A DNA stretch of 64,000 nucleotides from Halopiger xanaduensis SH-6. GTDB lineage: Archaea; Halobacteriota; Halobacteria; Halobacteriales; Natrialbaceae. The translations under genes were made by a program, and so were the position numbers. Positions 1 to 64,000 of the stretch are shown piece by piece (position 1 is the first letter of the stretch; each line of letters begins with the position of its first letter). Below the pieces are notes generated by a model that was not told where the DNA came from, did not search any database, and worked only from the letters and a program-made list of their open reading frames with translations. The stretch lies in contig NC_015666.1 of the NCBI RefSeq assembly GCF_000217715.1, positions 2,926,270 to 2,990,269 of the forward strand. Direction: 5' to 3'.

Positions 1-2890
1 GCACCATCAGCATGCCGGCGAAGACCTCCCCGCGACTGTCCTCGACCGGCACCGCGTACGCGAGCCACTCCCTGCTGTGCAACTCGAACTCGAACGAGCG
101 CTGTTCGCCGGCCAGCGCGGCCCGAAAGTTCGACTCGAACTGCTCGAGGGTCTCCCCTTCGTACCGTTCCGTGACCGTCTGCCCGACGAACTCCTCGACC
201 GAGAGGTCGATCTCCTCGAGCGCCTGTCCCCCGCCGAGCGTGTACCGCAGGTCCTCGTCGAACAGCGCGACGAGCCCGTTCGGGAACTGCTCGACGAGCG
301 TCCGGTACCTGCGTTCGGACTCCTCGAGGTCGCGCTGGTGGCGGCGGCGCTCGAGCTCGTAGCTGACCCACTGAGTCACGAGTTCGACGAAGGACTTCTC
401 GGTCTGCGTAAACGGCCTCGAGCGGGGCTCGTCGTCGACGAAACAGAGCGTCCCGTAGCGGTCGCCGTCGACGGTGATCTGCCCGCCGAGGTAGCAGTCG
501 AGTTCCCACGTCTCGTATGCCCGCTCGTCGACGTGCTCGGTCGGCTGGTCGGTAAAGGCGAGCAGCCCGTCCGACTCGATCGTCGTCCGGCAGTACGTCT
601 CCACGAGCGACGACGTCGAGCCCGGCTGCAGCCGCGGATCGTCGCCGTCGGCGTGGGTCACTTCGAACCGCTCGTTTTCGGGATCGATAGCGGCGAGGAA
701 GCCGGTCTCGAGCCCCAGTCGCTCCCGGCCCAGCGCGAGGAGTTCGTCGACCTTCTCGTCGAAGGAGCGGTCGCGATCGGCGGTGATCGCGTACAGCCGC
801 TGGAGCGTCCGGTTGGTCGCCCGGCGCTCCCGCTCCATCTCCTTGCGTTCGGTCACGTCCCGGAAGTAGACCGACAGCCCCGTCGGCGAGGGGTAGACGT
901 GGATCTCGAACCAGGTCTCGAGGGCGGGGACGTACTCCTCGATCGACGTCGGTTCCTGTCGGTCCATCGCCCCCCGCAGTTCCGTCTCGAATTCCGACCC
1001 GTCGGCCGTCGGGAACGCTGCCGAGAGGTCGCGCCCGACGATCCCCTCGCCGGCCGCGTCGATCAGCGTCTCCGCGCGGTCGTTGGCGTAGGTGATCGTC
1101 CAGTTCGAATCGAGCCCGATGAACGCGTCCGATATCCGGCTGAACGTCGCCTCGAGTTCGTTCTCGAGGCGTTTCTGCTCGGTGACGTCCTCGATGGTGA
1201 AGATGCCGCCGGTTACCTCGTCGGCGTCCTCGTCCGCTGCTGTGTCCGTCTCCGCGTTCGACTGCAGATCGGGAATGACGTCCGCGGTCTCGTCGGCTCG
1301 CAGCGGCGCGCCGTTGATCGAGAGCCACCGTTCCCGGGCGTCGGGGTGGCGGAGGCGCAACTCGACGTCGAACAGTGCCTCGCCCGAGGAAATGACCCGA
1401 TCGAAGGGCCGCTCCGCCGCCGACAGCAGCCGTCCGTCGGCGTCTCGGACCTCCCAGTCGGAATCGTCGCTCGAGAGCCCGGCGATCGCCTCGCGGTCGC
1501 ACTCCAGAATCTCCGCCGCGCGGTCGTTCGCGAAGCGCAGGTCGCCGTCGGTGTCGATGACGGTGATTCCGACGGGGCTGGTCTCGACGATCTGTTCCTT
1601 CAGCGCCCGCTCGTCGCGCAGTTCGGCCTCGATCCGGCGCTCGTCGGTAACGTCCTGGACGACGCACACCAGGCCGCCGTCGCCCACCCGTGCGAGGTAG
1701 TGGTCCTCGACGAACTCCGTCCCGTCGCGTCGCAGGCCGATCGTTTCGCCCGACCACGTCCCCGTTTCTGCCAGTTCGGCCTCGATCTCCGCGTTGGCGT
1801 CCTCGGCAGCGCCCTCGGGGTACAGTATCCCCCAGTGCTCGCCGATCATCTCCTCGGGCTCGTAGCCGTACATCTCGGCGTAGGCCTGATTGACGTACGT
1901 GAAGCGGTCGTCCTCGTCGAGCAGGCTGATCCCCTCGCTCGCGGTCTCGAGCGCCCGGTAGATGCGCCGGCTCTCGCGGCGGTGGCGGCGTTCGTCCGTG
2001 ACGTCCTCGAACGTCGTGACCACGCCGGTGTACTCGTCGCCGGCGGTCATCGGCGCGGCGTTCGCCGCGACCCAGACCCGATCCCCGCCCGGCGTTCGGA
2101 TTCCGAACTCGACGTCCCAGACCGGCTCGCCGGTCTCGAGCACGCGTGAAACGGGCAACTGGCAGTGCGACATCGGTTCGCCGGCGTCGTCGACGGGGTC
2201 CCACTCCGCGGCGAGCGGGCGGTCGACGAGTTCGCTCCGGTCCCGGCCCGTGATCGCTTCGGCACGCTCGTTGGCGAACCGAACGGTTCCGTCCACGTCG
2301 GTGACGACGATGCCGACGGGGCTGGTCTCGACGATGCGATCGTTCAGCGCGGCTTCCTCGCGGAGCTGCCGTTCGGTCCGCGCGTTTTCGATCGCCGACG
2401 CGAGCACGGCGGCGACGCTTTTCACGAACTCACGGGTGTCGGTCGCGAAGTCGCGACGTTCGGTCGTATAGACGCCGAGCACGCCCCACGGATCCTCGCG
2501 CGAGCCGACGGCGACGGCGAGCCCGGTTTCGATATCGCTTTCGGGACAGGCTACCACCCCGATCTCCGCCTCGCCCGGCGCGTGTTCGACGATCGGGTCC
2601 TCGTCGACCAGCGCTCGGCCCAGCAGCGAGTCCGGCTCGGCCGGCGCCGTCGCTCCGACCGCGAGCGTCTCCCGCCCGCTTTCCGATCGCAGCCGCAGCG
2701 TCTCCGCGTCTGCCACCTCGAAAACGCCGCAGTGGGCGGCCTCGAGTTGCGTTCGAACGCCGTCGACCGCGTCGCGGAGCAACCGGTCGACGTCGCCCGT
2801 CTCGAGGGCCTGCTGCCCGAGTTCGGCGACGACCTCCTGTTGCCGGACGCGTGACCGAAGGTGGCCTGGTGAGGGATCGGAGGTTGCCAT
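1..2890 (-). CDS. multi-PAS/GAF sensor protein, C-terminus cut by the window edge
   Basis: Cytoplasmic sensory protein of which about 963 N-terminal residues are visible. Reading from ATG at 2890 (MATSDPSPGHLRSR) I see a GAF-like domain (about residues 15-180), then at least four PAS domains, each with the motifs 'IVETSPVGI', 'FANERAEAITG', 'FTYVNQAYAEMYGY' and a closing 'DVT(D/E)(E/R)' (about 185-700), a second GAF (about 705-850) and a fifth PAS reaching the edge. No membrane segment is visible. Proteins of this layout in haloarchaea end either in a HisKA/HATPase kinase or in a bacterio-opsin-activator type HTH; the deciding part is outside the window. The opposite strand also stays open for long stretches here, but its product is Arg/Val-rich and fits no family, so I treat it as a shadow. 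Confidence 0.9.
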   Translation of the reverse strand, partial: MATSDPSPGHLRSRVRQQEVVAELGQQALETGDVDRLLRDAVDGVRTQLEAAHCGVFEVADAETLRLRSESGRETLAVGATAPAEPDSLLGRALVDEDPIVEHAPGEAEIGVVACPESDIETGLAVAVGSREDPWGVLGVYTTERRDFATDTREFVKSVAAVLASAIENARTERQLREEAALNDRIVETSPVGIVVTDVDGTVRFANERAEAITGRDRSELVDRPLAAEWDPVDDAGEPMSHCQLPVSRVLETGEPVWDVEFGIRTPGGDRVWVAANAAPMTAGDEYTGVVTTFEDVTDERRHRRESRRIYRALETASEGISLLDEDDRFTYVNQAYAEMYGYEPEEMIGEHWGILYPEGAAEDANAEIEAELAETGTWSGETIGLRRDGTEFVEDHYLARVGDGGLVCVVQDVTDERRIEAELRDERALKEQIVETSPVGITVIDTDGDLRFANDRAAEILECDREAIAGLSSDDSDWEVRDADGRLLSAAERPFDRVISSGEALFDVELRLRHPDARERWLSINGAPLRADETADVIPDLQSNAETDTAADEDADEVTGGIFTIEDVTEQKRLENELEATFSRISDAFIGLDSNWTITYANDRAETLIDAAGEGIVGRDLSAAFPTADGSEFETELRGAMDRQEPTSIEEYVPALETWFEIHVYPSPTGLSVYFRDVTERKEMERERRATNRTLQRLYAITADRDRSFDEKVDELLALGRERLGLETGFLAAIDPENERFEVTHADGDDPRLQPGSTSSLVETYCRTTIESDGLLAFTDQPTEHVDERAYETWELDCYLGGQITVDGDRYGTLCFVDDEPRSRPFTQTEKSFVELVTQWVSYELERRRHQRDLEESERRYRTLVEQFPNGLVALFDEDLRYTLGGGQALEEIDLSVEEFVGQTVTERYEGETLEQFESNFRAALAGEQRSFEFELHSREWLAYAVPVEDSRGEVFAGMLMV

Positions 2891-3845
2891 GAATCGATTG
2901 CTACTCACAAGTCCGCTGTCGAGTATAAATGTAATGCTCAAGACATCACCTCGGGATTGTTTCAGGCTGTCCGGACTGTCCTTTGACCGACTATCACGTC
3001 GCTCGATCAGGACTGGTACGGTTCGCGCTGCCGGCTGATTCGGCAGTAACGGCACTCTCTCGGCGGTCTCACATTACGACGCCCAATACAGTGCAGGGCG
3101 ATTCTATATCTCGACATACGGTTTATCGACGGATACTCGCCGCGTTCGAATGCTGCATCAAACAGACGCAATCCCCTCTCTGTCGGCGGTTAATCCGTGT
3201 TCGTGCGCGAGTGGCGATTTCGCTCGCGACCGTTCCGCTGCAGTCGCTCGTGACCAATCGACTGTCGGACCGAGTACTCGAGCGAACCGTCCCGCGCCGG
3301 ATTGTGACGCCGAGCAGTGCTTCGTCCCCGAATTGGCTGGATCTCCCACAGACTTGGACTCGATGTCATCCGTCGTGCGCCGCTCGAGTTGGTCCACCGT
3401 CCGGCGGTCGCTCACTGTGGTCCGACCAGCGGTACGGACGTGCCCATCGCGGGGATCGAGCCGATACCACGGTTCCACTCGATCGTAACTCGAACCGGAC
3501 AGCTACTCTCGAGCGCGCTCGCGATATGGAGTCTGCTGGCCGAGTCCGAATCGAGCAGTCCCGGTCACGCGGGTCACTGGTCGGTTCGCTTCTCCGCGTC
3601 TCTCGCCGGCCTGCGTTCGAAACAGCTCGGTCGATCTCGAGTCGGATCGCTTGCAGTGCGACAAGCGATCGTCTCGAGCACTTACGGCCGCTTACCAGCC
3701 TGAATCGCTGGTCTGACGCTGTACTGGTGCTCCGCCACCGGCGACAAGATAAATCTTATAGTGCGATATGGAATCGCCTTCCTCTTCTCACCGGCCCGCA
3801 TCGAATTTGATCGGGCGAACGAGCTCAGTTCGACCGACTGGCGGT

Positions 3846-3864
3846 CGGTACCGTCGGATTTGGC
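3846..3864. repeat. 19-base repeat, copy 1
   Basis: CGGTACCGTCGGATTTGGC occurs here and again, in the same orientation, at 10537-10555 just upstream of the KDG-kinase promoter. It contains the 8-base palindrome CGGTACCG. Two exact 19-mers are unlikely by chance in 64 kb. It may be a shared binding site. I found it by eye, so further copies may exist. Confidence 0.5.
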
Positions 3865-3976
3865 TCGTTCGCGGTCCTCTTGAGACGTCGGGAATCGACC
3901 GGTTCGCAAGCTCTGTGGTAACGCTACTCGTGGATATTCATTATATAATCAGTACATTCGGACAACATATTTCGTA

Positions 3977-4020
3977 TTTTGGCCACGAGGCTGGGTAACT
4001 ATTCGCCCAAATGGCCAAAA
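3977..4020. promoter_or_regulatory. inverted repeat upstream of the binder-transducer operon
   Basis: TTTTGGCCA (3977-3985) is mirrored by TGGCCAAAA (4012-4020), with 26 bases between the arms. It lies about 80 bases before the start codon of the ligand-binding lipoprotein, in an AT-rich promoter-like zone. It could be an operator for a dimeric regulator or a hairpin in the leader. A TATA-like ATTATATAAT lies a further 28 bases upstream, which would put the repeat at or just after the transcription start. Confidence 0.5.
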
Positions 4021-4101
4021 CGTTGAAAATCGCAACTGCAGACGGTTGACCATGGTCTGGACGAGGAGTACGATCAGTGCGACTATTCCACGGGGGAGAC
4101 G

Positions 4102-5346
4102 ATGAGAGACGAGGCATCGCGGCGGCAGTACCTCGCGGCGCTCGCCGGCGGCGCGACGACGGTAGTCGCCGGGTGTAGCACGGACGACGCCAGCAGCGAT
4201 CGGCCGGCGCTGTCCGACCGGACGCTTCGCTACGGCGCCGTGCTGCCGCTGTCCGGCGAACTCGAGTCGTTTGGCGGGGCGCTGACGAACGGCGCGGCGC
4301 TCCCGGCGGCCGAACTCGAGGCGGCCGACCTCGAGGTCGAGGTCGACCACACGGTCGCCGACTCGGAGACGTCGCCGACGGCCGCGGTCGACGCGGCGGC
4401 CGAACTGGCCGACGAGTCGTATCCGGCTATCGTCGGCGCGGCGGGGTCGGACGTGACGCTGCAGATGACCCAGCAGGCGACGATTCCGTCCGAAGTGGTC
4501 TCCTGTTCGCCGGCGAGCACGACGCCGACGATGTCGATCCTGAACGATCGCGGGTACTCGTTCCGCACGGCGCCGGACGACTCGCTGCAGGCCGTCATCG
4601 CGGCGCGGCTCGCGGTCATCGAACACGACGCCGACTCGGCGGCGACGCTGTACGCCGCGGGCGACTACGGCCGACAGCTCTCCGGCGCGTTCTCGGCGTC
4701 GTTCGACGGCGAGATCCAGCACCAGGTGTCGTTCACGCCCGGCGAGTCGTACGCGGAGCCGCTGTCCGAGGCGCTGTCCGACGATCCCGACATTCTGTTC
4801 CTGATCTGTTACCCCGAGAGCGGGATTCCGCTGCTCGAGGAGTACTACGCCGAGCACGCCGGTGACGAGATCCTGTTCGTGAGCGACGGGCTACAGGACG
4901 AGGCGGTCCTCGAGGGCGTCGGCGGGTCGATGGACGACGCCTACGGCACGGCGCCGCGGTCGAACGGCCCCGGCCGCGACGCGTTCGCTTCGTTGTACCG
5001 CGACGAGTACGACGCCGATCCCGGGCTGTTCGCGGCGAACTGCTACGACGCTGCGGCGACGATCCTGCTGGCGAACGCCGCCGCGGGGGCCAACGACGGC
5101 GCCGCCATCGCGGGGCGGATGCGCGAGGTCACGTCCGGCGAGGGCGAGGATGTTCTCCCGGGCGATCTCGCCGCGGGGATCGAACGCGCGGCGGCCGGCG
5201 AGCCGGTTCGCTACCGCGGCGCCGCCGGCGAGATCGAGTTCGACGAGAACGGCGACGGCGGCTCGGTCGAGTACGAGTACTTCACCTTCGGGAGCGACGG
5301 GATCGAGGTAATCGACGAGCGGACGCCCGAGGGGGTGGCCCAATGA
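4102..5346 (+). CDS. Tat lipoprotein, branched-chain amino acid type ligand-binding protein
   Basis: A 414-residue extracytoplasmic solute binder of the Leu/Ile/Val-binding (periplasmic binding protein type I, Peripla_BP_6) class. The N-terminus has a twin-arginine signal (SRRQYLAAL) and a lipobox ending 'VVAGC', so Cys25 is probably lipidated after Tat export. The mature part begins 'RYGAVLPLSGELESFGGALTN', the typical opening of this family, followed by 'PAIVGAAGSDVT' and later ligand-site segments. No permease or ATPase gene is next to it. Instead its stop codon overlaps by four bases (ATGA) the start of a chemotaxis transducer, as in the BasB-BasT and CosB-CosT pairs of Halobacterium. I infer that it presents a ligand, perhaps an amino acid or other small solute, to the transducer; the ligand cannot be read from sequence. 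Confidence 0.85.
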   Translation: MRDEASRRQYLAALAGGATTVVAGCSTDDASSDRPALSDRTLRYGAVLPLSGELESFGGALTNGAALPAAELEAADLEVEVDHTVADSETSPTAAVDAAAELADESYPAIVGAAGSDVTLQMTQQATIPSEVVSCSPASTTPTMSILNDRGYSFRTAPDDSLQAVIAARLAVIEHDADSAATLYAAGDYGRQLSGAFSASFDGEIQHQVSFTPGESYAEPLSEALSDDPDILFLICYPESGIPLLEEYYAEHAGDEILFVSDGLQDEAVLEGVGGSMDDAYGTAPRSNGPGRDAFASLYRDEYDADPGLFAANCYDAAATILLANAAAGANDGAAIAGRMREVTSGEGEDVLPGDLAAGIERAAAGEPVRYRGAAGEIEFDENGDGGSVEYEYFTFGSDGIEVIDERTPEGVAQ

Positions 5347-7820
5347 GCGACGATCGCGGAACGCCCGACGTCGGCCCCGACGCGGACGGTGACGCCGACG
5401 CTGCAGCGGCCGATGCCGCCCGCGGCGCTCCCGGAGCGATCGAGCGGTTCGTCTCGAGGCTCGAGCGGCGCGCCCGGCCGCTCGTGCCGTCGGTGGTTCG
5501 AGGGAGCTACCGCGCGAAGTTCGTCATCTCGATCGTCGCGATCATCGTGGTCCTCTCGGCCGTCGGCGCGGCCGGCTACGTCGACGCCGAACGGACCGTC
5601 GAGCGCGACGCCGAACAGCAGCTGACGTCGACGGTCGACATGCACGCCGACTCGATCAACGAGTGGACGATCTCGATGGAGTCGCACACGCGGTCGCTCT
5701 CCTCGGCACCCGAGTTGGCCGGCACCGATGCGGAAACGACCGAAGCGCACGTAATTCAGTCCCAGGCTGCGCTCCCGGTCGACGTCCGCGCGATCCACGT
5801 CGTCGACACGAACAATGATCGGGTGTTGACCAGCACGAACGGGGAACTCCGGGGCCAATCGCTCGGCAGCGTCGACGAACCCTGGACCGAGATCGAGCCC
5901 GGGGTCGACCTGACCGCGGCGAACGACGTCTGGCAGTCCGACACCGCGTACCGGGACGGGACGCTCGACGATCAGGTGATCTCGTTCGCCAGCCCCGTCG
6001 AGGGCGACGAGGCGCGGATCGCGGTCGTCGTCGGGACGATCGAGTACCGCGTCGACGGCCTGCGACAGCTCCACGAGGACCAGGAGACGATGATCGTCGA
6101 CACCGAGGGCCGAACCGTCCTCGCGAGCAGCGAGCTCGAGGGCGATGCGGACGCCGAGATCGTCGAGCAACTCGGCACCGTCCGCGACGGCACGCGGTTC
6201 GAGCGGGACGGCGACCTCGTCACCGCCTACGCGGCGACGGCGGACAACGACTGGGTCGCGGTCACGACCGTTCCGACCGAGCAGGCGTTCGCCGCGAGCA
6301 GCGCCGTCGGCAAGAGCCTGCTGGCGATCATCGGGACGGGACTGGTCGCCCTGCTGCTGGGCGGGCTCGTCCTCGCGCGCCAGACGGTGACGCCGCTGCA
6401 GGACCTGCGGAACCGCGCCGAACGGATGGAGGAGGGCGATCTCGACGTCGACCTCGAGACCGACCGGATCGACGAAGTCGGCCGCCTCTACCGGGCGTTC
6501 GACGAGATGCGGACGACGCTCACCGCGCAGATCACTGAGGCCAGAGAGGCAAAAGAGGAGGCCGAGACCGCACAGGCTGAGGCCGAACGCGCGCAGGCCG
6601 ATGCCGAGGAAGCGAAGGCCGACGCCGAAGCCGAGCGCGAGCGGATCGCCGAGGTGACCGAAGAACTCGAGCGGACGGCCGACCGGTACGGCGAGACGAT
6701 GCGGGCCGCCGCGGACGGCGACCTGTCCGTCCGCGCGACCGTCGACACCGACAACGAGCAGATGCGCGCGATCGGCGAGGAGTTCAACGCCATGCTCGCC
6801 GAGATCGAGCGCGCGGTCGAGGAGGTCAAGCAGTTCGCCGTCGACGTCGCGGCCCAGAGCGAGGAGGTCACGGCCTCGAGCGAGCAGGTCCGGACCGCCA
6901 GCGAGCAGGTCGCGGAGTCGGTCCAGCAGATTTCGGAGGTCGCCGAGACCCAGAGCGTCCGACTCCAGACGATCGAGTCGGAGATGTCGGACCTCTCGGC
7001 GAGCACCGAGGAGATCGCGTCGACGGCGACCGACGTGGCGACCGTCGCCGAGCGGACGGTCGAGGAGAGCCGGCGCGGGAGCGAGGCCGCGGAGCGGGCG
7101 ATCGACGAGATGACCGCCGTCGAGAGCGACGCCGAGTACGCCGTCGAGACGATCCGCTCGCTCGAGGCGGAGGTCGAACAGGTCGACGAACTCGTCGACG
7201 CGATCGCGGAGATCGCCGACCAGACGAGCCTGCTGGCGCTGAACGCCTCGATCGAGGCGGCCGACGCCGGCGGTGACGGCGACGGGTTCGCCGTCGTCGC
7301 GAACGAAGTCAAGAGCCTCTCGGCTGACGCCAAGGAGGCGGCGGCCGAAATCGAGGACCGCATCGAGACGATCCGCGAGCGGACCGACCAGTCCGTCAAC
7401 GTCGTCGAGGAGACGAGCGAGCGAGTCCAGCAGGGCACCGAGACCGTCAGGCCGGCCGTCGAATCGCTCGAGGAGATCGCCGAGTACGCCGAGGAGACGA
7501 ACGAGGGCGTCCAGGAGATCTCCGCGGCGACCGAGGATCAGGCCGATTCCACGGCGCAGGTCGTCACCGCGGTCGACGACGTCGCCAGCAGCAGCGAGGA
7601 GTCCGCCAGCGAGGCCGAGAGCGTCTCGGCGGCGGCCGAGGAGCAGACGGCCTCGCTGACGCAGGTCTCCGAGAGCGTCGGCGACCTCGCGGAGCAGGCT
7701 GCCGCGCTCTCCTCACGGCTCGATCGGTTCGAGACGTCGGACGGCAACGTCGATACCGACGTCGACCGGGACAGCGCTGATCGCACGGACGACGAGTCGA
7801 CGACGGTCACGCCGCAGTAG
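5343..7820 (+). CDS. methyl-accepting chemotaxis (Htr) transducer with Cache-type sensor domain
   Basis: An 825-residue membrane transducer that would control CheA and the archaellum. Order of parts: a charged cytoplasmic N-tail, first membrane helix (about 60-80), an extracellular double-Cache-like region of about 235 residues, second membrane helix (about 318-340), HAMP domain, an Ala/Glu-rich coiled coil containing a second HAMP-like segment, and the signalling hairpin with the highly conserved core 'DQTSLLALNASIEAA' and 'FAVVANEVKSL'. Glu/Gln-rich methylation helices flank the tip. It is translationally coupled (4-base overlap) to the binding lipoprotein upstream, so the two most likely act as one receptor. 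No che genes are nearby. The family call is firm; the stimulus is not known. Confidence 0.92.
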   Translation: MSDDRGTPDVGPDADGDADAAAADAARGAPGAIERFVSRLERRARPLVPSVVRGSYRAKFVISIVAIIVVLSAVGAAGYVDAERTVERDAEQQLTSTVDMHADSINEWTISMESHTRSLSSAPELAGTDAETTEAHVIQSQAALPVDVRAIHVVDTNNDRVLTSTNGELRGQSLGSVDEPWTEIEPGVDLTAANDVWQSDTAYRDGTLDDQVISFASPVEGDEARIAVVVGTIEYRVDGLRQLHEDQETMIVDTEGRTVLASSELEGDADAEIVEQLGTVRDGTRFERDGDLVTAYAATADNDWVAVTTVPTEQAFAASSAVGKSLLAIIGTGLVALLLGGLVLARQTVTPLQDLRNRAERMEEGDLDVDLETDRIDEVGRLYRAFDEMRTTLTAQITEAREAKEEAETAQAEAERAQADAEEAKADAEAERERIAEVTEELERTADRYGETMRAAADGDLSVRATVDTDNEQMRAIGEEFNAMLAEIERAVEEVKQFAVDVAAQSEEVTASSEQVRTASEQVAESVQQISEVAETQSVRLQTIESEMSDLSASTEEIASTATDVATVAERTVEESRRGSEAAERAIDEMTAVESDAEYAVETIRSLEAEVEQVDELVDAIAEIADQTSLLALNASIEAADAGGDGDGFAVVANEVKSLSADAKEAAAEIEDRIETIRERTDQSVNVVEETSERVQQGTETVRPAVESLEEIAEYAEETNEGVQEISAATEDQADSTAQVVTAVDDVASSSEESASEAESVSAAAEEQTASLTQVSESVGDLAEQAAALSSRLDRFETSDGNVDTDVDRDSADRTDDESTTVTPQ

Positions 7821-7882
7821 GCATCCCTGCGCCGCCGTCCGCGACCTCGGGTTTCTTTTCCCTGGCCGCGCTACCCTCTCGC

Positions 7883-8269
7883 ATGGAAGACGTTTCACTC
7901 GGCGTTCCGCAACCGCTGCTCGAGCGACTGCCGGACGACGACGAGGCCGCCGCGGCGGACATGCAGCAGGCCGTCGCGAGTTGGGAGGAGAAGCTCAACC
8001 GGGCGATCGAGGAGGCCGACGACGACCGCGAGGCGGCCGGGCGCGTCCTCGAGGCGATCGACCGCTTCGAGGAGCGCTACGAGACGTACGACGAACTGGT
8101 GCCCGAACTGCGCGCGTGGGGCCAGTCGCCGATCTACGCGCTCACGTGGCGGACGCTGTACGCGGACGTGGTCGCCCAACTGTACGACCACGAGGAACTC
8201 GCCGAGCACCTCGAGCGCGAGCGAAACGCGCGGCTGGTGCAGGACGGGATTCGGCTGCAGGATCTCTAA
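7883..8269 (+). CDS. conserved haloarchaeal protein, unknown function
   Basis: A 128-residue, acidic, mostly helical soluble protein (MEDVSLGVPQPLLERL...). It has no signal peptide, membrane segment, cysteine cluster or motif that I recognise. Composition and codon use match the neighbours, so it looks like a genuine gene. It stands alone 62 bases after the transducer gene and 85 bases before the next gene. The helical pattern with paired acidic and basic residues would suit a small interaction protein, but no function is assigned. Confidence 0.7.
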   Translation: MEDVSLGVPQPLLERLPDDDEAAAADMQQAVASWEEKLNRAIEEADDDREAAGRVLEAIDRFEERYETYDELVPELRAWGQSPIYALTWRTLYADVVAQLYDHEELAEHLERERNARLVQDGIRLQDL

Positions 8270-8354
8270 CCGGCGGGGCTCCTAACACCCGCCGAGACCC
8301 ACCGAGTGTAGGCCCTAGACAGAAGTGCGGCGCGGGAAAACCTCTCGTCGCACC

Positions 8355-8750
8355 ATGGCCGACATTCCCGAGGAGTTCCGCGACCTGTTCGAGAAGGAAA
8401 CGTTCGCGCACGTCGCGACCCTGACCGAGAAGGGGCTCCCGCACGTCACGCCCGTCTGGATCGACTACGACGCCGACGATAACCGGATACTCGTCAACAC
8501 CGAGCGCGGTCGACAGAAGGTGCGCAACGTGCAGGCAAACCCCGGCGTCGGCCTCAGCATGGTCGATCCGGACAACCCGTACCAACACCTCTCGATCATC
8601 GGCGAGGTCGACGAGATCACGACCGAGGGCGCCCGCGAGCACATCGACGAACTCGCCCAGCGGTACATGGGGGAAGACGACTATCCGAACCCGATCGAAA
8701 CCGAACGGGTCATTCTGCGTATTCGGCCGGATCAGATCATCACCCAGTAA
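8355..8750 (+). CDS. PPOX-class F420-dependent oxidoreductase-like protein
   Basis: A 131-residue single-domain protein of the pyridoxamine-5'-phosphate-oxidase-like split-barrel fold. Diagnostic segments are 'FAHVATLTEKGLPHVTPVWIDYD', 'ILVNTERGRQKVRNVQANP' and 'VGLSMVDPDNPYQHLSIIGEV', which match the small F420- or flavin-binding members found widely in archaea and actinobacteria. It probably binds reduced F420 or FMN and carries out a redox step on an unknown substrate. I chose the ATG at 8355 because conserved sequence begins there (MADIPEEF); an upstream in-frame start at 8325 would add ten basic, unconserved-looking residues. Confidence 0.85.
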   Translation: MADIPEEFRDLFEKETFAHVATLTEKGLPHVTPVWIDYDADDNRILVNTERGRQKVRNVQANPGVGLSMVDPDNPYQHLSIIGEVDEITTEGAREHIDELAQRYMGEDDYPNPIETERVILRIRPDQIITQ

Positions 8751-8808
8751 GCGGTGAGGGGCGTCGCTTGATCGCCGTTGCCGGCTCCCGTCTCGCCCGT
8801 TCCGAAGC

Positions 8809-8816
8809 CATAAAGG
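8809..8816 (+). promoter_or_regulatory. TATA box of the KDPG aldolase gene
   Basis: CATAAAGG lies 23-30 bases before the ATG at 8839. At that distance transcription would begin at or next to the start codon, giving a leaderless mRNA as is usual in haloarchaea. Confidence 0.55.
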
Positions 8817-8838
8817 CGGTGATACGCCAACTCCCGCC

Positions 8839-9492
8839 ATGGCCGAGGCAAACGCCGTCAGAGAACGGATCGTTGACAGCGGTGTCGTCGCGGTACTGCG
8901 GGGCATCGACGAGGACCAGATCACCGACGTAGCGACGGCTATCCACGAGGCCGGCGTCACGGCGCTCGAGGTGACCGCCGACGGGAAGCGCGCGAGCGAG
9001 AAGATCGCCGCGATCGACCGCGAACTGGCCGACACGGACGCCGTCGTCGGCGCCGGGACGGTACTGGACGCGCCGACGGCCCAGTCGGTCATCGACGCCG
9101 GCGCGGAGTTCGTCCTCGCGCCCGACTGCAACCCGGAGATGATCGAGCTCTGCAACCGGCAGGGCGTCGTCTCGATTCCGGGCGTCATGACGCCGACCGA
9201 GGCCGTCACGGCGATGGAAGCCGGCGCGGACATGCTGAAGATGTTCCCCGCGACGACCGTCGGGCCGGGCCACATCGGCGCGCTGCAGGGGCCGCTCGGC
9301 GACGTCGACGTCATGCCGACCGGCGGCGTCTCGCCCGACAACGTCGACGACTTCTTCGACGCGGGTGCGATCGCCGTCGGCGCCGGCAGCGCGATCGTCG
9401 ACTACGACGCGATCGAGGCCGGCGACATGGACCAGGTCCGCGAGCACGCGGCCGAGTTCGTCGAGGCCGTCGAAGCGGCGCGCTCGCAGTAG
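8839..9492 (+). CDS. kdgA: 2-dehydro-3-deoxy-6-phosphogluconate/galactonate aldolase
   Basis: A 217-residue class I aldolase of the Eda family that cleaves KDPG or KDPGal to pyruvate and glyceraldehyde-3-phosphate. The family landmarks are 'SGVVAVLRGIDEDQ' at the N-terminus, 'GAGTVLDAPTAQSVIDAGAEFVLAPDCNP', the Schiff-base lysine in 'DMLKMFPATTVGP' and 'PTGGVSPDNV' for phosphate binding. Full length for the family. It stands at the head of a sugar-acid block: a PfkB kinase and a dehydratase follow on the other strand, so together they can perform the lower part of the semi-phosphorylated Entner-Doudoroff or DeLey-Doudoroff route. Whether the gluco- or galacto-configured substrate is preferred cannot be read from the sequence. 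Confidence 0.92.
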   Translation: MAEANAVRERIVDSGVVAVLRGIDEDQITDVATAIHEAGVTALEVTADGKRASEKIAAIDRELADTDAVVGAGTVLDAPTAQSVIDAGAEFVLAPDCNPEMIELCNRQGVVSIPGVMTPTEAVTAMEAGADMLKMFPATTVGPGHIGALQGPLGDVDVMPTGGVSPDNVDDFFDAGAIAVGAGSAIVDYDAIEAGDMDQVREHAAEFVEAVEAARSQ

Positions 9493-9533
9493 CGCTGCGC
9501 GGCTCGAAAACTGCTTTTTGCTTCGTTTCGGCG

Positions 9534-10499
9534 TTACCGATCGATCCCACCGTCCGCGTCGTCGATCACGCCCTCGACTTCGGCGGGCGTGAGCACGGCG
9601 AGGTCGCCGTTGATCGTGCGCTTTAGGGCTGCGGTGGCCGAGCCGTACTCGAGCGCCCCGGCCACGTCGCGATCCTCGCCTGCGAGGTAGCTCGCGAGGA
9701 AGCCGCCGACGAAGGCGTCGCCGGTGCCGATCGGATCGGTCGTCTCGGCGGGGAACGCCGGCTGGTCGTGGACGGTACCGTCGCCCTCGAGCGCGAGCGC
9801 GCCCTCCGCGCCCTGCGTCACGACGACGACGTCCGCGTCGTAGGTCGTCGCGATTTCGCGGGCGATCTCCTCGTCGCTGCCCGACAGGTCGAGGACGGAT
9901 CGGGCGTCTCGAGCCGCGACGACGGGAATGTCGACGGACTCGAGGAGCTCCTCACAGCAGGCCCGCGCTTCGGCGGGCGACCACAGCTTCGAGCGGTAGT
10001 TGAGGTCGAAGACGGTCGTCGCGCCGGCCTCCTGCGCGCGCTCGAGGAGGGTCGCGGTCGTCGCCTCGAGGCGGTCCGAGAGCGCGGGGGTAATCCCGCT
10101 CGTGTAGAGGGCGTCGACGGTCTCGAGGTCGATCCCGTCGGTCAATTCGTCCGGCGTCGCGGTTCGGACCGCCGCGTCCGCGCGGTCGTAGATGACGTTC
10201 GTGCCCCGCGGTTCGCCGCCCTGCTCGATGAAATAGGCGCCCTGCCGGCCCTCGTCGGTCCAGGCGACGTTCGTCTCGACGCCGTGGCTCCGCACCTCTC
10301 GGGTGACCCGTCTGCCCAGCGGCGAGTCGGGAAGTTTGGAGGCCCACGTCGCCTCGAGGCCGAGGTTCGACGCCGCGATAGCGACGTTACTCTCGGCGCC
10401 GGCGGTGCGAAAGTCCAGTTGTCGGGCCGTCTCGAGGCGGTTGCCGGGGGTCGGCGAGAGCCGCAGCATCGTTTCGCCGAACGTCAGCAGCGATGACAT
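9534..10499 (-). CDS. kdgK: 2-keto-3-deoxygluconate/galactonate kinase (PfkB family)
   Basis: A 321-residue sugar kinase that would phosphorylate KDG or KDGal at C6 with ATP, feeding the aldolase gene that converges on it (stop codons 42 bases apart). PfkB features are the N-terminal 'LLTFGETMLRLSPTPGNRLE', 'GGAESNVA'-like segment read here as 'AGAESNVAIAASNLG', and the C-terminal active-site motif 'DPIGTGDAFVGGFLASYL', which holds the catalytic Asp and the anion hole. Length is normal. It has its own TATA box (10523-10529), so it is probably transcribed separately from the dehydratase gene upstream on the same strand. Confidence 0.92.
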   Translation of the reverse strand: MSSLLTFGETMLRLSPTPGNRLETARQLDFRTAGAESNVAIAASNLGLEATWASKLPDSPLGRRVTREVRSHGVETNVAWTDEGRQGAYFIEQGGEPRGTNVIYDRADAAVRTATPDELTDGIDLETVDALYTSGITPALSDRLEATTATLLERAQEAGATTVFDLNYRSKLWSPAEARACCEELLESVDIPVVAARDARSVLDLSGSDEEIAREIATTYDADVVVVTQGAEGALALEGDGTVHDQPAFPAETTDPIGTGDAFVGGFLASYLAGEDRDVAGALEYGSATAALKRTINGDLAVLTPAEVEGVIDDADGGIDR

Positions 10500-10522
10500 T
10501 GCTCGTTCGTTTCGAACTCTCG

Positions 10523-10529
10523 CATATAG
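10523..10529 (-). promoter_or_regulatory. TATA box of the KDG kinase gene
   Basis: CTATATG on the minus strand lies 24-30 bases before the kinase ATG at 10499, which predicts a leaderless transcript. Just upstream of it sits the palindrome ACGGTACCGT (10536-10545), inside the repeat at 10537-10555, in a place where a regulator could contact the TFB/TBP complex. Confidence 0.6.
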
Positions 10530-10536
10530 GTGTTCA

Positions 10537-10555
10537 CGGTACCGTCGGATTTGGC
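10537..10555. repeat. 19-base repeat, copy 2, next to the kdgK promoter
   Basis: Exact second copy of the sequence at 3846-3864. Here the central palindrome extends to ten bases (ACGGTACCGT). Its place 8 bases upstream of the TATA box suggests an operator. A related half-site TACCGTC follows the TATA box of the dehydratase gene near 11840. Confidence 0.5.
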
Positions 10556-10625
10556 GAGGGTTCCGATCGATTCGAACCGAAAGTAGAAACGAGACGTCCG
10601 CTCGAGGCGTCAGGACGTCCTCCCG

Positions 10626-11807
10626 CTACCACTCGGCGACGCTGCCGTCGTCGTGTTCCCAGACCGGATTGTGCCAGTTGACCTCCTGTTCGGCGCGCTC
10701 GCGGACGACGTCCTCGTCGACCTCGATGCCAAGCCCCGGATCGTCGGGCAGGTCCACGTAGCCGTCCTCGTACTCGAAGACCGAGGGATCGGCGAGGTAG
10801 TCGAGCACGTCGCTGGTCTCGTTGTAGTGGATGTCGAGGCTCTGCTCCTGAATCAGCGTGTTCGGCGTGCAGGCGTCGACCTGGATACAGGAGGCCAGCG
10901 CGATCGGCCCGAGCGGGCAGTGGGGCGCGATGGCGACGTCGTAGGCCTCGGCCATGCTCGCGATCTTCTTGACCTCGGTGATCCCGCCGGCGTGCGATAG
11001 GTCCGGCTGGATCAGGTCGACGACGCCCTGCTCGAACAGCGACTTGAAATCCCACCGGGAGAACATCCGCTCCCCCGTGGCGATCGGGATCGTCGTGTGC
11101 TGGGCGATTTCGGGGAGCGCGTCGTTGTGCTCCGGCAGAACGGGTTCCTCGACGAAGAACGGCTCGTAGGGCTCGAGCGCCTCCACGAGTCGCTTGGCCA
11201 TCGACTTCGAGACGCGGCCGTGGAAGTCGACGCCGATGTCGACCTCGTCGCCGACGGCGTCTCGGACTTCGGCGAGGCGCTCCTGGGCCGCCTCGACGGC
11301 TGCGGGGTTGTCGATCCGGCGCAGTTCGGGGGTGGCGTTCATCTTCAGCGCGGTGAAGCCGGCGTCGACCTTCTCGGCGGCCGCCTCGCCGACGTCGGCG
11401 GGTCGGTCGCCGCCGATCCACTGGTAGACGCGGATGCGGTCGCAGGCCGCGCCGCCCAGCAGTTCGTAGACCGGCAGGCCGTACTGCTTGCCCTTGATGT
11501 CCCACAGGGCCTGATCGATGCCGGCGATGGCGCTCATGAGGACGGGCCCGCCGCGGTAGAAGCCGCCGCGGTAGAGCCGCTGCCAGTGGTGCTCGATTCT
11601 CGAGGGGTCCTTCCCGAGCAGGTAGTTCTCCATCAGCTCCTCGACGGCGGCCCGGACGGTCTTCGCGCGGCCCTCGACGACCGGTTCGCCCCAGCCGACG
11701 GTGCCGTCGGCGGTCGTCACCTTCAGGAACAGCCAGCGGGGCGGCACCTCGAACAGTTCGTAGTCGACGATTCGGTCGTCCGAATTGCCGTTGGAGTCAG
11801 TCGACAT
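10626..11807 (-). CDS. D-galactonate/gluconate dehydratase (enolase superfamily)
   Basis: A 393-residue mandelate-racemase-group dehydratase that removes water from an aldonic acid to give the 2-keto-3-deoxy acid. It follows the bacterial DgoD pattern closely along its whole length: 'PPRWLFLKV', 'WGEPVVEGRAKTV', 'YRGGFYRGGPVLMSAIAGIDQALWDIKGK', metal ligands in 'GVDFHGR', 'FVEEPVLPEHN' and 'IATGERMFSRWDF', the acid/base His in 'APHCPLGPIALA', and the C-terminal 'NPVWEHDDGSVAEW'. That favours galactonate, although the gluconate dehydratases of haloarchaea belong to the same superfamily. The neighbouring alpha-galactosidase, kinase and aldolase fit a galactose route. It has its own TATA box at 11829-11836. 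Confidence 0.88.
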   Translation of the reverse strand: MSTDSNGNSDDRIVDYELFEVPPRWLFLKVTTADGTVGWGEPVVEGRAKTVRAAVEELMENYLLGKDPSRIEHHWQRLYRGGFYRGGPVLMSAIAGIDQALWDIKGKQYGLPVYELLGGAACDRIRVYQWIGGDRPADVGEAAAEKVDAGFTALKMNATPELRRIDNPAAVEAAQERLAEVRDAVGDEVDIGVDFHGRVSKSMAKRLVEALEPYEPFFVEEPVLPEHNDALPEIAQHTTIPIATGERMFSRWDFKSLFEQGVVDLIQPDLSHAGGITEVKKIASMAEAYDVAIAPHCPLGPIALASCIQVDACTPNTLIQEQSLDIHYNETSDVLDYLADPSVFEYEDGYVDLPDDPGLGIEVDEDVVRERAEQEVNWHNPVWEHDDGSVAEW

Positions 11808-11828
11808 ACGCGTCCATCCTGCACCTCG

Positions 11829-11836
11829 ATATATAG
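11829..11836 (-). promoter_or_regulatory. TATA box of the dehydratase gene
   Basis: The run ATATATAG, read as CTATATAT on the minus strand, lies 22-29 bases before the ATG at 11807 and predicts a leaderless mRNA. Directly upstream is GTGATACCGT, which resembles half of the inverted repeat at 58024-58057 and the repeat near 10540. Confidence 0.55.
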
Positions 11837-11948
11837 TGATACCGTCTCATGCCTGCGGTTCGACGGTGCGTAGGCCGCGCGTCGACCGGCGTCGCGCGCT
11901 CGAGTCGCCGCGAACTGCCGGAAGCCGCCCCATTCACCGCTCGAGCGT

Positions 11949-13256
11949 TCAGTTCAACTCGGGCAGGTACGCCTCGTTCGCCGCGAGCAGTTCCGCGGTC
12001 AGCTCGTGGATCTCGTCGAGCGACAGTTCCGCCGCGGTGAGCGGATCGAGTTTGACCGCCTGGTGGACGGCCTCGCGGTCGCCCTTGAGTGCGCCCTTGA
12101 CAGCTAACCGCTGGACGTTGACGTTGGTTCGGTTGAGCGCGGCCAGTTGGGGCGGAAGCTTGCCCACGGAACAGGGGTGGACACCGGTGCCGTCGACCAG
12201 ACACGGGACTTCGACGCAGGCGTCGTTCTCGAGATTCTGGATGTGTCCGGGTCCGTTGGGGACGTTGAGGTTGAGCCGCCGCGGCGTGTCGGTCTCGATC
12301 GAGTGGATCAGCCGCGAGGCGTACTCCTCGGAGCGCTCGATTTCGACCTCGCCGGGATCGACGTCCGCCAGCGCGTCGTCGCGCTCCGCGGAACGGGCCT
12401 TCCAGCCCTCGAGGTAGGTCGCGGTCGGCATCCGCTCGGCGTAGCTGGTCCCGGTGAGTTCCTCGATGAGGTCCGGATCGGTGCGGAAGTAGGGGTGATA
12501 CTCCGAGTTGTGTTGGCTCGATTCGGTGACGAACGCGCCGAAGTGCTTCAGGAGTTCGAACCGGACGGTGTCCTTCTCGTAGATTTCGTCGTCCTCCATC
12601 GCGTCCTCGAGCATTGGGTAGACGTCCTGCCCTCGCCACTCACACTCGAGGAACCAGGCCATGTGGTTGATGCCGGCGACCCAGTACTCGAGTTCTTCCT
12701 GCGGGACGTCGACGTACTCGGCGATCGCCTCGGCGGTGTGGGGAACGCTGTGACAGAGGCCGACGGTCTCGATATCGGTGGCCTCGTACAGCGCCCAGCA
12801 GACGATCGCCATCGGGTTCGTGTAGTTCAACAGGAGCGCGTCGGGGCACAGTTCTTCCATGTCCGCAGCGATTTCGAGCAGCGTCGGGATCGTCCGTAGG
12901 CCGCGGAAGATGCCGCCGGGGCCGAGCGTGTCGCCGATCGCCTGCTCGACGCCGTACCGCTCGGGGATGCGGATCTCGTTTTCGAACGGCTCGGTGCCGC
13001 CGACGTTGATCATGTTGAGGACGTAATCGGCCCCCTCGAGCGCTTCGCGTCGATCCGTCGTGGCCTCGATCGTCGCGTCGACGCGGCCGTTGTCGACCAT
13101 CGCTTCAGCGATTTCGACGGTCTGCTCGAGGCGGTGCTCGTCGATGTCCATCAGCGAGATGGTGCTGTCGCTCAACGCTTCGAACGAGAGGATGTCGCCC
13201 ACGAGGTTCTTCGCGAAGACCATGCTGCCGGCGCCGATGAACGCGATCTTTGTCAT
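11949..13256 (-). CDS. glycoside hydrolase family 4 alpha-galactosidase/glucosidase
   Basis: A 435-residue GH4 enzyme. GH4 glycosidases use NAD+ and Mn2+ and cleave by oxidation-elimination rather than by the usual acid/base route. The nucleotide-binding start 'KIAFIGAGSMVFAKNLV', 'DALLLNYTNPMA' and the metal-binding Cys-His motif 'GLCHSVPHT' followed by 'VAGINHMAWFL' are all present. The sequence resembles MelA-type alpha-galactosidases more than phospho-glucosidases. There is no signal peptide, so it acts in the cytoplasm on an imported oligosaccharide; no transporter is adjacent. With the dehydratase, kinase and aldolase it suggests breakdown of an alpha-galactoside. Galactose dehydrogenase and lactonase would have to be encoded elsewhere. 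Confidence 0.88.
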   Translation of the reverse strand: MTKIAFIGAGSMVFAKNLVGDILSFEALSDSTISLMDIDEHRLEQTVEIAEAMVDNGRVDATIEATTDRREALEGADYVLNMINVGGTEPFENEIRIPERYGVEQAIGDTLGPGGIFRGLRTIPTLLEIAADMEELCPDALLLNYTNPMAIVCWALYEATDIETVGLCHSVPHTAEAIAEYVDVPQEELEYWVAGINHMAWFLECEWRGQDVYPMLEDAMEDDEIYEKDTVRFELLKHFGAFVTESSQHNSEYHPYFRTDPDLIEELTGTSYAERMPTATYLEGWKARSAERDDALADVDPGEVEIERSEEYASRLIHSIETDTPRRLNLNVPNGPGHIQNLENDACVEVPCLVDGTGVHPCSVGKLPPQLAALNRTNVNVQRLAVKGALKGDREAVHQAVKLDPLTAAELSLDEIHELTAELLAANEAYLPELN

Positions 13257-13280
13257 GAGACCACGTATCAGTCAAGATCG

Positions 13281-13288
13281 ATATAAAG
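13281..13288 (-). promoter_or_regulatory. TATA box of the GH4 gene
   Basis: CTTTATAT on the minus strand lies 25-32 bases upstream of the ATG at 13256. This is a clear haloarchaeal TATA element for a leaderless transcript. Confidence 0.65.
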
Positions 13289-13328
13289 TTAGTGTAGAAT
13301 AGAAATCGTCTTTCGGCAAAGTAACGCA

Positions 13329-14054
13329 CTATCTGCGGAAAAACCGCTCGAGGGCAAAGATCTCTCCCAAGGTCGCCCAAAAGCCACGATCTTGCTTAAA
13401 AAAGAAAGGAAGATACCTCTCTACAGACGCCATTACAAACTTATAGAGACGTGGTGAGATAGATCTAAGCACAGCTAAGAAGCAGAGAACAACGATCTTT
13501 TTAGGATTTCGAAGGCCTCTATTCCAGATATAGTACGAAACTAATTGGGAACGATCTGTTCTTGATGATATGATCTGCCCATGGCCAATTCGAATTTCTC
13601 TATTAAATTCCCTCAGGAACTGGGTGTCTTTCTGAAGAAGGTAGAGATACAGTAGAACCATGCCTCCAAAAATAGCCGGAGTCCCACTTAGAATCATGTG
13701 TAGAGAAGTTGAATGCCAAGAAACTACGGTTGAGACCCAATTCGAAATCGCCCATCCTGCCGCGGTTGAAATTCCCCAGCAAATAAGAAGAAAAACCCCA
13801 ATCAGCCAATAAAGTCGACGAGCAACTTCCACTGGTTGCAGTACTTTCTCGTGTGGATCAAAACGAGTAGATTTCTCTCCCTCATTGATGGCACGCTCCT
13901 GAAGTTCGGTTATTGGTAGCTCGCTAAAAGCCACTTTGATAATAGGTGTCATATATGCAGTCCTGTAGAGAGAAAGAAAATCAGATCGAATTTCCATATA
14001 TTGAGGGATATCAATGACTTTCTGGAAAATATAATCGCGGATTCGAACCTTCAT
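13329..14054 (-). CDS. AT-rich orphan membrane protein, probably acquired
   Basis: A 241-residue protein with two clear membrane helices in the middle ('YWLIGVFLLICWGISTAAGWAI' region and 'AIFGGMVLLYLYLL') and a third weaker hydrophobic stretch near residue 190, flanked by basic soluble parts. I recognise no family. Its DNA is about 40 percent GC against well over 60 percent in the neighbours, codon use follows that (AGA, AAA, ATA, TTA), and the protein is basic and not acidic. Both point to recent transfer. It lies 123 bases from tRNA-Pro, a typical integration site. No integrase or second copy of the tRNA end was found, apart from a T-arm-like GTTCGAATCCGCG in the first codons of the gene. 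Confidence 0.7.
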   Translation of the reverse strand: MKVRIRDYIFQKVIDIPQYMEIRSDFLSLYRTAYMTPIIKVAFSELPITELQERAINEGEKSTRFDPHEKVLQPVEVARRLYWLIGVFLLICWGISTAAGWAISNWVSTVVSWHSTSLHMILSGTPAIFGGMVLLYLYLLQKDTQFLREFNREIRIGHGQIISSRTDRSQLVSYYIWNRGLRNPKKIVVLCFLAVLRSISPRLYKFVMASVERYLPFFFKQDRGFWATLGEIFALERFFRR

Positions 14055-14177
14055 AAGGTCTTATCTAACTGCTTCTGTGATTGTATAGGTCCTATTGATA
14101 AAAATATCAATCAAATATGGATCTTCTGTAGCGCTAATGAACCACGCGTCGCTCATGATATTGCGATGCGGGAAAAG

Positions 14178-14250
14178 TGGGCCGGCGCAGATTCGAACTG
14201 CGGTTACGGCCACCCGAAGGCCGAAGGATACCAAGCTACCCCACCGGCCC
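14178..14250 (-). tRNA. tRNA-Pro (anticodon CGG)
   Basis: On the minus strand a full cloverleaf can be folded. The acceptor stem GGGCCGG pairs with CCGGCCC. The D arm has A14, G15 and the G18G19 pair. The anticodon stem CGGCC/GGCCG closes the loop TTCGGGT with anticodon CGG. The T arm is CGCAG-TTCGAAT-CTGCG, and A is the discriminator base. No intron is seen and CCA is not encoded. The gene for TrmY, which modifies tRNA position 54, lies just upstream on the same strand. Confidence 0.95.
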
Positions 14251-14351
14251 GCACTCGGATAGTGCGCGTCCGATCGTTTAACGCTTCCGAAAGCGCATCG
14301 TCGGGCCGCAGGCGTGCGATTCGATCACTCTCACACGAGTCCGCCTGCACC

Positions 14352-14954
14352 CTAAAATCGCTCGTACCCCTCCGTGTCCAGATAGTGGTGTGCGATCGTG
14401 ATCGCCTGATCCGCGTGCAGCAGTTCCGGTCCCAGTCGAAGCCGCTGGTCAACTGCGTCCTCGAGCAGCCCTTCCTCCTCATCAGTAAAGTCCCGATGAT
14501 CGGAGAGCACGAAAATACCGTCCGCGAGCGCCGCTGCGTCCACGTCCGTCACCGCATCACCGTCCTCGTGCAACTGGACGATCGGCCCGTCGTCGGCGAT
14601 CTCCTCGAGCGTCGCCTCGAACCCGCGGCGGTAGACCTCGATGCCGGGGCTGGGTTCGGCGGGCAGCGCGCCGATGGCCTCGTCGCGGTGCTCGAGGGCC
14701 TTCCGGACGAGCGCGGCGGTGCTTCGCTCGTCGGGGTTGAGCCGGCGGAGCTCGCTCCCGTCGAAGGTGATCGTGAGTTCGTCCCGCGCGATCAGGTGGG
14801 TGCGAACGTCCTCGCGGATGCCGTGGGAGGTGACAAAGGAGGCGGTGATCGACCGGCAGAGGGCGTCGAGCCGGCCGGCTCCGCTCGCGAGGTCGTCCAG
14901 CGAGAAGTCAGGCTCGGTCGGTACCTCGTGACCGAGGAGTACGAACTGGCGCAT
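14352..14954 (-). CDS. trmY: tRNA pseudouridine(54)-N1-methyltransferase TrmY
   Basis: A 200-residue SPOUT-class methyltransferase that uses S-adenosylmethionine to turn pseudouridine 54 of the tRNA T-loop into N1-methylpseudouridine, the archaeal counterpart of ribothymidine. The sequence runs 'MRQFVLLGHEVPTEPDFSLDDLA', 'RSITASFVTSHGIREDV' and, in the knotted SAM-binding part near the C-terminus, 'DGIFVLSDHRDFTDEE'. Length and motif order are normal. Pus10, which makes the pseudouridine that TrmY methylates, is encoded 3.1 kb away, and a tRNA gene lies 101 bases downstream. Confidence 0.92.
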   Translation of the reverse strand: MRQFVLLGHEVPTEPDFSLDDLASGAGRLDALCRSITASFVTSHGIREDVRTHLIARDELTITFDGSELRRLNPDERSTAALVRKALEHRDEAIGALPAEPSPGIEVYRRGFEATLEEIADDGPIVQLHEDGDAVTDVDAAALADGIFVLSDHRDFTDEEEGLLEDAVDQRLRLGPELLHADQAITIAHHYLDTEGYERF

Positions 14955-15066
14955 ATCGGAGGGAGGGCGACCGGCGGGATAGCCGCCACGGTTTGCGGTC
15001 GACTTCGTACCGAATCTATTGCCTCGAGCGTCCGATTTCGACTCGAGCGCCTCGAGCCCGCCTCAC

Positions 15067-15627
15067 TCAGGACGTCGCCGCCCGAAGCGCGCGCCGGGGC
15101 AGCCCCAGCACGTACGCGAGACCGGGCATTCCGTCCCGGTACCAGACGAGGGCGCCGATCGCGAACAGGCCGAACTGGACGATCTCGTAGGGACCCAGAT
15201 CGTAGTAGTGGAGGATCGCGTCCAGCAAGCCGGCGACGGGCTCCTCGGCCGGCGGCTCGAGCACCGGCCAGAGGAAGTACTCGGTGCCCGAGAGGTCGCC
15301 GCGCAGCACGCTCGGCGGGACGTCCGCGACGAGGTGCGAGTAGTGCCCGACCAGGAAGCCGACGCCGACGTCGCGGCGCCCGAACCGGTCCGCGGCGACG
15401 AGGACGAGCGCCGAGAGGGCGGCGCCGAACAGCAGCGAGTGGGTGAGCGTCCGGCCGCCGGGGAGCACGTCGAAGTTCCACGCGAACGGCTTATCGATGA
15501 GGTCGGGGAACTGCGAGCCGACGGCGAGAGCGAGCGCCGGCAGGGCGAGCGGCGGGCGATCGAACTGGCGGTGCGCGTAGGCGGTGTAGCACAGGTACGC
15601 GACGGCGAGGTGTCCCCAGGGCCACAT
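15067..15627 (-). CDS. membrane-bound metal-dependent hydrolase (YdjM/DUF457 type)
   Basis: A 186-residue integral membrane protein with four to five hydrophobic helices. The opening 'WGHLAVAYLCY', the segment 'GSQFPDLIDKPFAW' and 'RTLTHSLLF' with the later 'GHYSHLVADVPP' place His and Asp residues in the pattern of YdjM/DUF457 membrane hydrolases, where they are thought to bind a metal. The substrate is unknown; lipid or phospholipid turnover is often suggested for the family. The gene stands alone. Confidence 0.75.
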   Translation of the reverse strand: MWPWGHLAVAYLCYTAYAHRQFDRPPLALPALALAVGSQFPDLIDKPFAWNFDVLPGGRTLTHSLLFGAALSALVLVAADRFGRRDVGVGFLVGHYSHLVADVPPSVLRGDLSGTEYFLWPVLEPPAEEPVAGLLDAILHYYDLGPYEIVQFGLFAIGALVWYRDGMPGLAYVLGLPRRALRAATS

Positions 15628-15735
15628 TCACCGGTGATTTACGGGTGCGGAAGATAGGTGCTTCGACTCGGGACACGTAGCCGTCTTGCACAGCCATGGC
15701 GAACCGTTTCCCCCGATCCGGGCGGCGATACTGGT

Positions 15736-15915
15736 ATGGCGAAATCACAGTCGACGGCGGAACAGCAGGACGGCGGGGCCGTACTCGCGATTCTCGAGGG
15801 GCGCTCGTGTCCGTCCTGCGGCGGCGAACTCGAGCGCGACGTCTACAAGGACAAGGATGCGGTCGTCTGCGCCGAGTGCGGAACGCCGCGGGCGCAGGTG
15901 TGGACGCCGTCCTAA
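15736..15915 (+). CDS. small zinc-finger protein (HVO_A0556 type)
   Basis: A 59-residue protein with two zinc knuckles, 'CPSCGGEL' and 'CAECGTPRAQVW', spaced for a single zinc site. It matches the short CPxCG-type proteins common in haloarchaea, whose role (nucleic-acid or protein binding) is mostly unknown. I chose the ATG at 15736 (MAKSQSTAEQQ); the longer frame upstream is basic and unlikely to be translated. Confidence 0.8.
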   Translation: MAKSQSTAEQQDGGAVLAILEGRSCPSCGGELERDVYKDKDAVVCAECGTPRAQVWTPS

Positions 15916-16015
15916 GCGGGAGAGTCCGGACGCCGATTTTTCGCGGCGATCGACCGAACTCGAGCGAGCGGTGCGGAACGCGAGCAGGCGTTCGCGGTTC
16001 GAGCCGAACCCGCGT

Positions 16016-16222
16016 TCAACCGCGCTGCTCGTTCGCCCGCGAAGCCGGATAGTCGTGCCCGACCACCAGGGCGAGCACGTTGATCGTGACGAGACCGAGG
16101 AACAGCGAGAGCCGGCCCGGCGAGTCGATCCCGGCTACGAAGACGGGGAGGTACGCGATCGGGAAGAGGGCCCCGACCCAGAAGCCCAGCGCGCTGACGA
16201 CGCTGCCGAGGTGCGTGGGCAT
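16016..16222 (-). CDS. small two-helix membrane protein
   Basis: A 68-residue protein with two membrane helices ('VVSALGFWVGALFPIAYLPV' and 'LFLGLVTINVLALVVGHDY') and short charged ends. No family is recognised. It follows the DUF7511 gene by four bases on the same strand, so the pair probably forms one transcription unit. Confidence 0.65.
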   Translation of the reverse strand: MPTHLGSVVSALGFWVGALFPIAYLPVFVAGIDSPGRLSLFLGLVTINVLALVVGHDYPASRANEQRG

Positions 16223-16226
16223 GGAC

Positions 16227-16427
16227 TCAGCGCATCGACTCGAGTTCGACGAACGCGTCGTCGTGGGCGGTGATCCAGGTCGTCATCAGTTCGTCTCTGT
16301 CCGCGTCTCGCGGATAGACCGCACACTCGTTGGGGGCGTCGTCGTTCTCGATGACGACGCACTCGAGGGCGATCGACGACGACGCGGTCGGAGACGATCG
16401 GGAGTCGGTATCGATATCGGAGCTCAT
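16227..16427 (-). CDS. DUF7511-type small acidic protein
   Basis: A 66-residue acidic protein (MSSDIDTDSRSS...). The core 'ALECVVIENDDAPNECAVYPRDADRDELMTTWIT' is the typical pattern of a short haloarchaeal family known as DUF7511, with no assigned function. I set the start at 16427 and not at the in-frame ATG ten codons upstream (MANPTVACPP), because acidic, family-like sequence begins there. Confidence 0.7.
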   Translation of the reverse strand: MSSDIDTDSRSSPTASSSIALECVVIENDDAPNECAVYPRDADRDELMTTWITAHDDAFVELESMR

Positions 16428-16769
16428 GGGGGGACAGGCGACGGTCGGGTTCGCCATCCGTCCGTCGTCGTCGCACCCCCATAGTTATCGAGTCGTTACC
16501 GGATCGAACGGCCGCAGTAGCGCAGTTTCTCGATTCGATTCGATCGCTTTCACCGGCTGAAAAAGAAGTTAATCAGTGCTAACCTGTACGAACGAATTAC
16601 GGCTCGGACGCGACGGAAGCGACTCCCTACAGTCGGTACGGGTCGATACGGCGCCTCGAGCCGACCGATATTCGGTTTGAACCGGTTCTGCCGCCGAGCG
16701 AGTCGCGGCGACCAGTCGCCGGTCCGGTCGTGGCGGTTCGACGCGAGCCGAAACGACGCTCCGTTACCC
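16428..16769. other. intergenic region, 342 bases
   Basis: It holds the probable promoter of the DUF7511 gene (ATAACTATG on the minus strand near 16480-16488) and then sequence between that gene's upstream side and the 3' end of the HtrA gene. A small AT-rich patch lies at 16560-16600. I see no gene or RNA structure here. Confidence 0.5.
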
Positions 16770-17885
16770 TTACTCCGGCGGGGTCCGCGTTCCGAGCGTC
16801 AGCGACTCCCGCGTCTCGGCGCCGTTACGCCACAGCCTCAACTCGATCGTCTGGCCCGGACTCGTCTCGAGCGCGAGGAATCGAGAGAGCGCGTGTCGGT
16901 CGGGGATCGGCTGGCCGTCCATCTCGAAGATGACGTCGCCGCCGACCGGGATCGGTTCGCCCCGTCGGCGGACGGTCCGGTCGGCCTCTTCGAGGACGCC
17001 GTCGGCCGGCCCGCCGTCGACGACTCGGCTGACGATGATGCCGGTCGCTTCCTCGAGGCGGTTCTCCTCGGCAACGAGGCGGTCGACCGAGCGCAGTCCG
17101 ATGCCCATGTACGAGTGGTCGTACTCCCCGTCGTCGATGAGCGCGGGGACGACCCGATCGGCCAACTGCGCCGAGATCGCGAAGCCGATGTTGTCCGCGC
17201 CGTTGACGCCGGCGTTGACGACGCCGACGACGTTCCCGTCGAGATCGACCAGCGGGCCGCCGCTGTTGCCCGGGTTGAGCGCGGCGTCGGTCTGGACGAC
17301 GTCCGGGAACGAGAACTCCCGGCCCGAGTCGAGCGTCCGCTCGACGCCGCTGACGATCCCCTGGGACATCGACCCCTCGAGGCCGTAGGGGTTGCCGATC
17401 GCGAGCACCTGCTGGCCGACCGCGGGCCGGGCGTCGGCGAGCGAGAGCGGCGTCGCAACGTCGGGAACGTGGTCGACCTCGAGGACGGCGAGGTCGCTGA
17501 AGTAGTCGGTGCCGACGAGCCGGGTGCCGGTCCAGTCGCCGTTGATGTACTGCAGGTCGGCCGCCTCGCCGCCGGCGACGACGTGCTCGTTGGTGATCAC
17601 GTGGTTCTCGTCGTAGAGAAAGCCCGAGCCCTGGCCGCGCCCTTCCGCCTGCGTGATCGGATCCTCGACGCCGAAGACCCGGACCTGCGTCACGGAGTCG
17701 ATGATCGACTCGTAGACGTCGGTGTACGTCGAGCCGTCCGCGACGTTGTCGCGATCGATATCGTGTGTCGAGCCGCCCTCGATCGACGCGGTCCCGCTGG
17801 GCTCCGAACAGCCGGCGACGGCGCCGAGGAGGCCGGCGCCGGCAGCAGCGAGGACGCGCCGCCGAGAGCAGCGATCGGTATCCAT
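16770..17885 (-). CDS. HtrA/DegP-like serine protease, Tat lipoprotein
   Basis: A 371-residue extracytoplasmic trypsin-like protease of the S1C family, thought to degrade or refold damaged secreted proteins. It has a twin-arginine signal and lipobox (RRRVLAAAGAGLLGAVAGC, lipid Cys26). The catalytic triad is visible: His101 in 'TNEHVV', Asp131 in 'FSDLAVL' and Ser208 in 'PGNSGGPL'. A PDZ domain follows (about residues 265-365) with 'SYMGIGLRSVD' and 'GGDVIFEMDGQPIPD'. The haloarchaeal cell surface lacks a closed periplasm, so the lipid anchor keeps the enzyme at the membrane. Confidence 0.9.
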   Translation of the reverse strand: MDTDRCSRRRVLAAAGAGLLGAVAGCSEPSGTASIEGGSTHDIDRDNVADGSTYTDVYESIIDSVTQVRVFGVEDPITQAEGRGQGSGFLYDENHVITNEHVVAGGEAADLQYINGDWTGTRLVGTDYFSDLAVLEVDHVPDVATPLSLADARPAVGQQVLAIGNPYGLEGSMSQGIVSGVERTLDSGREFSFPDVVQTDAALNPGNSGGPLVDLDGNVVGVVNAGVNGADNIGFAISAQLADRVVPALIDDGEYDHSYMGIGLRSVDRLVAEENRLEEATGIIVSRVVDGGPADGVLEEADRTVRRRGEPIPVGGDVIFEMDGQPIPDRHALSRFLALETSPGQTIELRLWRNGAETRESLTLGTRTPPE

Positions 17886-18079
17886 AGCCGACGGCTAGGA
17901 GCCCACCCATTTGAACGCCCCGGCTGGTTCCCGGCGGTCGCCGGCGCCGCGGTGTTCTCGAGCGTCGGTCCGGCGTCCCGATCCCTGCCGTCCCGCCGCC
18001 CCGCCCTGACCGCCGACCCCAGCGTCCCACTGACCGACGAAGGGAAAACGTGTTACCCGCGACGCCCGAGTTTCCGGGT

Positions 18080-19435
18080 ATGATCACGGACGACGCCCGC
18101 GCCTTGCTCGCGACGGGCCCCATCTGCGACTCCTGTCTCGGCCGCCCCTTCGCCGACCGGAGCTTCGGCCTGACCAACGGCGAGCGCGGCCGGGCGCTGC
18201 GAACGACCGTCGCCCTCGAGGACGACGACGACTTCGAGCCCACCGATCCCGCCGACTGCTGGGTCTGCGAGGGCTACTGCGCCACCTTCGACGCCGTCGC
18301 CGACACGATCGTCGCGGCCCTCGAGGGCGTCGACTTCGAGACCTACCAGGTCGGGACGCGAGTCCCGCCGCTGGCCGAGGAGAACGAGCGCCTGCTGCGG
18401 GAGGACGCCGGCCTCGAGCCCGACGTCGGCGAGTCGCTCAAGCGCGAACTGAACCGCGAGGTCGGCCGCCGGGTCGGCGCGAAGACCGGCGCCGAGGTCG
18501 ACTTCGACCGCCCCGACGTGCTCGCGGTCATCGACCTCGAGGCGTTCGACCCCCTCGATCTCGAGGCCGACGAGAGCGTCACGAGCCACGCGGTCGACGT
18601 CCAGATCAACCCGGCGTTCGTCTACGGCCGCTACCGCAAGCTCGAGCGCGACATCCCCCAGACGGAGTGGCCCTGCCGGGAGTGCGGCGGCAGCGGCGTC
18701 CAACTGGGCGAGACCGGCGAGGAACCCTGCGACTACTGCGGCGGCTCCGGCTATATGTACGACACCAGCGTCGAACAGGTCGTCCGCCCGCACGTCGTCG
18801 AAGCCATGGACGGCGAGGAGGGCACCTTCCACGGCGCCGGCCGCGAGGACGTCGACGCCCGAATGCTCGACGAGGGCCGGCCGTTCGTCCTCGAGGTGAA
18901 GCGACCGAAAACGCGCGATCCGGACCCCGCCGAACTCGAGCGCGAGATCAACGCGGCCGCCGACGGCAGCGTCGAGGTGGAGGGCCTGCGGCTCGCGACC
19001 TACGAGATGGTCGAGCGCGTCAAGGAACACGACGCGAGCAAGCACTATCGGGCGGACGTCGAATTCGCCGAGCCGGTCGACGAGGATACCTTCGACGCCG
19101 CACTCCAGGAACTCGCCGGCACGACCGTCCAGCAGGACACGCCCCAGCGCGTCGACCACCGTCGAGCGAGTCTCACCCGCGAGCGGACGGTCCTCGACAT
19201 CGAGGGCGACCTGCTCGAACCGACCGAAGCCGAGGTCCGACTCCACGGCGAGGGCGGCCTCTACGTCAAGGAACTCATCAGCAGCGACGACGGCCGCACG
19301 GAGCCGAGCCTGGCCGGGCTGGTCGGCACCGACGCCGAGGTGACCGCGCTGGACGTGACCGGCGTCGAAGGCGAAGACGAGTCGTTCGAACTCGAGGACT
19401 ACTTCCGGGACGAGCCGCGCGAAGCCGAGGACTGA
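18080..19435 (+). CDS. pus10: tRNA pseudouridine(54/55) synthase Pus10
   Basis: A 451-residue pseudouridine synthase that converts U54 and U55 of tRNAs in archaea. An N-terminal zinc-binding part holds 'ICDSCLGRPF' and 'DCWVCEGYC', followed by a THUMP-like region and the catalytic domain with 'HGAGREDVDARML', whose Asp is the expected nucleophile, and 'RPFVLEVKRPK'. A second cysteine cluster, 'CRECGGSG' and 'CDYCGGSG' (about residues 197-228), sits just before the catalytic motif; similar knuckles occur in haloarchaeal Pus10. I start at ATG 18080 (MITDDARALL). TrmY, which acts on the product of this enzyme, is nearby. Confidence 0.93.
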   Translation: MITDDARALLATGPICDSCLGRPFADRSFGLTNGERGRALRTTVALEDDDDFEPTDPADCWVCEGYCATFDAVADTIVAALEGVDFETYQVGTRVPPLAEENERLLREDAGLEPDVGESLKRELNREVGRRVGAKTGAEVDFDRPDVLAVIDLEAFDPLDLEADESVTSHAVDVQINPAFVYGRYRKLERDIPQTEWPCRECGGSGVQLGETGEEPCDYCGGSGYMYDTSVEQVVRPHVVEAMDGEEGTFHGAGREDVDARMLDEGRPFVLEVKRPKTRDPDPAELEREINAAADGSVEVEGLRLATYEMVERVKEHDASKHYRADVEFAEPVDEDTFDAALQELAGTTVQQDTPQRVDHRRASLTRERTVLDIEGDLLEPTEAEVRLHGEGGLYVKELISSDDGRTEPSLAGLVGTDAEVTALDVTGVEGEDESFELEDYFRDEPREAED

Positions 19436-19441
19436 CCGCGC

Positions 19442-21667
19442 TTACTCGCCGTCCGGTTCGGATTCGGATTCGGATTCGGATTCGGATTCGGAGTCGGATT
19501 CGGAGTCGGATTCGGTTGACGCGTCTTCCGTCCCCGCTGTCTCTCCTTCTCCCTCGAGCGCCGGATCATGTGCCTCGTACCACTCGAGGATGCGCTCGAG
19601 GCGGTCGATCGCCCGATCCGGATCGCCGATGTTGTGGTGTTCGTCGGGGTAGACCACCAGTTTCGCGTCGATATCCTGCTTCCGCGCGGCGACGTAGAGC
19701 TGTTCCGACTGCGATGGCGGACAGCGCCAGTCCTCGCCCCCGGCCATTATCAGCAGCGGAGTATCGATCGCGTCCGCCTCGAGGATCGACGACGCCTCGT
19801 CGTAGGTCTCGGGGTTCTCCCACGGGAGGCCGAACTCGGTTTCCATCCAGACGTGGGCGTCGTCGCTGCCGAACGAGGACCGCAGATCGTAGATGCCGTG
19901 TTCGGGCACCGCCGCGGTCAACAGGTCCGTTTGCGTCACGAGGTACCCCTGTGCGATCCCGCCGTAGGAGAACCCGTAGCCGAAGACGCGATCCGAGTCG
20001 GCCCACCCGCGGTCGGCGAGCGCGTCGACGCCGGCGACGATGTCCTCGACTTCGACCGTTCCCCACCGTCCGTACAGTTCCTCGGCGAACGCCCGCCCGC
20101 GGGACGCGCCGCCGCGGTAGTTCGGCCGGAAGACGGCGTAGCCGCGGCTCGTCAGCGCGGCGTGGGCGAACCGGAACACCGGCTCGTCGTACGCCAGCGG
20201 GCCGCCGTGGATCGCGACCACGAGGGGTTTGGGGTCGTCGGCCTCGAGGTCGACGTCGGGATCGTGGTAGAGGACGCCGTCGATCGTCCAGCCGTCTGAC
20301 TCCCACTCGACGCGCCGGACGGCCGGCATCGGATACTCGTCGGTGAGGTCGGCGTTGACCCGCGAGAGTCGCCGCAGCGAACCGGGTCGGTCGGTGGCCT
20401 CGAGGTCGTCGACGGCGACAGCATAGATGTCTTGTCCCTCTCGCGGATCCGAGAACGCGAGCGCGGCGGTCGACCCGTCCGCCGAGATGTCGAAGGCGGC
20501 GATGGCGCGGTCGTCGCCCTGCGCCTCGAAGGTGCGCTCGACGGTCCCCTCGTCCTCGTCGCTCGCGCGAACGAGCCGCGTCCGCGACTCGTCGCCGACG
20601 AGCGCGTAGAGGTCGTCGTCGGCCCAGTTGACTCCGCCCAGGTGGGAGACGGTCCGATCGAGCGACGCCGTCAGCGACCGCGCTCGGTCACCGTCGTGGA
20701 CGAACGCCTCCGCCGGGCGCACCCAGTCGTCCGGGTCCCGTCCGACGAAGCCGAGCGCTCCGTCGCCCCGCCAACTGAGATCCGTACAGAGCAACTCCCC
20801 GTCCGTGAGTCGCTCGAGCCCGTCGCCGTCGGGATCGACGGTGTAGATGTCCCGCACGTGCGTGTCGTCCGGCCGCTCGAGTCGACACGAGGTGAAGGCG
20901 ATGCGATCGTCGGGGCCCCAGCACGGGTCCATCCCGTACAGGTCCTGGAAGGACCCGCCGCCGTAAGCGTCGTCGAGGCGCACCGTGTCGCCGGCGTCGC
21001 GGTCGACGACGAACAGGTAGGTCGTTACCTCGTCGGTCCAGCCGACGCCGTCGACCTTGTGCTGGAGCCGCGTGGTCTCGATCGGCCCACCCTCGCGGCG
21101 CCGCTCGAGTTGCTCCTGCTCCTCGTCGGTCGGATCGCGCGCGGCGATGACGAACCGGTCGCCGTCGGGTCCCCAGTCGAACGCGGAGACGCCCTCCTCG
21201 CGGTCGGTCTCCTGGCGCGCGTCGCCGCCGCGGACGAGGTCGAAGGTCCACACCTGCGGTTTCGGTTCGTCGCCTGTGCCATTGTCGCCACCGTCGCCAC
21301 TGTCGTCGCTGTCCGGTTCGTCGTCGCTGTCGGCGTCCGCATCGTCGCCATCCTCCGACTCGTCTTCGTCCTCGTCCCGCTGCCAGCCCACTCGCCGCTC
21401 GAGATCGATCTCGCGCGCGGCGAGGAAGGCCAGTTCTTCGCCGGAGGGGCTCCAGGCCGGACTCGAGGCGCCCGCGACGGTCGTCAGCCGGTGGGGCTCG
21501 CGGCTGCCGTCGGTCGGCACGACGAACAGCGAGGTGACGGCGTCGTCCTCGTCCTGGTCGTACTCGGTCGCGGTGAACGCAACCCGATCGCCCGACGGCG
21601 ACACCGCGAGGTCGGTGATTCGAGTCAGGTCGTAGAACGCCTCGAGCGGCAGTTCGGCTGCAGCCAT
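19442..21667 (-). CDS. S9 family prolyl-oligopeptidase-like peptidase
   Basis: A 741-residue serine peptidase of the acylaminoacyl-peptidase/prolyl oligopeptidase group, probably cytosolic since no signal peptide is seen. The first 480 or so residues form a beta-propeller ('ITDLAVSPSGDRVAF', 'SSPAWSPSGEELAF' and similar blades) that filters substrates. The alpha/beta-hydrolase part holds the nucleophile Ser in 'GYGFSYGGIAQG', Asp in 'GGEDWRCPPSQSEQLY' and His in 'PDEHHNIGDP'. Two acidic low-complexity stretches are unusual: an Asp/Glu/Gly insert at about residues 98-135, and a C-terminal Ser-Glu/Ser-Asp tail encoded by a hexanucleotide repeat. Confidence 0.9.
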   Translation of the reverse strand: MAAAELPLEAFYDLTRITDLAVSPSGDRVAFTATEYDQDEDDAVTSLFVVPTDGSREPHRLTTVAGASSPAWSPSGEELAFLAAREIDLERRVGWQRDEDEDESEDGDDADADSDDEPDSDDSGDGGDNGTGDEPKPQVWTFDLVRGGDARQETDREEGVSAFDWGPDGDRFVIAARDPTDEEQEQLERRREGGPIETTRLQHKVDGVGWTDEVTTYLFVVDRDAGDTVRLDDAYGGGSFQDLYGMDPCWGPDDRIAFTSCRLERPDDTHVRDIYTVDPDGDGLERLTDGELLCTDLSWRGDGALGFVGRDPDDWVRPAEAFVHDGDRARSLTASLDRTVSHLGGVNWADDDLYALVGDESRTRLVRASDEDEGTVERTFEAQGDDRAIAAFDISADGSTAALAFSDPREGQDIYAVAVDDLEATDRPGSLRRLSRVNADLTDEYPMPAVRRVEWESDGWTIDGVLYHDPDVDLEADDPKPLVVAIHGGPLAYDEPVFRFAHAALTSRGYAVFRPNYRGGASRGRAFAEELYGRWGTVEVEDIVAGVDALADRGWADSDRVFGYGFSYGGIAQGYLVTQTDLLTAAVPEHGIYDLRSSFGSDDAHVWMETEFGLPWENPETYDEASSILEADAIDTPLLIMAGGEDWRCPPSQSEQLYVAARKQDIDAKLVVYPDEHHNIGDPDRAIDRLERILEWYEAHDPALEGEGETAGTEDASTESDSESDSESESESESESEPDGE
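19457..19510. repeat. hexanucleotide repeat coding the Ser-Glu tail of the peptidase
   Basis: Nine six-base units, seven TTCGGA and two GTCGGA, lie inside the 3' end of the S9 peptidase gene and encode alternating Ser and acidic residues. Because the unit is a multiple of three, slippage would change tail length without breaking the frame. Confidence 0.85.
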
Positions 21668-21788
21668 ACCACTCGTTTCAGCCCGTTATCATATGAACGT
21701 CAGGGTGGTGTGCGATAGAGTCCGGCGCGGCCGACGCGACGAACCGGAGTCACAACGGTTATTTCGCCGCCCGTCCGGACATCGTGGT

Positions 21789-22490
21789 ATGCCATTCGGC
21801 GTCGACGAAGCCGGGAAGGGGCCCGTCCTCGGGTCGATGTTCGCCGCGGCCGTCCACCTCGAGGATCCCTCCCTCGACGCGCTCCCCGAGGGAATCGCGG
21901 ATTCGAAGCGACTCGCACCCGCGCGACGGGAGGAACTCGCGGCGACGATCCGCGCGGACGACCGTATCGGCGTCGGCGTCGCCGAGATCACGCCCGAACT
22001 GATCGACGATCCGGAGACGGACATGAACTCGCTGACCGTGCAGGCCCACGCGGAGGCGATCGCGGCCGCCGTGCCGGACGTGGCGGCGCCGGCCGACAAA
22101 ATCACCGGCCTCTGCGACGCCTGCGACACCGACGCCGACCGGTTCGCGCGCCGCGTGACCGATGCGTGCGCGGCCGCGCTTGGCCTCGAGCACGACTGCG
22201 AGACCGACGCACCCCTCGAGATCGACGCCCGCCACGGCGCCGACGACGACTCGACACTCGTCGGCGCGGCCAGTATCGTCGCCAAGGTCGAACGCGACGC
22301 CCACATCGAGGCCATCGGAGAGGAGTACGGCAACGTCGGCAGCGGCTACCCGAGCGATCCGACCACGCGCGACTTTCTCGAGTCCTACGTCGACGAGCAC
22401 GGCGAGTTGCCGCCCTTCGCCCGCGAGTCGTGGTCGACCTGCGAGGACGTGCTCGCCGAAGCGCAGCAGACCGGCCTCGAGCAGTTCTGA
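21789..22490 (+). CDS. rnhB: ribonuclease HII
   Basis: A 233-residue type 2 RNase H that removes RNA from RNA-DNA hybrids and single ribonucleotides from DNA. The N-terminal catalytic motif is 'FGVDEAGKGPVLGSM' (Asp and Glu). Further landmarks are 'GIADSKRLAPARREEL', 'HGADDDSTLVGAASIVAKVERD' with acidic metal ligands, and 'GSGYPSDPTTRDFL'. The start at ATG 21789 places the DEAGKG motif at its usual position; an upstream ATG at 21693 would add an Arg-rich tail. It is divergent from the S9 peptidase gene. Confidence 0.93.
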   Translation: MPFGVDEAGKGPVLGSMFAAAVHLEDPSLDALPEGIADSKRLAPARREELAATIRADDRIGVGVAEITPELIDDPETDMNSLTVQAHAEAIAAAVPDVAAPADKITGLCDACDTDADRFARRVTDACAAALGLEHDCETDAPLEIDARHGADDDSTLVGAASIVAKVERDAHIEAIGEEYGNVGSGYPSDPTTRDFLESYVDEHGELPPFARESWSTCEDVLAEAQQTGLEQF

Positions 22491-22542
22491 TCGCCGCGAC
22501 TCGAGTCGGCCTGCACAGTCAGCGCTGTTCCTTAGGACGGCG

Positions 22543-22671
22543 ATGCCCGTCAGAAACGGAAGTATGCCGCTTTGTACGAACTGCGGACGGCCGGTTTCTC
22601 TGGATTTCGTCCGTGCGAAAGGAGACGGCGACGAAACGGTCGATTGGTGTCCTCGGTGTCAGGGCGAGTAA
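22543..22671 (+). CDS. very small zinc-ribbon protein
   Basis: A 42-residue protein (35 if the second ATG at 22564 is used) consisting almost only of a zinc ribbon: 'CTNCGRPV' and 'CPRCQGE' separated by 22 residues. Such mini zinc proteins are frequent in haloarchaea and mostly uncharacterised. It lies between rnhB and the convergent secD. The cysteine spacing makes chance unlikely. Confidence 0.65.
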   Translation: MPVRNGSMPLCTNCGRPVSLDFVRAKGDGDETVDWCPRCQGE

Positions 22672-22697
22672 GAGTAGGATTTTGGCCCTGAAACCCG

Positions 22698-24311
22698 TTA
22701 GCGGTCGGTCAGGAGCCGCTGGAGGATGTCACCGTAGGCGGGGCGGGTGATGAGCACCCCGATCAGCACGCCGAGGATCGTGATGATGGCGAACCCGCGC
22801 AGGTCGCCCAGACTGAGGACGGCCAGCGGCGACAGCGCGATGATCGTCGTCGCGGCCGCGGCGCCGATGACCCAGAAGGCCTTACGGAAGCGGGATTCGA
22901 ACACCCGCTGCGAGCTGACGTCGCCCTCGTCCATCACCTCGTCGGCGATGATCACCAGGTCGTCGACCCCGGTCCCGATGACGGCGATGAACCCGGCGAC
23001 GTGAGAGAGGTCGATCGGCATGCGTATCGCCGCGACGAAGCCGAGCAGGATGGCCACCTCGGCCGTTGCCGTCAGGATCATCGGCGCGGCAACATTCGGA
23101 TCGCGGTACCGGAGGAAGACGACGCCGCTGACGGCCAGCACCGAGAGGAGGCCGATGAACAGCGAGTAGAGCTTGAACTGGTCCGCGAGGGACGGCTGGA
23201 GCGAGTAGACCTGCTCTTGGCTGAAGTCGAGCGGCGCGGGAAGCGCCCCGGCGCGGAGGTTGATCGACAGCGACTGAGCCTCCTCGTAGGTCGGCGTCCC
23301 CATGTAGAAGCTCGGATCATCCTGCCAGGTCCCTGACTGCATGTTGTTAGCCAGATTCGGACCCATGCTGTGAGCGTCGACGGGCTGGCCGTCGACGACG
23401 GTGATCAGACAGTACTGGGACCCCTCGTGGTTGAAGTTGACTCCTTGCCCGTCACCGCGAATATTACACTGACCCTGGCCGACGCCAGTGAATCCGCGCT
23501 CGTTCAGCCGAGACTGGAAGTCGGGTGCGGCCTCCTCGCTAACCTGAACCGGAACCTGGTAGCCGGATCCGCGCTCGCGCTGCGTCGGCGGATCGACGTT
23601 GACGATGTTCTCGCCGGTGAGGATCGTCTCGTTCGTGTGCGTGCCGTTCTCGGCTGGATAGTAGGCCCAGAGTTCGACGGTCCCGCGCTCGGAGAGGAGG
23701 TCCCGCAATTCGCTGGGGGCCATGTTGGGGACTTCGGTCACGATGTAGTAGCCCTCGCCGACGCGGTCCTCCACGTAGACGTTCCCGCCGGAGAGGCCTG
23801 CCGCGTTGATCTTATCCTGAATCGTCTGGACCAAGTCGTTTCGCGTCTGCTCAGTGACGCCGTTGCGGATGTCGTCCGCGGTGACGTCGATTCCCTGGTC
23901 CTGCAGGACGCTCGCGAACTCCTCTTTGGATACGTCCCGGGTGAACACTTCGGCGGACACCGTGCCGTCGTCGTTGACGGAGACGCTCATGTTCTGTCTG
24001 TCGACGCCTAAGTCCTCCCGGATGGCCGTCTCGAGTTCCGTGAGCCGTTCCTGATCGACCTGTCCGTCGTCGCTGACGACGCCGGCGTCGAGGTTCTCCG
24101 CTGTCATCCCGACGACCGGGGCGCTGAGGCGCGTCCCGCCGTCGAGTCCGATTCCGTACTCGAGGTTCGTGGCGCTAGTCTGGTTCGCCTCGACGGCGTC
24201 GTCGTCGGCCATGATCCCGCCGGGGATGAACAGCGCGACGAGCGCGGCGGTGAGGAAGACGACGAGCAGGAGGATCCGCCAGTACTCCTTGATGAAAGCG
24301 ATCGGTCCCAT
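22698..24311 (-). CDS. secD: protein-export membrane protein SecD
   Basis: A 537-residue component of the SecDF complex, which helps the SecYEG channel move proteins through the membrane and uses the ion gradient. Six membrane helices are visible, one at the N-terminus ('ILLLVVFLTAALVALFIPG') and five in the last 170 residues, with a large extracytoplasmic domain between. Family marks are 'GIGLDGGTRLSAPV', a variant of the SecD D1 motif, and 'GVDDLVIIADEVMDEG' and 'ITILGVLIGVLITRPAYGDIL' near the end. It shares one base with the secF stop (TAATG), so the two are translationally coupled. Confidence 0.95.
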   Translation of the reverse strand: MGPIAFIKEYWRILLLVVFLTAALVALFIPGGIMADDDAVEANQTSATNLEYGIGLDGGTRLSAPVVGMTAENLDAGVVSDDGQVDQERLTELETAIREDLGVDRQNMSVSVNDDGTVSAEVFTRDVSKEEFASVLQDQGIDVTADDIRNGVTEQTRNDLVQTIQDKINAAGLSGGNVYVEDRVGEGYYIVTEVPNMAPSELRDLLSERGTVELWAYYPAENGTHTNETILTGENIVNVDPPTQRERGSGYQVPVQVSEEAAPDFQSRLNERGFTGVGQGQCNIRGDGQGVNFNHEGSQYCLITVVDGQPVDAHSMGPNLANNMQSGTWQDDPSFYMGTPTYEEAQSLSINLRAGALPAPLDFSQEQVYSLQPSLADQFKLYSLFIGLLSVLAVSGVVFLRYRDPNVAAPMILTATAEVAILLGFVAAIRMPIDLSHVAGFIAVIGTGVDDLVIIADEVMDEGDVSSQRVFESRFRKAFWVIGAAAATTIIALSPLAVLSLGDLRGFAIITILGVLIGVLITRPAYGDILQRLLTDR

Positions 24312-25201
24312 TACGATCGCACCCCCTTGAACTTGTACCAGCGAAGCAGGCTCAGGTTCAGCATGTAGGTGTTCATCAGGTCGGCTGCGAGGCCGACGAA
24401 GAGGATGATACCGATCGACCGCAGCAGTTCGACGCCGAACAGCGAGGCGGCGACGGCCATGACGAGCATCGCGGTCATCGACGTGATAGTCATCGTGACG
24501 CCGGTCTTGGTCGCGCGGAGGGTGCTCTCGTAGAAGTCACCCTGCCGGCGCAGAATGTGGTTGTTCAATAGGATGTCGGAGTCGACCGAGTACCCGATCA
24601 ACATCAGGAGTCCGGCGACGGTCCCCAGCGAGAGCGAGATGCCGGCGATCGACATGAACGCCAGCGGAATCACCAGATCCGAAAACGCCGAGATGACGAT
24701 CGCGATCGACGGCACGAACGTCCGAAAGAGCAGGAACGCAAGGGCGCTCATGCCGACGAAGGCGACGGCCAGTCCGAGCAGCGCCGTCTGCTGGGCCTGA
24801 TCGGCGAAACTCGGCGAGACGGTCGACTGCTGGAGGACGTCCATCCCCGCGTCTTCCGCCTGCGTGGCCAGGTCCTGAATCACCTCGTTGTCGTCGACGC
24901 CGCTGAACTGGACGGTGTACTGATTCTCGGCGCCCGGCGCCTGGACGGCCTGGATCGAGTCCGGTTCGCGATCGAACGCGGACTGGATTTGCTGCTCCGA
25001 GGCCGTCGTCTGTACCGTCAACTCGGCGCCGCCCGCGAAGTCCATTCCCAGCTGGACCGGCGTTCCGTACGCCAGAAACGACCCGCTGAGAACGAGCAAT
25101 GCAACCGCGAGAACCGCGAGCGGTACCGCCGCGAGCTGGCGGTCCGTGTACCGGGTGTAATCGATCTCCGGTACGTCGAAATACCCCATATACTCGAGCA
25201 C
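24311..25201 (-). CDS. secF: protein-export membrane protein SecF
   Basis: SecDF partner of 296 residues (292 if the second ATG at 25189, MGYFDVPEIDYTRY, is the start). An N-terminal helix ('VPLAVLAVALLVLSGSFLAYG') is followed by the SecF motif 'GMDFAGGAELTVQT', an extracytoplasmic loop, and five helices containing 'GYSVDSDILLNNHILRR' and 'TKTGVTMTITSMTAMLVMAVA', the transmembrane motifs of the RND-like core. The gene is first in the two-gene operon with secD and is divergent from the hypothetical gene at 25308. Confidence 0.95.
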   Translation of the reverse strand: MLEYMGYFDVPEIDYTRYTDRQLAAVPLAVLAVALLVLSGSFLAYGTPVQLGMDFAGGAELTVQTTASEQQIQSAFDREPDSIQAVQAPGAENQYTVQFSGVDDNEVIQDLATQAEDAGMDVLQQSTVSPSFADQAQQTALLGLAVAFVGMSALAFLLFRTFVPSIAIVISAFSDLVIPLAFMSIAGISLSLGTVAGLLMLIGYSVDSDILLNNHILRRQGDFYESTLRATKTGVTMTITSMTAMLVMAVAASLFGVELLRSIGIILFVGLAADLMNTYMLNLSLLRWYKFKGVRS

Positions 25202-25307
25202 TTGCAGCGGCTCGAGGTAAGCCTTCTCAATTTCACCAGCATGTTCGCTGACGAATACTATCGGGTATTACGGTGGCTTGAAGCCGCTCGAGTCCGTTTT
25301 CTCTCAC

Positions 25308-25715
25308 ATGAGTCAGGAGTCCGAACGGCCGGCCGACGGGCGCGAACGCGCGGGCGAGACGTCCAGTTCCGCGTCCGACTCCGAGACCGATCCCAGTCGC
25401 GCGGACCGCGCCGAGCGCATCGTCCTCTCCCACCCCGCGGATCTCTCCGACTGGGGACGGGACCAACTCGAGATGTCGTCGTTCCGGACGTATTTGGGGA
25501 AGGTTCACGACGAAGCGCAGGTCGGGGACGTCTGGGAGGAGTTCGTCGACGTCGGCTGCTGCGGCAGCGCCATGGACGTCCCGCTGCGGGTCGAGCGCGT
25601 CGACGGCGGCTCGCGCCCGGATCGGGACACGGAGATCGAGTACGAGACTCGCGACTCCTGCGAGATGGAGGGGAGCTGGCAGGTACAGAGCGAAGGCGGG
25701 CCGAAGAGCGCCTGA
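25308..25715 (+). CDS. conserved haloarchaeal protein next to secF
   Basis: A 135-residue acidic protein. The first 45 residues are Ser/Asp/Glu-rich and look disordered. The rest is a compact domain with 'WGRDQLEMSSFRTYLGKVHDEA', 'FVDVGCCGSAMDVPLRVERV' and a Cys near the end. The adjacent cysteines suggest metal or thiol chemistry, but I do not recognise the family. ATG 25308 is preferred over the in-frame start ten codons upstream, which falls inside the promoter region shared with secF. Confidence 0.7.
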   Translation: MSQESERPADGRERAGETSSSASDSETDPSRADRAERIVLSHPADLSDWGRDQLEMSSFRTYLGKVHDEAQVGDVWEEFVDVGCCGSAMDVPLRVERVDGGSRPDRDTEIEYETRDSCEMEGSWQVQSEGGPKSA

Positions 25716-25753
25716 CGGTTCAACCCCTGAGCCCGAACGTTGAGAACAGTCCG

Positions 25754-26227
25754 TTAGTCCGGCAGGTACCGAACGCTCAACACGCCGTCGTCAGCCGAGC
25801 GCCGAACCTCGACGCGAACCGCCTCGAGGCGGGCCGCGCGGGCGATCGTCTCCTCGTCCTCGAGGACGTCTTCGGCCGCGGCCGCGATCTCGTCGCCCGG
25901 CACGCGGAAGACGTGGATCTCGCCGGTGCCGGCTCGCTCCTCCTGGACGAGGTCGCCGACCTCGGCATCGGCCGCCAGCTCTTTGGAGTGCTGGGTCGGC
26001 TCGAGGTCGCTATCGACGATTTCGACCGTTCGCCGGTCCTCGACGTCGATCACCTGCCAGGTCACTTCTAGCGGCGGTTCGGGCGCGACGGTCGCCTCGA
26101 GGACGTCGTGGACCTCGAGGCCGGGGTTCGAGCCGAGGGTGTGGACCTGTGCGGTCTCGACGTCGCGGACGACGGCCGACTCGCTTTCGGCGTGGGTGAC
26201 GACGAACGTACCGGTCTTTTCGGTCAT
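25754..26227 (-). CDS. DUF5812-like conserved protein
   Basis: A 157-residue soluble acidic protein (MTEKTGTFVVTHAESESAVVRDVET...) whose layout suggests an N-terminal beta-barrel-like part and a C-terminal helical part. It fits a haloarchaeal family of unknown function (DUF5812). I set the start at 26227, where family-like sequence begins; further upstream the frame is Arg/Ser-rich. It converges on the neighbouring hypothetical gene with a 38-base gap. Confidence 0.7.
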   Translation of the reverse strand: MTEKTGTFVVTHAESESAVVRDVETAQVHTLGSNPGLEVHDVLEATVAPEPPLEVTWQVIDVEDRRTVEIVDSDLEPTQHSKELAADAEVGDLVQEERAGTGEIHVFRVPGDEIAAAAEDVLEDEETIARAARLEAVRVEVRRSADDGVLSVRYLPD

Positions 26228-26611
26228 TGCACGACGGTAGGGGCGGGAGCGTTTTTCCGGGTTTCGGCTTCGATGCAGCGCGCTCGAGCGGTCGGTCGGC
26301 GATCGACCCGAACTGGCCGCCGGTGATCTGTTCGTGAAACGATAGCGGCGACCGGACGACTGAGAGCGCGCTGATCTCGTGGCGGCACGGGGTTGCCACG
26401 CCCTCCCCAACCGCTTCGCTCACTCCCGCGGGTCGTTCGCTCAGCCCTCGCACGGCGTCGTGTCGCGATTCGTTTTTCACTCATCGCGACGCAGCGCGCG
26501 CCACCGCTGCCGTCGCGGAAATCGTCCGCGATGGCACTCGTTATTAAATCCGCCCTCCAGTCGCGGAGAGATGACGGAACGCCTTTGTCGCAGGCAGTTG
26601 CGGTCTCGCGC
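26228..26611. other. 384-base region upstream of pgi
   Basis: It separates the divergent DUF5812-like gene and pgi. It contains an AT-rich TTATTAAATC at about 26541-26550, a possible TATA element some 65 bases before the pgi start. It also contains the imperfect duplication CGCTTCGCTCACTCCCG / GGTCGTTCGCTCAGCCC at about 26412-26445, a style of sequence that resembles degenerate dispersed haloarchaeal repeats. No gene is supported. Confidence 0.45.
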
Positions 26612-27913
26612 ATGAACGTCGATATTGGCAACGCCCTGGCGTCGGTCGCCTCGCCGGGCGTCTCGAGGGAGTCGCTCGAGCGGTTGGACGAACAGGTTGC
26701 GGACGCTCACGAGCGCATCGAGCGCGGGATGGCGAATGCGGAGCACGGCTACGAAGCCCTCAACCTGCCCGAGCGAACGGATCCGGACGAGATCCGGGCG
26801 GCGGTCGAGCCCGTCGCTGACGCCGAGGCGCTGGTCACGGTCGGGATCGGCGGCAGCGCGCTGGGGGCGGCGACGATCACGAACGCGCTGGCAGACGAGT
26901 CGGACACCGAGACCGTCTTCCTCGACAACGTCGACCCCGAGTGGGTCACGCAGCGCCTCGAGTCGCTACCGCTCGAGGAGACGGCGATCAACGTGGTCTC
27001 GCGCTCGGGGACGACCGCGGAGACGTTGGCGAACTTCCTCGTCGTCCGAGAGGCCTTCGAGTCGGCGGGCGTCGACTGGACCGAGCGCACCATCGTCACG
27101 ACCGGCGAGTCCGGTCCCCTGCGAAACCTCGCGGACCGCCACGACCTGCCCTCGCTGAAGGTCCCCGACGGCGTTCCGGGCCGCTTCTCCGCGCTTTCCG
27201 CCGTGGGGATGGTCGCCGCGGCCGTCTGCGGGCACGACCTCGAGGCACTACTCGAGGGGGCCGCCGCCGAGCGCGAGACGCTCGCGGGGTCGCTGTTCGA
27301 GTGTCCGGCCTACGCCTACGGGGCCACGACCTACGCGCTGGACGCCCGCGGCGCGGGGATCAACGCCGTGATGCCCTACGCGGAGTCGCTCGAGACCCAG
27401 GCCGAGTGGTTCGCCCAGCTGTGGGCCGAGAGCCTGGGGAAGGACGACCTCGGACAGACGCCGGCCCGCGCGCTCGGCGTGACGGACCAGCACTCCCAGT
27501 TGCAGCTCTATCGTGCAGGCCCGCGAGACAAGCTCGTGAGCTTCGTCGTCCCAAAGGAGCGGGGCGATCGGTCGATTCCCGCCACGGACGTCGAGGAGCT
27601 CGCCTACCTCGGCGACGCGACCCTCGGCGAGTTGCTCGAGGCGGAGTTCGAGGCGACGGAGGCGAGCCTCGCGGCGGCCGGCCGGCCGAACGTCCGCGTC
27701 GAGATCGACCGCGTCGACGCGTACGAACTGGGCGGCCTGCTGTACGGGATGGAAGCCGCGTGCGTGCTCGCGGGCGAACTCTACGGCGTCAACACCTTCG
27801 AACAGCCGGCGGTCGAGTGGGCGAAGAAGGCGACCCGCGGGCTGCTCGGCGGGGGCGAGTTCGAGGAGGCCGAGGCGGTCGCCGAGAAGACCGAGTTGCG
27901 CGTCGAACGGTAG
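26612..27913 (+). CDS. pgi: glucose-6-phosphate isomerase
   Basis: A 433-residue bacterial-type (PGI superfamily) isomerase interconverting glucose-6-phosphate and fructose-6-phosphate. In haloarchaea it mainly serves gluconeogenesis. Clear motifs are 'GIGGSALGAATITNALA', the phosphate-binding 'SRSGTTAETLANFL', 'GRFSALSAVG', 'GVTDQHSQLQLY' and the signature 'FEQPAVEWAKK' near the end, which carries the catalytic lysine. I start at ATG 26612 (MNVDIGNALAS); the open frame continues upstream but loses family character. Confidence 0.93.
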   Translation: MNVDIGNALASVASPGVSRESLERLDEQVADAHERIERGMANAEHGYEALNLPERTDPDEIRAAVEPVADAEALVTVGIGGSALGAATITNALADESDTETVFLDNVDPEWVTQRLESLPLEETAINVVSRSGTTAETLANFLVVREAFESAGVDWTERTIVTTGESGPLRNLADRHDLPSLKVPDGVPGRFSALSAVGMVAAAVCGHDLEALLEGAAAERETLAGSLFECPAYAYGATTYALDARGAGINAVMPYAESLETQAEWFAQLWAESLGKDDLGQTPARALGVTDQHSQLQLYRAGPRDKLVSFVVPKERGDRSIPATDVEELAYLGDATLGELLEAEFEATEASLAAAGRPNVRVEIDRVDAYELGGLLYGMEAACVLAGELYGVNTFEQPAVEWAKKATRGLLGGGEFEEAEAVAEKTELRVER

Positions 27914-28004
27914 GGCGGACTCGACCGCCCTGCTGACGGCGGCGCCGCCGTTCGGAGCGTCCGGTAGCGGTGCTCCTATGAGTCCTCGCACGAACACGTA
28001 GCGT

Positions 28005-29138
28005 ATGACCGAGACTGCACGGGCCGACGACGCGGCCCCGATCGCCTCCGATGCCGTGCCCGGCATCGGCACGGTGCTCGCAGCCGTCACGATGGCCGCG
28101 ACGTTCGTTCCCGTCACCCGCGGCGTCGACTCCCCCGCCGTCTCGGGGGCCGCCGCGTTCGCCGTCGCCGCCGTCCTCGCCTTCCTCGCGCGCCGCCACG
28201 GCGTCGCCGACCGTCGGATCGCCGCCGCGGTCGCCGCCGCCTCGAGCGTCGTCGTCCTCCTCTGTGCCGGCTACGCGCTCAACCAGGGGGTCGCCGCGTC
28301 GGTCAACGTTCCCGGCGTCGGTATCTCCCTCTCGCTCGTCTTTACCGCCTTTGTGACGGCGGGACTTTCCGTCGGCGTCGGCGTCGCGGATTACTTCGGC
28401 GTCGGCCCCAGTGGGCTCAAAGCCAGATCGCTCCAGACGGCGACCCTCGGCCTGCTCGGCTTCGGCGGGCTGTTCGCCGCCCAGATCGCGACGCTGTTCC
28501 TGGTCGTTCCGGTCGTCATGGTGCTCAACGTCCCCTTCGAATCGCTGTCGGACGTCCAGCTGACCGTGGTGAGCCAGTTCGGTATGGCGCTCGGGACGGC
28601 CGTCCTCGCGGTCGGCTACCTCTCGGCGTCGGATCTCGACCGCTCGTTCCTCGATCTGTCCGTGCCGTCGAAGCGCGATCTCGGCTGGATCGTCGGCGGC
28701 GTCGTCGTCATCTTCGGCGCGATCATGGCGATCACGTTCGTGTTCCAGACGGCGGGCGTCGAGAGCGCCGAGCACGGGACGACCCAGCAGGCCGCGGAGA
28801 ACCCGACCATCCTGCTCGTGTTGATTCCGGCGTCGATCCTGGTCATCGGCCCCTTCGAGGAACTGCTCTACCGGAACGTGATCCAGAAGTCGCTGTACGG
28901 CACCTTCTCGCGGTACGGCGCCGTCGTCGTCGGCAGCGTCATCTTCGCGATCATCCACACGCAGGCCTACTGGACCGCGGGCCCGGGGCAGGTCGCCGCG
29001 AGCCTGGGGACGGTCTTCGGCCTCTCGATCGTCCTTGGGACAGTCTACGAGCGCACGGACAACTTGGTGGTGCCGGCGCTCGTCCACGGCATCTACAACG
29101 CGGTCGTCTTCGCGAACCTCTACGTCGGCTACGTCTGA
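28005..29138 (+). CDS. CPBP family intramembrane metalloprotease
   Basis: A 377-residue membrane protein with about nine to ten helices and the three motifs of CAAX-protease/Abi (CPBP) glutamic intramembrane proteases near the C-terminus: 'EELLYRNVIQ' (paired Glu and Arg), 'FAIIHTQAY' (FxxxH) and 'HGIYNAVVF' (HxxxN). Members cleave prenylated or other membrane proteins or give self-immunity to peptide toxins. The archaeal role is unknown. The gene is monocistronic, and nothing nearby suggests a bacteriocin. Confidence 0.88.
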   Translation: MTETARADDAAPIASDAVPGIGTVLAAVTMAATFVPVTRGVDSPAVSGAAAFAVAAVLAFLARRHGVADRRIAAAVAAASSVVVLLCAGYALNQGVAASVNVPGVGISLSLVFTAFVTAGLSVGVGVADYFGVGPSGLKARSLQTATLGLLGFGGLFAAQIATLFLVVPVVMVLNVPFESLSDVQLTVVSQFGMALGTAVLAVGYLSASDLDRSFLDLSVPSKRDLGWIVGGVVVIFGAIMAITFVFQTAGVESAEHGTTQQAAENPTILLVLIPASILVIGPFEELLYRNVIQKSLYGTFSRYGAVVVGSVIFAIIHTQAYWTAGPGQVAASLGTVFGLSIVLGTVYERTDNLVVPALVHGIYNAVVFANLYVGYV

Positions 29139-29292
29139 CCGTTGCAACCGCTCCGGCCGTTCCGACTGCTCCAGCCGTCCGACCGCTCCGGCTGCTCAAC
29201 CACTTCTGCCACCGGTCACCAGACACCCGCCGCTCATCGAGCGTCGCTGCACCGCACTCGAGAAATCACCACCTAGCTCGTGTCCGTTCCTG

Positions 29293-29751
29293 TTACGAGG
29301 GGTTCTTCCGCGCTAACTCCGAGCCGCAGATCGGACACCGATCCTTTTCTTCATCGAACTCGCGGCCGCAGCCCTGACACTGCCAGTGCCAGTGGCGCTG
29401 TTCGTCGATGCCCTCGCGGGCGATCACTTCGACGGCGACGTTGAGCTTCTCGGCGACGTTCTGCATCGCGTAGTCGTCCGTGACGAGCGTCCCGTCGAGT
29501 TCGAAACTCGCCGCGATGAGCCGAACGTCGGTCTCCGAGAGGACCTCGAGGTCGCCCGACTCGCGGGCCGCGCGCTGGACCTTCTCGGTGGTGTCGTCGT
29601 TGGGGATGTGGATGTGCATCCCCGAGCCCTCCATCGCGTCGTAGCGATAGGCGCTCTCGTCCTCGAGTTCTTCGCGGACGAGGGGGATGGTTGCAGTCTG
29701 TTCTGACGTGTGAAAGTCGTGGATAAAAGCCGAGGAGTCGAGAACGTACAT
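29293..29751 (-). CDS. nob1: rRNA maturation endonuclease Nob1
   Basis: A 152-residue PIN-domain nuclease with a zinc ribbon that would cut the 3' end of pre-16S rRNA during small-subunit maturation. The PIN part begins 'MYVLDSSAFIHDF' (first catalytic Asp at residue 5) and has 'SETDVRLIAAS' and 'GTLVTDDYAMQNVAEKL'. The C-terminal ribbon has 'CQGCGREF' and 'CPICGSEL'. Length is typical for archaeal Nob1. It follows the PRC-barrel gene by four bases on the same strand, so the two are probably co-transcribed, and aIF5B lies divergently next to them. Confidence 0.92.
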   Translation of the reverse strand: MYVLDSSAFIHDFHTSEQTATIPLVREELEDESAYRYDAMEGSGMHIHIPNDDTTEKVQRAARESGDLEVLSETDVRLIAASFELDGTLVTDDYAMQNVAEKLNVAVEVIAREGIDEQRHWHWQCQGCGREFDEEKDRCPICGSELARKNPS

Positions 29752-29755
29752 ACCG

Positions 29756-30001
29756 TTAGCGCTGGACGACGATGTAGTCTTTCACCGCTTGCACGCGGCT
29801 GACCGGCACGAGAAAGCGACCGTCCTCGTTGATGTTGAAGTCAACCGAGCGGGTCGGCAGTTCTTCGTCCGGTTCGATGACGAGGTCGTGCAGTTCTCCC
29901 GATTTCAGATCCATCGTGATGTTGTAGAGCAGCCCGAGCTCCGTCCCGTCGGACCCCATGACGGATTTGCCCGAGAGGTTCTCGGCGAGTATATCGCTCA
30001 T
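29756..30001 (-). CDS. PRC-barrel domain protein
   Basis: An 81-residue single PRC-barrel domain ('LSGKSVMGSDGTELGLLYNITMDLKSGEL', 'FLVPVSRVQAVKDYIVV'). PRC-barrel proteins bind RNA-processing factors or cytoskeletal partners; in archaea stand-alone copies occur beside ribosome-maturation genes and, as CdpB proteins, in cell division. Here it leads a two-gene unit with nob1, which favours a link to ribosome maturation, though a CdpB-like role is possible. A TATA-like TTTAATA lies about 25 bases upstream. Confidence 0.8.
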   Translation of the reverse strand: MSDILAENLSGKSVMGSDGTELGLLYNITMDLKSGELHDLVIEPDEELPTRSVDFNINEDGRFLVPVSRVQAVKDYIVVQR

Positions 30002-30240
30002 GCATACCCGTATTTACTAATCGGTATTAAACGATTTGCTAAACTGGATTGCGTGCAATCACGTCGGCGACCGCGCGCTCGACTCGCGGGGTCGTCTCGG
30101 TTGACGACGTCACTCGAGCGGTGTGCTCGAGGGCCACGAGCGCGATTCCGCGTCGCGGACCGATCACGCGACCGGCGTGACGATGGGTTTAACTACCGTC
30201 CTGCGGACGCTCTAGGCAAGACCTTCTCGGGTGGTTCACC

Positions 30241-32064
30241 ATGTCGGATACGGATACTGATACAGAGACGAACGCGCGCGACCCCGCATCTACGTCCCTT
30301 CGAACGCCGATCGTCGCCGTCCTCGGACACGTCGATCACGGCAAGACGAGCCTGCTGGATAAGATCCGCGGCTCGGCGGTAATCGAGGGCGAAGCGGGCG
30401 CAATTACCCAGCACATCGGGGCGACGGCCGTCCCGCTCGATATCATCTCCACGATCGCCGGCGACCTCGTCGACCCCGACGACTTCGATCTGCCCGGTCT
30501 CCTCTTTATCGACACGCCGGGGCACCACTCCTTCACGACGCTGCGCTCCCGCGGCGGTGCGCTGGCCGATATCGCCATCCTCGTCGTCGACGTCAACGAC
30601 GGCTTCCAGCCTCAGACGCTCGAAGCGCTCGATATCCTCAAGCGCTCGGAGACGCCGTTTATCGTCGCCGCGAACAAGATCGACACTGTTCCCGGATGGA
30701 ACGAAAACGAGGACTCGCCGATCAACGACACCTACGAGTCCCAGTCCGACCGCGTCCGGTCGCGCCTCGACGAGCAACTCTACGAGATCATCGGCAACCT
30801 CTCGGACGAAGGCTTCTCCGCCGACCTCTACTGGCGCGTCCAGAATTTCCAGCGCAACGTCGGCGTCGTCCCCGTCTCCGCGATGACCGGCGAGGGCGTC
30901 CCGGACCTGCTTGCCGTCATGATGGGGCTCTCCCAGCGGTACATGAAAGAGGAGATGGAGATCGACGTGCAGGGGCCGGGCGTCGGCACCGTCCTCGAGG
31001 TCAAAGACGAGAAGGGGTTCGGAACGACGATCGACACCGTCCTCTACGACGGGACGATCCGCGCGGACGACCAGCTCGTCGTCGGCGGACAGAACGAACC
31101 GATCGTCACCGACGTCCGGGCCCTGCTCCAGCCCCGACCGCTCGCCGAAATTCGAACCGAGAGCCGGTTCGAAAAAGTCGACGAGGTCGGCGCCGCGGCG
31201 GGTATCAAGGTCGCCGCGCCCGAACTCGACGAGGCGATGGCCGGCGCGCCGGTTCGGGTCGTCCGCAACCGCGACCTCAACGACGTGATTCAGGAGGTCC
31301 AGGCCGAACTCGCCGATATCGCCGTCGACACCGGGGAGGAGGGCGTCGTCGTCAAGGCAGACACCCTCGGCAGCCTCGAGGCGATGGCCGACGCTTTAGA
31401 CGAGGCGGAAGTGCCGATCGTCCGCGCGGAGGTCGGCGACGTCGCGCCGCGGGACGTCTCGGTCGCCTCGACGGCCGACGATCCGAAACAGCGGGTCATC
31501 CTCGGGTTCAACGTCGACACGCTCTCGGACGCCGAGCGCCGGGCCGAGGCCGACGACGTCACGATCTTCACCGACGAGGTCATCTACCAGCTCATCGAGG
31601 AGTACGAGGAGTTCGTCGAGGAGATGGAACAGGCCCAGCAGTCCACGATTCTCGAGAACATCTCGCGGCCAGCTCGGTTCCGCATCCTGCCGGATCACAC
31701 GTTCCGCCAGAACGATCCGGCGGTCGTCGGCGTCGAAGTCAATTCGGGCACCGTCCAGAACAACGCGAACGTCGTGAAGTTCGAGGGCAACGAGCCCGAT
31801 CGCGTCGGCCAGATCAAGGGCATCCAGGAGCAGGGCGAGGACGTCGACGAGGCCCGCGCGGGCGACCGCGTCTCGGTCGCGATCGACGGCCCGACGGTCG
31901 GCCGCCAGATCGAGGAGGACGACGAACTCTGGATCGAGATCCCCGAAAAGCACGCGAAGATCTTAGAGCAGGAACTGGCCGACGACATCCCGGCCGACGA
32001 ACTCGAGGCGCTGAACATGTTCCTCGACAAGCAGCGCAGCCGCGACCCGTTCTGGGGCAAGTAA
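30241..32064 (+). CDS. infB: translation initiation factor IF-2 (aIF5B)
   Basis: A 607-residue translational GTPase that promotes ribosomal subunit joining and initiator tRNA placement. The GTPase motifs are G1 'GHVDHGKT' (29-36), G3 'DTPGH' (91-95) and G4 'NKID' (145-148). Domain II follows ('VGTVLEVKDEKGFGTTIDTVLYDG'), then the IF2 N-terminal-like middle domain and the C-terminal beta-barrel ('ILPDHTFRQNDPAVVGVEV', 'QIKGIQEQGEDV'). Length is normal for archaeal aIF5B, which lacks the long bacterial N-terminus, and no intein is present. It is divergent from the PRC-barrel/nob1 pair. Confidence 0.96.
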   Translation: MSDTDTDTETNARDPASTSLRTPIVAVLGHVDHGKTSLLDKIRGSAVIEGEAGAITQHIGATAVPLDIISTIAGDLVDPDDFDLPGLLFIDTPGHHSFTTLRSRGGALADIAILVVDVNDGFQPQTLEALDILKRSETPFIVAANKIDTVPGWNENEDSPINDTYESQSDRVRSRLDEQLYEIIGNLSDEGFSADLYWRVQNFQRNVGVVPVSAMTGEGVPDLLAVMMGLSQRYMKEEMEIDVQGPGVGTVLEVKDEKGFGTTIDTVLYDGTIRADDQLVVGGQNEPIVTDVRALLQPRPLAEIRTESRFEKVDEVGAAAGIKVAAPELDEAMAGAPVRVVRNRDLNDVIQEVQAELADIAVDTGEEGVVVKADTLGSLEAMADALDEAEVPIVRAEVGDVAPRDVSVASTADDPKQRVILGFNVDTLSDAERRAEADDVTIFTDEVIYQLIEEYEEFVEEMEQAQQSTILENISRPARFRILPDHTFRQNDPAVVGVEVNSGTVQNNANVVKFEGNEPDRVGQIKGIQEQGEDVDEARAGDRVSVAIDGPTVGRQIEEDDELWIEIPEKHAKILEQELADDIPADELEALNMFLDKQRSRDPFWGK

Positions 32065-32192
32065 CGCGGCTTCGTCCCCGACCTGACCTCGAATTATCGG
32101 GAAGCCGTCTTTTCCCTCGCTACTCGTCGAAAGCCGCTTCCGACGGCGACACCGGCCAATGCTCTTATCATAGCCGCGTACCTATAAGAAGT

Positions 32193-32396
32193 ATGAACCG
32201 TCTCGTCTGGGTGCTCGTCGCGGCGTACGTCGGCCTCGCCGCCGGACTGTTCTACTGTCTCGCGATCGGGGCGACGGATCTGTTCGTCCTGCTGGCGGCG
32301 GTACTGCTCGTCCTCGCCGTCCCGCAGTGGCTTATTCTCTCGCGGCGTAACGGGCGAGTGCTCGAGAGCGAGTCGACGGCCCAGGAGCGGTCCTGA
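32193..32396 (+). CDS. small two-helix membrane protein
   Basis: A 67-residue protein (MNRLVWVLVAAYVGLAAG...) with two membrane helices separated by a short Gly/Asp turn and a basic-acidic C-terminal tail. A TATA-like sequence (CTTATCATAG) lies about 24-30 bases before the ATG, supporting a real leaderless gene. No family is recognised. Confidence 0.6.
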   Translation: MNRLVWVLVAAYVGLAAGLFYCLAIGATDLFVLLAAVLLVLAVPQWLILSRRNGRVLESESTAQERS

Positions 32397-32433
32397 TCGC
32401 CGTAGGCGGATTCCTCGTTTCGGGTTCGAACGG

Positions 32434-32814
32434 TCAGCTATCCTCGGCGGACTCGAGTTCCAACCGTGCGCTGCCGTCGACCGCAGCGAGCGGGTCGACG
32501 TCCGTAACGCGCGCAACGACGCTCACGGGGGCGGCGGCTCGGGGCTCGTCTTCGACGCTGGCGGGCGTCGGCCCCCAGAACAGACAGAGTTTGTTCCCCG
32601 CAGGCCAGTAGGTGATCGCTCCCTCGGGGACGACCTCGCGCTCGCTCTCGAGCGGCGCGTCGAGCGCCGCGTCGATGTAGAGTTCGTCGCCCCACCGAAC
32701 GGCGTCGCCGGCTACCGGCAGCGCGTTCTCGAGCGCGCGACGCGTTTCGGGCGCCTCGTCGGTCCAGGTGGCCTCGAGTTCGAGATCGTCGACGGAGATC
32801 GTGAGGTCGCTCAT
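32434..32814 (-). CDS. cyclophilin-like fold protein
   Basis: A 126-residue protein with the core 'AVRWGDELYIDAAL', 'VPEGAITYWPAGNKLCLFWGPTPAS' and 'APVSVVARV'. This is typical of small cyclophilin-like fold proteins of archaea and bacteria (TM1367/DUF3830 group). They share the beta-barrel of cyclophilins, but isomerase activity has not been established. It is soluble and cytoplasmic. It converges on the small membrane protein gene with a 37-base gap. Confidence 0.75.
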   Translation of the reverse strand: MSDLTISVDDLELEATWTDEAPETRRALENALPVAGDAVRWGDELYIDAALDAPLESEREVVPEGAITYWPAGNKLCLFWGPTPASVEDEPRAAAPVSVVARVTDVDPLAAVDGSARLELESAEDS

Positions 32815-32889
32815 ACGGCGTGCAACGACCGCTCGGTACTTTGCAGCACTGACTGGTTCCTGCGGTGCGACCGCCGGGACGGCGACGAG

Positions 32890-33903
32890 CTACGCGGACT
32901 CGGGTTCGGTCTCGGTCTCGAGGTCGGGCGTCTCGGGCTCGGCATCTACCGCCGACTCGCCCTCGCGGTCGGCGGCGTCGCGCTCGCGCAGGTCCGGCCG
33001 GTCGTCCTCGGGCGCGTCGGTACCCGATCGAGCCCGGGCACGCTCGATCCCCTCGAGCACCGCTTCGGGGTCGTCGATGGCCGAGCGAGCGCAGCGAATG
33101 TCGAACCCGTAGCCGTCGCGCTCGAGGACGAGTTCGTCGTCGGTGAGGCGGACGTCAGCGATCTGTTTCCACGGGACGAACTTTCGATCGCCGATCACGA
33201 GCCCGGCGTCGTGGGCGCTGATTTCCGGCGGGTTCCACCGCTCGTTCGGATCGATATCGTCCAGCCCGCCCCAGTCGGTGCGCTCGGCGAGGAGCATCGC
33301 GATCCCGTAGACGAGCCAGAACAGCCCGAACCAGTAGCCGGTCACCGCCATGGCGAGGCCGCCGCCGACCGTCACCGCCGCGAGCGCGGTCGTGGCGGTC
33401 TCGCCGGACAGGTACCCGGCGCGGTGCCACGTCCAGCGGGCGGCCGGCTCGTCGTCCGCGACGGCGTCGGCGTACCGCTTTCGCGAGAGGCGGTTCAGGC
33501 CGAACGCCGAGACGCCGGTCAGCACGGCGAACGCGCCCGCGACGACGGCGAGTTGCCCGCCTCCCTCGAGGCCGAAGGGGACGGCGCCGAATCCCGCGGC
33601 GGGGAGGTACGACGCGAGCTGTCGCCACCGACTGCCGCCGATCCGTTCGGGCAGTCCGTGAGCGCGCTTCGCGAGGATGTGCCCCACGACCGCGACCGCG
33701 GTGAGCGCGCTCGGAAGGAGCCCCAACAGCGTCGCAGTGGTCGCGCCCGCGAGGAGGCCGCCGATCGCCGCGACCCCGGTTGCGACGACCCCGAGGTAGA
33801 ACCCGAAGCCGGCCTGAAAGCCGATATCGGGCTCGCCGACGTCGTCCGGATCGGGCTCGAGAGCAGGGTCGGCGTCGGAAACGTGTTGGTCGCGAGACAC
33901 CAC
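32890..33903 (-). CDS. membrane protein with C-terminal cytoplasmic domain
   Basis: A 337-residue protein with about six membrane helices in residues 30-210, then a soluble region with 'SAHDAGLVIGDRKFVPWKQIADVRLTDDELVLERDGYGFDIRC'. That pattern resembles a bacterial PH-like (bPH) domain. An acidic tail rich in Glu/Thr ends the protein. Function is unknown; many haloarchaeal proteins combine membrane helices with such a domain. The gene is upstream of the cyclophilin-like gene on the same strand with a 75-base gap. Confidence 0.65.
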   Translation of the reverse strand: MVSRDQHVSDADPALEPDPDDVGEPDIGFQAGFGFYLGVVATGVAAIGGLLAGATTATLLGLLPSALTAVAVVGHILAKRAHGLPERIGGSRWRQLASYLPAAGFGAVPFGLEGGGQLAVVAGAFAVLTGVSAFGLNRLSRKRYADAVADDEPAARWTWHRAGYLSGETATTALAAVTVGGGLAMAVTGYWFGLFWLVYGIAMLLAERTDWGGLDDIDPNERWNPPEISAHDAGLVIGDRKFVPWKQIADVRLTDDELVLERDGYGFDIRCARSAIDDPEAVLEGIERARARSGTDAPEDDRPDLRERDAADREGESAVDAEPETPDLETETEPESA

Positions 33904-34089
33904 GGTCGATACGCTGTACGTCCAGCTATAAATACGCCCGGGAGCGGCTGCGTTCGGCGTTGATTACATTGTTCGTGCCGCGAACGGCCGAATCGGATTC
34001 GGGTCACCGTCGAATTGGAACGGGAGGGTGATGAAACGGTTGCCACTTCCACTGTAACGATTAACTAGGTGGTTCCGGTTGGTCAGCGT

Positions 34090-34512
34090 ATGCTCGTGCA
34101 TCTCCGCCAGTACAAACACGAAGAAGTCCAGTTCGACGACAACCGGACGACCGGCGAGTCCCAGACGGAGGATACGGTCGACAAGGAACCGGAGGAGTAC
34201 TTCGGCGAAAGCATCGCCGAGTTCGACCTCGAGACGTGGGAGACGATCGAGTTCGAAGACGATCCGATCCAGCAGCGCGACGTGACGATCGAGGGTGTCA
34301 CGGCCGTCTCCGTGCCGAAGGAGGAAACCGACGCGGACGACCCGGACCTCCCCGGGAAGACGATCCAGTTGCGGATGGGCGGCGGCATCGAGTACATGGA
34401 TCAGGCCGAGATCGTGGAAGTGCAGGATCTGAATCCCCAGGACGAGGCCGAAGGGAAGGTATCGAAGGAGGAGGACCCGCAGGGGAAGGCGACGATGGAT
34501 GAGGAGCCGTAG
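34090..34512 (+). CDS. conserved acidic haloarchaeal protein
   Basis: A 140-residue, very acidic soluble protein (MLVHLRQYKHEEVQFDD...). It has a beta-rich middle ('TIEFEDDPIQQRDVTIEGVTAVSV' and 'KTIQLRMGGGIEYMDQAEIVEV') and a charged, probably disordered end. I recognise no family. I take the ATG at 34090 and not the in-frame GTG at 34069; the AT-rich GATTAACTA some 30 bases upstream fits a promoter. Confidence 0.65.
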   Translation: MLVHLRQYKHEEVQFDDNRTTGESQTEDTVDKEPEEYFGESIAEFDLETWETIEFEDDPIQQRDVTIEGVTAVSVPKEETDADDPDLPGKTIQLRMGGGIEYMDQAEIVEVQDLNPQDEAEGKVSKEEDPQGKATMDEEP

Positions 34513-34655
34513 GGGCGGGCCGCGACGCCGGCCGTCGCGCCGCCGTCTAGCCCGCGCGCCGGTTGCGAGGCCGCGGCGACGTCGTACCGTGCCAAGGGCT
34601 GTCGGAGGCGGTACGGTCCCGAAATCGTTTTCAATCGGTCGCGCGGACACTCGGT

Positions 34656-36356
34656 ATGCCGACGGAATCGGACACTGATTATGACCCCACACTGGGGAAC
34701 AAGTTCATCTTCGTCACCGGCGGCGTTATGTCGGGGCTCGGCAAGGGGATTACGGCCGCGAGCACCGGCCGGCTCCTGAAAAACGCCGGCTTCGACGTGA
34801 CCGCCGTGAAGATCGATCCGTATCTGAACGTCGACGCGGGGACGATGAACCCCTACCAGCACGGGGAGGTGTACGTCCTCAAGGACGGCGGCGAGGTCGA
34901 CCTCGACCTGGGGAACTACGAGCGGTTCCTCGACGTCGACATGACCTCGGACCACAACATCACCACGGGGAAAACGTACCAGCACGTCATCGAGAAGGAG
35001 CGTGCCGGCGACTACCTGGGCAAGACGGTCCAGATCATTCCCCACATCACCGACGACATCAAGCGCCGCATTCGCGAGGCGGCCGAAGGCACCGACGTCT
35101 GTATCGTCGAGGTCGGCGGCACCGTCGGTGACATCGAGGGGATGCCCTACCTCGAGGCGCTGCGCCAGTTCGCCCACGAGGAACCGGAGGAGAACGTCCT
35201 CTTTACGCACGTCACCCTCGTCCCGTACTCGAAGAACGGCGAGCAGAAGACCAAGCCCACCCAGCACTCGGTCAAGGAAGTGCGCTCGATCGGACTCCAG
35301 CCCGACATCATCGTCGGCCGCTGCGAGGACCGCCTCGAGCCCAAGACCAAGGAGAAGATCGCGCTGTTCTGCGACATTCCCACTGAAGCCGTCTTCTCCA
35401 ACCCGGACGTCGAGGACGTCTACCACGTCCCGCTGATGGTCGAGGAAGAGGGGCTCGACCAGTACGTCCTGGAGCACTTCGGGCTGGCCGACGAGGCCCT
35501 GCCGGAAGGCGAGCGCGCCAACGAGTGGCGCGAGATCGTCACCACGGACCAGACCGACGAGATCGACATCGCGCTGGTCGGCAAGTACGACCTCGAGGAC
35601 GCGTACATGTCGATCCACGAGTCGCTGAAACACGCCGGCTTCGAACTCGGCGTCGACGTCAACGTCCACTGGGTTCACGCCGACGGGATGGCCGACGCGT
35701 ACGACGACCAACTCGAGGACGTCGACGGGATCATCGTCCCCGGCGGCTTCGGGATGCGCGGCACCGAGGGGAAGATCCGGGCGGTTCAGTACGCCCGCGA
35801 GAACGACGTGCCCTTCCTCGGGCTCTGTCTGGGCTTCCAGATGGCCGTCGTCGAGTACGCCCGCAACGTGCTGGGCCTCGAGGACGCCCACTCCGCGGAG
35901 ATGGACGAGGAGACGCCCCATCCGGTCATCGACATCCTGCCCGAGCAGTACGAGGTCGAGGACATGGGCGGGACGATGCGGCTGGGCGAGCACACGACCG
36001 TCATCGAACCCGAGACGCTGGCCTACGAGCTGTACGGCGACACGTCCTGCTCGGAGCGTCACCGCCACCGCTACGAGGTCAACCCCGAGTACTTCGACCA
36101 GTTCGAGGACGAGCCGCTGACGTTCTCGGGCACCGCCGGCAACCGGATGGAGATCCTCGAGCACGAGGACCACCCGTTCTTCTTCGGGACGCAGTTCCAC
36201 CCCGAGTACAAGTCCCGACCCGGCCAGCCGAGCCCGCCGTTCGTCGGCCTGGTCGAGTCCGTCCTCGAGCAGACCGGCGCCGGCGCCGACGCGGTCGAAA
36301 CGGAGACCGCCGAGACCGACGCGGACACCGACGCCGAAACGGAGGTCACCCACTGA
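34656..36356 (+). CDS. pyrG: CTP synthase
   Basis: A 566-residue glutamine-hydrolysing enzyme that makes CTP from UTP. The amidoligase domain opens with '[21 protein letters not shown]' (P-loop) and has '[20 protein letters not shown]' and '[11 protein letters not shown]'. The class I glutaminase domain (about 300-545) has the oxyanion '[13 protein letters not shown]', the nucleophile Cys in '[13 protein letters not shown]' and His/Glu in '[11 protein letters not shown]'. An acidic tail ends the protein. The stop overlaps the guaA start by one base (TGATG). I start at ATG 34656 ([11 protein letters not shown]). Confidence 0.95.
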
Positions 36357-37273
36357 TGGTAGACACAGACACGTTCGTTCCGGACGCAGTCGCAGAGATC
36401 GAAGACGAAATCGGCGACGAAAACGCCGTCATCGCCCTTTCGGGCGGAGTCGACTCCTCGGTCGCCGCCGCGCTGGCCTACGAGGCCATCGGCGACCGGC
36501 TGACACCGGTCTACGTCGACACCGGCCTCATGCGCAAGGGCGAGACCGACCAGATCCGCGAGACCTTCGACTACATGGAGTCGCTGCGGATCGTCGAGGC
36601 CCAGGACCGGTTCCTCGAGGCCTTAGAGGGCGTCACCGACCCCGAGGAGAAGCGAGAGATCATCGGCGAGCAGTTCATCCGCGAGTTCGAGCGCGAGGCC
36701 AAGGACGCCGACGCCGACTACCTCGTGCAGGGGACGATCTACCCCGACCGCATCGAGAGCGAGGGCGGGATCAAGTCCCACCACAACGTCGGCGGGCTCC
36801 CCGACGTCGTCGAGTTCGAGGGGATCGTCGAACCCGTCCGCGACCTCTACAAGGACGAGGTCCGCGAGGTCGCCCGCCACCTCGGCTTAGAGGAGATCGT
36901 CGCCGAGCGGATGCCGTTCCCCGGCCCCGGCCTCGCGGTTCGGGTGATCGGCGAGGTCACCGAGGAGAAACTCGAGGTCGCCCGCGAGGCCAACCACGTC
37001 GTCGAGGAGGAACTCGAGGAGTACGAGCCGTGGCAGGCCCTCGCGGCAGTGATCGGCAAGGCGACGGGCGTCAAGGGCGACAACCGCGTCCACGGCTGGG
37101 TCGTCTCCGTGCGCTCGGTCGAGTCCCGCGACGGGATGACCGCCCGCGCCCAGGAGATCGACTGGGAGACCCTCCAGCGCATCCAGTCCCGGATCACGGG
37201 GACCAACGAAAACGTCGCCCGCGTCGTCTACGACGTGACGCACAAACCGCCCGCGACGATCGAGTACGAATGA
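36356..37273 (+). CDS. guaAB: GMP synthase, ATP-pyrophosphatase subunit
   Basis: A 305-residue subunit that adenylates XMP and adds ammonia to give GMP. The PP-loop is '[14 protein letters not shown]', followed by '[13 protein letters not shown]', '[13 protein letters not shown]', '[13 protein letters not shown]', '[18 protein letters not shown]' and the dimerisation domain ending '[13 protein letters not shown]'. As in most archaea the glutaminase is a separate protein, and its gene is not in this window. The gene is sandwiched by overlaps with pyrG (1 base) and the small gene downstream (4 bases), so three proteins come from one tightly coupled message. Confidence 0.95.
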
Positions 37274-37611
37274 GCGAGGCGTCCAAAACTACGCGAGCGA
37301 TCGTCGCCGGCCCCGACGCCGACGGCATCGGCGAGGCCCTCGAGAATGAGGGCGTCGCGGTCACGCGCCTCGAGGGTGTCATCTCGCGCCCGCAACTCGA
37401 GGAGGCGGGCATCGTCGACGCCGACCTGTACGTCCTGACCGACGTCGGGCAGGCGACGACGATTCCGATCGTCTGCGACCTCACCGACGACATTCGGACG
37501 GTCGTCTACACCGAGGATTCGATCCCGGAGTTCGTCAAGGCGCAACTCGATATCGCGGTCGACCCGAAGTTGCTCGCGCCGGCGATCGTCGCCGAGGAAC
37601 TGCTCGGTTGA
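37270..37611 (+). CDS. DUF7126-type small protein in the pyrG-guaA operon
   Basis: A 113-residue soluble protein with a Rossmann-like alternation ('[29 protein letters not shown]', '[22 protein letters not shown]', '[36 protein letters not shown]'). Members are often labelled 'CTP synthetase' in haloarchaeal genomes, but the protein carries none of the PyrG catalytic motifs. Its start overlaps the guaA stop by four bases. That strict coupling suggests a role in nucleotide amidation or its control, which is inference only. Confidence 0.8.
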
Positions 37612-37739
37612 GCGTCGCACCGTCGGCCGCCGGCCGTTGGCCGTTCCCGACTGCCGTTTTTGCGTGCCCTAATTGTCAGTTGCAGTTAGATGCTAGCCAT
37701 GAACGTTCTCGAGGACGATTTCGGCGGATTAAATCCGAG

Positions 37740-37746
37740 TTAAATT
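37740..37746 (+). promoter_or_regulatory. candidate TATA box of the structured RNA
   Basis: The AT-rich GTTAAATTC centred at 37743 is preceded by a palindromic CGGATTAAATCCG (37725-37737). Either could be a TATA element. From the first, transcription would start near 37766-37770, directly before the first hairpin of the candidate RNA. Confidence 0.4.
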
Positions 37747-37765
37747 CGGGAGAATTCGGCGTAAG

Positions 37766-37996
37766 AAGGGTATACCGTCGCCCCCGTTCAAGTAGGTCCC
37801 ACCCCTACGAACGGGTGGAGGTCGACGGGTCACTTCCACCGTAGGCACCCACGCCTGTTCCCGTGACTTCCAGCAATCCCACCACAGCACCCTTCCCCAC
37901 CATTGCCGTACCGTTCCGACGCGGGCTGCTGCACCGGCCCGGGTCACTCCTTGCGGTTCTGGCATCCCGGGGCGCCACCGCGCCTCGGGCGATTTT
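37766..37996 (+). ncRNA. candidate structured non-coding RNA, about 230 nt, family unknown
   Basis: This gene-free region between convergent genes folds into a chain of helices. I: CCCGTTC (37783-37789) plus GTAGG (37792-37796) pair with CCTAC (37804-37808) plus GAACGGG (37809-37815), leaving a two-base AA bulge; the outer CCGTCG (37775-37780) pairs with CGACGG (37823-37828). II: GTCAC (37829-37833) with GTGAC (37863-37867), enclosing GTAGGC/GCCTGT (37841-37846/37853-37858). III: GCAAT/ATTGC (37873-37877/37902-37906). IV: CGGGC/GCCCG (37922-37926/37937-37941) inside ACCG/CGGT (37910-37913/37954-37957). It ends in a terminator-like hairpin. The G-U pairs in helix II and in the terminator work only on the plus strand, which sets the direction. 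It lacks the RNase P core and SRP helix-8 motifs that I know. Expression is not shown. Confidence 0.5.
37966..37996 (+). terminator. intrinsic-terminator-like hairpin at the end of the candidate RNA
   Basis: CCCGGGGCGC (37966-37975) pairs over ten positions with GCGCCTCGGG (37980-37989), including one G-U pair, around the loop CACC. Four Ts follow at 37993-37996. Read from the other strand the G-U pair would be a C-A mismatch, so the structure belongs to plus-strand RNA. Confidence 0.6.
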
Positions 37997-37997
37997 A

Positions 37998-38025
37998 CCT
38001 CTCGCGAGCGACGTCGCTCTCGAGG
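37998..38025. terminator. palindrome between convergent transcripts
   Basis: GAGCGACGTCGCTC (38006-38019) is a perfect 14-base palindrome flanked by CCTC and GAGG. It starts 8 bases after the stop codon of the minus-strand cyclo-ligase gene (38033). It may end or stabilise that transcript and block read-through from both sides. It has no T-run on the minus strand. Confidence 0.4.
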
Positions 38026-38032
38026 TACTTCC

Positions 38033-38749
38033 TCAGTCAGCCGATGGCTGGAGCCGCTCGAGGATCGGAATCTCCGCGAGTCGCTCCTCGCTCAACTCGT
38101 CCCACTCGAGAACCGTCGGTTTCGCGTTCTCCGTTGCACCCGTCTCGAGCGTCCGCTCGGGCGTGACGATCAAATCCATCGGCACGTCGTGTGACGAGAG
38201 CGGGACGGCCTCGTCGACGACCTGCAGTTCGTGGACCGTCGTCGCGGTGACCGTCGAATCGTCGACGAGGTCGAACTCGCCGAGGATCGCGAACTCGAGG
38301 TCGCTGTACCCCTCGCCCTTGCCGATCCGCGCACCGTCCTCGGTGACGGCGACGCTGCCGGAGACGATCAGATCGATCGGCTCGACGTCCTCCGGGTGGA
38401 CCGGCACGCCGGCCTCCGAGGAGCCGCCGACCGTCGTCGCGTGATCGATGTCGTCGACGTCGTCGGGATCGAGTCGGAGGAAACACTGTTCGTCGCGAAG
38501 CCGCGGGACGGCCATGTAAACGGTCTTCCCCTGCCGGAGCGCGGCCCGCCGCACGGGCAACTGCGGCGCGTCAGGGTTGGCCTTGACGACGTCGGCCTCC
38601 TGCCAAGCGTCGGTCTCTTGGAGTCGGTCCGCCGCTTCGTCCGCGCCGGCGAAGTTCGGGATGCGTCCGTGGGGCGGGAACGGAAACCGCGCCTCGCCGC
38701 CGTCCTCGAGTTCGTCCCAGATGCGCTCGCGGAGCGCCTGCTTGTCCAT
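38033..38749 (-). CDS. 5-formyltetrahydrofolate cyclo-ligase family protein
   Basis: A 238-residue protein that would convert 5-formyltetrahydrofolate to 5,10-methenyltetrahydrofolate with ATP. Family-like parts are the N-terminal 'MDKQALRERIWDELEDGG', 'LRQGKTVYMAVPRLRDEQCFLRL', 'DLIVSGSVAVTEDGARIGKGEGYSDLEFAIL', which corresponds to the conserved G-x-G-x-G-Y-D nucleotide loop, and 'HELQVVDEAVPLSSHDVPMDLIVTPERTL'. The loop has 'GKGEGYSDLE', the variant common in archaea. It may serve folate-dependent one-carbon metabolism together with the formyl-transferring PurN-PurH protein at 51 kb. Confidence 0.85.
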   Translation of the reverse strand: MDKQALRERIWDELEDGGEARFPFPPHGRIPNFAGADEAADRLQETDAWQEADVVKANPDAPQLPVRRAALRQGKTVYMAVPRLRDEQCFLRLDPDDVDDIDHATTVGGSSEAGVPVHPEDVEPIDLIVSGSVAVTEDGARIGKGEGYSDLEFAILGEFDLVDDSTVTATTVHELQVVDEAVPLSSHDVPMDLIVTPERTLETGATENAKPTVLEWDELSEERLAEIPILERLQPSAD

Positions 38750-38815
38750 ACCGACCCTTGCGTCCGCTCCTACTAGTACCTCGAGGGACCGACTCCGTTC
38801 GGCGCCGGTACGTAG

Positions 38816-39427
38816 CTAGGAGCCGGCCGAGGGGCTGCCGTTACCGTTGCCGTTCTCGTCGGGTCCGTCGTCGTCCTCCGTCTCGTCATCCTCGACGCGC
38901 GCGAGGTCGACGAGATAGCCCGCTTCGGGGAGGATGATCTCCTCCGTCGCGAGTCGGGCCGCCTCGGCGTTCCCCGGGAGGCAGAACACGGGTTTCCCCT
39001 CGGCGACGCCGGCCAGCGTGCGCGCAGCGATAACGCGGGTGCCGACCTCCTCGTAGGCGAGCGAGGTGAACACCTCGCTGAAGGCGGTCAGTTCCTTGTC
39101 CAGCAGCGTCTCGACGGCCTCGATGACGACGTCGTCCGGTTCGACGCTCGTCCCGCCCGCCGTTACGACGAGGTCGACGTCGTCCCGTTCGATCATGCGC
39201 AGGATGGTCGACTGCACCCGGTCGTGGCTCGGGGCGATGTGCTCCCGCGTCGCGAGGTCGAAATCGGCTCCCTCGAGCGCCTCCTCGACCGCCGTTCCGG
39301 CCGGATCGTCGTCGAGCGACCGGTTCGCGGCGATCGTCACGATACTCGCACCGAGCGGTGACTCCTCGTCCTCGAGTGCCGCCTCGCTCGCGGACTCGGC
39401 GTCCGTCTCGGACTCGTGCTCGCTCAT
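38816..39427 (-). CDS. moaB: MoaB/Mog-type molybdopterin biosynthesis protein
   Basis: A 203-residue protein of the MoaB/MogA fold, which adenylates molybdopterin before molybdenum or tungsten insertion. The core is 'VVTAGGTSVEPDDVVIEAVETLLDKELTAFSEVFTSLAYEEVGTRVIAARTLAGVAEGKPVFCLPGNAEAARLATEEIILPE', where the usual 'GGTG' is 'GGTS' and the C-terminal 'LPGN' substrate loop is intact. Acidic tails flank the domain. The start at ATG 39427 (MSEHESETD) avoids an unlikely Arg-rich extension. It is divergent from the dehydrogenase gene. Confidence 0.85.
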   Translation of the reverse strand: MSEHESETDAESASEAALEDEESPLGASIVTIAANRSLDDDPAGTAVEEALEGADFDLATREHIAPSHDRVQSTILRMIERDDVDLVVTAGGTSVEPDDVVIEAVETLLDKELTAFSEVFTSLAYEEVGTRVIAARTLAGVAEGKPVFCLPGNAEAARLATEEIILPEAGYLVDLARVEDDETEDDDGPDENGNGNGSPSAGS

Positions 39428-39532
39428 ACCCCGCTTTCGGCGGCCGAGCGGAAAACGCTGCCCTCCCCGTCCCGTCGCTTCGGGCGACGGGAGGCCGTCC
39501 GGCGCAGCGGCGTCGAGTTCTCCTACCCACAA

Positions 39533-39539
39533 TTATAAA
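39533..39539 (+). promoter_or_regulatory. TATA box of the alcohol dehydrogenase gene
   Basis: TTATAAA lies 25-31 bases before the ATG at 39564, a textbook haloarchaeal position for a leaderless mRNA. Confidence 0.65.
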
Positions 39540-39563
39540 TGACAAATCCGTCTGCTACCGTGT

Positions 39564-40604
39564 ATGCAGGCGGTAAAAATTACCGAACACGGCGATACCG
39601 ATGTCATCGAGTACGGCGAGTATCCCGACCCCGAGGTCGGTCGCGACGAGGTGCTCGTCGACGTCAAAGCCGGCGCGCTCAACCACCTCGACGTCTGGGT
39701 CCGCCGCGGACTGCCGACGCTTTCCCTCGAGATGCCCCACGTGCCCGGCAGCGACGCGGCCGGCGTCGTCGAGGAGGTCGGCGCCGACGTCTCCCGGTTC
39801 GAGCCGGGCGACCGCGTCGCGGTCACCGCCGGCGTCAGCTGCGGCGAGTGCGAGTTCTGCCGTGACGGCGACCCCACCCTCTGCGTCAACTTCCACCTGC
39901 TGGGCGAGCACGTCACCGGGGTCCACTCCGAATACGCCGCCGTTTCCGAGGACAACCTGATCCCCGTTCCCGATGGCGTCGACTGGGTCACCGCCGGCGC
40001 GTCCTCGCTGGTCTTCCAGACCGCCTGGCGGATGCTGATCGACCGCGTCGATCTCGAGGCCGGCGAGTCGGTGCTGGTGCTGGGCGCCAGCGGCGGCGTC
40101 GGTCACGCGGCCCTCCAGATCGCCGACTACGCGGGGGCGGAGGTCTACGCCACCGGTAGCACCGACGAGAAACTCGAGTACGCCCGCGCGCACGGCGCGG
40201 ACCACGTCGTCAACTACGAGGAGCGAAACTTCGCGGACTGGATCCGAGAGGAGACGGGCAAGCGCGGCGTCGACGTCGTCGTCGACTACATCGGCGCCGG
40301 CACCTGGCGCGATTCGATCAAGAGCCTGGCCAATAACGGGCGGTTGGTCACCTGCGGCGGCACCGCGGGCGGCAACCCCGAGACGGACATTCCGCGGATC
40401 TTCTGGAACCAGCTCCACATTATCGGGTCGACGATGGGCTCGCCGGGGCAGGTCGACGACGTGATGGAACTCGTCTGGGACGGCACCTTCGAGCCCGCGA
40501 TCCGCGAGGTGCTCCCGATGAGCGAGACGGCCCGCGCCCACGAGATCATCGAGCAGCGCGAGGGCTTCGGCAAGGTCGTCGTGCGGCCGGACAGCGAACT
40601 GTAG
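39564..40604 (+). CDS. zinc-dependent alcohol dehydrogenase (MDR family)
   Basis: A 346-residue medium-chain dehydrogenase/reductase. Catalytic-zinc and GroES-like elements are 'GALNHLDVWVRRG' and 'HVPGSDAAGVVEEVG', and the structural-zinc segment 'CGECEFCRDGDPTLC' holds four cysteines. The Rossmann nucleotide motif is 'VLVLGASGGVGHAALQIADYAGA'. In place of the first Cys of classical ADHs there is 'LNHLD', as in many quinone-oxidoreductase-like members, so catalytic zinc binding is uncertain. The substrate is unknown. It is monocistronic with its own TATA box. Confidence 0.88.
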   Translation: MQAVKITEHGDTDVIEYGEYPDPEVGRDEVLVDVKAGALNHLDVWVRRGLPTLSLEMPHVPGSDAAGVVEEVGADVSRFEPGDRVAVTAGVSCGECEFCRDGDPTLCVNFHLLGEHVTGVHSEYAAVSEDNLIPVPDGVDWVTAGASSLVFQTAWRMLIDRVDLEAGESVLVLGASGGVGHAALQIADYAGAEVYATGSTDEKLEYARAHGADHVVNYEERNFADWIREETGKRGVDVVVDYIGAGTWRDSIKSLANNGRLVTCGGTAGGNPETDIPRIFWNQLHIIGSTMGSPGQVDDVMELVWDGTFEPAIREVLPMSETARAHEIIEQREGFGKVVVRPDSEL

Positions 40605-40821
40605 GACGATCGGTACGTAGACGCCCTCGCGGAGATTCCGTTCAGTAGCGGCGGAAGCCGTGCCGCTGCGGTCAAGCGGCGAGTGCTGCACCCGCGAGTG
40701 ACCAACGGGAGCGAGCGGCCTTTTTCATCGAAGTTTTTGCGCTGAGTGGTGAGCGAACCCGAAGTGGAAAAAGTTCGGATGGAACCGTGAGGACTTTCAC
40801 CACGCCCCCGCAACTCCCGCT

Positions 40822-41176
40822 GTGACCTCGAGCGACGACGGCGGCTACGTGCACGATCCCGCGGCGTTCGACGAGGACGGCGAGCGCCGCGAGACCGCCG
40901 CCAGCGCGGATGCCGACGCCGCAGCGGCCGGCGAGCGCGCGACCGATTCCGACCGGGACGATTGGGTCGAAGACCATCCATCCCGGGCTGGTCGACCGCG
41001 AGTTCGACTGGCGCGGCTGGACCCTCGTCGGCGTCATCGTCTTCGCCTTCCTGATCGCGCCGGCCACGATCATCCTGCTACCGCCGGCGGACTACCTGTT
41101 CGCGCTGTTGATTCTGCCGCTCGCTCCGGCCGTTTTGCTCGCGCTGACGGCGGTCTGGGCGACGGTTCGTCCCTGA
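40822..41176 (+). pseudogene. small membrane-protein gene broken by a 4-base duplication
   Basis: From GTG 40822 the frame gives an acidic N-terminus ending '...SDRDDWVED' (51 residues). The expected continuation 'HPGLVDREFDWRGWTLVGVIVFAF...' with two membrane helices lies in another frame and ends at 41176. At the junction the DNA reads CATCCATC (40975-40982). Removing one CATC restores a single frame of about 115 residues: acidic cytoplasmic part, D-W-R-G-W motif, two helices. The break is therefore a recent tandem duplication or a sequencing error. Without correction the first frame runs on through unrelated Arg-rich sequence to 41214. Confidence 0.7.
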
Positions 41177-41230
41177 CGGTACTGCTGCTGCTGACGCTGT
41201 TACGTCGCTGCTAAAAACGAGTCCGAGCTC

Positions 41231-41548
41231 TTACGCCCGGCTCTCGAGTACCGATTCGAGCTGGTCGATAGCGGTCGATCCGTGTTCGACGTCCTCGTCC
41301 GGCGCGTCAGCGCGGTCGAGGTAGTCGGTCAGTAGCTCCCGGAGCCGTCGCGCCTGGTAACCGGTGAGGGTCGCGGTTTCGCCCTCAGACTCGAGGGCAT
41401 CGAATACGTCGATCGTCCAGGTCGGCGGCTCGTCGCCCTCGTCGATCAGTTCGTCGACGCGGGTCACGATGGCGTGGTGGGCGATCCATTGCTCGTCCGT
41501 TCCGAGCTCGACTTCGTGCGTCTCGGTTTCCGGTGATGGGGAACTCAT
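41231..41548 (-). CDS. conserved haloarchaeal protein, unknown function
   Basis: A 105-residue acidic soluble protein (MSSPSPETETHEVELGTDEQWIAHHAIV...). It has the segments 'WTIDVFDALESEGETATLTGYQARRLRELLTDYLDRADAP', a helix-rich pattern shared by short haloarchaeal proteins (DUF7853-like). No catalytic motif or cysteines are seen, and function is unknown. It converges on the broken membrane-protein gene. Confidence 0.7.
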   Translation of the reverse strand: MSSPSPETETHEVELGTDEQWIAHHAIVTRVDELIDEGDEPPTWTIDVFDALESEGETATLTGYQARRLRELLTDYLDRADAPDEDVEHGSTAIDQLESVLESRA

Positions 41549-41713
41549 TTCGTCACACGGACCGATTCCGTTGGTCCTCGCCCGACGCTACGAACGGGGG
41601 TGTAATAAGCCTTGTTGCTTGCTATCCAGTAACATGGCTAATGCAGTCGATCGGTTTCCGACCCGAGCAGTCGATCGCGCTGAAAACGGTGCGCAGTAGC
41701 GAAACGGTCGTCG

Positions 41714-42277
41714 TTACTCCCGAACGTCGCGCCGCATGGCGATTTCGAACCACGGGCAGAGTCGAAGCTGCCGGTACCACTCCGGATTCGAGTGCAGTCG
41801 CTCGTAGGGGACCCACATCAGCCCCGCGACCTCGTCCTCGTTGGGATCGAGGGTCCGGTCGTTCAGCGTCACTTTGAGGACGGCACAGACCTCGTGCTCG
41901 ACGCCCTCGTTCTCGAAGTAGCGCTTGTACTCGAAGCGATCGGTCAGGCGCAGGTCGTCGTACTGGTCCGGTGTGATGCCCAGTTCCTCCTCGAGGCGCT
42001 GGCGGGTCGCTTCCTCCTGGCTCTGGCCCTCGACGGGGTGGGAGGCGACGGTGCCGTCCCAGTAGGTACACCAGAGGCGCTTGTCGGGCGCTCGCTGTGC
42101 GAGCAGGATGTTGCCCTCGCCGTCGAACACGAGCGACGTGAACGCGCGGTGCCGAATCCCGTCCCCGGTGTGGGCCTCGAGGCGGTTGACGAGTTCGATC
42201 TCGTTGTCGTCGGCGTCGACGGCGATCACGTCCTGTCCGGCGTTCTCGTGTTGCAGGTTGTCCTGCTGCGAACTCAT
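41714..42277 (-). CDS. idi: isopentenyl-diphosphate delta-isomerase type 1, atypical active site
   Basis: A 187-residue Nudix-fold isomerase that would interconvert IPP and DMAPP for archaeal ether lipids. It keeps the metal His residues ('EAHTGDGIRHRAFTSLVF'), the Nudix-like 'SQEEATRQRLEEELGI' and the catalytic Glu in 'VEHEVCAVL'. The cysteine that starts the reaction in E. coli and human enzymes (W-T-N-x-V-C-G-H-P) is replaced: here the loop reads W-D-G-T-V-A-S-H-P. A Cys occurs instead in 'LRLCPWFEI', near the C-terminus, where the canonical enzyme has another active-site loop. The family assignment is firm; the mechanism is open. Confidence 0.85.
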   Translation of the reverse strand: MSSQQDNLQHENAGQDVIAVDADDNEIELVNRLEAHTGDGIRHRAFTSLVFDGEGNILLAQRAPDKRLWCTYWDGTVASHPVEGQSQEEATRQRLEEELGITPDQYDDLRLTDRFEYKRYFENEGVEHEVCAVLKVTLNDRTLDPNEDEVAGLMWVPYERLHSNPEWYRQLRLCPWFEIAMRRDVRE

Positions 42278-42361
42278 ACCTCCACAATTACGGTGACTCT
42301 TGAAACCAGTATCGTCTTCTCGCCGCCGCAGCGTCGAATTGTCCTCACCGTGGTGCCCCGT

Positions 42362-43348
42362 CTACGCGCGGAACGGCCACCGGCCGTCGTCGTTGTCGGG
42401 ATCCGACTGATAACCGTCTCCGACCGCAACCGTCAGCGCGTTCGGGTCCGTCTCGAGGGTCAGGTGCTCCGTCTCGAGCATCTCGCCGTCGAGGCTGTAC
42501 TCGACGGCTTCGTCCCGACTCTCGAGCGCCAGCGACGGGGTTCGCCGGCGGACGATACTCCCGCTGTCCCGGTCGAACAGCCCTTCCAGCGCCTCGAGGG
42601 CCGCCCCGCCCAGTAGCTCCGTCGCGGCGGCGTCCGCGACGATCGTCACCTCGAACAGGCCGTCCTCGACGTCGGCCTGCGCGGTCCGGGCGCCGGTAAA
42701 GCGCCGGCAGTTGCCGACGAGGACGAACAGCGCGTCGCCCTCCCACATCTGCGCCGCTTCGCCGTTCGGCCCCTCCGCCGTCTTCACCCGCAGCGGCAGC
42801 GCGTCGAACGAGCCGATCGTGTCGACGGTCTCCTTGACGTAGGCCAGCACCCCCAGCTCCGCCTTGCTCTCCGTCGAGGTCTCGCTGCTGGCTTCGGCGG
42901 TGACGCCGCCGACGCAGGAGTTGACGAACGCCCGCTCGTTCGCGATCCCGAGATCGATCTCTCGCCGTCGTCCCTCGTCGATGACCGCAAAGGAGTGCTC
43001 GAGGCCCTCGATGCCGATGTTCGATGCGAAGTTGTTCCCCGTTCCCGCGGGAACGACGCCGAGGGTCGTCGTCTCGAGTTCGTCGGCGGCCGCGATGCCG
43101 TTGGCGACCCCGTTGACGGTCCCGTCGCCGCCCGCCGCGGCGACGAGCGAGGCGTCCGGCGCGGCGTCCCGGGCGAACCGCTTCGCGTCGCCGGCCTCCT
43201 CGGTTCTTCGAATCTCGAAACCCCGGTTTGCGGCCAGTTCGACGACGTCGTCGACGTGATCGCCGCTGCCGCTGACGGGGTTGAGAACGAGGACGCGATC
43301 GCCGGTTCCGTCGCCGTCGTCGCGCATCCCCGCGTCGTCCGAGTCCAT
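42362..43348 (-). CDS. diacylglycerol kinase family lipid kinase
   Basis: A 328-residue kinase of the DAGK/sphingosine-kinase fold that would phosphorylate a lipid alcohol with ATP. The nucleotide site has 'VLVLNPVSGSGDHVDDVVELA', 'VAAAGGDGTVNGVANGIAA' and 'LGVVPAGTGNNFASNIGI'. The C-terminal beta-sandwich has 'LFVLVGNCRRFTGARTAQADVEDGLFEV' and 'EYSLDGEMLETEHLTL'. All are characteristic. I start at ATG 43348 (MDSDDAGMRDD). The substrate could be an archaeal isoprenoid ether lipid precursor; the adjacent isomerase gene upstream of its 3' end supports a lipid theme only loosely. Confidence 0.88.
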   Translation of the reverse strand: MDSDDAGMRDDGDGTGDRVLVLNPVSGSGDHVDDVVELAANRGFEIRRTEEAGDAKRFARDAAPDASLVAAAGGDGTVNGVANGIAAADELETTTLGVVPAGTGNNFASNIGIEGLEHSFAVIDEGRRREIDLGIANERAFVNSCVGGVTAEASSETSTESKAELGVLAYVKETVDTIGSFDALPLRVKTAEGPNGEAAQMWEGDALFVLVGNCRRFTGARTAQADVEDGLFEVTIVADAAATELLGGAALEALEGLFDRDSGSIVRRRTPSLALESRDEAVEYSLDGEMLETEHLTLETDPNALTVAVGDGYQSDPDNDDGRWPFRA

Positions 43349-43402
43349 GGCCCCGTTTATGCCGGGCGTGCGCAAAAGGGGTTCCCCGGCGTATGCTTCG
43401 AT

Positions 43403-44128
43403 ATGCACACCGTCGCCGTCGATCTCCACGCGCACACGCGTTTCTTCCACGGTCGCCGCGAACTCGGCGATCGGTTCGACCCGCTCGGCGCTCGCCTGCT
43501 CGCCGAGGCCGCCGCGCGACGCGGCCTCGACGGGGTCGCAACGACGAACCACGACTACTACACCCCGCTCGAGCCCGCTGCGGATATCGAAACGCTCCCC
43601 GGCATCGAGATCACGACGGACCGCGGCCACGTCCTCGTCATCGGGCCGGACCCGCCGCGAGAGACGAAACCGGGCGCGCTGTCTCCAGAGGAAGCCGTCG
43701 CATTGGCCCACGACCGCGACTGCGCCGCGATCGTCGCCCACCCGTTCCGGAACAGTACGGTCCGGGAACTCGAGGACATCCCGTTCGACGCGATCGAGGT
43801 CAACGGCAAACATCCTCGCTCGCAGCCGCTGGTCGAAGAATTGGCTGCCGAGCGGGATCTACCGCTAGTCGGCGGCAGCGACGCCCACTACCCCTTCGAA
43901 GTCGGGCGCGCGTACACGGTCCTCGAGACCGACGCCGATCGGCTCACGCCGTCGGCGGTCGTCGACGCGATCCGCGACGGACGGGTCAGCGCCCGCGTCT
44001 CCCGGTCGCCGCTCGATCGGTTCCTCCGGCGCGGCTACCGGGCGATCCACAACCGAAAGGGCGTCATCGACGCGCTCGAACGGCCGACGCCGGGCGTCGG
44101 AAAACCGCCCGGCGAGGAGACGTCGTGA
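43403..44128 (+). CDS. PHP-domain phosphoesterase
   Basis: A 241-residue protein of the polymerase-and-histidinol-phosphatase superfamily. Metal-binding motifs are complete: 'VDLHAHTRFF', 'GVATTNHDYYTPL', 'IEITTDRGHVLVIG', 'IVAHPFRNS' and 'LVGGSDAHYPFEVG'. Stand-alone archaeal members act as nucleotidyl or sugar phosphatases, and many remain uncharacterised. It is divergent from the lipid kinase gene with only 54 bases between starts, so the promoters overlap. Confidence 0.87.
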   Translation: MHTVAVDLHAHTRFFHGRRELGDRFDPLGARLLAEAAARRGLDGVATTNHDYYTPLEPAADIETLPGIEITTDRGHVLVIGPDPPRETKPGALSPEEAVALAHDRDCAAIVAHPFRNSTVRELEDIPFDAIEVNGKHPRSQPLVEELAAERDLPLVGGSDAHYPFEVGRAYTVLETDADRLTPSAVVDAIRDGRVSARVSRSPLDRFLRRGYRAIHNRKGVIDALERPTPGVGKPPGEETS

Positions 44129-44181
44129 GGTACCGTCCGCGTTCGGCACCGCTCTCGATCCGGTCGAGCCTGCTCGAGGAC

Positions 44182-44595
44182 TCAACCGAGCTGTTCCTCG
44201 AGGATCAGCCGCGTCTTCGTGCTCATGACCTCGTCCTGGTTGCGGGCTTTCGTGATGAGGTCGTTGACCCCGCGCGTGTCCGCGGCGTCGACGACGAGGA
44301 CGATGTCCTGCTCGCCCGAGACCATCCAGACGAAGTCGATCTCGTCCCATTCGGCCATCCGGTCGGCGACGGCCTTCGTGTCGACGTCGACCTCGACGCT
44401 GATCTCGAGCATCGCCTGCACGTTGCCGGTGCGGGTCGAGATCGTGAACCGTTCGATGACGTCGTCGTCCATCATCCGCTCGACGCGGTTGCGGACGGTC
44501 CCCTCGCTCGTCCCGATCTCGTCGGCGATCTCGGTGTAGGGCGTCCGGGCGTCTCGCCGCAGGATATCGAGGATCTGTCGGTCCAGGTCGTCCAT
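44182..44595 (-). CDS. Lrp/AsnC family transcriptional regulator
   Basis: A 137-residue regulator with an N-terminal winged helix-turn-helix ('LDRQILDILRRDARTPYTEIADEIGTSEGTVRNRVERMMDDDVI') and a C-terminal RAM ligand-binding domain ('AMLEISVEVD...WMVSGEQDIVLVVD...EVMSTKTRLILEEQLG'). It probably binds DNA as a dimer or octamer and responds to an amino acid or nucleotide metabolite. It is divergent from carA with a 102-base gap that contains a perfect palindrome (44632-44646), so self-control and control of carA are likely. Confidence 0.92.
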   Translation of the reverse strand: MDDLDRQILDILRRDARTPYTEIADEIGTSEGTVRNRVERMMDDDVIERFTISTRTGNVQAMLEISVEVDVDTKAVADRMAEWDEIDFVWMVSGEQDIVLVVDAADTRGVNDLITKARNQDEVMSTKTRLILEEQLG

Positions 44596-44631
44596 GGAGA
44601 TGCGAGGCTACGCGGACCGGGGACTTACCGA

Positions 44632-44697
44632 TTACGAATTTCGTAACTGAGCTTCGAAGACAACACTTATAGTCGTGGATTCAATACGTAGTTCGTA
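44632..44697. promoter_or_regulatory. palindromic operator and TATA box between lrp and carA
   Basis: TTACGA-ATT-TCGTAA (44632-44646) is a perfect interrupted palindrome. A second related site, TACG-TAGTT-CGTA, lies at 44685-44697 and runs into the carA start codon. Between them CTTATAG (about 44666-44672) is 26-32 bases before the ATG, a TATA box for a leaderless carA transcript. One site lies upstream of the TATA box and one on the start site, an arrangement suited to activation or repression by the adjacent Lrp-type protein. Confidence 0.65.
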
Positions 44698-45777
44698 ATG
44701 ACAGAGGCCTACGTTGCACTGGAGGGTGGCCACGTAATCGAGGGACGTGGTCGCGCTCCGGGTACCGCTCGCGGCGAACTGGTTTTCACGACAGCCTATA
44801 CCGGCTACGAGGAGAGTCTCACGGACCCCTCCTACGAGGAGCAGGTCCTGACCTTCTCGTACCCGCTGATCGGTAACTACGGCGTCCGAGAGGAGCGGTT
44901 CGAGGACGACCGCGTCCACCCGCGTGCGGTGCTGGCCAAGGAACTCACCGCGGACGTCGCCGAGTGGCTCGAGTCCGAGGGCGTTCCGGCGGTCGACCAC
45001 CTCGACACCCGCGAGGTCGTCACCGACATCCGCGACGAGGGCGCGATGAAGTGCGGCATCGCCGTCGGCGAGGACGTCACCGAGGAAGACGCCCTCGAGC
45101 AACTCGAGCAGTGCAAGGCGATGAGCGAGCACACCGACATCGGCGCGCAGGTCAGCGTCGACGAGGTCGAGGTCTACGGCGAAGACAACAACGGCGAGAC
45201 CGTCGCGCTGGTCGACTGCGGCGCGAAGGACTCGATCGTCGACTCGCTGCTGGCCCGCGACGCCGAGGTTCACGTCCTCCCCTACGATGCGAGCGTTGCC
45301 GACGTCGAGGCCGTCGACCCGGACGTCCTGTTCATCTCGAACGGTCCCGGGGACCCCGCGAACTACGAACAGGCGATCAGCCTCGTCGAGGAATTCGTCG
45401 AGGACACGCCCGTCGCCGGCATCTGCCTCGGCCAGCAGATCGTCGCCGAGGCGCTCGGCGGCACCACCGAGAAGATGACCTTCGGCCACCGCGGCGTCAA
45501 CCAGCCCGTCCTCGACCTCGAGTCGGGTCAGGTCGTCATGACCACGCAGAACCACGGCTACACCGTCGCCGATCCGGGCGAGCACCTCGAGGTCACCCAG
45601 ATCAACGTCAACGACGACACGCCGGAGGGCATCGACGGCATCGAGTACGACGTCATCACCCGCCAGTACCACCCCGAGGCCAACCCCGGCCCCGAGGACA
45701 CCCTCGACTTCTTCGACAGCGTCCTCGAGATGGCCGACGAGCGAGCGACGACGCAGGCCGTTCCCGCGGACGACTGA
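44698..45777 (+). CDS. carA: carbamoyl-phosphate synthase small (glutaminase) subunit
   Basis: A 359-residue subunit that releases ammonia from glutamine for carbamoyl phosphate, the precursor of pyrimidines and arginine. The N-terminal domain ('ALEGGHVIEGRGRAPGTARGELVFTTAYTGYEESLTDPSY') is followed by a class I amidotransferase: 'VALVDCGAKDSIV', 'FISNGPGDPANYE', nucleophile Cys in 'AGICLGQQIVAEALGG', and His-Glu in 'TRQYHPEANPGPEDT'. Full length. The large subunit gene carB does not follow it and is not in the window. Control by the divergent Lrp-type regulator is suggested by the shared palindrome. Confidence 0.95.
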   Translation: MTEAYVALEGGHVIEGRGRAPGTARGELVFTTAYTGYEESLTDPSYEEQVLTFSYPLIGNYGVREERFEDDRVHPRAVLAKELTADVAEWLESEGVPAVDHLDTREVVTDIRDEGAMKCGIAVGEDVTEEDALEQLEQCKAMSEHTDIGAQVSVDEVEVYGEDNNGETVALVDCGAKDSIVDSLLARDAEVHVLPYDASVADVEAVDPDVLFISNGPGDPANYEQAISLVEEFVEDTPVAGICLGQQIVAEALGGTTEKMTFGHRGVNQPVLDLESGQVVMTTQNHGYTVADPGEHLEVTQINVNDDTPEGIDGIEYDVITRQYHPEANPGPEDTLDFFDSVLEMADERATTQAVPADD

Positions 45778-45942
45778 GCCGCGACGTGTTCTAACGCAGT
45801 TTTCTGCAGTTTCACTCGTTTTGATCGCGTCGCAGTCGGCGCAGTCCGAACACGCAGCGCCGACTGCCCGTCGATAGTCGACGAGACGGGACGGGAACGC
45901 ACCACCCGAACAACTATAGTATCAGTAACACTATCGTCGAAC

Positions 45943-46383
45943 GTGTTCCGGCTCCGCTACTGGCGCTCCCTTCTGGCCGACGATAGCTGGCGGTACGCGC
46001 TCGTCGGCGGACTGCTGGCGCTTCCGTTCGCGGCCCGTTCGTACTGGCGGACGGGAACGACCCTCGAGCTCGAGGCGATATTCGTTGCCGGGCTGCTCGT
46101 CGGCTATTTCTTCCGAGGGACGGCAGACGAGGTTTCCCGGGTCGGCTCCCGAACCGGGTTCGTCGGCGCGTTGCCGGTGCTGCTGTGGATGGTGTCCGAC
46201 GTGGTGTACTTTCTCTTCGAGACCGAGTCGTCGTACACTCTATTCGCGCCGATCGTCGGCGGGGTTCTGTTGGTCACGATCGGCAGTCTCTTCGCGGCCC
46301 TCGTCGGCGCAATCGGCGCCCGGATCGGCGACTGGCTGAGCGGAAAAACCGGTTTCGATCGAGCGACAGCCGCCGCACAGTAG
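45943..46383 (+). CDS. DUF5518-type membrane protein
   Basis: A 146-residue protein with four hydrophobic helices ('YALVGGLLALPFAARSYW', 'LEAIFVAGLLVGYFFRG', 'GFVGALPVLLWMVSDVVYFLF', 'LFAPIVGGVLLVTIGSLFAALVGAIGARIGDWL'). It fits the small haloarchaeal membrane family DUF5518 of unknown role. It starts at GTG 45943; an ACTATAGTAT sequence about 30 bases upstream is a plausible TATA box. Confidence 0.7.
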   Translation: MFRLRYWRSLLADDSWRYALVGGLLALPFAARSYWRTGTTLELEAIFVAGLLVGYFFRGTADEVSRVGSRTGFVGALPVLLWMVSDVVYFLFETESSYTLFAPIVGGVLLVTIGSLFAALVGAIGARIGDWLSGKTGFDRATAAAQ

Positions 46384-46527
46384 GCCGCCGCGGTGCGCGC
46401 TCGCTCGAAGTCGATCCGCCGCCGATCGACCAGCGTGGACGCTTTGGAGATTGATTCGATCTCCCTATCGCTTTCGAACTACGAGGAGAGGATAGTACCA
46501 GCCTGGTTTCTACGATCGCTGTCCCGA

Positions 46528-47574
46528 CTAGCCGTCCGACGGCGAGTCCTCGAGTTCCCTTGCTCGCTCGAGGATAGCCTCGTCGTCGACGGCCTCGAGG
46601 ATGATCTCGTCCTCGAGGGCTGCGGCGAGACGCCGTTGCCCGCGTTCGGCTCGCTGGGCGGCAACGTCCGGCTCGACGTAGTCGCTGCCGTACTCGTCGG
46701 CGTAGGTTTCGGCGAGCCGGCGGACCGTAATCGGATCGTAATCGTCGGGCGCGCTCTCCTCGAACAGTTCGACCCAGCGTTCGGGGTCGACCCACTCCTC
46801 GCGGCGGTTTTCGACCTTGCGCCGCCAGTCGTAGTGGCCCGCGTATTTGCCCCAGAAGCCCGCCTCCTCTCGCAGTTCGCGAATCAGCGTTCGGGCGACC
46901 GTTGCACCGTGGCCCGCCGCGATGATCGCCTGATCGCCGCTCCCGGCCAGCGGCCCGGCGACGTAGAGCCCGTCGACGGGCGTGGTGCCGTCGTCGTCCG
47001 GGTAGTCGCGGTCGAACCGCTCAGCGGTTCCGCCGTCGTGTTCCTGGGTGACGAACATCGATTCGTCGTCGTCCAGCCCGCGCAGGTAGGAGCCGTCGTA
47101 CTTCGAGGCGGCGACGACGAACCGCGCTGTGACGGACTCGCCCTCCTGGGGCTCGAGCCGGAAGCCTTCGCCGTCCTCGAGCCTCGAAACTGACTCCACG
47201 AGGTCGTTTCGAAGCTGACAGCCGGCTTGCTCGGCGTGGTCCTGCGCGAGTTCGAGGAACGTCTCGATCTCGATTCCACAGGGGAAGCCGAGATAGTTCT
47301 CGAGGGACGCACAGCGGCGCAGCGAGGACGGGCCGCGGTCGAAAATGATCGTCTCGAGGCCGTATCGTGCGGTGAAGACGCCGGCGGCGCAGCCGGCGGG
47401 ACCGCCGCCGATGACGGCGACAGCAAAGTCGACGTCGACGTTGACGTCACCGTCGGCCGCAGCACCGCCGTTCTCGAGAGCGGCGGTATCGGTCTCCGCA
47501 GGTGCCTCGGCGGTCTCGTCGCCGCCTCCGTCCGCGTCGGCCGCACGGCCGTCGTCGGTCCCGCCCTCGGTCAT
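46528..47574 (-). CDS. FAD-dependent oxidoreductase of the iron-uptake unit
   Basis: A 348-residue flavoprotein related in fold to thioredoxin reductases. An acidic tail of about 50 residues precedes the FAD site 'VAVIGGGPAGCAAGVFTARYGLETIIFD', and the second nucleotide/FAD motif is 'VDGLYVAGPLAGSGDQAIIAAGHGATVA'. The redox-active CxxC of true thioredoxin reductases is absent. A 100-residue helical C-terminal extension is unusual. It starts one base after the stop of the siderophore-binding lipoprotein, so it is co-expressed. I infer a role in releasing iron from imported chelates or in chelate processing; the substrate is not known. Confidence 0.8.
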   Translation of the reverse strand: MTEGGTDDGRAADADGGGDETAEAPAETDTAALENGGAAADGDVNVDVDFAVAVIGGGPAGCAAGVFTARYGLETIIFDRGPSSLRRCASLENYLGFPCGIEIETFLELAQDHAEQAGCQLRNDLVESVSRLEDGEGFRLEPQEGESVTARFVVAASKYDGSYLRGLDDDESMFVTQEHDGGTAERFDRDYPDDDGTTPVDGLYVAGPLAGSGDQAIIAAGHGATVARTLIRELREEAGFWGKYAGHYDWRRKVENRREEWVDPERWVELFEESAPDDYDPITVRRLAETYADEYGSDYVEPDVAAQRAERGQRRLAAALEDEIILEAVDDEAILERARELEDSPSDG

Positions 47575-47575
47575 C

Positions 47576-48817
47576 TTAGAACTCCCCGCGAACGATCGAC
47601 GCGACCTGCTCGCGGTCGAACAGCTGTTCGTCGCTCGGGATGTCGGGATACGGCTGCCCGGGCTCGTAGCCGGGCCACTCGCCGAACTGCTCGGGGTAGA
47701 GCTGCTTGGCCGTCATCTCGAGCTGGAAGAGATTCATGATCGGCCCCTGGTAGCGCATCCCGCCGGCGACGACGCGGTCGTTTTGTACCGCCGTCAGATC
47801 GCTCCCGACGGGGTGGTCCGCGAGGGTCTCGCGGACGTTGTCGATCGAGTAGCGGGAGGTGATCCCCCAGAGGTGGAGGATCACGTCGGGGTCCTCCTCG
47901 AGCATCGTCTCGTAGTCGATCGTTCCCCAGTCGCCGGACCAGTCGTGGTCGGTCAGCGCGTCGTCGGCGCCGAGCGGCCGCGTTTCGGCCTGCCAGAAGC
48001 CGGGCGTGTTGAGGTGGTAGGTGAAGAATTGGCCGTCGCCCAGCGTCACCCGCGCGGCGGTCGGCCGCTCCTCTTCCGGCGGCAGGTTCGACTCGATCCG
48101 GGCGATCAGATCGTCGTGGATCGCTTTGAGCTCCTCGTAGCGCTCCCGTTCTTGGAAGACCGCTGCGACGCGCTCGAACATCTCCCAGAGCGTGTAGTAC
48201 TCGTAGTCGTCGGCGTAGGCGTCCGCGGGCTCGCTGTGAACGCCGCTGTGGAAGTTGCCGAACCACGGGCCGAGCGCCGAGGCGATCTCGTCAATGTCGC
48301 TTTCGTCCCAATCGTCGTTGTGTTTCACCGGGTAGGACGGATCGAGGAAGTGGACGTCGCTGTCGAGCTCGTACAGTTGCTCCTTGGTCAGCCCGTCCTC
48401 GAGCGGGTTCGGTAGTCCCTCCCAGTCGAAGGAGACACCCTCGAGGTGCTCGTAGAACTTGTTCATCGTGGTGCCGGCCATCTCGGTCGAAAACAGCGTG
48501 TTCACGCCTTCGCCGTGCCCGAGCGCGACCGCCATGTCGGCGTACTGCGGGTAGGTGACGAAGAGGTTCTCGGGGACGGAATCGAACTCCACCTCGCCGA
48601 CGGGCGCCATCGACGCCGTGTACGAGCCGTCGCTCCCCGACTCGCCGTCGGTCGACGACTGTTCGTCGCCGTTTCCGTCGGTGCCGCCGTTACCGTTGCC
48701 GTTCCCCCCGTTTCCGTCGTTATCGCTTGCACACCCGGCGAGCGTTGCGCCGCCGAGTGCGATCCCCGTTGCAACGAACTGTCTCCGACTTGGTCTACCG
48801 TTCCGATGCGAGTCCAT
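47576..48817 (-). CDS. iron-siderophore ABC transporter substrate-binding lipoprotein
   Basis: A 413-residue class III (FepB/BtuF-like) binding protein, exported by Tat and lipid-anchored: 'PSRRQFVATGIALGGATLAGC', then a Gly/Asn/Asp-rich linker of about 40 residues. The binding fold shows 'FVTYPQYADMAVALGHGEGVNTLF', 'LDSDVHFLDPSYP' and 'EEDPDVILHLWGITSRYSIDNV'. No permease or ATPase follows; the next gene is a flavoprotein. A DtxR/IdeR-like palindrome (48823-48836) sits directly before the start codon, strong support for iron control. Heme or cobalamin are less likely alternative ligands. Confidence 0.85.
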   Translation of the reverse strand: MDSHRNGRPSRRQFVATGIALGGATLAGCASDNDGNGGNGNGNGGTDGNGDEQSSTDGESGSDGSYTASMAPVGEVEFDSVPENLFVTYPQYADMAVALGHGEGVNTLFSTEMAGTTMNKFYEHLEGVSFDWEGLPNPLEDGLTKEQLYELDSDVHFLDPSYPVKHNDDWDESDIDEIASALGPWFGNFHSGVHSEPADAYADDYEYYTLWEMFERVAAVFQERERYEELKAIHDDLIARIESNLPPEEERPTAARVTLGDGQFFTYHLNTPGFWQAETRPLGADDALTDHDWSGDWGTIDYETMLEEDPDVILHLWGITSRYSIDNVRETLADHPVGSDLTAVQNDRVVAGGMRYQGPIMNLFQLEMTAKQLYPEQFGEWPGYEPGQPYPDIPSDEQLFDREQVASIVRGEF

Positions 48818-48822
48818 GTGAT

Positions 48823-48836
48823 TTAGGCTGACCTAA
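48823..48836. promoter_or_regulatory. iron-box palindrome on the siderophore-binding operon promoter
   Basis: TTAGG-CTGA-CCTAA begins 5 bases upstream of the ATG at 48817 and is nearly identical to half of the DtxR/IdeR consensus (TTAGGTTAGGCTAACCTAA). A weak TATA-like CTACTTTTG follows at about 48841-48849. A DtxR-type regulator such as Idr or SirR bound here would cover the transcription start and repress when iron is plentiful. Confidence 0.75.
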
Positions 48837-48933
48837 TAGCGCAAAAGTAGTTCGGTTTAGGACCGCCGAAATCGGTTGTCGACCGGCCTGCCGTCGGTCG
48901 TTCCCGAGACGTTCGGCCGTCGGCCGCTACGGA

Positions 48934-49704
48934 CTATGCAGCCTCGTCGAACGCGTAGGTGACCGTCACGCTCGCGGAGACGGTTACGGGTTCCGCGTCG
49001 ATCTCGGTTGGCGGTGCTGCGGAATCTTCCGCAGCGCCCCCGCTGTAGCCGACGTCGTGGCTGACCGCGTGGACGCGCACGTCGCCGGTGGTCACCGATT
49101 TCGTCCCGGCGAGTTCGACCTCGCGGTTGTCGGCGATGTACCCCGCCTCGTCGTCGGCGTTCGTCAGCGCCTCATCGATCGCGTCCTTCCGAAGCCGGTC
49201 GCGCGTCTCCTCCTGCAACGAGAAGTTGACGCGGCCGATATTGTCGGCCCCCGCCTCGACGGCGGCGTCGATCACCTCGCCGACCCGCTCGACGTCCTCG
49301 AGGGTCACCTCGAACGAGTGGGTGCCGCGGATCACCTCGCTTTCGCCGTCCGGGCCCGGTTCGGGTCTGACGCGGTACCGCCCCTCCTCGACGTTCTCCT
49401 CCGGGATTCCGAGGTCGTCGAATGCCCGCCGCAACTGCTCGGCGCCGGTCGCCAGTTCGTCGGTGACGTCCTCGGCGGTTTCTCCGCGCGCTTCGACGCC
49501 GACGGAGACGGTCGCCCTGTCGGGTTCGGACTCGACCTCGCCGCTCGCGCTGACGGTGATTTCCCGGTCGCCGCCGGTAGAACTGTTTTCGTCTCCCGAC
49601 TGGGCACCCGCCTCGTCGGTCGACGCGCTGCTCGCACACCCTGCCATCGCCGCCGCGATGCCGACGCCCGACGCCGCGAGGAACTGTCGTCGATTCGTAG
49701 CCAT
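48934..49704 (-). CDS. SIMPL-domain lipoprotein
   Basis: A 256-residue surface protein. Tat signal and lipobox are 'TNRRQFLAASGVGIAAAMAGC', followed by a Ser/Asp/Gly linker. The SIMPL (DUF541) domain follows: 'EITVSASGEVESEPDRATVSVGVEARGETAEDV', 'GTHSFEVTLEDVERVGEVIDAAVEAGADNIGRVNFSLQEETRDRLRKDAIDEALTNA' and 'PVTVSASVTVTYAF'. SIMPL proteins form oligomeric assemblies at the cell surface with poorly known roles in stress protection. I start at ATG 49704, which puts the twin arginine at its normal distance, and not at the ATG seven codons upstream. Confidence 0.87.
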   Translation of the reverse strand: MATNRRQFLAASGVGIAAAMAGCASSASTDEAGAQSGDENSSTGGDREITVSASGEVESEPDRATVSVGVEARGETAEDVTDELATGAEQLRRAFDDLGIPEENVEEGRYRVRPEPGPDGESEVIRGTHSFEVTLEDVERVGEVIDAAVEAGADNIGRVNFSLQEETRDRLRKDAIDEALTNADDEAGYIADNREVELAGTKSVTTGDVRVHAVSHDVGYSGGAAEDSAAPPTEIDAEPVTVSASVTVTYAFDEAA

Positions 49705-49854
49705 AGTCGATCCATCGTCGGGCACTCAAAAAGCACCTTGGATAGGTGAAACGTCGCTTTCACCGTCGAACCTCCGTGTTCCGCCCGGCTCCCGGAACGA
49801 CGGCGAACGCGTTCGGGACAAGTCGGACTCCCGATCGGAGCCTCGTTCCGACCG

Positions 49855-50826
49855 ATGGACGACGATAGCAACCGCGATAGCGAGACCCCGGCGACCCTCG
49901 CGGTCGCGGACGGCGTCGACGAACTGATCGGAACCACGCCGCTGCTCCGACTGGACGCCTTCGCCGACAACCTCTTCGGGAAGGTCGAGGCGGCGAACCC
50001 CTACTCGGTCAAGGATCGGATCGCCCGCGAAATGATCGCCGCGGCCGAGCGGGCGGGCGCGCTCGAGCCCGGCGGCACCGTCGTCGAGTCCACCAGCGGC
50101 AACACCGGAATCGGACTGGCGGCGGTCTGCGCTGCCCGCGGCTACGACTGCGTGCTGACGATGCCCGAGTCCATGTCGATCGAGCGGCGCCAGCTCCTGT
50201 CGGCGCTCGGCGCTGAGCTGGAACTGACGCCCGCCGAGGACGGCATGGGCGGCGCGAACGAGCGCGCCGAGGAACTCGTCGCCGAGCGCGACGACGCGAT
50301 CCTGGCGCGCCAGTTCGAGAACGAGGCGAACCCGGCGGTCCATCGGGAGACGACCGGCCCCGAAATCTGGGCGGCGACCGACGGCGGGGTCGACGCGGTC
50401 GTCGCCGGCGTCGGCACCGGCGGGACGATCACCGGCGTCTCGGAGTACGTCAAAGAGGAGCGGGGCGACACCGCGTTCACGTCGGTCGCCGTCGAACCCG
50501 CCGAGTCGCCGACGCTCTCGGAGCTCAGTAGCGACGGCCACGACATTCAGGGGATCGGCCCCGGGTTCGTCCCCGACGTCCTCCGGACCGAACTGATCGA
50601 CGAGGTCCGGGCCGTCGAGGCGGCCGACGCGAAGGCAGCCGCTCGCACGCTGGGCCTCACCGAGGGCCTGCTGGTCGGCATCTCCGCGGGCGCGGCGCTG
50701 TCAGCTGCCGCCGACTACGCGGCCGAGCACCCCGAGGAACTGGTCGTCACCGTCCTGCCGGACACGGGCGAACGCTACCTCTCGACGGATCTCTACGACC
50801 TCGAGGCCGAGCCGGAATCCGAGTAA
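49855..50826 (+). CDS. cysK: cysteine synthase family PLP enzyme
   Basis: A 323-residue fold-type II pyridoxal-phosphate enzyme that makes cysteine from O-acetylserine and sulfide (or from a related activated serine). The PLP lysine is in 'NPYSVKDRIA', the substrate loop is 'STSGNTGIGLA', the phosphate-binding glycines are 'GVGTGGTITG', and 'GIGPGFVPDVL' and 'GISAGAALSAA' complete the site. Length is typical. The gene is monocistronic, next to the convergent PurN-PurH gene. A cystathionine beta-synthase-like activity cannot be excluded by sequence. Confidence 0.92.
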   Translation: MDDDSNRDSETPATLAVADGVDELIGTTPLLRLDAFADNLFGKVEAANPYSVKDRIAREMIAAAERAGALEPGGTVVESTSGNTGIGLAAVCAARGYDCVLTMPESMSIERRQLLSALGAELELTPAEDGMGGANERAEELVAERDDAILARQFENEANPAVHRETTGPEIWAATDGGVDAVVAGVGTGGTITGVSEYVKEERGDTAFTSVAVEPAESPTLSELSSDGHDIQGIGPGFVPDVLRTELIDEVRAVEAADAKAAARTLGLTEGLLVGISAGAALSAAADYAAEHPEELVVTVLPDTGERYLSTDLYDLEAEPESE

Positions 50827-50868
50827 CACGGGCCGTACTCGGTCATCGTTCGCGTTCGGCCGTGGACG

Positions 50869-52500
50869 CTAGTCGTGTCTGAAACTCCGCTGGCCCGTAA
50901 ACACCATCGCCATCCCGTGCTCGTCCGCGGCTTCGATCACGTCCTCGTCGTTGACCGAGCCGCCGGGCTGGATAACCGCCTCGATGCCCACCTCGGCGGC
51001 CTCCTCGATGCCGTCGGGGAACGGGAAGAAGGCGTCCGAGGCCATGACCGCACCCTCGGCGTCCTTGCCCTCCGCGTGCTCGTCGGCCTTCATCGCCGCC
51101 AAGCGGACCGCGTCGACGCGGGACACCTGGCCCATGCCGATGCCGACCGTCTCGGTGCCGTCTGCGAAGAGGATGCCGTTCGATTTGACGTGCTTGAGCG
51201 TCTGCCACGCGAACACCATCGTCTCGAGTTCCTCCTCTGTCGGCTCGCGCTCGGTGACGATCTCGAGGTCGTCGACCGAGATCGACTGCAGGTCGCGTTC
51301 CTGCACGAGTCGGCCGCCCACCAGCGGCTTTTCAGTGAAGCGCTCCGTGCGCTCGCCCAGTTCGCCAACGTCGAGCACGCGCAGGTTCTCCTTCTCGAAG
51401 AGCACCTCGAGGGCGTCGTCGGTGTAGCCGGGCGCGACGACGACCTCCTTGAACGAGTCGACGATCTGCTCCGCAGTGGCGGCGTCACACTCCCGATTCA
51501 GGGCGACGATGCCGCCGAAGGCGCTCATCGGGTCCGTCGAGAGGGCCTTCTCGTAAGCATCGGCCAGCGAATCGGCTGTCGCGCAGCCGGCTGGGTTGGT
51601 GTGCTTGATGACCGCCGCGGCGGGCTCGTCGAACTCCTTGATGAGGTTCAGGGCGCCGTCGGCGTCGTTGTAGTTGTTGTACGAGAGGGCCTTCGCGCCC
51701 TCGTTCAACTGGTCGGCGTGGACGACGCTGGCCTCGTCGCAGGTGTAGTCGGCGTAGACGGCGGCGTCCTGGTGCGGATTCTCGCCGTATCGGAGGGTGT
51801 CCGCGCGGTCGCTCGAGACGAGCCGCCGGTTCGGCAGCCCCTCGGAATCCGGAGCCGTCGGAGTATCGGCGTCGACAGTCACCTCGCCCGCCTCGAGATC
51901 CACGTCTACGGCGTCCTCGGCGAACCACTTCACGGCGCGGGGGTACGCGCGGAACTCGCCCTCGTAGAGAACCCGCTCCTTGAGCGTCTCCTCGTCGTCG
52001 CCCTCGTAGACCGGGATCGGCTCCTGGGTGACGATCGGGCCGGCGTCGACCTCGCTCTCGACGACCCCGCCCTCGTCGTCGGTCGCGTCGGTGACGACGT
52101 GGACCGTACAGCCGGTAACCGAGACGCCCGCCTCGAGCGCGTCGCCCCATGCGTCCATCCCCGGGAACGACGGCAGCAGCGCGGGGTGGACGTTCAGCGT
52201 GGTCGGGGCTTCCTCGAGGAATGTGTCCGAGAGGATACGCATGTAGCCGTCGAGACAGACTAAGTCGAAGTCGTAGTCCGACAGGGCCTCGAGCACCGCT
52301 TCCTCGTGCTCGCGGCGGCTCATGCCATCCTCGAGCGGGACGATTTCGGTCGGAATTCCGCGCTCGGCGGCGGCCTCGAGCACCGGCGCGTCCTCGTCGT
52401 TCGTCAGGACGACGGCGAGTTCGGCCCTGCCCGGCCGTCTGTCGGCGATGTTCAACAGGTTACGCCCTCGGTTGCCGGCCATCCCGGCGATTCGCGTCAT
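50869..52500 (-). CDS. purNH: PurN-PurH fusion: GAR and AICAR formyltransferases
   Basis: A 543-residue bifunctional purine enzyme typical of haloarchaea. Residues 1-190 form the glycinamide-ribonucleotide formyltransferase ('MTRIAGMAGNRGRNLLNIAD', 'LVCLDGYMRILSD', catalytic 'LNVHPALLPSFPGMDAWGDAL', 'GCTVHVV'). From about 230 it is the AICAR formyltransferase domain of PurH ('RYGENPHQDAAVYADY', 'LSYNNYNDADGALNLIKEF', 'IKHTNPAGCA', 'FAWQTLKHVKSNGILFADG', 'FFPFPDGIEEAAEVGIEAVIQPGGSVND'). The IMP cyclohydrolase domain of bacterial PurH is missing, and archaea use a separate cyclohydrolase. Both halves use formyl-tetrahydrofolate. It is divergent from purB. Confidence 0.93.
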   Translation of the reverse strand: MTRIAGMAGNRGRNLLNIADRRPGRAELAVVLTNDEDAPVLEAAAERGIPTEIVPLEDGMSRREHEEAVLEALSDYDFDLVCLDGYMRILSDTFLEEAPTTLNVHPALLPSFPGMDAWGDALEAGVSVTGCTVHVVTDATDDEGGVVESEVDAGPIVTQEPIPVYEGDDEETLKERVLYEGEFRAYPRAVKWFAEDAVDVDLEAGEVTVDADTPTAPDSEGLPNRRLVSSDRADTLRYGENPHQDAAVYADYTCDEASVVHADQLNEGAKALSYNNYNDADGALNLIKEFDEPAAAVIKHTNPAGCATADSLADAYEKALSTDPMSAFGGIVALNRECDAATAEQIVDSFKEVVVAPGYTDDALEVLFEKENLRVLDVGELGERTERFTEKPLVGGRLVQERDLQSISVDDLEIVTEREPTEEELETMVFAWQTLKHVKSNGILFADGTETVGIGMGQVSRVDAVRLAAMKADEHAEGKDAEGAVMASDAFFPFPDGIEEAAEVGIEAVIQPGGSVNDEDVIEAADEHGMAMVFTGQRSFRHD

Positions 52501-52676
52501 GGTCGTATGCGCTCCCGCGAAGGGGAAAGCCGTTGCGGTCTCGGGCGCCGATGTATACACGAACGCGTATTACTACGGTTGTAATCGCTCAGTGTCGCCT
52601 CGAGGTATGCACGCTCGTGCGCCCCTCGGGCCGTGGTTTCGATACGCTTTTGCACCGCGCTGGGAAGATGCACACA

Positions 52677-54074
52677 ATGACCGAGACAGACGCCCTGTAC
52701 GCCGTCTCGCCGCTCGACGGGCGGTACAGCAGCCGGACCGCACCGCTGTCGCCGTACGCGAGCGAGGCCGCGCTCATGCGCGCTCGCGTCCGCGTCGAAG
52801 TCGAGTACCTGCTCGCGCTGGCCGACCTCGAGGCCACGCCGCTCGAGATCGACACCGACGAACGCGAGCACCTGCGAGGGCTCTACGAGCACTTCGCCCA
52901 GAAGGACGCCCAGTTGATCAAGAAACTCGAGACGGAGGGCCACGCCGGCTTCGAGGCGACGAACCACGACGTCAAGGCGGTCGAGTACTTCGTCCGCCAC
53001 CGGCTGCCCGAGGGCAGCGACGCCTCGGCGTGGATCCACTTCGGACTGACCAGCGAGGACGTGAACAACCTCGCCCACCGGCTGCTCGTCCGCGGCGCGA
53101 TCGACGAAGTGCTCCTGCCGGCGCTGTACGACGTGCGCGACGCGCTCGCCGAGATGGCCCGGGACTATCGCGACGTCCCCATGCTAGCCCGGACCCACGG
53201 CCAGCCGGCCACGCCGACCACCTTCGGCAAGGAGATGGCGGTCTACGCCTCGCGGCTCGGCCGCGCGACCGGCCGCATCCGGCGGGCGACGGACGCCCTC
53301 AGCGGGAAGCTCGGCGGCGCGTCGGGCACCTACGCCGCCCACGTCGCGGCCTATCCCGACGTCGACTGGCAGGCGTTCGCCGAGGAGTTCGTGACCGAGG
53401 GGCTGGGCCTCGAGTTCGAACCCCTCACCACGCAGGTCAACCCCTGCGACGACCTCGCGGCCGTCTTCGATGCGTTCCGCGGCGCGAACAACGTCATTCT
53501 CGACCTGGATCTGGACGTCTGGCTCTACGTCTCCGACCGCTATCTCGGCCAGGAGGCCGTCGAAGGGGAAACGGGCTCGTCGACGATGCCCCACAAGGTC
53601 AACCCGATCGACTTCGAGAACAGCGAAGGCAACCTCTCGAAGGCGAACTCCGATCTCGAGTTCCTCGCCGACTATATCACGACCTCGCGGCTCCAGCGGG
53701 ACCTTTCCGATTCGACGGTCAAGCGCAACATCGGCGCGGCCTTCGCGCACTGTCTCATCGGCTACGGGAAGACGCAGGCCGGCCTCGAGAAGGTCGTCCC
53801 CAACGAGAAAGTCATGCGCGAGGACCTCGAGTCCACCCCCGAAATCATCGGCGAGGCCGTCCAGACGATCCTCCGCCGGGAAGGGCAGGAGGACGCCTAC
53901 GAGCAGGTCAAGGCGCTGACCCGCGGCAAGGACGTCACGCTCGCTGACTTCCGCGATCTGTTCGACGACCTCGTGGTCGACGAGGACGTCCGCGAGGAAC
54001 TTCGGAACCTGACGCCCGCGGGCTACACCGGCGTCGCGAGCGAGTTGGTCGACGACCTCGAGCGGCCCGAATAA
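52677..54074 (+). CDS. purB: adenylosuccinate lyase
   Basis: A 465-residue fumarase/aspartase-superfamily enzyme acting twice in purine synthesis, releasing fumarate from SAICAR and from adenylosuccinate. It has 'LYAVSPLDGRYSSRTAPLSPY' at the start, 'TNHDVKAVEYFVR', the catalytic 'HFGLTSEDVNNLAHRL', 'LARTHGQPATPTTFGKEMAVY' and the signature loop 'GETGSSTMPHKVNPIDFENSEGN'. Length is normal. I start at ATG 52677 (MTETDALYAVS); an ATG three codons upstream is equally possible. The 176-base gap to purNH contains ATTAC-N7-GTAAT (52569-52585), a possible shared operator. Confidence 0.94.
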   Translation: MTETDALYAVSPLDGRYSSRTAPLSPYASEAALMRARVRVEVEYLLALADLEATPLEIDTDEREHLRGLYEHFAQKDAQLIKKLETEGHAGFEATNHDVKAVEYFVRHRLPEGSDASAWIHFGLTSEDVNNLAHRLLVRGAIDEVLLPALYDVRDALAEMARDYRDVPMLARTHGQPATPTTFGKEMAVYASRLGRATGRIRRATDALSGKLGGASGTYAAHVAAYPDVDWQAFAEEFVTEGLGLEFEPLTTQVNPCDDLAAVFDAFRGANNVILDLDLDVWLYVSDRYLGQEAVEGETGSSTMPHKVNPIDFENSEGNLSKANSDLEFLADYITTSRLQRDLSDSTVKRNIGAAFAHCLIGYGKTQAGLEKVVPNEKVMREDLESTPEIIGEAVQTILRREGQEDAYEQVKALTRGKDVTLADFRDLFDDLVVDEDVREELRNLTPAGYTGVASELVDDLERPE

Positions 54075-54201
54075 GCGGGTCGATTTGAGCGACGGGTTGG
54101 TGGTCCGATCGGACCGACGCGACCGACGCACTGACGCGATTTCGCCCCACGAACGGTTCCGAAATCGTGACAGTATTGGGGGCGCCGTTCCGAAACTCGA
54201 T

Positions 54202-54624
54202 ATGGAGTATCTGCTGTGGGTCGTCGTCGCGTTTCTCACCTACGGGCTGATGGCCCCGCTGACGAGTTCGGTGACGGAGGACGTGCCGCCCGCGGTCGCG
54301 CTGTTCCTCTCGACGGTGATCTTTCTCTGCGCGACTAGCGGCGTACTCCTCGTGACGGGAACCGGTACCCCCGCGGACGCCGCCAGTCCCGCGGCGGGCT
54401 ACGTCTACGTCGCCGGCCTGTTCCTCTCGACTGGTATCCTCGCGTACTACCAGGCGCTCGAAATCGGCCCCGTAAGCACCGTCGTGCCGATCTACGGGCT
54501 CTTTATCGTCGGCAGTTCGCTGGTCGGCATCGCCTTCCTCGGCGAGGAGCTGACTGCGACTCGAGCCGCCGGCATCGGCGTGGCGGCACTCGCGATCTAC
54601 CTCGCGGCCGGAGGTGAGGAGTGA
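54202..54624 (+). CDS. half-size EamA/DMT membrane protein, first of a pair
   Basis: A 140-residue protein with four to five membrane helices, equal to one EamA repeat of the drug/metabolite transporter superfamily. The C-terminal part 'LEIGPVSTVVPIYGLFIVGSSLVGIAFLGEELT' is the typical EamA end. The next gene (54624-55040) is a paralogue with a near-identical segment, and the two overlap by one base. I infer a heterodimeric exporter or importer in which each gene supplies one repeat; the substrate is unknown. ATG 54202 (MEYLLWVVV) is used, since upstream sequence is basic and unlike the family. Confidence 0.8.
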   Translation: MEYLLWVVVAFLTYGLMAPLTSSVTEDVPPAVALFLSTVIFLCATSGVLLVTGTGTPADAASPAAGYVYVAGLFLSTGILAYYQALEIGPVSTVVPIYGLFIVGSSLVGIAFLGEELTATRAAGIGVAALAIYLAAGGEE

Positions 54625-55040
54625 TGAAGCGGTACCTCTCGCTCTCGATCGTGGCCTGCCTGGCCTACAGCCTGGTCGCCCCGCTGCTCTCGATCGCGAT
54701 GACCGACCTCCCGAGCACGGTGGCGGTCTTCCTCTCGAACTCGGTGATGCTCGTCGTCGTCGGGCTGGTGATCGTCTACCGCGGGCTCCCGGTCCGACGC
54801 TACCTCCGACACCCGCGAACGCCGCACCTCGTCGCGATGGGCGTGCTGCTGAGCGTCGGCCTGCTGACCTACTACCGGGCGCTGGAACTCGGCCCCGTCA
54901 GCGTCGTCGTGCCGATCTACGGCCTGTTTATCGTCGTCAGTTCGCTGGTCGGCATCGTCGCCTTCGACGAGACCGTCACGCCGCGCAAGGTCGCGGCCAT
55001 CGGGCTGAGCGTCGTGGCCATCGCGTTGATGTCGATCTAA
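54624..55040 (+). CDS. half-size EamA/DMT membrane protein, second of a pair
   Basis: A 138-residue protein with four to five helices (MKRYLSLSIVACLAYSLVAP...). The segment 'LELGPVSVVVPIYGLFIVVSSLVGIVAFDETVT' aligns with the preceding protein over its C-terminal half, marking a tandem duplication that has since diverged. The start overlaps the stop of the upstream gene (TGATG), so translation is coupled and equal amounts are likely. Standard EamA transporters have both repeats in one chain of about 300 residues; here they are split. The ligand is unknown. Confidence 0.8.
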   Translation: MKRYLSLSIVACLAYSLVAPLLSIAMTDLPSTVAVFLSNSVMLVVVGLVIVYRGLPVRRYLRHPRTPHLVAMGVLLSVGLLTYYRALELGPVSVVVPIYGLFIVVSSLVGIVAFDETVTPRKVAAIGLSVVAIALMSI

Positions 55041-55065
55041 CTGACGGTCGGCGTGAAAACAGTGC

Positions 55066-56202
55066 TCAGCCGACGAGTTCGACGAGCGTCTTCTCGAGCG
55101 CGTCCGCCGCCGCCCGAACGTCCGGGAGCCGCACGTACTCGCGTTCGGAGTGTGCGACGCCGCCCTCGTCGTCCTCGAGGACGCCCGGCCCGAAGACGAC
55201 GGTCGGCGCGTCGGCGGCGAAGAAGCCGGCTTCGGTCGCCGCACCGAACGGCCGCACGTCGCCGCCGCTCGCGTCCCGCAGCGTCCGCACCAAGCGGTCG
55301 TCCGCATCGGTCACGAACGGCTTCGGGAACGGCGTGTCCGGGCGGATGAGGTCGACCGAGACCTCGAGGCCGTCCGGCACGCGGTCCTGCGCCTTGAGGT
55401 AGGCCTCGAGATCCGCTCGGAACGAGTCGGCGGTCTCTGGAGGAACGCTTCGGCGGTCGAACGTCACCGTACACGCCTCGGGAACGCGGTTCGGCGCCTC
55501 GCCGCCCTCGAGCATCGTCGCCGTGAGTTTCGGCGCGCCGAGTACCTCGTCCTCGTCGGGCCCCGATTCGTCGTCGTAGCGCCGGAGCGCCTCGAGGACG
55601 CTCGCGAGGCCGAAGACGGCGTTTCGCTCGGCGGGCACCTGCGCGGCGTGGCCGCCCTCGCCGCGGATCGTGACCGTCCCCTCGCACTGGCCGCGGGCGG
55701 CGATGCAGACGTCGAGATTCGTGGGTTCGCCGACGACGAAGCCGTCGGCAGACGGCGCCAGCGTCTCCTGTAGCCCTGCGGCGCCGGTCATCAGCGTCTC
55801 CTCGTCGTACGTGATCGCCAGCGTGACCCGGCCGGCGGTCGGCTCGACGCGCAGGAAGGCGGCCAGTAGGGCGGCCAGCGGCCCCTTCGCGTCGCAGGCG
55901 CCCCGACCGCGCACGACGTCGCCGTCGCGCTCGTAGGGGACGTGGGGCGCGACGGTGTCCATGTGGGTGTTCAGGACGATGTGTGGGCCATCCGCGTCGC
56001 CGTCGGTCTCGGACTCGCCCGCGCTCCCGCCTCGAGTCGCGAGCACGTTCCCCAGTTCGTCGACTTCGGGCTCGAGACCCGCGTCCCGAAGCGTCTCGCA
56101 CACCAACTCGCGCATCTCGGAGACGTCCTCGTGGGAGGGCGTTCCCACCGCCTCGGCGTGGAACTCGGCGAGGTCGAAGTCCGTATTGGCGTCGCCGCTC
56201 AT
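55066..56202 (-). CDS. dapE: M20 peptidase, probable succinyl-diaminopimelate desuccinylase
   Basis: A 378-residue zinc enzyme of the M20 (ArgE/DapE) family. Motifs are 'LVCETLRDAGLEPEVDELGNVLAT', 'HIVLNTHMDTVAPH' (first zinc His and Asp), 'GRGACDAKGPLAALLAAFL' (bridging Asp), 'YDEETLMTGAAGLQE' (catalytic Glu pair) and 'VVGEPTNLDVCIAARG'. Position behind lysA in a diaminopimelate cluster favours the desuccinylase step that follows DapD and the aminotransferase. ArgE or LysK-like activity is an alternative. The start follows the lysA stop by one base. Confidence 0.87.
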   Translation of the reverse strand: MSGDANTDFDLAEFHAEAVGTPSHEDVSEMRELVCETLRDAGLEPEVDELGNVLATRGGSAGESETDGDADGPHIVLNTHMDTVAPHVPYERDGDVVRGRGACDAKGPLAALLAAFLRVEPTAGRVTLAITYDEETLMTGAAGLQETLAPSADGFVVGEPTNLDVCIAARGQCEGTVTIRGEGGHAAQVPAERNAVFGLASVLEALRRYDDESGPDEDEVLGAPKLTATMLEGGEAPNRVPEACTVTFDRRSVPPETADSFRADLEAYLKAQDRVPDGLEVSVDLIRPDTPFPKPFVTDADDRLVRTLRDASGGDVRPFGAATEAGFFAADAPTVVFGPGVLEDDEGGVAHSEREYVRLPDVRAAADALEKTLVELVG

Positions 56203-56203
56203 C

Positions 56204-57457
56204 TCACTCGTCCCGCTCCGCCTCTCGCTCCACGCGCGTCACGTCCTCGAGCGTCTCCCGGCGCCGGACGACGCGGGCCTCGCCGTCCTCGAGGGCGACC
56301 TCGGCGGGCCGGGGCTGGGAGTGGAACTGGCTGGCGAGTTCGTAGCCGTAGGAGCCGGCGTTGCCGATCGCGATGACGTCCTCGCGCTCCGGCCGGGCGA
56401 TCGGCCGGTCGTGGGCGAAGACGTCGGCGCTGGTACAGACGGGGCCGCCGACGGTTACTTCGCGGGGCTCGCGGTCGGGCGAGCTGACGTTCAGCATCGG
56501 GTGGTAGGAGCCGAACATCGCGGGTCGAATGAGGGTCGCGAGGCTGGCGTCGATGCCGACGACGGTCGTGTCCGGCGCTTCCTTGATCGTGTTGACTTCC
56601 GAGAGGATCAGTCCCGCATCGGCGACGATGTAGCGGCCGGGCTCGAGTTTCAGTTGTGCGTCGAGGTCGCCGACGGCCTCGCGGACCATATCGGACGTTT
56701 TCTCGAGGTCCAGCGGCGCCTCGTCCTCGCGGTAGGGAACGCCGTAGCCGCCGCCGACGTCGACGAACTCGAGGTCCGCGTCGCCGACGCGGCGGGCCAT
56801 GTCGCCGACGCGGGAGATTGCGCGGCAGTGGTCCTCGAGGTCGTCGGTCAGCACGCCGCTGCCGGCGTGGGCGTGGATGCCGACGAGGTCGAACTCCTCG
56901 CGGACGCGGTCCGCCACGTCGGGAACGCGCTCGTAGGGGATGCCGAACTTCGCGTCGGCGCCGGTCGCGACCTTCTCGTGGTGGCCGGTGCCGATGCCGG
57001 GGTTGATCCGGATGGCGATGCGGCCGTCGTAGCCCCGCTCGGCGAGGCGGTCGAGGGTATCCGTCGCGCCGATCGTGATCGTCAGGCCCGGGTGCTCGGT
57101 GGCCAGATCGGCCGCGTAGTCGAGGTCGTGATCCGGCGGGTTGACGGCCGTGTACTGGAGTTCGTTCGGATCCGCGCCGGCGTCGATCGCCCGCTGCAGT
57201 TCGCCCCAGGCGGCACACTCGATCGTGCCGCCGGCCTCGAGGACCGCCTCGAGGACGGCTTTGCCCGTGTGCGCTTTCGCGGCGTACATCACGTGGGCGT
57301 CGGGAAAGGCCGCCGAGAAGCGGCTGTAGTTTTCCTTCACGCGATCGAGGTCCATCACGTACAGCGGCGTATCGTGCTCGTCTGCGAGGGCCTCGAGTTC
57401 CTCGAAATCCCAGTCGTCGAGCCGGCGAACGGCCGGCGAATCCGCGCGGTCGGTCAT
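56204..57457 (-). CDS. lysA: diaminopimelate decarboxylase
   Basis: A 417-residue fold-type III PLP enzyme making lysine from meso-diaminopimelate. The PLP lysine is in 'VMYAAKAHTGKAVLEAV', with 'GIHAHAGSGVL' for phosphate contact, 'EFVDVGGGYGVPYREDEAPLDLE', 'LEPGRYIVADAGLILSEVNTIK', 'GGPVCTSADVFAHDRPI' and 'NAGSYGYELASQFHSQPRPAEV' forming the substrate site. I start at ATG 57457 (MTDRADSPAVRRL). In many haloarchaea dapF lies between lysA and dapE; here the genes are one base apart and no epimerase is present in the window. Confidence 0.93.
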   Translation of the reverse strand: MTDRADSPAVRRLDDWDFEELEALADEHDTPLYVMDLDRVKENYSRFSAAFPDAHVMYAAKAHTGKAVLEAVLEAGGTIECAAWGELQRAIDAGADPNELQYTAVNPPDHDLDYAADLATEHPGLTITIGATDTLDRLAERGYDGRIAIRINPGIGTGHHEKVATGADAKFGIPYERVPDVADRVREEFDLVGIHAHAGSGVLTDDLEDHCRAISRVGDMARRVGDADLEFVDVGGGYGVPYREDEAPLDLEKTSDMVREAVGDLDAQLKLEPGRYIVADAGLILSEVNTIKEAPDTTVVGIDASLATLIRPAMFGSYHPMLNVSSPDREPREVTVGGPVCTSADVFAHDRPIARPEREDVIAIGNAGSYGYELASQFHSQPRPAEVALEDGEARVVRRRETLEDVTRVEREAERDE

Positions 57458-57538
57458 TGTCGAGTGCAAGTGACCGCGAGGATTCAAGGGTTTGGGTTCC
57501 GGTTTCATCCGCCAGGCTACGCGACGGCGAGCGACTTC

Positions 57539-57979
57539 CTACCGACGCGTTTCAGCTTCCGACAGCAACTCGCCCGTCTCCTTGTAGTGGGCGTGCTCGA
57601 GCCACTCTGTCCGGAACGGTAATCCGTCGTAGCGGACCGTTCCCTGGCGCGGATCGTAGTCGACGATGCCGGCCGCCTCGAGCCGTGGGAGCTGGTTGTG
57701 GTGCAGGTCGTGTGCGATCCGACCCTCGAGTGCGTCGTTGGACTCGGCCGCGCCGCTCGCTTCGACGTCGGCGAGCCACGAGACGAGTTGCGAGCGTTCG
57801 ACGACCGCACCGTCCGCGGTCGCGAGCGCGTAGAGTAGCCACCGTCGGCGGGAGTTCGACAGCAGGGAAAACAGCTCGTCTAGTCTGTTCGTAGTGGCTG
57901 GATCGGTGACGGCTGATTCCGTCGGGGACGGTCGGTCCGGCGTCGATTCGTTCGATCCCCGGCGGATTCGCTCACCCAT
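57539..57979 (-). CDS. DUF7344-type winged-helix regulator inside the dap cluster
   Basis: A 146-residue protein with a winged-helix DNA-binding pattern: 'LFSLLSNSRRRWLLYALATADGAVVERSQLVSWLADVEA', 'IAHDLHHNQLPRLEAAGIVDYDPRQGTVRYDG'. This is the haloarchaeal DUF7344/ArsR-like type. It separates dapD from lysA and may control the lysine genes or itself. An inverted repeat (58024-58057) lies 45 bases before its start codon. The ligand is unknown; a role in lysine control is inference from location. Confidence 0.8.
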   Translation of the reverse strand: MGERIRRGSNESTPDRPSPTESAVTDPATTNRLDELFSLLSNSRRRWLLYALATADGAVVERSQLVSWLADVEASGAAESNDALEGRIAHDLHHNQLPRLEAAGIVDYDPRQGTVRYDGLPFRTEWLEHAHYKETGELLSEAETRR

Positions 57980-58023
57980 GGGATTACAGGGACTCGAGCG
58001 ACCGAAAAGCCTTGCTAGGAGTG

Positions 58024-58057
58024 ATACCGTTTCTCACGTACCGGAGGAGAACGGTAT
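58024..58057. promoter_or_regulatory. inverted repeat upstream of the DUF7344 regulator
   Basis: ATACCGTT (58024-58031) is mirrored exactly by AACGGTAT (58050-58057), with 18 bases between. It lies between the 3' end of dapD and the regulator gene and could be an autoregulatory operator. GTGATACCGT, which includes the left arm, also occurs next to the TATA box of the sugar-acid dehydratase near 11835-11844. Confidence 0.5.
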
Positions 58058-58125
58058 ATAGAGATATGTACTCGACGGGAGAGGATGTGCCTTCCCTGTT
58101 TTGCCCAGGGAGACGCCGCGGTCGC

Positions 58126-58962
58126 TTACCCTCGCAGCGCGTCCTCGCGCTCGGTCGCCTCGAGCGTCTCCGTCTCGAGGTCAGTGGCGACGACGGCGGG
58201 CTTGTAGGCGCCGCCCTCGAAGAGATCGTGGTCGCTGACCGAGGACTCGACGAAGCGGGTGAACGCGCGGCGGTCGGCGGGCAGTTCGCCGTAGAGCACT
58301 TCCTCCTCGACGAGGTCGTAGACCGGGATGCGCGGCGTCAGGAGCGTGTTCTCGCCGACGACGCTGTTCTCGCCGACGACGAACCCGGAGGTGACCCGAC
58401 AGCCCGCGCCCAGCGAGACGTTGTCCTCGATGATGACCGGCGCGTTCTCAACCGGCTCGAGGACGCCGCCGATGAGGGTGTTCGCACCGAGCTTGACGTT
58501 CTCGCCGATCTGGGCGCACGATCCCACGGTGTCGCAGGAGTCGACGAGCGTCCCGTCGCCGACGTAGGCGCCGATGTTGACGAAGCTCGGGCTCATCATG
58601 ATGCAGTCCGAGCCGAGGTAGGCGCCCCGGCGGATCGTCGTCCCGTCGGGCGTGTTGCGAGTGCCCCGGTCGCCCAGGTCCTCGGTCTCGCGCAGCGGGA
58701 GCACGTCGTAGTGGTCGACGCCGCCGTAGTCGTAGGCCTGGTTCTCGCGGAGACCGAAGTTCAGCAGGATGCCCTGCTTGACCCACTCGTTGGCCTCCCA
58801 CTCGCCGTTGCGCTTCTCGGCGGCGCGAACCTCGCCGTCCTCGAGGGCCTCGAGGAAGGCGTCGATCGTCGCGTACTCGTCCTCGCCGGCGCTCTCGGCG
58901 TCGACGTCGTCGTTCTGGTAGCGGTCCCACAGCTCGGAAACCTCGCTCTCGAGTGCGCTCAT
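58126..58962 (-). CDS. dapD: tetrahydrodipicolinate N-succinyltransferase
   Basis: A 278-residue left-handed beta-helix acyltransferase that succinylates tetrahydrodipicolinate with succinyl-CoA, the committing step of the succinylase lysine branch. The N-terminal helical part ('LESEVSELWDRYQNDD') is followed by hexapeptide repeats from 'TRNTPDGTTIRRGAYLGSDCIMMSPSFVNIGAYVGDGTLVDSCDTVGSCAQIGENVKLGANTLIGGVLEP' onward. That stretch includes the family motif around 'SPSFVNIGAYV'. Length is normal. The presence of dapD together with dapE indicates the succinylated and not the aminotransferase-only route. Confidence 0.93.
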   Translation of the reverse strand: MSALESEVSELWDRYQNDDVDAESAGEDEYATIDAFLEALEDGEVRAAEKRNGEWEANEWVKQGILLNFGLRENQAYDYGGVDHYDVLPLRETEDLGDRGTRNTPDGTTIRRGAYLGSDCIMMSPSFVNIGAYVGDGTLVDSCDTVGSCAQIGENVKLGANTLIGGVLEPVENAPVIIEDNVSLGAGCRVTSGFVVGENSVVGENTLLTPRIPVYDLVEEEVLYGELPADRRAFTRFVESSVSDHDLFEGGAYKPAVVATDLETETLEATEREDALRG

Positions 58963-59044
58963 TGCTGTCGGGAGATGACGAGCGGAGTGCTAAAGTTCCA
59001 TCCCTTCCGGCCCGGCCAGCGCGGTTCGCGAAACGGAGCCGGCG

Positions 59045-59812
59045 CTACGACGCGATGACGTCCGCGAAATCGTAGCTGCCGGGTTCGCGCTCGGCGAGCC
59101 AGACGGCTGCATCGACCGCGCCGGCGGCGAAGACGCCCCGGTCTTCCGCGCGGTGGGTCAGGCGGACCTCCTCGTGGTTGCCGGCGATGACGATCTCGTG
59201 CTCGCCGGTGATGTCGCCCGCGCGGAGGACGTGAACGCCGATCTCGCCCTCTTCGCGGGGATCGAACCCTTCGCGGCCGTGTTTCCGGTCCTTAAAATCG
59301 CCGTTGGCTTCGATCTCCTCGAGCAGGCGGTTCGCCGTCCCGCTCGGCGCGTCGCGCTTTCCGTTGTGGTGGGTCTCGACGAGTTCGACGTCGTACCCCT
59401 CCAGACTCTGGACGGCGTCGCCGACGACGTTGACGAGCGCCTGGACGCCGCGGGCGAAGTTCGGCGCGTGGAGTACCGGAATCTCGTCGCTGGCGGCCTG
59501 CAGTGTCTCCCGCTGGTCGTCGTCGAACCCCGTCGTCCCGGTAACGAAGGGGACGCCCGCCTCGGCGCAGGCCCGGACGTACTCGAGAGCCGATTCGGGG
59601 CCGGTGAAGTCGATAACGGCGTCTGGCTCGCGGTCGGCGACCAGCGCGTCGAACTCCGCCGCCGGCTGGACGTCGACGCCCGCGACATTGTCGTCGTCGG
59701 GGTCGCGATTGACCGCGAACGCGACCTCGCAGTCCTCGCGCTCGGCGACGGCCGCGATCACTTCCCGGCCCATGCGGCCGGTCGCACCGGTGACGCCGAT
59801 CCGCGTCGTCAT
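59045..59812 (-). CDS. dapB: 4-hydroxy-tetrahydrodipicolinate reductase
   Basis: A 255-residue NAD(P)H-dependent reductase of lysine synthesis. The Rossmann motif 'RIGVTGATGRMGREVIAAVA', the segment 'VIDFTGPESALEYVRACAEAGVPFVTGTTGF', 'VLHAPNFARGVQALVNVVG' and the catalytic 'ELVETHHNGKRDAPSGTANRLLEEI' (E-x-H-H-x-x-K-x-D-x-P-S-G-T) are all present. The start overlaps the dapA stop by four bases (ATGA), so the two first steps are translationally coupled. Confidence 0.94.
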   Translation of the reverse strand: MTTRIGVTGATGRMGREVIAAVAEREDCEVAFAVNRDPDDDNVAGVDVQPAAEFDALVADREPDAVIDFTGPESALEYVRACAEAGVPFVTGTTGFDDDQRETLQAASDEIPVLHAPNFARGVQALVNVVGDAVQSLEGYDVELVETHHNGKRDAPSGTANRLLEEIEANGDFKDRKHGREGFDPREEGEIGVHVLRAGDITGEHEIVIAGNHEEVRLTHRAEDRGVFAAGAVDAAVWLAEREPGSYDFADVIAS

Positions 59813-60738
59813 CGATCACCCTCCGTTCCCGCGTCGGCGACTTCCGTCGACGACTCCTCGAGGTCGGCGAGCACGGCCGCTAAGTCCTCGCGGTACTCCT
59901 CGGAGAGGCGGGTCAGCGGCGACCGCAGACGTGCCGGGCCGTAGCCGCGGATCTGCATGGCCTCCTTGACCGGGATGGGGTTGGTCTCGACGAACAGTTC
60001 GCGGAACAGCGGCCCGAGTTCGTGGTGGAGCGCTCGAGCGCGCGCGTAGTCGCCGTCGAGCGCCGCGCCGACCATCGCACAGGTGCGCTCGGGTTCGATG
60101 TTGGCGGCGACGCTGATCGCGCCCGTCGCGCCGACCGACAGCATCGGCAGGGTGAGCGCGTCGTCGCCCGAGAGGACGGCGAAGTCCTCGTCGCGCGTCC
60201 GTTCGACGACCTCGCCGATCTGGCCGAGGTCGCCGCTGGCGGCCTTGTAGCCCGCGATGTTCTCGTGGCTCGCCAGTTCGACGGCCGTGTCGGGCTCGAT
60301 GTTCCGTCCCGTCCGCGAGGGGACGTTGTAGACGATCTGGGGCAGGTCGACCGCGTCGGCGATCGTCCGGTAGTGGTCGACGAGGCCGCGCTGCTCGGGC
60401 TTGTTGTAGTACGGCGAGATCAGGAGGAGGCCGTCCGCGCCCGCGTCGGCCGCGCGCTCGGACAACTCGAGCGCTTCGCGGGTGTTGTTCGAGCCGGTGC
60501 CCGCGATGACGGGCACGTCGTCGACGGCCTCGATGACGGCCTCGACGACGCGGACGTGTTCGTCGTGGGTCAGCGTCGCCGATTCGCCGGTGGAGCCGAC
60601 GGGGACCAGCCCGTCGACGCCCGCGGCCTCGAGCCGCTGGGCGTCTTCTTGGAGCGTTTCGAAGTCGATGCGTTCGTCGTCGTCGAAGGGCGTACACATC
60701 GCCGGGAAGACGCCCTCGAGGTCGAGTGGTGTGCTCAT
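59809..60738 (-). CDS. dapA: 4-hydroxy-tetrahydrodipicolinate synthase
   Basis: A 309-residue TIM-barrel aldolase condensing pyruvate with aspartate semialdehyde, first step of the lysine branch. Motifs are 'GVFPAMCTPFDDDERID', 'GLVPVGSTGESATLTHDEH', 'LLISPYYNKPEQRGLVDHY', 'QIVYNVPSRTGRNI' (active-site Tyr) and 'NIAGYKAASGDLGQIGEVV', where the lysine forms the Schiff base with pyruvate. I start at ATG 60738 (MSTPLDLEG). The frame remains open for 77 codons upstream, but that sequence is His/Arg/Thr-rich low complexity and is treated as leader. First gene of the cluster. Confidence 0.94.
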   Translation of the reverse strand: MSTPLDLEGVFPAMCTPFDDDERIDFETLQEDAQRLEAAGVDGLVPVGSTGESATLTHDEHVRVVEAVIEAVDDVPVIAGTGSNNTREALELSERAADAGADGLLLISPYYNKPEQRGLVDHYRTIADAVDLPQIVYNVPSRTGRNIEPDTAVELASHENIAGYKAASGDLGQIGEVVERTRDEDFAVLSGDDALTLPMLSVGATGAISVAANIEPERTCAMVGAALDGDYARARALHHELGPLFRELFVETNPIPVKEAMQIRGYGPARLRSPLTRLSEEYREDLAAVLADLEESSTEVADAGTEGDR

Positions 60739-61216
60739 GGTGATCGTGTGGTCGTGGTGGTCTCGTGGTCGCCGCGATCGTGGGTCGCGGTGATCGCGGC
60801 GGTCGTTGTATCGTGTGTCGGTCAGCGGTCGTGTAGTAGTTGTTGATCGATCGTGAACTCCAGTTCGGATCCGGACGCCGGTCGCGGTCGACTCGCGTCC
60901 GGCGGTCCGCCTCTCGAGTTCGTTCCACGCACGTCGTCGTCGTCGGTCGCACCCGGGACGAGCCGCCACGCTCGCCTCGAGCGCAGTTAGACGCGTTTAC
61001 GTTTCGGACGTTTCGAAAAACGAGGGGCAGCGCCGCTCGCGACGTGACCGACGATCGACGGAGCGACGCGGCGCATATGCGTTACACGACGTCGAACTAC
61101 CTTATCCGTTGTGACTTCTTGCAGGATTCGTCGCCGCTTCCGTAGCGGACGGTAATGGCCATTATCACGGACAATGCACGAATTTTATAGGTCCGAGTGC
61201 TAACTAGCCACCGCAT
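60739..61216. other. 478-base divergent control region of dapA and htpX
   Basis: The 110-120 bases next to dapA are C/A-rich and repetitive on the transcribed strand (many CGA, CAC and ACC triplets, few G runs) and contain no TATA box at the leaderless distance. The nearest candidates are AT-rich patches at about 60993-61020, which would give dapA a leader of some 250 nt, uncommon in this group. On the right the htpX promoter has a TATA box and a 12-base palindrome. No gene is supported; a 22-codon open frame at 61077 shows nothing recognisable. Confidence 0.5.
61153..61190 (+). promoter_or_regulatory. htpX promoter with upstream palindrome
   Basis: The perfect 12-base palindrome TAATGGCCATTA (61153-61164) lies 19 bases upstream of the TATA box TTTATAG (61184-61190), which itself is 27-33 bases before the htpX ATG. 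The palindrome is at a typical activator or repressor distance and may bind a stress regulator. Confidence 0.55.
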
Positions 61217-62050
61217 ATGAACAAAACTGGGTTACAACTGCGGATGGCGGTGGCCGGATCGATCCTGTTCGGCCTCTATCTGGCCGCAGCGTGGTTCTTC
61301 TCGATCCTGTTCGGGGTCAGCTTCGTCATCGTGCTGATTCCGAGCATCGTCCTGCTACCGGCGGGACAGTACAAACTCGGCAAGTGGCTCGCGGTCAGAA
61401 GCACGGGTGCCGAGGACATGCCCGAAGAGGGCCAGTACCGGCGGGTTCACGAGATGACCGAATCGCTCTGCCGGGACATGAACATGGACAAGCCCCGGCT
61501 GATGGTCGCCGACATGGGCGTCCCTAACGCCTTCGCCACCGGCCGGAAGGGAGCCGGCATCGTCGTCGTCTCGAGCGAACTCATGCGCCTGCTCGACGAG
61601 GACGAACTCGAGGGGGTCATCGCCCACGAGCTGGCTCACCTCAAGAACCGCGACACGGTCATAATGGTGCTCGGGCAGTCGATCGCGACCGTCGTGAGCT
61701 ACGCCGTGTTCTTCCTCGTCCAGGCGCTGGGTGACGAAAACCCCGGCGGCTTCATCATCGCGTGGATCGCCTCGATCATCGCGAACTTCCTCGTGATGAT
61801 CTTCGTGATGGCGATCTCGCGGTACCGCGAGTACGTCGCCGACGACACCGCCCGCCAGTACATCGGCAGCGGCGACCCGCTCGCGCGCGCCCTCGAGAAG
61901 ATCTCCGCGGGCGCCGAGGGTCGCGAGCCGCGAGTCGAGGACAGCGGCGTCAACGCCCTGTGTATCTTCAACGCCGACCGCAGCATGCTCCAGCGGATCT
62001 TCTCGACGCACCCGCCGACGGAGAAGCGCATCGAGAAACTCCGAAGCTAA
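61217..62050 (+). CDS. htpX: membrane zinc metalloprotease HtpX
   Basis: A 277-residue M48 protease for quality control of membrane proteins. Two N-terminal helices ('AVAGSILFGLYLAAAWFFSILFGVSFVIVLIPSIVLLPAG'), the catalytic 'GVIAHELAHLKNRDT' (HExxH in the form HELAH), two more helices, and the third zinc ligand Glu in 'SRYREYVADDTARQ' are present. The end has 'STHPPTEKRIEKL', typical of the family. Length is normal. It is heat- or stress-regulated in other organisms, and the palindrome upstream fits that. Confidence 0.93.
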   Translation: MNKTGLQLRMAVAGSILFGLYLAAAWFFSILFGVSFVIVLIPSIVLLPAGQYKLGKWLAVRSTGAEDMPEEGQYRRVHEMTESLCRDMNMDKPRLMVADMGVPNAFATGRKGAGIVVVSSELMRLLDEDELEGVIAHELAHLKNRDTVIMVLGQSIATVVSYAVFFLVQALGDENPGGFIIAWIASIIANFLVMIFVMAISRYREYVADDTARQYIGSGDPLARALEKISAGAEGREPRVEDSGVNALCIFNADRSMLQRIFSTHPPTEKRIEKLRS

Positions 62051-62146
62051 CGCGGCTGGGCCCGACTCTTGCTATTCGGGCCGCGCGGCACACGGTTCCG
62101 ACGCTGATCGCCGCGATTTTTACGGATGGCCGCCGGACGTTAGGCC

Positions 62147-62644
62147 GTGACCGAAATTCATCCCGGCCAGCGCGTCGCCGTTCTCGTCGACGCCCAAAAC
62201 CTCTACCACTCGGCACAGAGTCTCTACAGCCGCAACATCGACTATTCGTCGCTGCTCGAGAAGGCCGTACAGGACCGCCAGCTCACCCGCGCGATCGCCT
62301 ACGTGATCCGCGCGGACGCCCCCGAAGAGGAGAGCTTTTTCGAGGCGCTGGTCGACATCGGCTTCGAGCCGAAGATCAAGGATATCAAGACCTTCGCCGA
62401 CGGCTCCAAGAAGGCCGACTGGGACGTCGGCATGAGCTTGGACGCGGTGACGCTCGCGAACCACGTCGACACGATCGTCCTCTGTACGGGTGACGGCGAC
62501 TTCTCGCGACTCTGCTCGCACCTGCGCCACGAGGGCGTCCGCGTCGAGGTGATGGCGTTCGAATCCTCGACCGCCGACGAACTCGTCGACGCGGCCGACT
62601 CCTTCCTCGATCTGGACGAGCGGCGCGAAACGTTCCTGCTGTAA
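62147..62644 (+). CDS. NYN-domain nuclease-like protein (LabA/DUF88)
   Basis: A 165-residue protein with the PIN-like NYN fold. Acidic metal-site residues are in 'VAVLVDAQNLYHSAQ', 'KADWDVGMSLDAVTLA' and 'DTIVLCTGDGDFSRLCSHLRHEGVRVEVMAF'. Members are putative RNases; partners and substrates in archaea are unknown. It starts at GTG 62147, 96 bases after htpX. Full length for the short archaeal version, without added RNA-binding domains. Confidence 0.87.
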   Translation: MTEIHPGQRVAVLVDAQNLYHSAQSLYSRNIDYSSLLEKAVQDRQLTRAIAYVIRADAPEEESFFEALVDIGFEPKIKDIKTFADGSKKADWDVGMSLDAVTLANHVDTIVLCTGDGDFSRLCSHLRHEGVRVEVMAFESSTADELVDAADSFLDLDERRETFLL

Positions 62645-62752
62645 GGTCGTCCGGTATCCTCGCAGCAGCCACGCGTCGCTGGTGTGCGTTTCGAGCGTTC
62701 AGAGAGAAATCCGTAGCGTCGATTGCTGTCCCGTCCTCGGCCTCCCGACCGG

Positions 62753-62917
62753 TTACGCTTCTCGAGCGACGGTCGTCAGTACCGCGCCCGTCCCCGCGAT
62801 CAGCGCCGTCCCCGTCAGCAGCGACACGAGCGGCGGGTCGAGCGCCGCCGGCCCGACGAACGTCAGGCCGCTGACCGCGAGCAGCCCGAGCCCGAGGCCG
62901 ATCTGCGTCAGATCCAT
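62753..62917 (-). CDS. small two-helix membrane protein
   Basis: A 54-residue protein (MDLTQIGLGLGLLAVSGLTF...) with two hydrophobic helices, 'IGLGLGLLAVSGLTFVG' and 'LVSLLTGTALIAGTGAVL', joined by a Pro-rich turn (PAALDPPL) and a short charged end. The codon use is haloarchaeal and the AT-rich TATATA sequence (62938-62946) is 21-29 bases upstream, which supports a leaderless gene. Family unknown. Confidence 0.65.
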   Translation of the reverse strand: MDLTQIGLGLGLLAVSGLTFVGPAALDPPLVSLLTGTALIAGTGAVLTTVAREA

Positions 62918-63116
62918 CGGACTCGACTATCCGCTCGGCGTATATAATGGTCATGATGCGTCGCTCCCGTGCTCATCGATGGGTAGCAGCGCTCTCGAGC
63001 CACCTGCGCGTCATCCCGTTACATCCGATGGCCGGTCGGAGAGCCGGACCGATCCTCGGAACCGCCGCCGGGACAGGTCGAAGGGCTTTCGACGGGCCGA
63101 GCCGAACGGCGACCCA

Positions 63117-63611
63117 ATGAGCGAGGTCGCTGACGGGAACGCGGATCTGACGACGCTTCGGACGATCGCGGACTACCAGTTCGGTGCGGGGGCGGGCACG
63201 GCACTCTTTCCGCCTACCGAAACCGACTCACTCGAGATCACCCGGACTTCCTCCGGGCGACCGCGACAGGTCCACGCCGACGCCGGCCGTATCGTCTCCT
63301 TCGGCACCGACGGCCGGTTCACGCTCGGCCTCGAGGGCGGTCGCCGGCTCGACGCGGCGCTCGAGCATCCCGCCTACCGCGTGGTCGTCGACGACGAGAG
63401 CGAACCGTTCGTCCGCGAGGAGAAGAACGTCTTCGCGAAGTTCGTCCTCGAGGCGGGGCCGGAAATCCGGCCGGGCGACGAAGTGCTGGTCGTCCACGAG
63501 CGCGGGGAGTTGCTCGCGGTCGGCCGAGCGGAACTCGACGCAGCGGCCATCGCCGATTTCGATACGGGGATGGCCGTCAACGTTCGCGAGGGTGCGCCCG
63601 CGGAGCGGTGA
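63117..63611 (+). CDS. PUA-domain protein
   Basis: A 164-residue protein with an N-terminal part ('LTTLRTIADYQFGAGAGTALFPP') and a C-terminal PUA domain ('PRQVHADAGRIVSFGTDGRFTLGLEGGRRLDAAL', 'NVFAKFVLEAGPEIRPGDEVLVVHERGELLAVGRAEL'). PUA domains bind structured RNA, often in tRNA or rRNA modification. The layout matches the small haloarchaeal and euryarchaeal PUA proteins related to the C-terminus of archaeosine tRNA-guanine transglycosylase. I start at ATG 63117 (MSEVADGNADL). Confidence 0.83.
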   Translation: MSEVADGNADLTTLRTIADYQFGAGAGTALFPPTETDSLEITRTSSGRPRQVHADAGRIVSFGTDGRFTLGLEGGRRLDAALEHPAYRVVVDDESEPFVREEKNVFAKFVLEAGPEIRPGDEVLVVHERGELLAVGRAELDAAAIADFDTGMAVNVREGAPAER

Positions 63612-63847
63612 GGACTGCGCGCTACGTACGGCCTGGATTGCGACGAGCGTCGCGTCGTCTCGGGAAGGCAACCCGTCCCTGTCCCCGTCCGGACGAACGG
63701 CCGACGTCCCGCGGTCGCCGCTATTTGCTGAGGCTGATTCTTCACGCTAGACTTTATTACGAGTTGACGCGAACGTTTCACGTACGAACATGTCAAGCGC
63801 GAAAACTACCCTCCCCGACGTGACCGGCCGCCGTGACTCGTGAGTCG

Positions 63848-64000
63848 ATGAACGACCAGCGTTCGCACCGGCAGCAGCTCCTCGATTCCGGGCTCGAGGT
63901 CTCACACCGGCTCGTCGACGTACTCGCGTCTAGCGCGATCATCGGAACGGCGGTGACGACGTCCGGCGCGGCCGTCGTCGGGATCGTCTACGTGGCCGGA
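63848..64000 (+). CDS. start of a membrane protein cut by the right edge
   Basis: From ATG 63848 the frame gives 'MNDQRSHRQQLLDSGLEVSH...' and then a Gly/Ala/Val/Ile-rich hydrophobic stretch that continues to the window edge. A TATA-like TTTATTA (about 63751-63757) lies before a tiny frame at 63790-63843 (17 codons, MSSAKTTLPDVTGRRDS), whose stop is four bases upstream of this ATG. That small frame could be a leader peptide, or the true N-terminus in a sequence containing a frameshift. The family cannot be judged from 51 residues. Confidence 0.5.
   Translation, partial: MNDQRSHRQQLLDSGLEVSHRLVDVLASSAIIGTAVTTSGAAVVGIVYVAG

Follow-up and report, generated by a model that had tools for sequence, protein, structure and literature searches.

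The locus and its neighbours

The window (the whole 64,000-nucleotide stretch of Halopiger xanaduensis SH-6 DNA that was analysed) contains, downstream of guaA, an intergenic gap in which no gene had been annotated. The neighbours identified are the GMP synthase C-terminal domain, DUF7126 and 5-formyltetrahydrofolate (5-FTHF) cyclo-ligase. Between the end of DUF7126 (37611) and that of the convergent cyclo-ligase gene (38033) lies a gap of about 420 bases, as described in a preceding reading made from this sequence alone (the sequence-only reading). In nearly all loci that carry the RNA described below, the RNA is adjacent to DUF7126. In L019, L022, L025, L028 and genus g10, no cyclo-ligase gene was found beside the RNA. 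As nearly all loci, also those where no cyclo-ligase gene adjoins, have the RNA downstream of DUF7126, it goes with the guaA side. DUF7126 (PF23443), a domain of unknown function, had a match in all 26 genomes searched for it (L073-L098), which belong to many haloarchaeal families.

Table 1. Features of the guaA-cyclo-ligase intergenic region and its flanking genes (positions in the window)
Feature	Position	Strand	Evidence
DUF7126, upstream neighbour after guaA, constant neighbour of the RNA	37270..37611	+	Pfam PF23443, E 3.8e-46
Putative promoter region: AT-rich blocks, TATA-like TTAAAT (37740-37745), GCGTAAG block at about -10	37728..37765	+	conserved in 29 family loci
Structured RNA, transcript limits inferred	37766..37996	+	fold z -3.3; 29-sequence alignment; covariance-model matches in 58 of 63 family genomes
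5' motif GUU(C/G)AAGU	37786..37793	+	mean identity 0.94
P1 5' strand UGGAGGUCGACGGG	37816..37829	+	99.2% of cells paired, 48 distinct sequences
P1b, small hairpin GGC/GCC in P1 apical loop	37844..37855	+	93.8% of cells paired; two pairs with double changes
P1 3' strand CCCGUGACUUCCA	37860..37872	+	compensatory U-A to C-G in genus g12
C-rich single-stranded linker GCAAYCCCACCACAGCACCCUUCCCCACCAU, proposed interaction site	37873..37903	+	identity and predicted unpairedness
P2 5' strands UGCC and ACCGU	37904..37914	+	RNAalifold with RIBOSUM
P3 hairpin, CUGCACC loop (about 37927-37936)	37918..37945	+	8 of 9 pairs with double changes
P2 3' strands GCGGU and GGCA	37953..37964	+	RNAalifold with RIBOSUM
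P4 terminator hairpin and TTTT	37966..37996	+	10 pairs (37966-37975 with 37980-37989); double changes in 8 of 9 pairs counted
5-FTHF cyclo-ligase, convergent neighbour	38033..38749	-	Pfam PF01812, E 4.2e-26

A conserved fold on the plus strand

The 231 nucleotides of the plus strand fold with -99.1 kcal/mol, compared with -83.5 +/- 4.8 kcal/mol for dinucleotide shuffles (z -3.3), and none of 200 shuffles folded as low; the minus strand of the same region has an ordinary fold (z +0.5). When the whole alignment was folded, the plus strand was 6.8 standard deviations below controls with shuffled columns, and the minus strand 4.2.

The structure common to 29 sequences consists of the helices P1, P1b, P2, P3 and P4, in which 88.5% of cells are paired (shuffled, 85.5%; slid, at most 44%). 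There are 53 cells with double changes (shuffled, 16.7; slid, at most 26), which involve 18 pairs, and this covariation is carried mostly by P3 and P4. The weakest helix is P2, with 74-82% of cells paired. There are 144 G-U cells but 35 A-C cells, a bias that identifies the plus strand as the RNA, and all 48 distinct sequences share one G-U wobble in P1. Within most genera P1 hardly varies, but the divergent genera settle this helix: U-A has become C-G in genus g12, and in genus g10 most of P1 has been replaced by GGAGACCACG/CGUGGUCUCC, a helix that is differently written but fully paired.

In L082 and L084 of genus g10, the sequence downstream of DUF7126 reads GUUCAAGUAG, then GGAGACCACG...CGUGGUCUCC with an inner hairpin, then a C-rich strand without most of the CACC motifs discussed below. 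Judged on sequence, the RNA of these two loci is a diverged structural homolog, and it is one that the covariance models missed.

The sequence-only reading had proposed a strongly folded RNA with five consecutive helices and with G-U pairs possible on the plus strand only. The strength of the fold and the G-U bias were both recovered, as were its second helix (P1) and its 10-pair hairpin followed by TTTT (P4), whose pairs covary in relatives. Two of its helices did not survive comparison. Its first hairpin (CCCGUUC..GAACGGG) and the 6-pair helix closing it (AAGGGU with ACCCUU of the linker) are both present in the minimum-energy fold of the H. xanaduensis sequence, but their strands vary in relatives without compensation; helix I is, as judged from the alignment, species-specific and outside the conserved structure. 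The P2/P3 arm, in turn, is a further conserved hairpin arm beyond P1 and P4. A pairing of GUUCAAGU with CCAC proposed by RNAalifold was rejected, as it fails in about a third of the sequences.

Conserved unpaired regions

The most invariant unpaired part of the RNA is the C-rich linker of about 30 nucleotides between the two folded halves, the core of which (37877-37901) has an identity of 0.95 and a mean unpaired probability of 0.80 in the 29 sequences. The P3 loop CUGCACC has an identity of 0.80 and is unpaired with a probability of 0.72. Among the enriched tetramers the commonest is CACC, with 7.8 occurrences per RNA (dinucleotide shuffles, 4.3); its sites have an unpaired probability of 0.76, compared with 0.44 overall. 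The linker, the P3 loop and the CACC motifs are in all likelihood interaction sites, to judge from their conservation and predicted openness. Loops have been expanded by CCCACCCACCC or by CACCCCC runs in single species, i.e., the P3 loop in L014 and L015 and the P1 apical loop in L029 and L076. Near the 5' end, even g12 and g10, the genera that diverge most, retain TTnAAG of the motif GUU(C/G)AAGU; a mutual-information scan gave no convincing partner for the C/G switch in this motif.

Putative promoter and terminator

Across 29 loci, mean upstream identity is 0.75 at 37728-37745 and 0.81 at 37754-37765, compared with 0.48 at 37687-37702. The two conserved blocks, ATTAAATCCGAGTTAAAT (37728-37745) and ATTCGGCGTAAG (37754-37765), would fit a TATA box and a -10 element of haloarchaeal type, and the first of them includes the TATA-like box that had been noticed before the first helix (TTAAAT, at 37740). 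From promoter spacing, we infer that transcription would start near 37766-37771. At the other end, the fraction of T in the 18 nucleotides after P4 is 0.30 against a background of 0.17 (29 loci), and a run of at least three T follows P4 in 18 of the 29. Thus, comparison among relatives supports the promoter and terminator proposed for this RNA, with conserved upstream blocks, a covarying P4 and a T-rich 3' end.

The conserved upstream region as a whole, 37703-37765, is made up of AT-containing blocks (TTTCGG, ATTAAATCC, TTAAATTCGG, AATTCGG, TAAG) spaced about 10-12 bases apart. The conservation of this stretch exceeds what a basal promoter needs, and it possibly includes the site of a regulator. 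A search of the H. xanaduensis genome for a shared promoter motif gave only weak matches of 16-25 nucleotides to part of 37703-37765.

Distribution of the RNA

With a covariance model of the core, 58 of the 295 genomes sampled from the order gave a match, a single one in each. All 58 carriers belong to the Natrialbaceae, of which 63 genomes were sampled (about 92%); the RNA was absent from the 232 genomes of other families at the sensitivity of these models, which miss strongly diverged members such as that of g10. With a broader model and laxer filters, the best match in other haloarchaeal families had an E-value of 0.09 (these E-values are rough), lies in a small incomplete genome and is treated as chance. 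A DNA search gave matches in 32 of 61 related genomes, all of the same family, a few of them short or weak. A pattern scan of 84,980 species genomes gave 52 matches, 48 of them in Natrialbaceae (Natrinema, Natrialba, Natronococcus, Natronorubrum, Haloterrigena, Halopiger, Halobiforma, Halovivax, Halostagnicola, Natrarchaeobius and others); the remaining four are isolated and bacterial, and look like chance. Searches of viral contigs and plasmids found no copy. In genus g7 (L091, L092) and in L089 (G294), DUF7126 is present but the RNA was not found downstream of it, and has apparently been lost or moved. As far as searched, the family appears confined to Natrialbaceae, and the genome comparison shows a pattern of vertical retention at one locus.

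Known RNA classes and coding potential

No Rfam 15 covariance model matched the window at gathering score, and at E<=10 the region gave only two matches, with chance-level E-values of 7-10. Several identities were considered and rejected. The genome has its archaeal RNase P RNA (RF00373; G000:C3:1092635-1093152, 104 bits) and its archaeal SRP RNA (RF01857; G000:C3:2220417-2220730, 175.8 bits) elsewhere, and ARAGORN, which covers tRNA and tmRNA, places the sole tRNA of the window at 14177-14250. Direct reading of 37766-37996 shows neither a C box (RUGAUGA) nor a D box (CUGA), so a C/D box sRNA was discarded. An H/ACA guide RNA was discarded too, there being no 6+6 guide arms for either haloarchaeal 23S pseudouridine region (PMC2584109). 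In two 5+5 matches (wobble allowed) to the 2586 region, the pairing segments are the P2 3' strand and the sequence following P4, which are not two sides of an internal loop, and the H/ACA matches do not exceed chance. An RNA of a mobile element, plasmid or virus was set aside, with one copy per genome and no viral contig or plasmid among the hosts.

Each of the six frames of the 120-nucleotide core is interrupted by stops in 6-25 of the 30 sequences; the P1 strands lie 30 to 59 nucleotides apart, with all three phases represented. Stops in every frame, together with an apical loop whose length ignores codon phase, indicate that the RNA is non-coding.

No report of the RNA was found in the literature. 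A halite metatranscriptome is reported to contain 22 unassigned conserved halobacterial intergenic sRNAs (PMC7002113).

The suspicion of an unannotated plus-strand RNA of a new family, free of known-RNA hallmarks, has thus gained support from the lack of an Rfam match, the single copies in 58 of 63 genomes, the covarying helices and the G-U bias. Comparative evidence confirms that 37766-37996 encodes a real structured plus-strand RNA without an Rfam family. It is a new RNA family of a general kind, the lineage-restricted intergenic sRNA.

Possible function of the RNA

There is about an even chance, in our estimation, that this is a stand-alone non-coding RNA gene of about 230 nucleotides whose product is a trans-acting regulatory sRNA, its C-rich linker pairing with G-rich mRNA. 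The features looked for in a trans-acting intergenic sRNA of the sRNA132 type (own promoter and terminator, non-coding, conserved structure) are found here by sequence comparison only. The RNA would be transcribed from its own TTAAAT promoter; P1 and P2/P3 would be scaffolds that keep the linker and the CUGCACC loop of P3 open, allowing these to pair with G-rich stretches of mRNA (GGUG/GGGUGG), and such pairing would alter the translation or stability of the target mRNAs. An mRNA partner is the first choice because of the precedent of sRNA132 in Haloferax (PMC6560208). In its own genome, a complement to 18 of 21 linker positions occurs only in the gene itself, and shorter seeds are indistinguishable from chance. 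An antisense sRNA whose mRNA targets drift would not usually keep a linker so strictly throughout a family, and such conservation is at least as compatible with a protein or a fixed RNA partner.

A protein partner leads to a possible but distinctly less probable reading, in which the unpaired CACC motifs of the P1 apical loop, linker and P3 loop form a decoy (sponge) that titrates a C-rich-binding protein of translation or RNA decay. The enrichment and openness of CACC and its expanded runs in L014, L015, L029 and L076 are what such a decoy would show, but the sequences are related, so that the enrichment is not independent across rows; moreover, CACC motifs are few in genus g10, and the linker is invariant as a whole, beyond its CACC units. 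The specific form of this reading, an archaeal multi-site decoy with about eight mostly unpaired CACC motifs on a conserved scaffold titrating a C-rich-binding regulator, is doubtful to a slightly greater degree. A fixed RNA partner, e.g., rRNA or tRNA, would make the RNA a housekeeping ribonucleoprotein component or guide (a modification guide, or a lineage-specific ribosome- or RNase-associated RNA). One copy per genome at the same locus, strict conservation and a long invariant single strand would suit this role, which is nevertheless improbable: the linker pairs with 16S or 23S rRNA no better than shuffled linkers do, neither H/ACA arms nor C and D boxes are present, as described above, and the RNA was not found in genus g7.

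The constant position after DUF7126, independent of whether the cyclo-ligase gene follows, would also be expected of a cis element of the pyrG-guaA-DUF7126 operon, a structured 3' UTR or a terminator, with no separate RNA. We regard this as very unlikely, given the promoter-like blocks conserved between operon and RNA (37728-37765), the differing DUF7126-RNA spacing among relatives, and an invariant single strand of 30 nucleotides which a terminator alone would not preserve. Least credible of all is the absence of any functional RNA: DNA sites could by themselves explain strong sequence conservation, but regulatory DNA would not account for the covariation in P1, P3 and P4 and the G-U bias of one strand, nor would an overlooked small protein, which is further opposed by stops and frame-breaking indels in every frame.

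Relation to known systems

The closest parallel to the proposed trans-acting sRNA is sRNA132 of Haloferax volcanii, which is encoded by an intergenic gene with its own promoter and has two stems and a pyrimidine-rich linker (PMC6560208). Compared by description, both are lineage-restricted haloarchaeal intergenic genes with own promoters and conserved neighbours; however, sRNA132 is reported only in Haloferax, has other flanking genes and a 13-nucleotide linker, whereas the Natrialbaceae RNA has about 230 nucleotides, a linker of about 30 nucleotides, an extra hairpin arm and a different host family. Structured haloarchaeal non-coding RNAs with two folded halves and a spacer are also known in the H/ACA sRNA hairpins HP1/HP2, reported in haloarchaea generally (PMC2584109), but the Natrialbaceae RNA is without matching guide arms for the reported 23S targets.

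There are two bacterial analogies. In Gram-positive bacteria, sRNAs such as RsaE have a conserved C-rich strand that is unpaired and can base-pair with ribosome-binding sites rich in G; the Natrialbaceae RNA shares such a strand and differs in structure and lineage. Haloarchaeal mRNAs are mostly leaderless, which makes ribosome-binding sites less obvious targets than for RsaE. In the CsrB/RsmY sponge RNAs of bacteria, repeated GGA in hairpin loops titrates CsrA. The likeness is that a single short motif is repeated many times in loops and unpaired stretches; the Natrialbaceae RNA differs in being archaeal and in having CACC in place of GGA. Were the decoy reading true, CsrB/RsmY would have, in principle, a counterpart in archaea, one that uses a new motif and binds a new partner.

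To our knowledge, conservation beyond the genus together with a covariation-supported structure is known for few archaeal regulatory RNAs. The RNA described here occurs in about 92% of the Natrialbaceae genomes sampled, at one locus and with a precise candidate interaction site. It is thus a ready candidate for Rfam and a good subject for experiment in the genetically tractable Natrinema and Natrialba.
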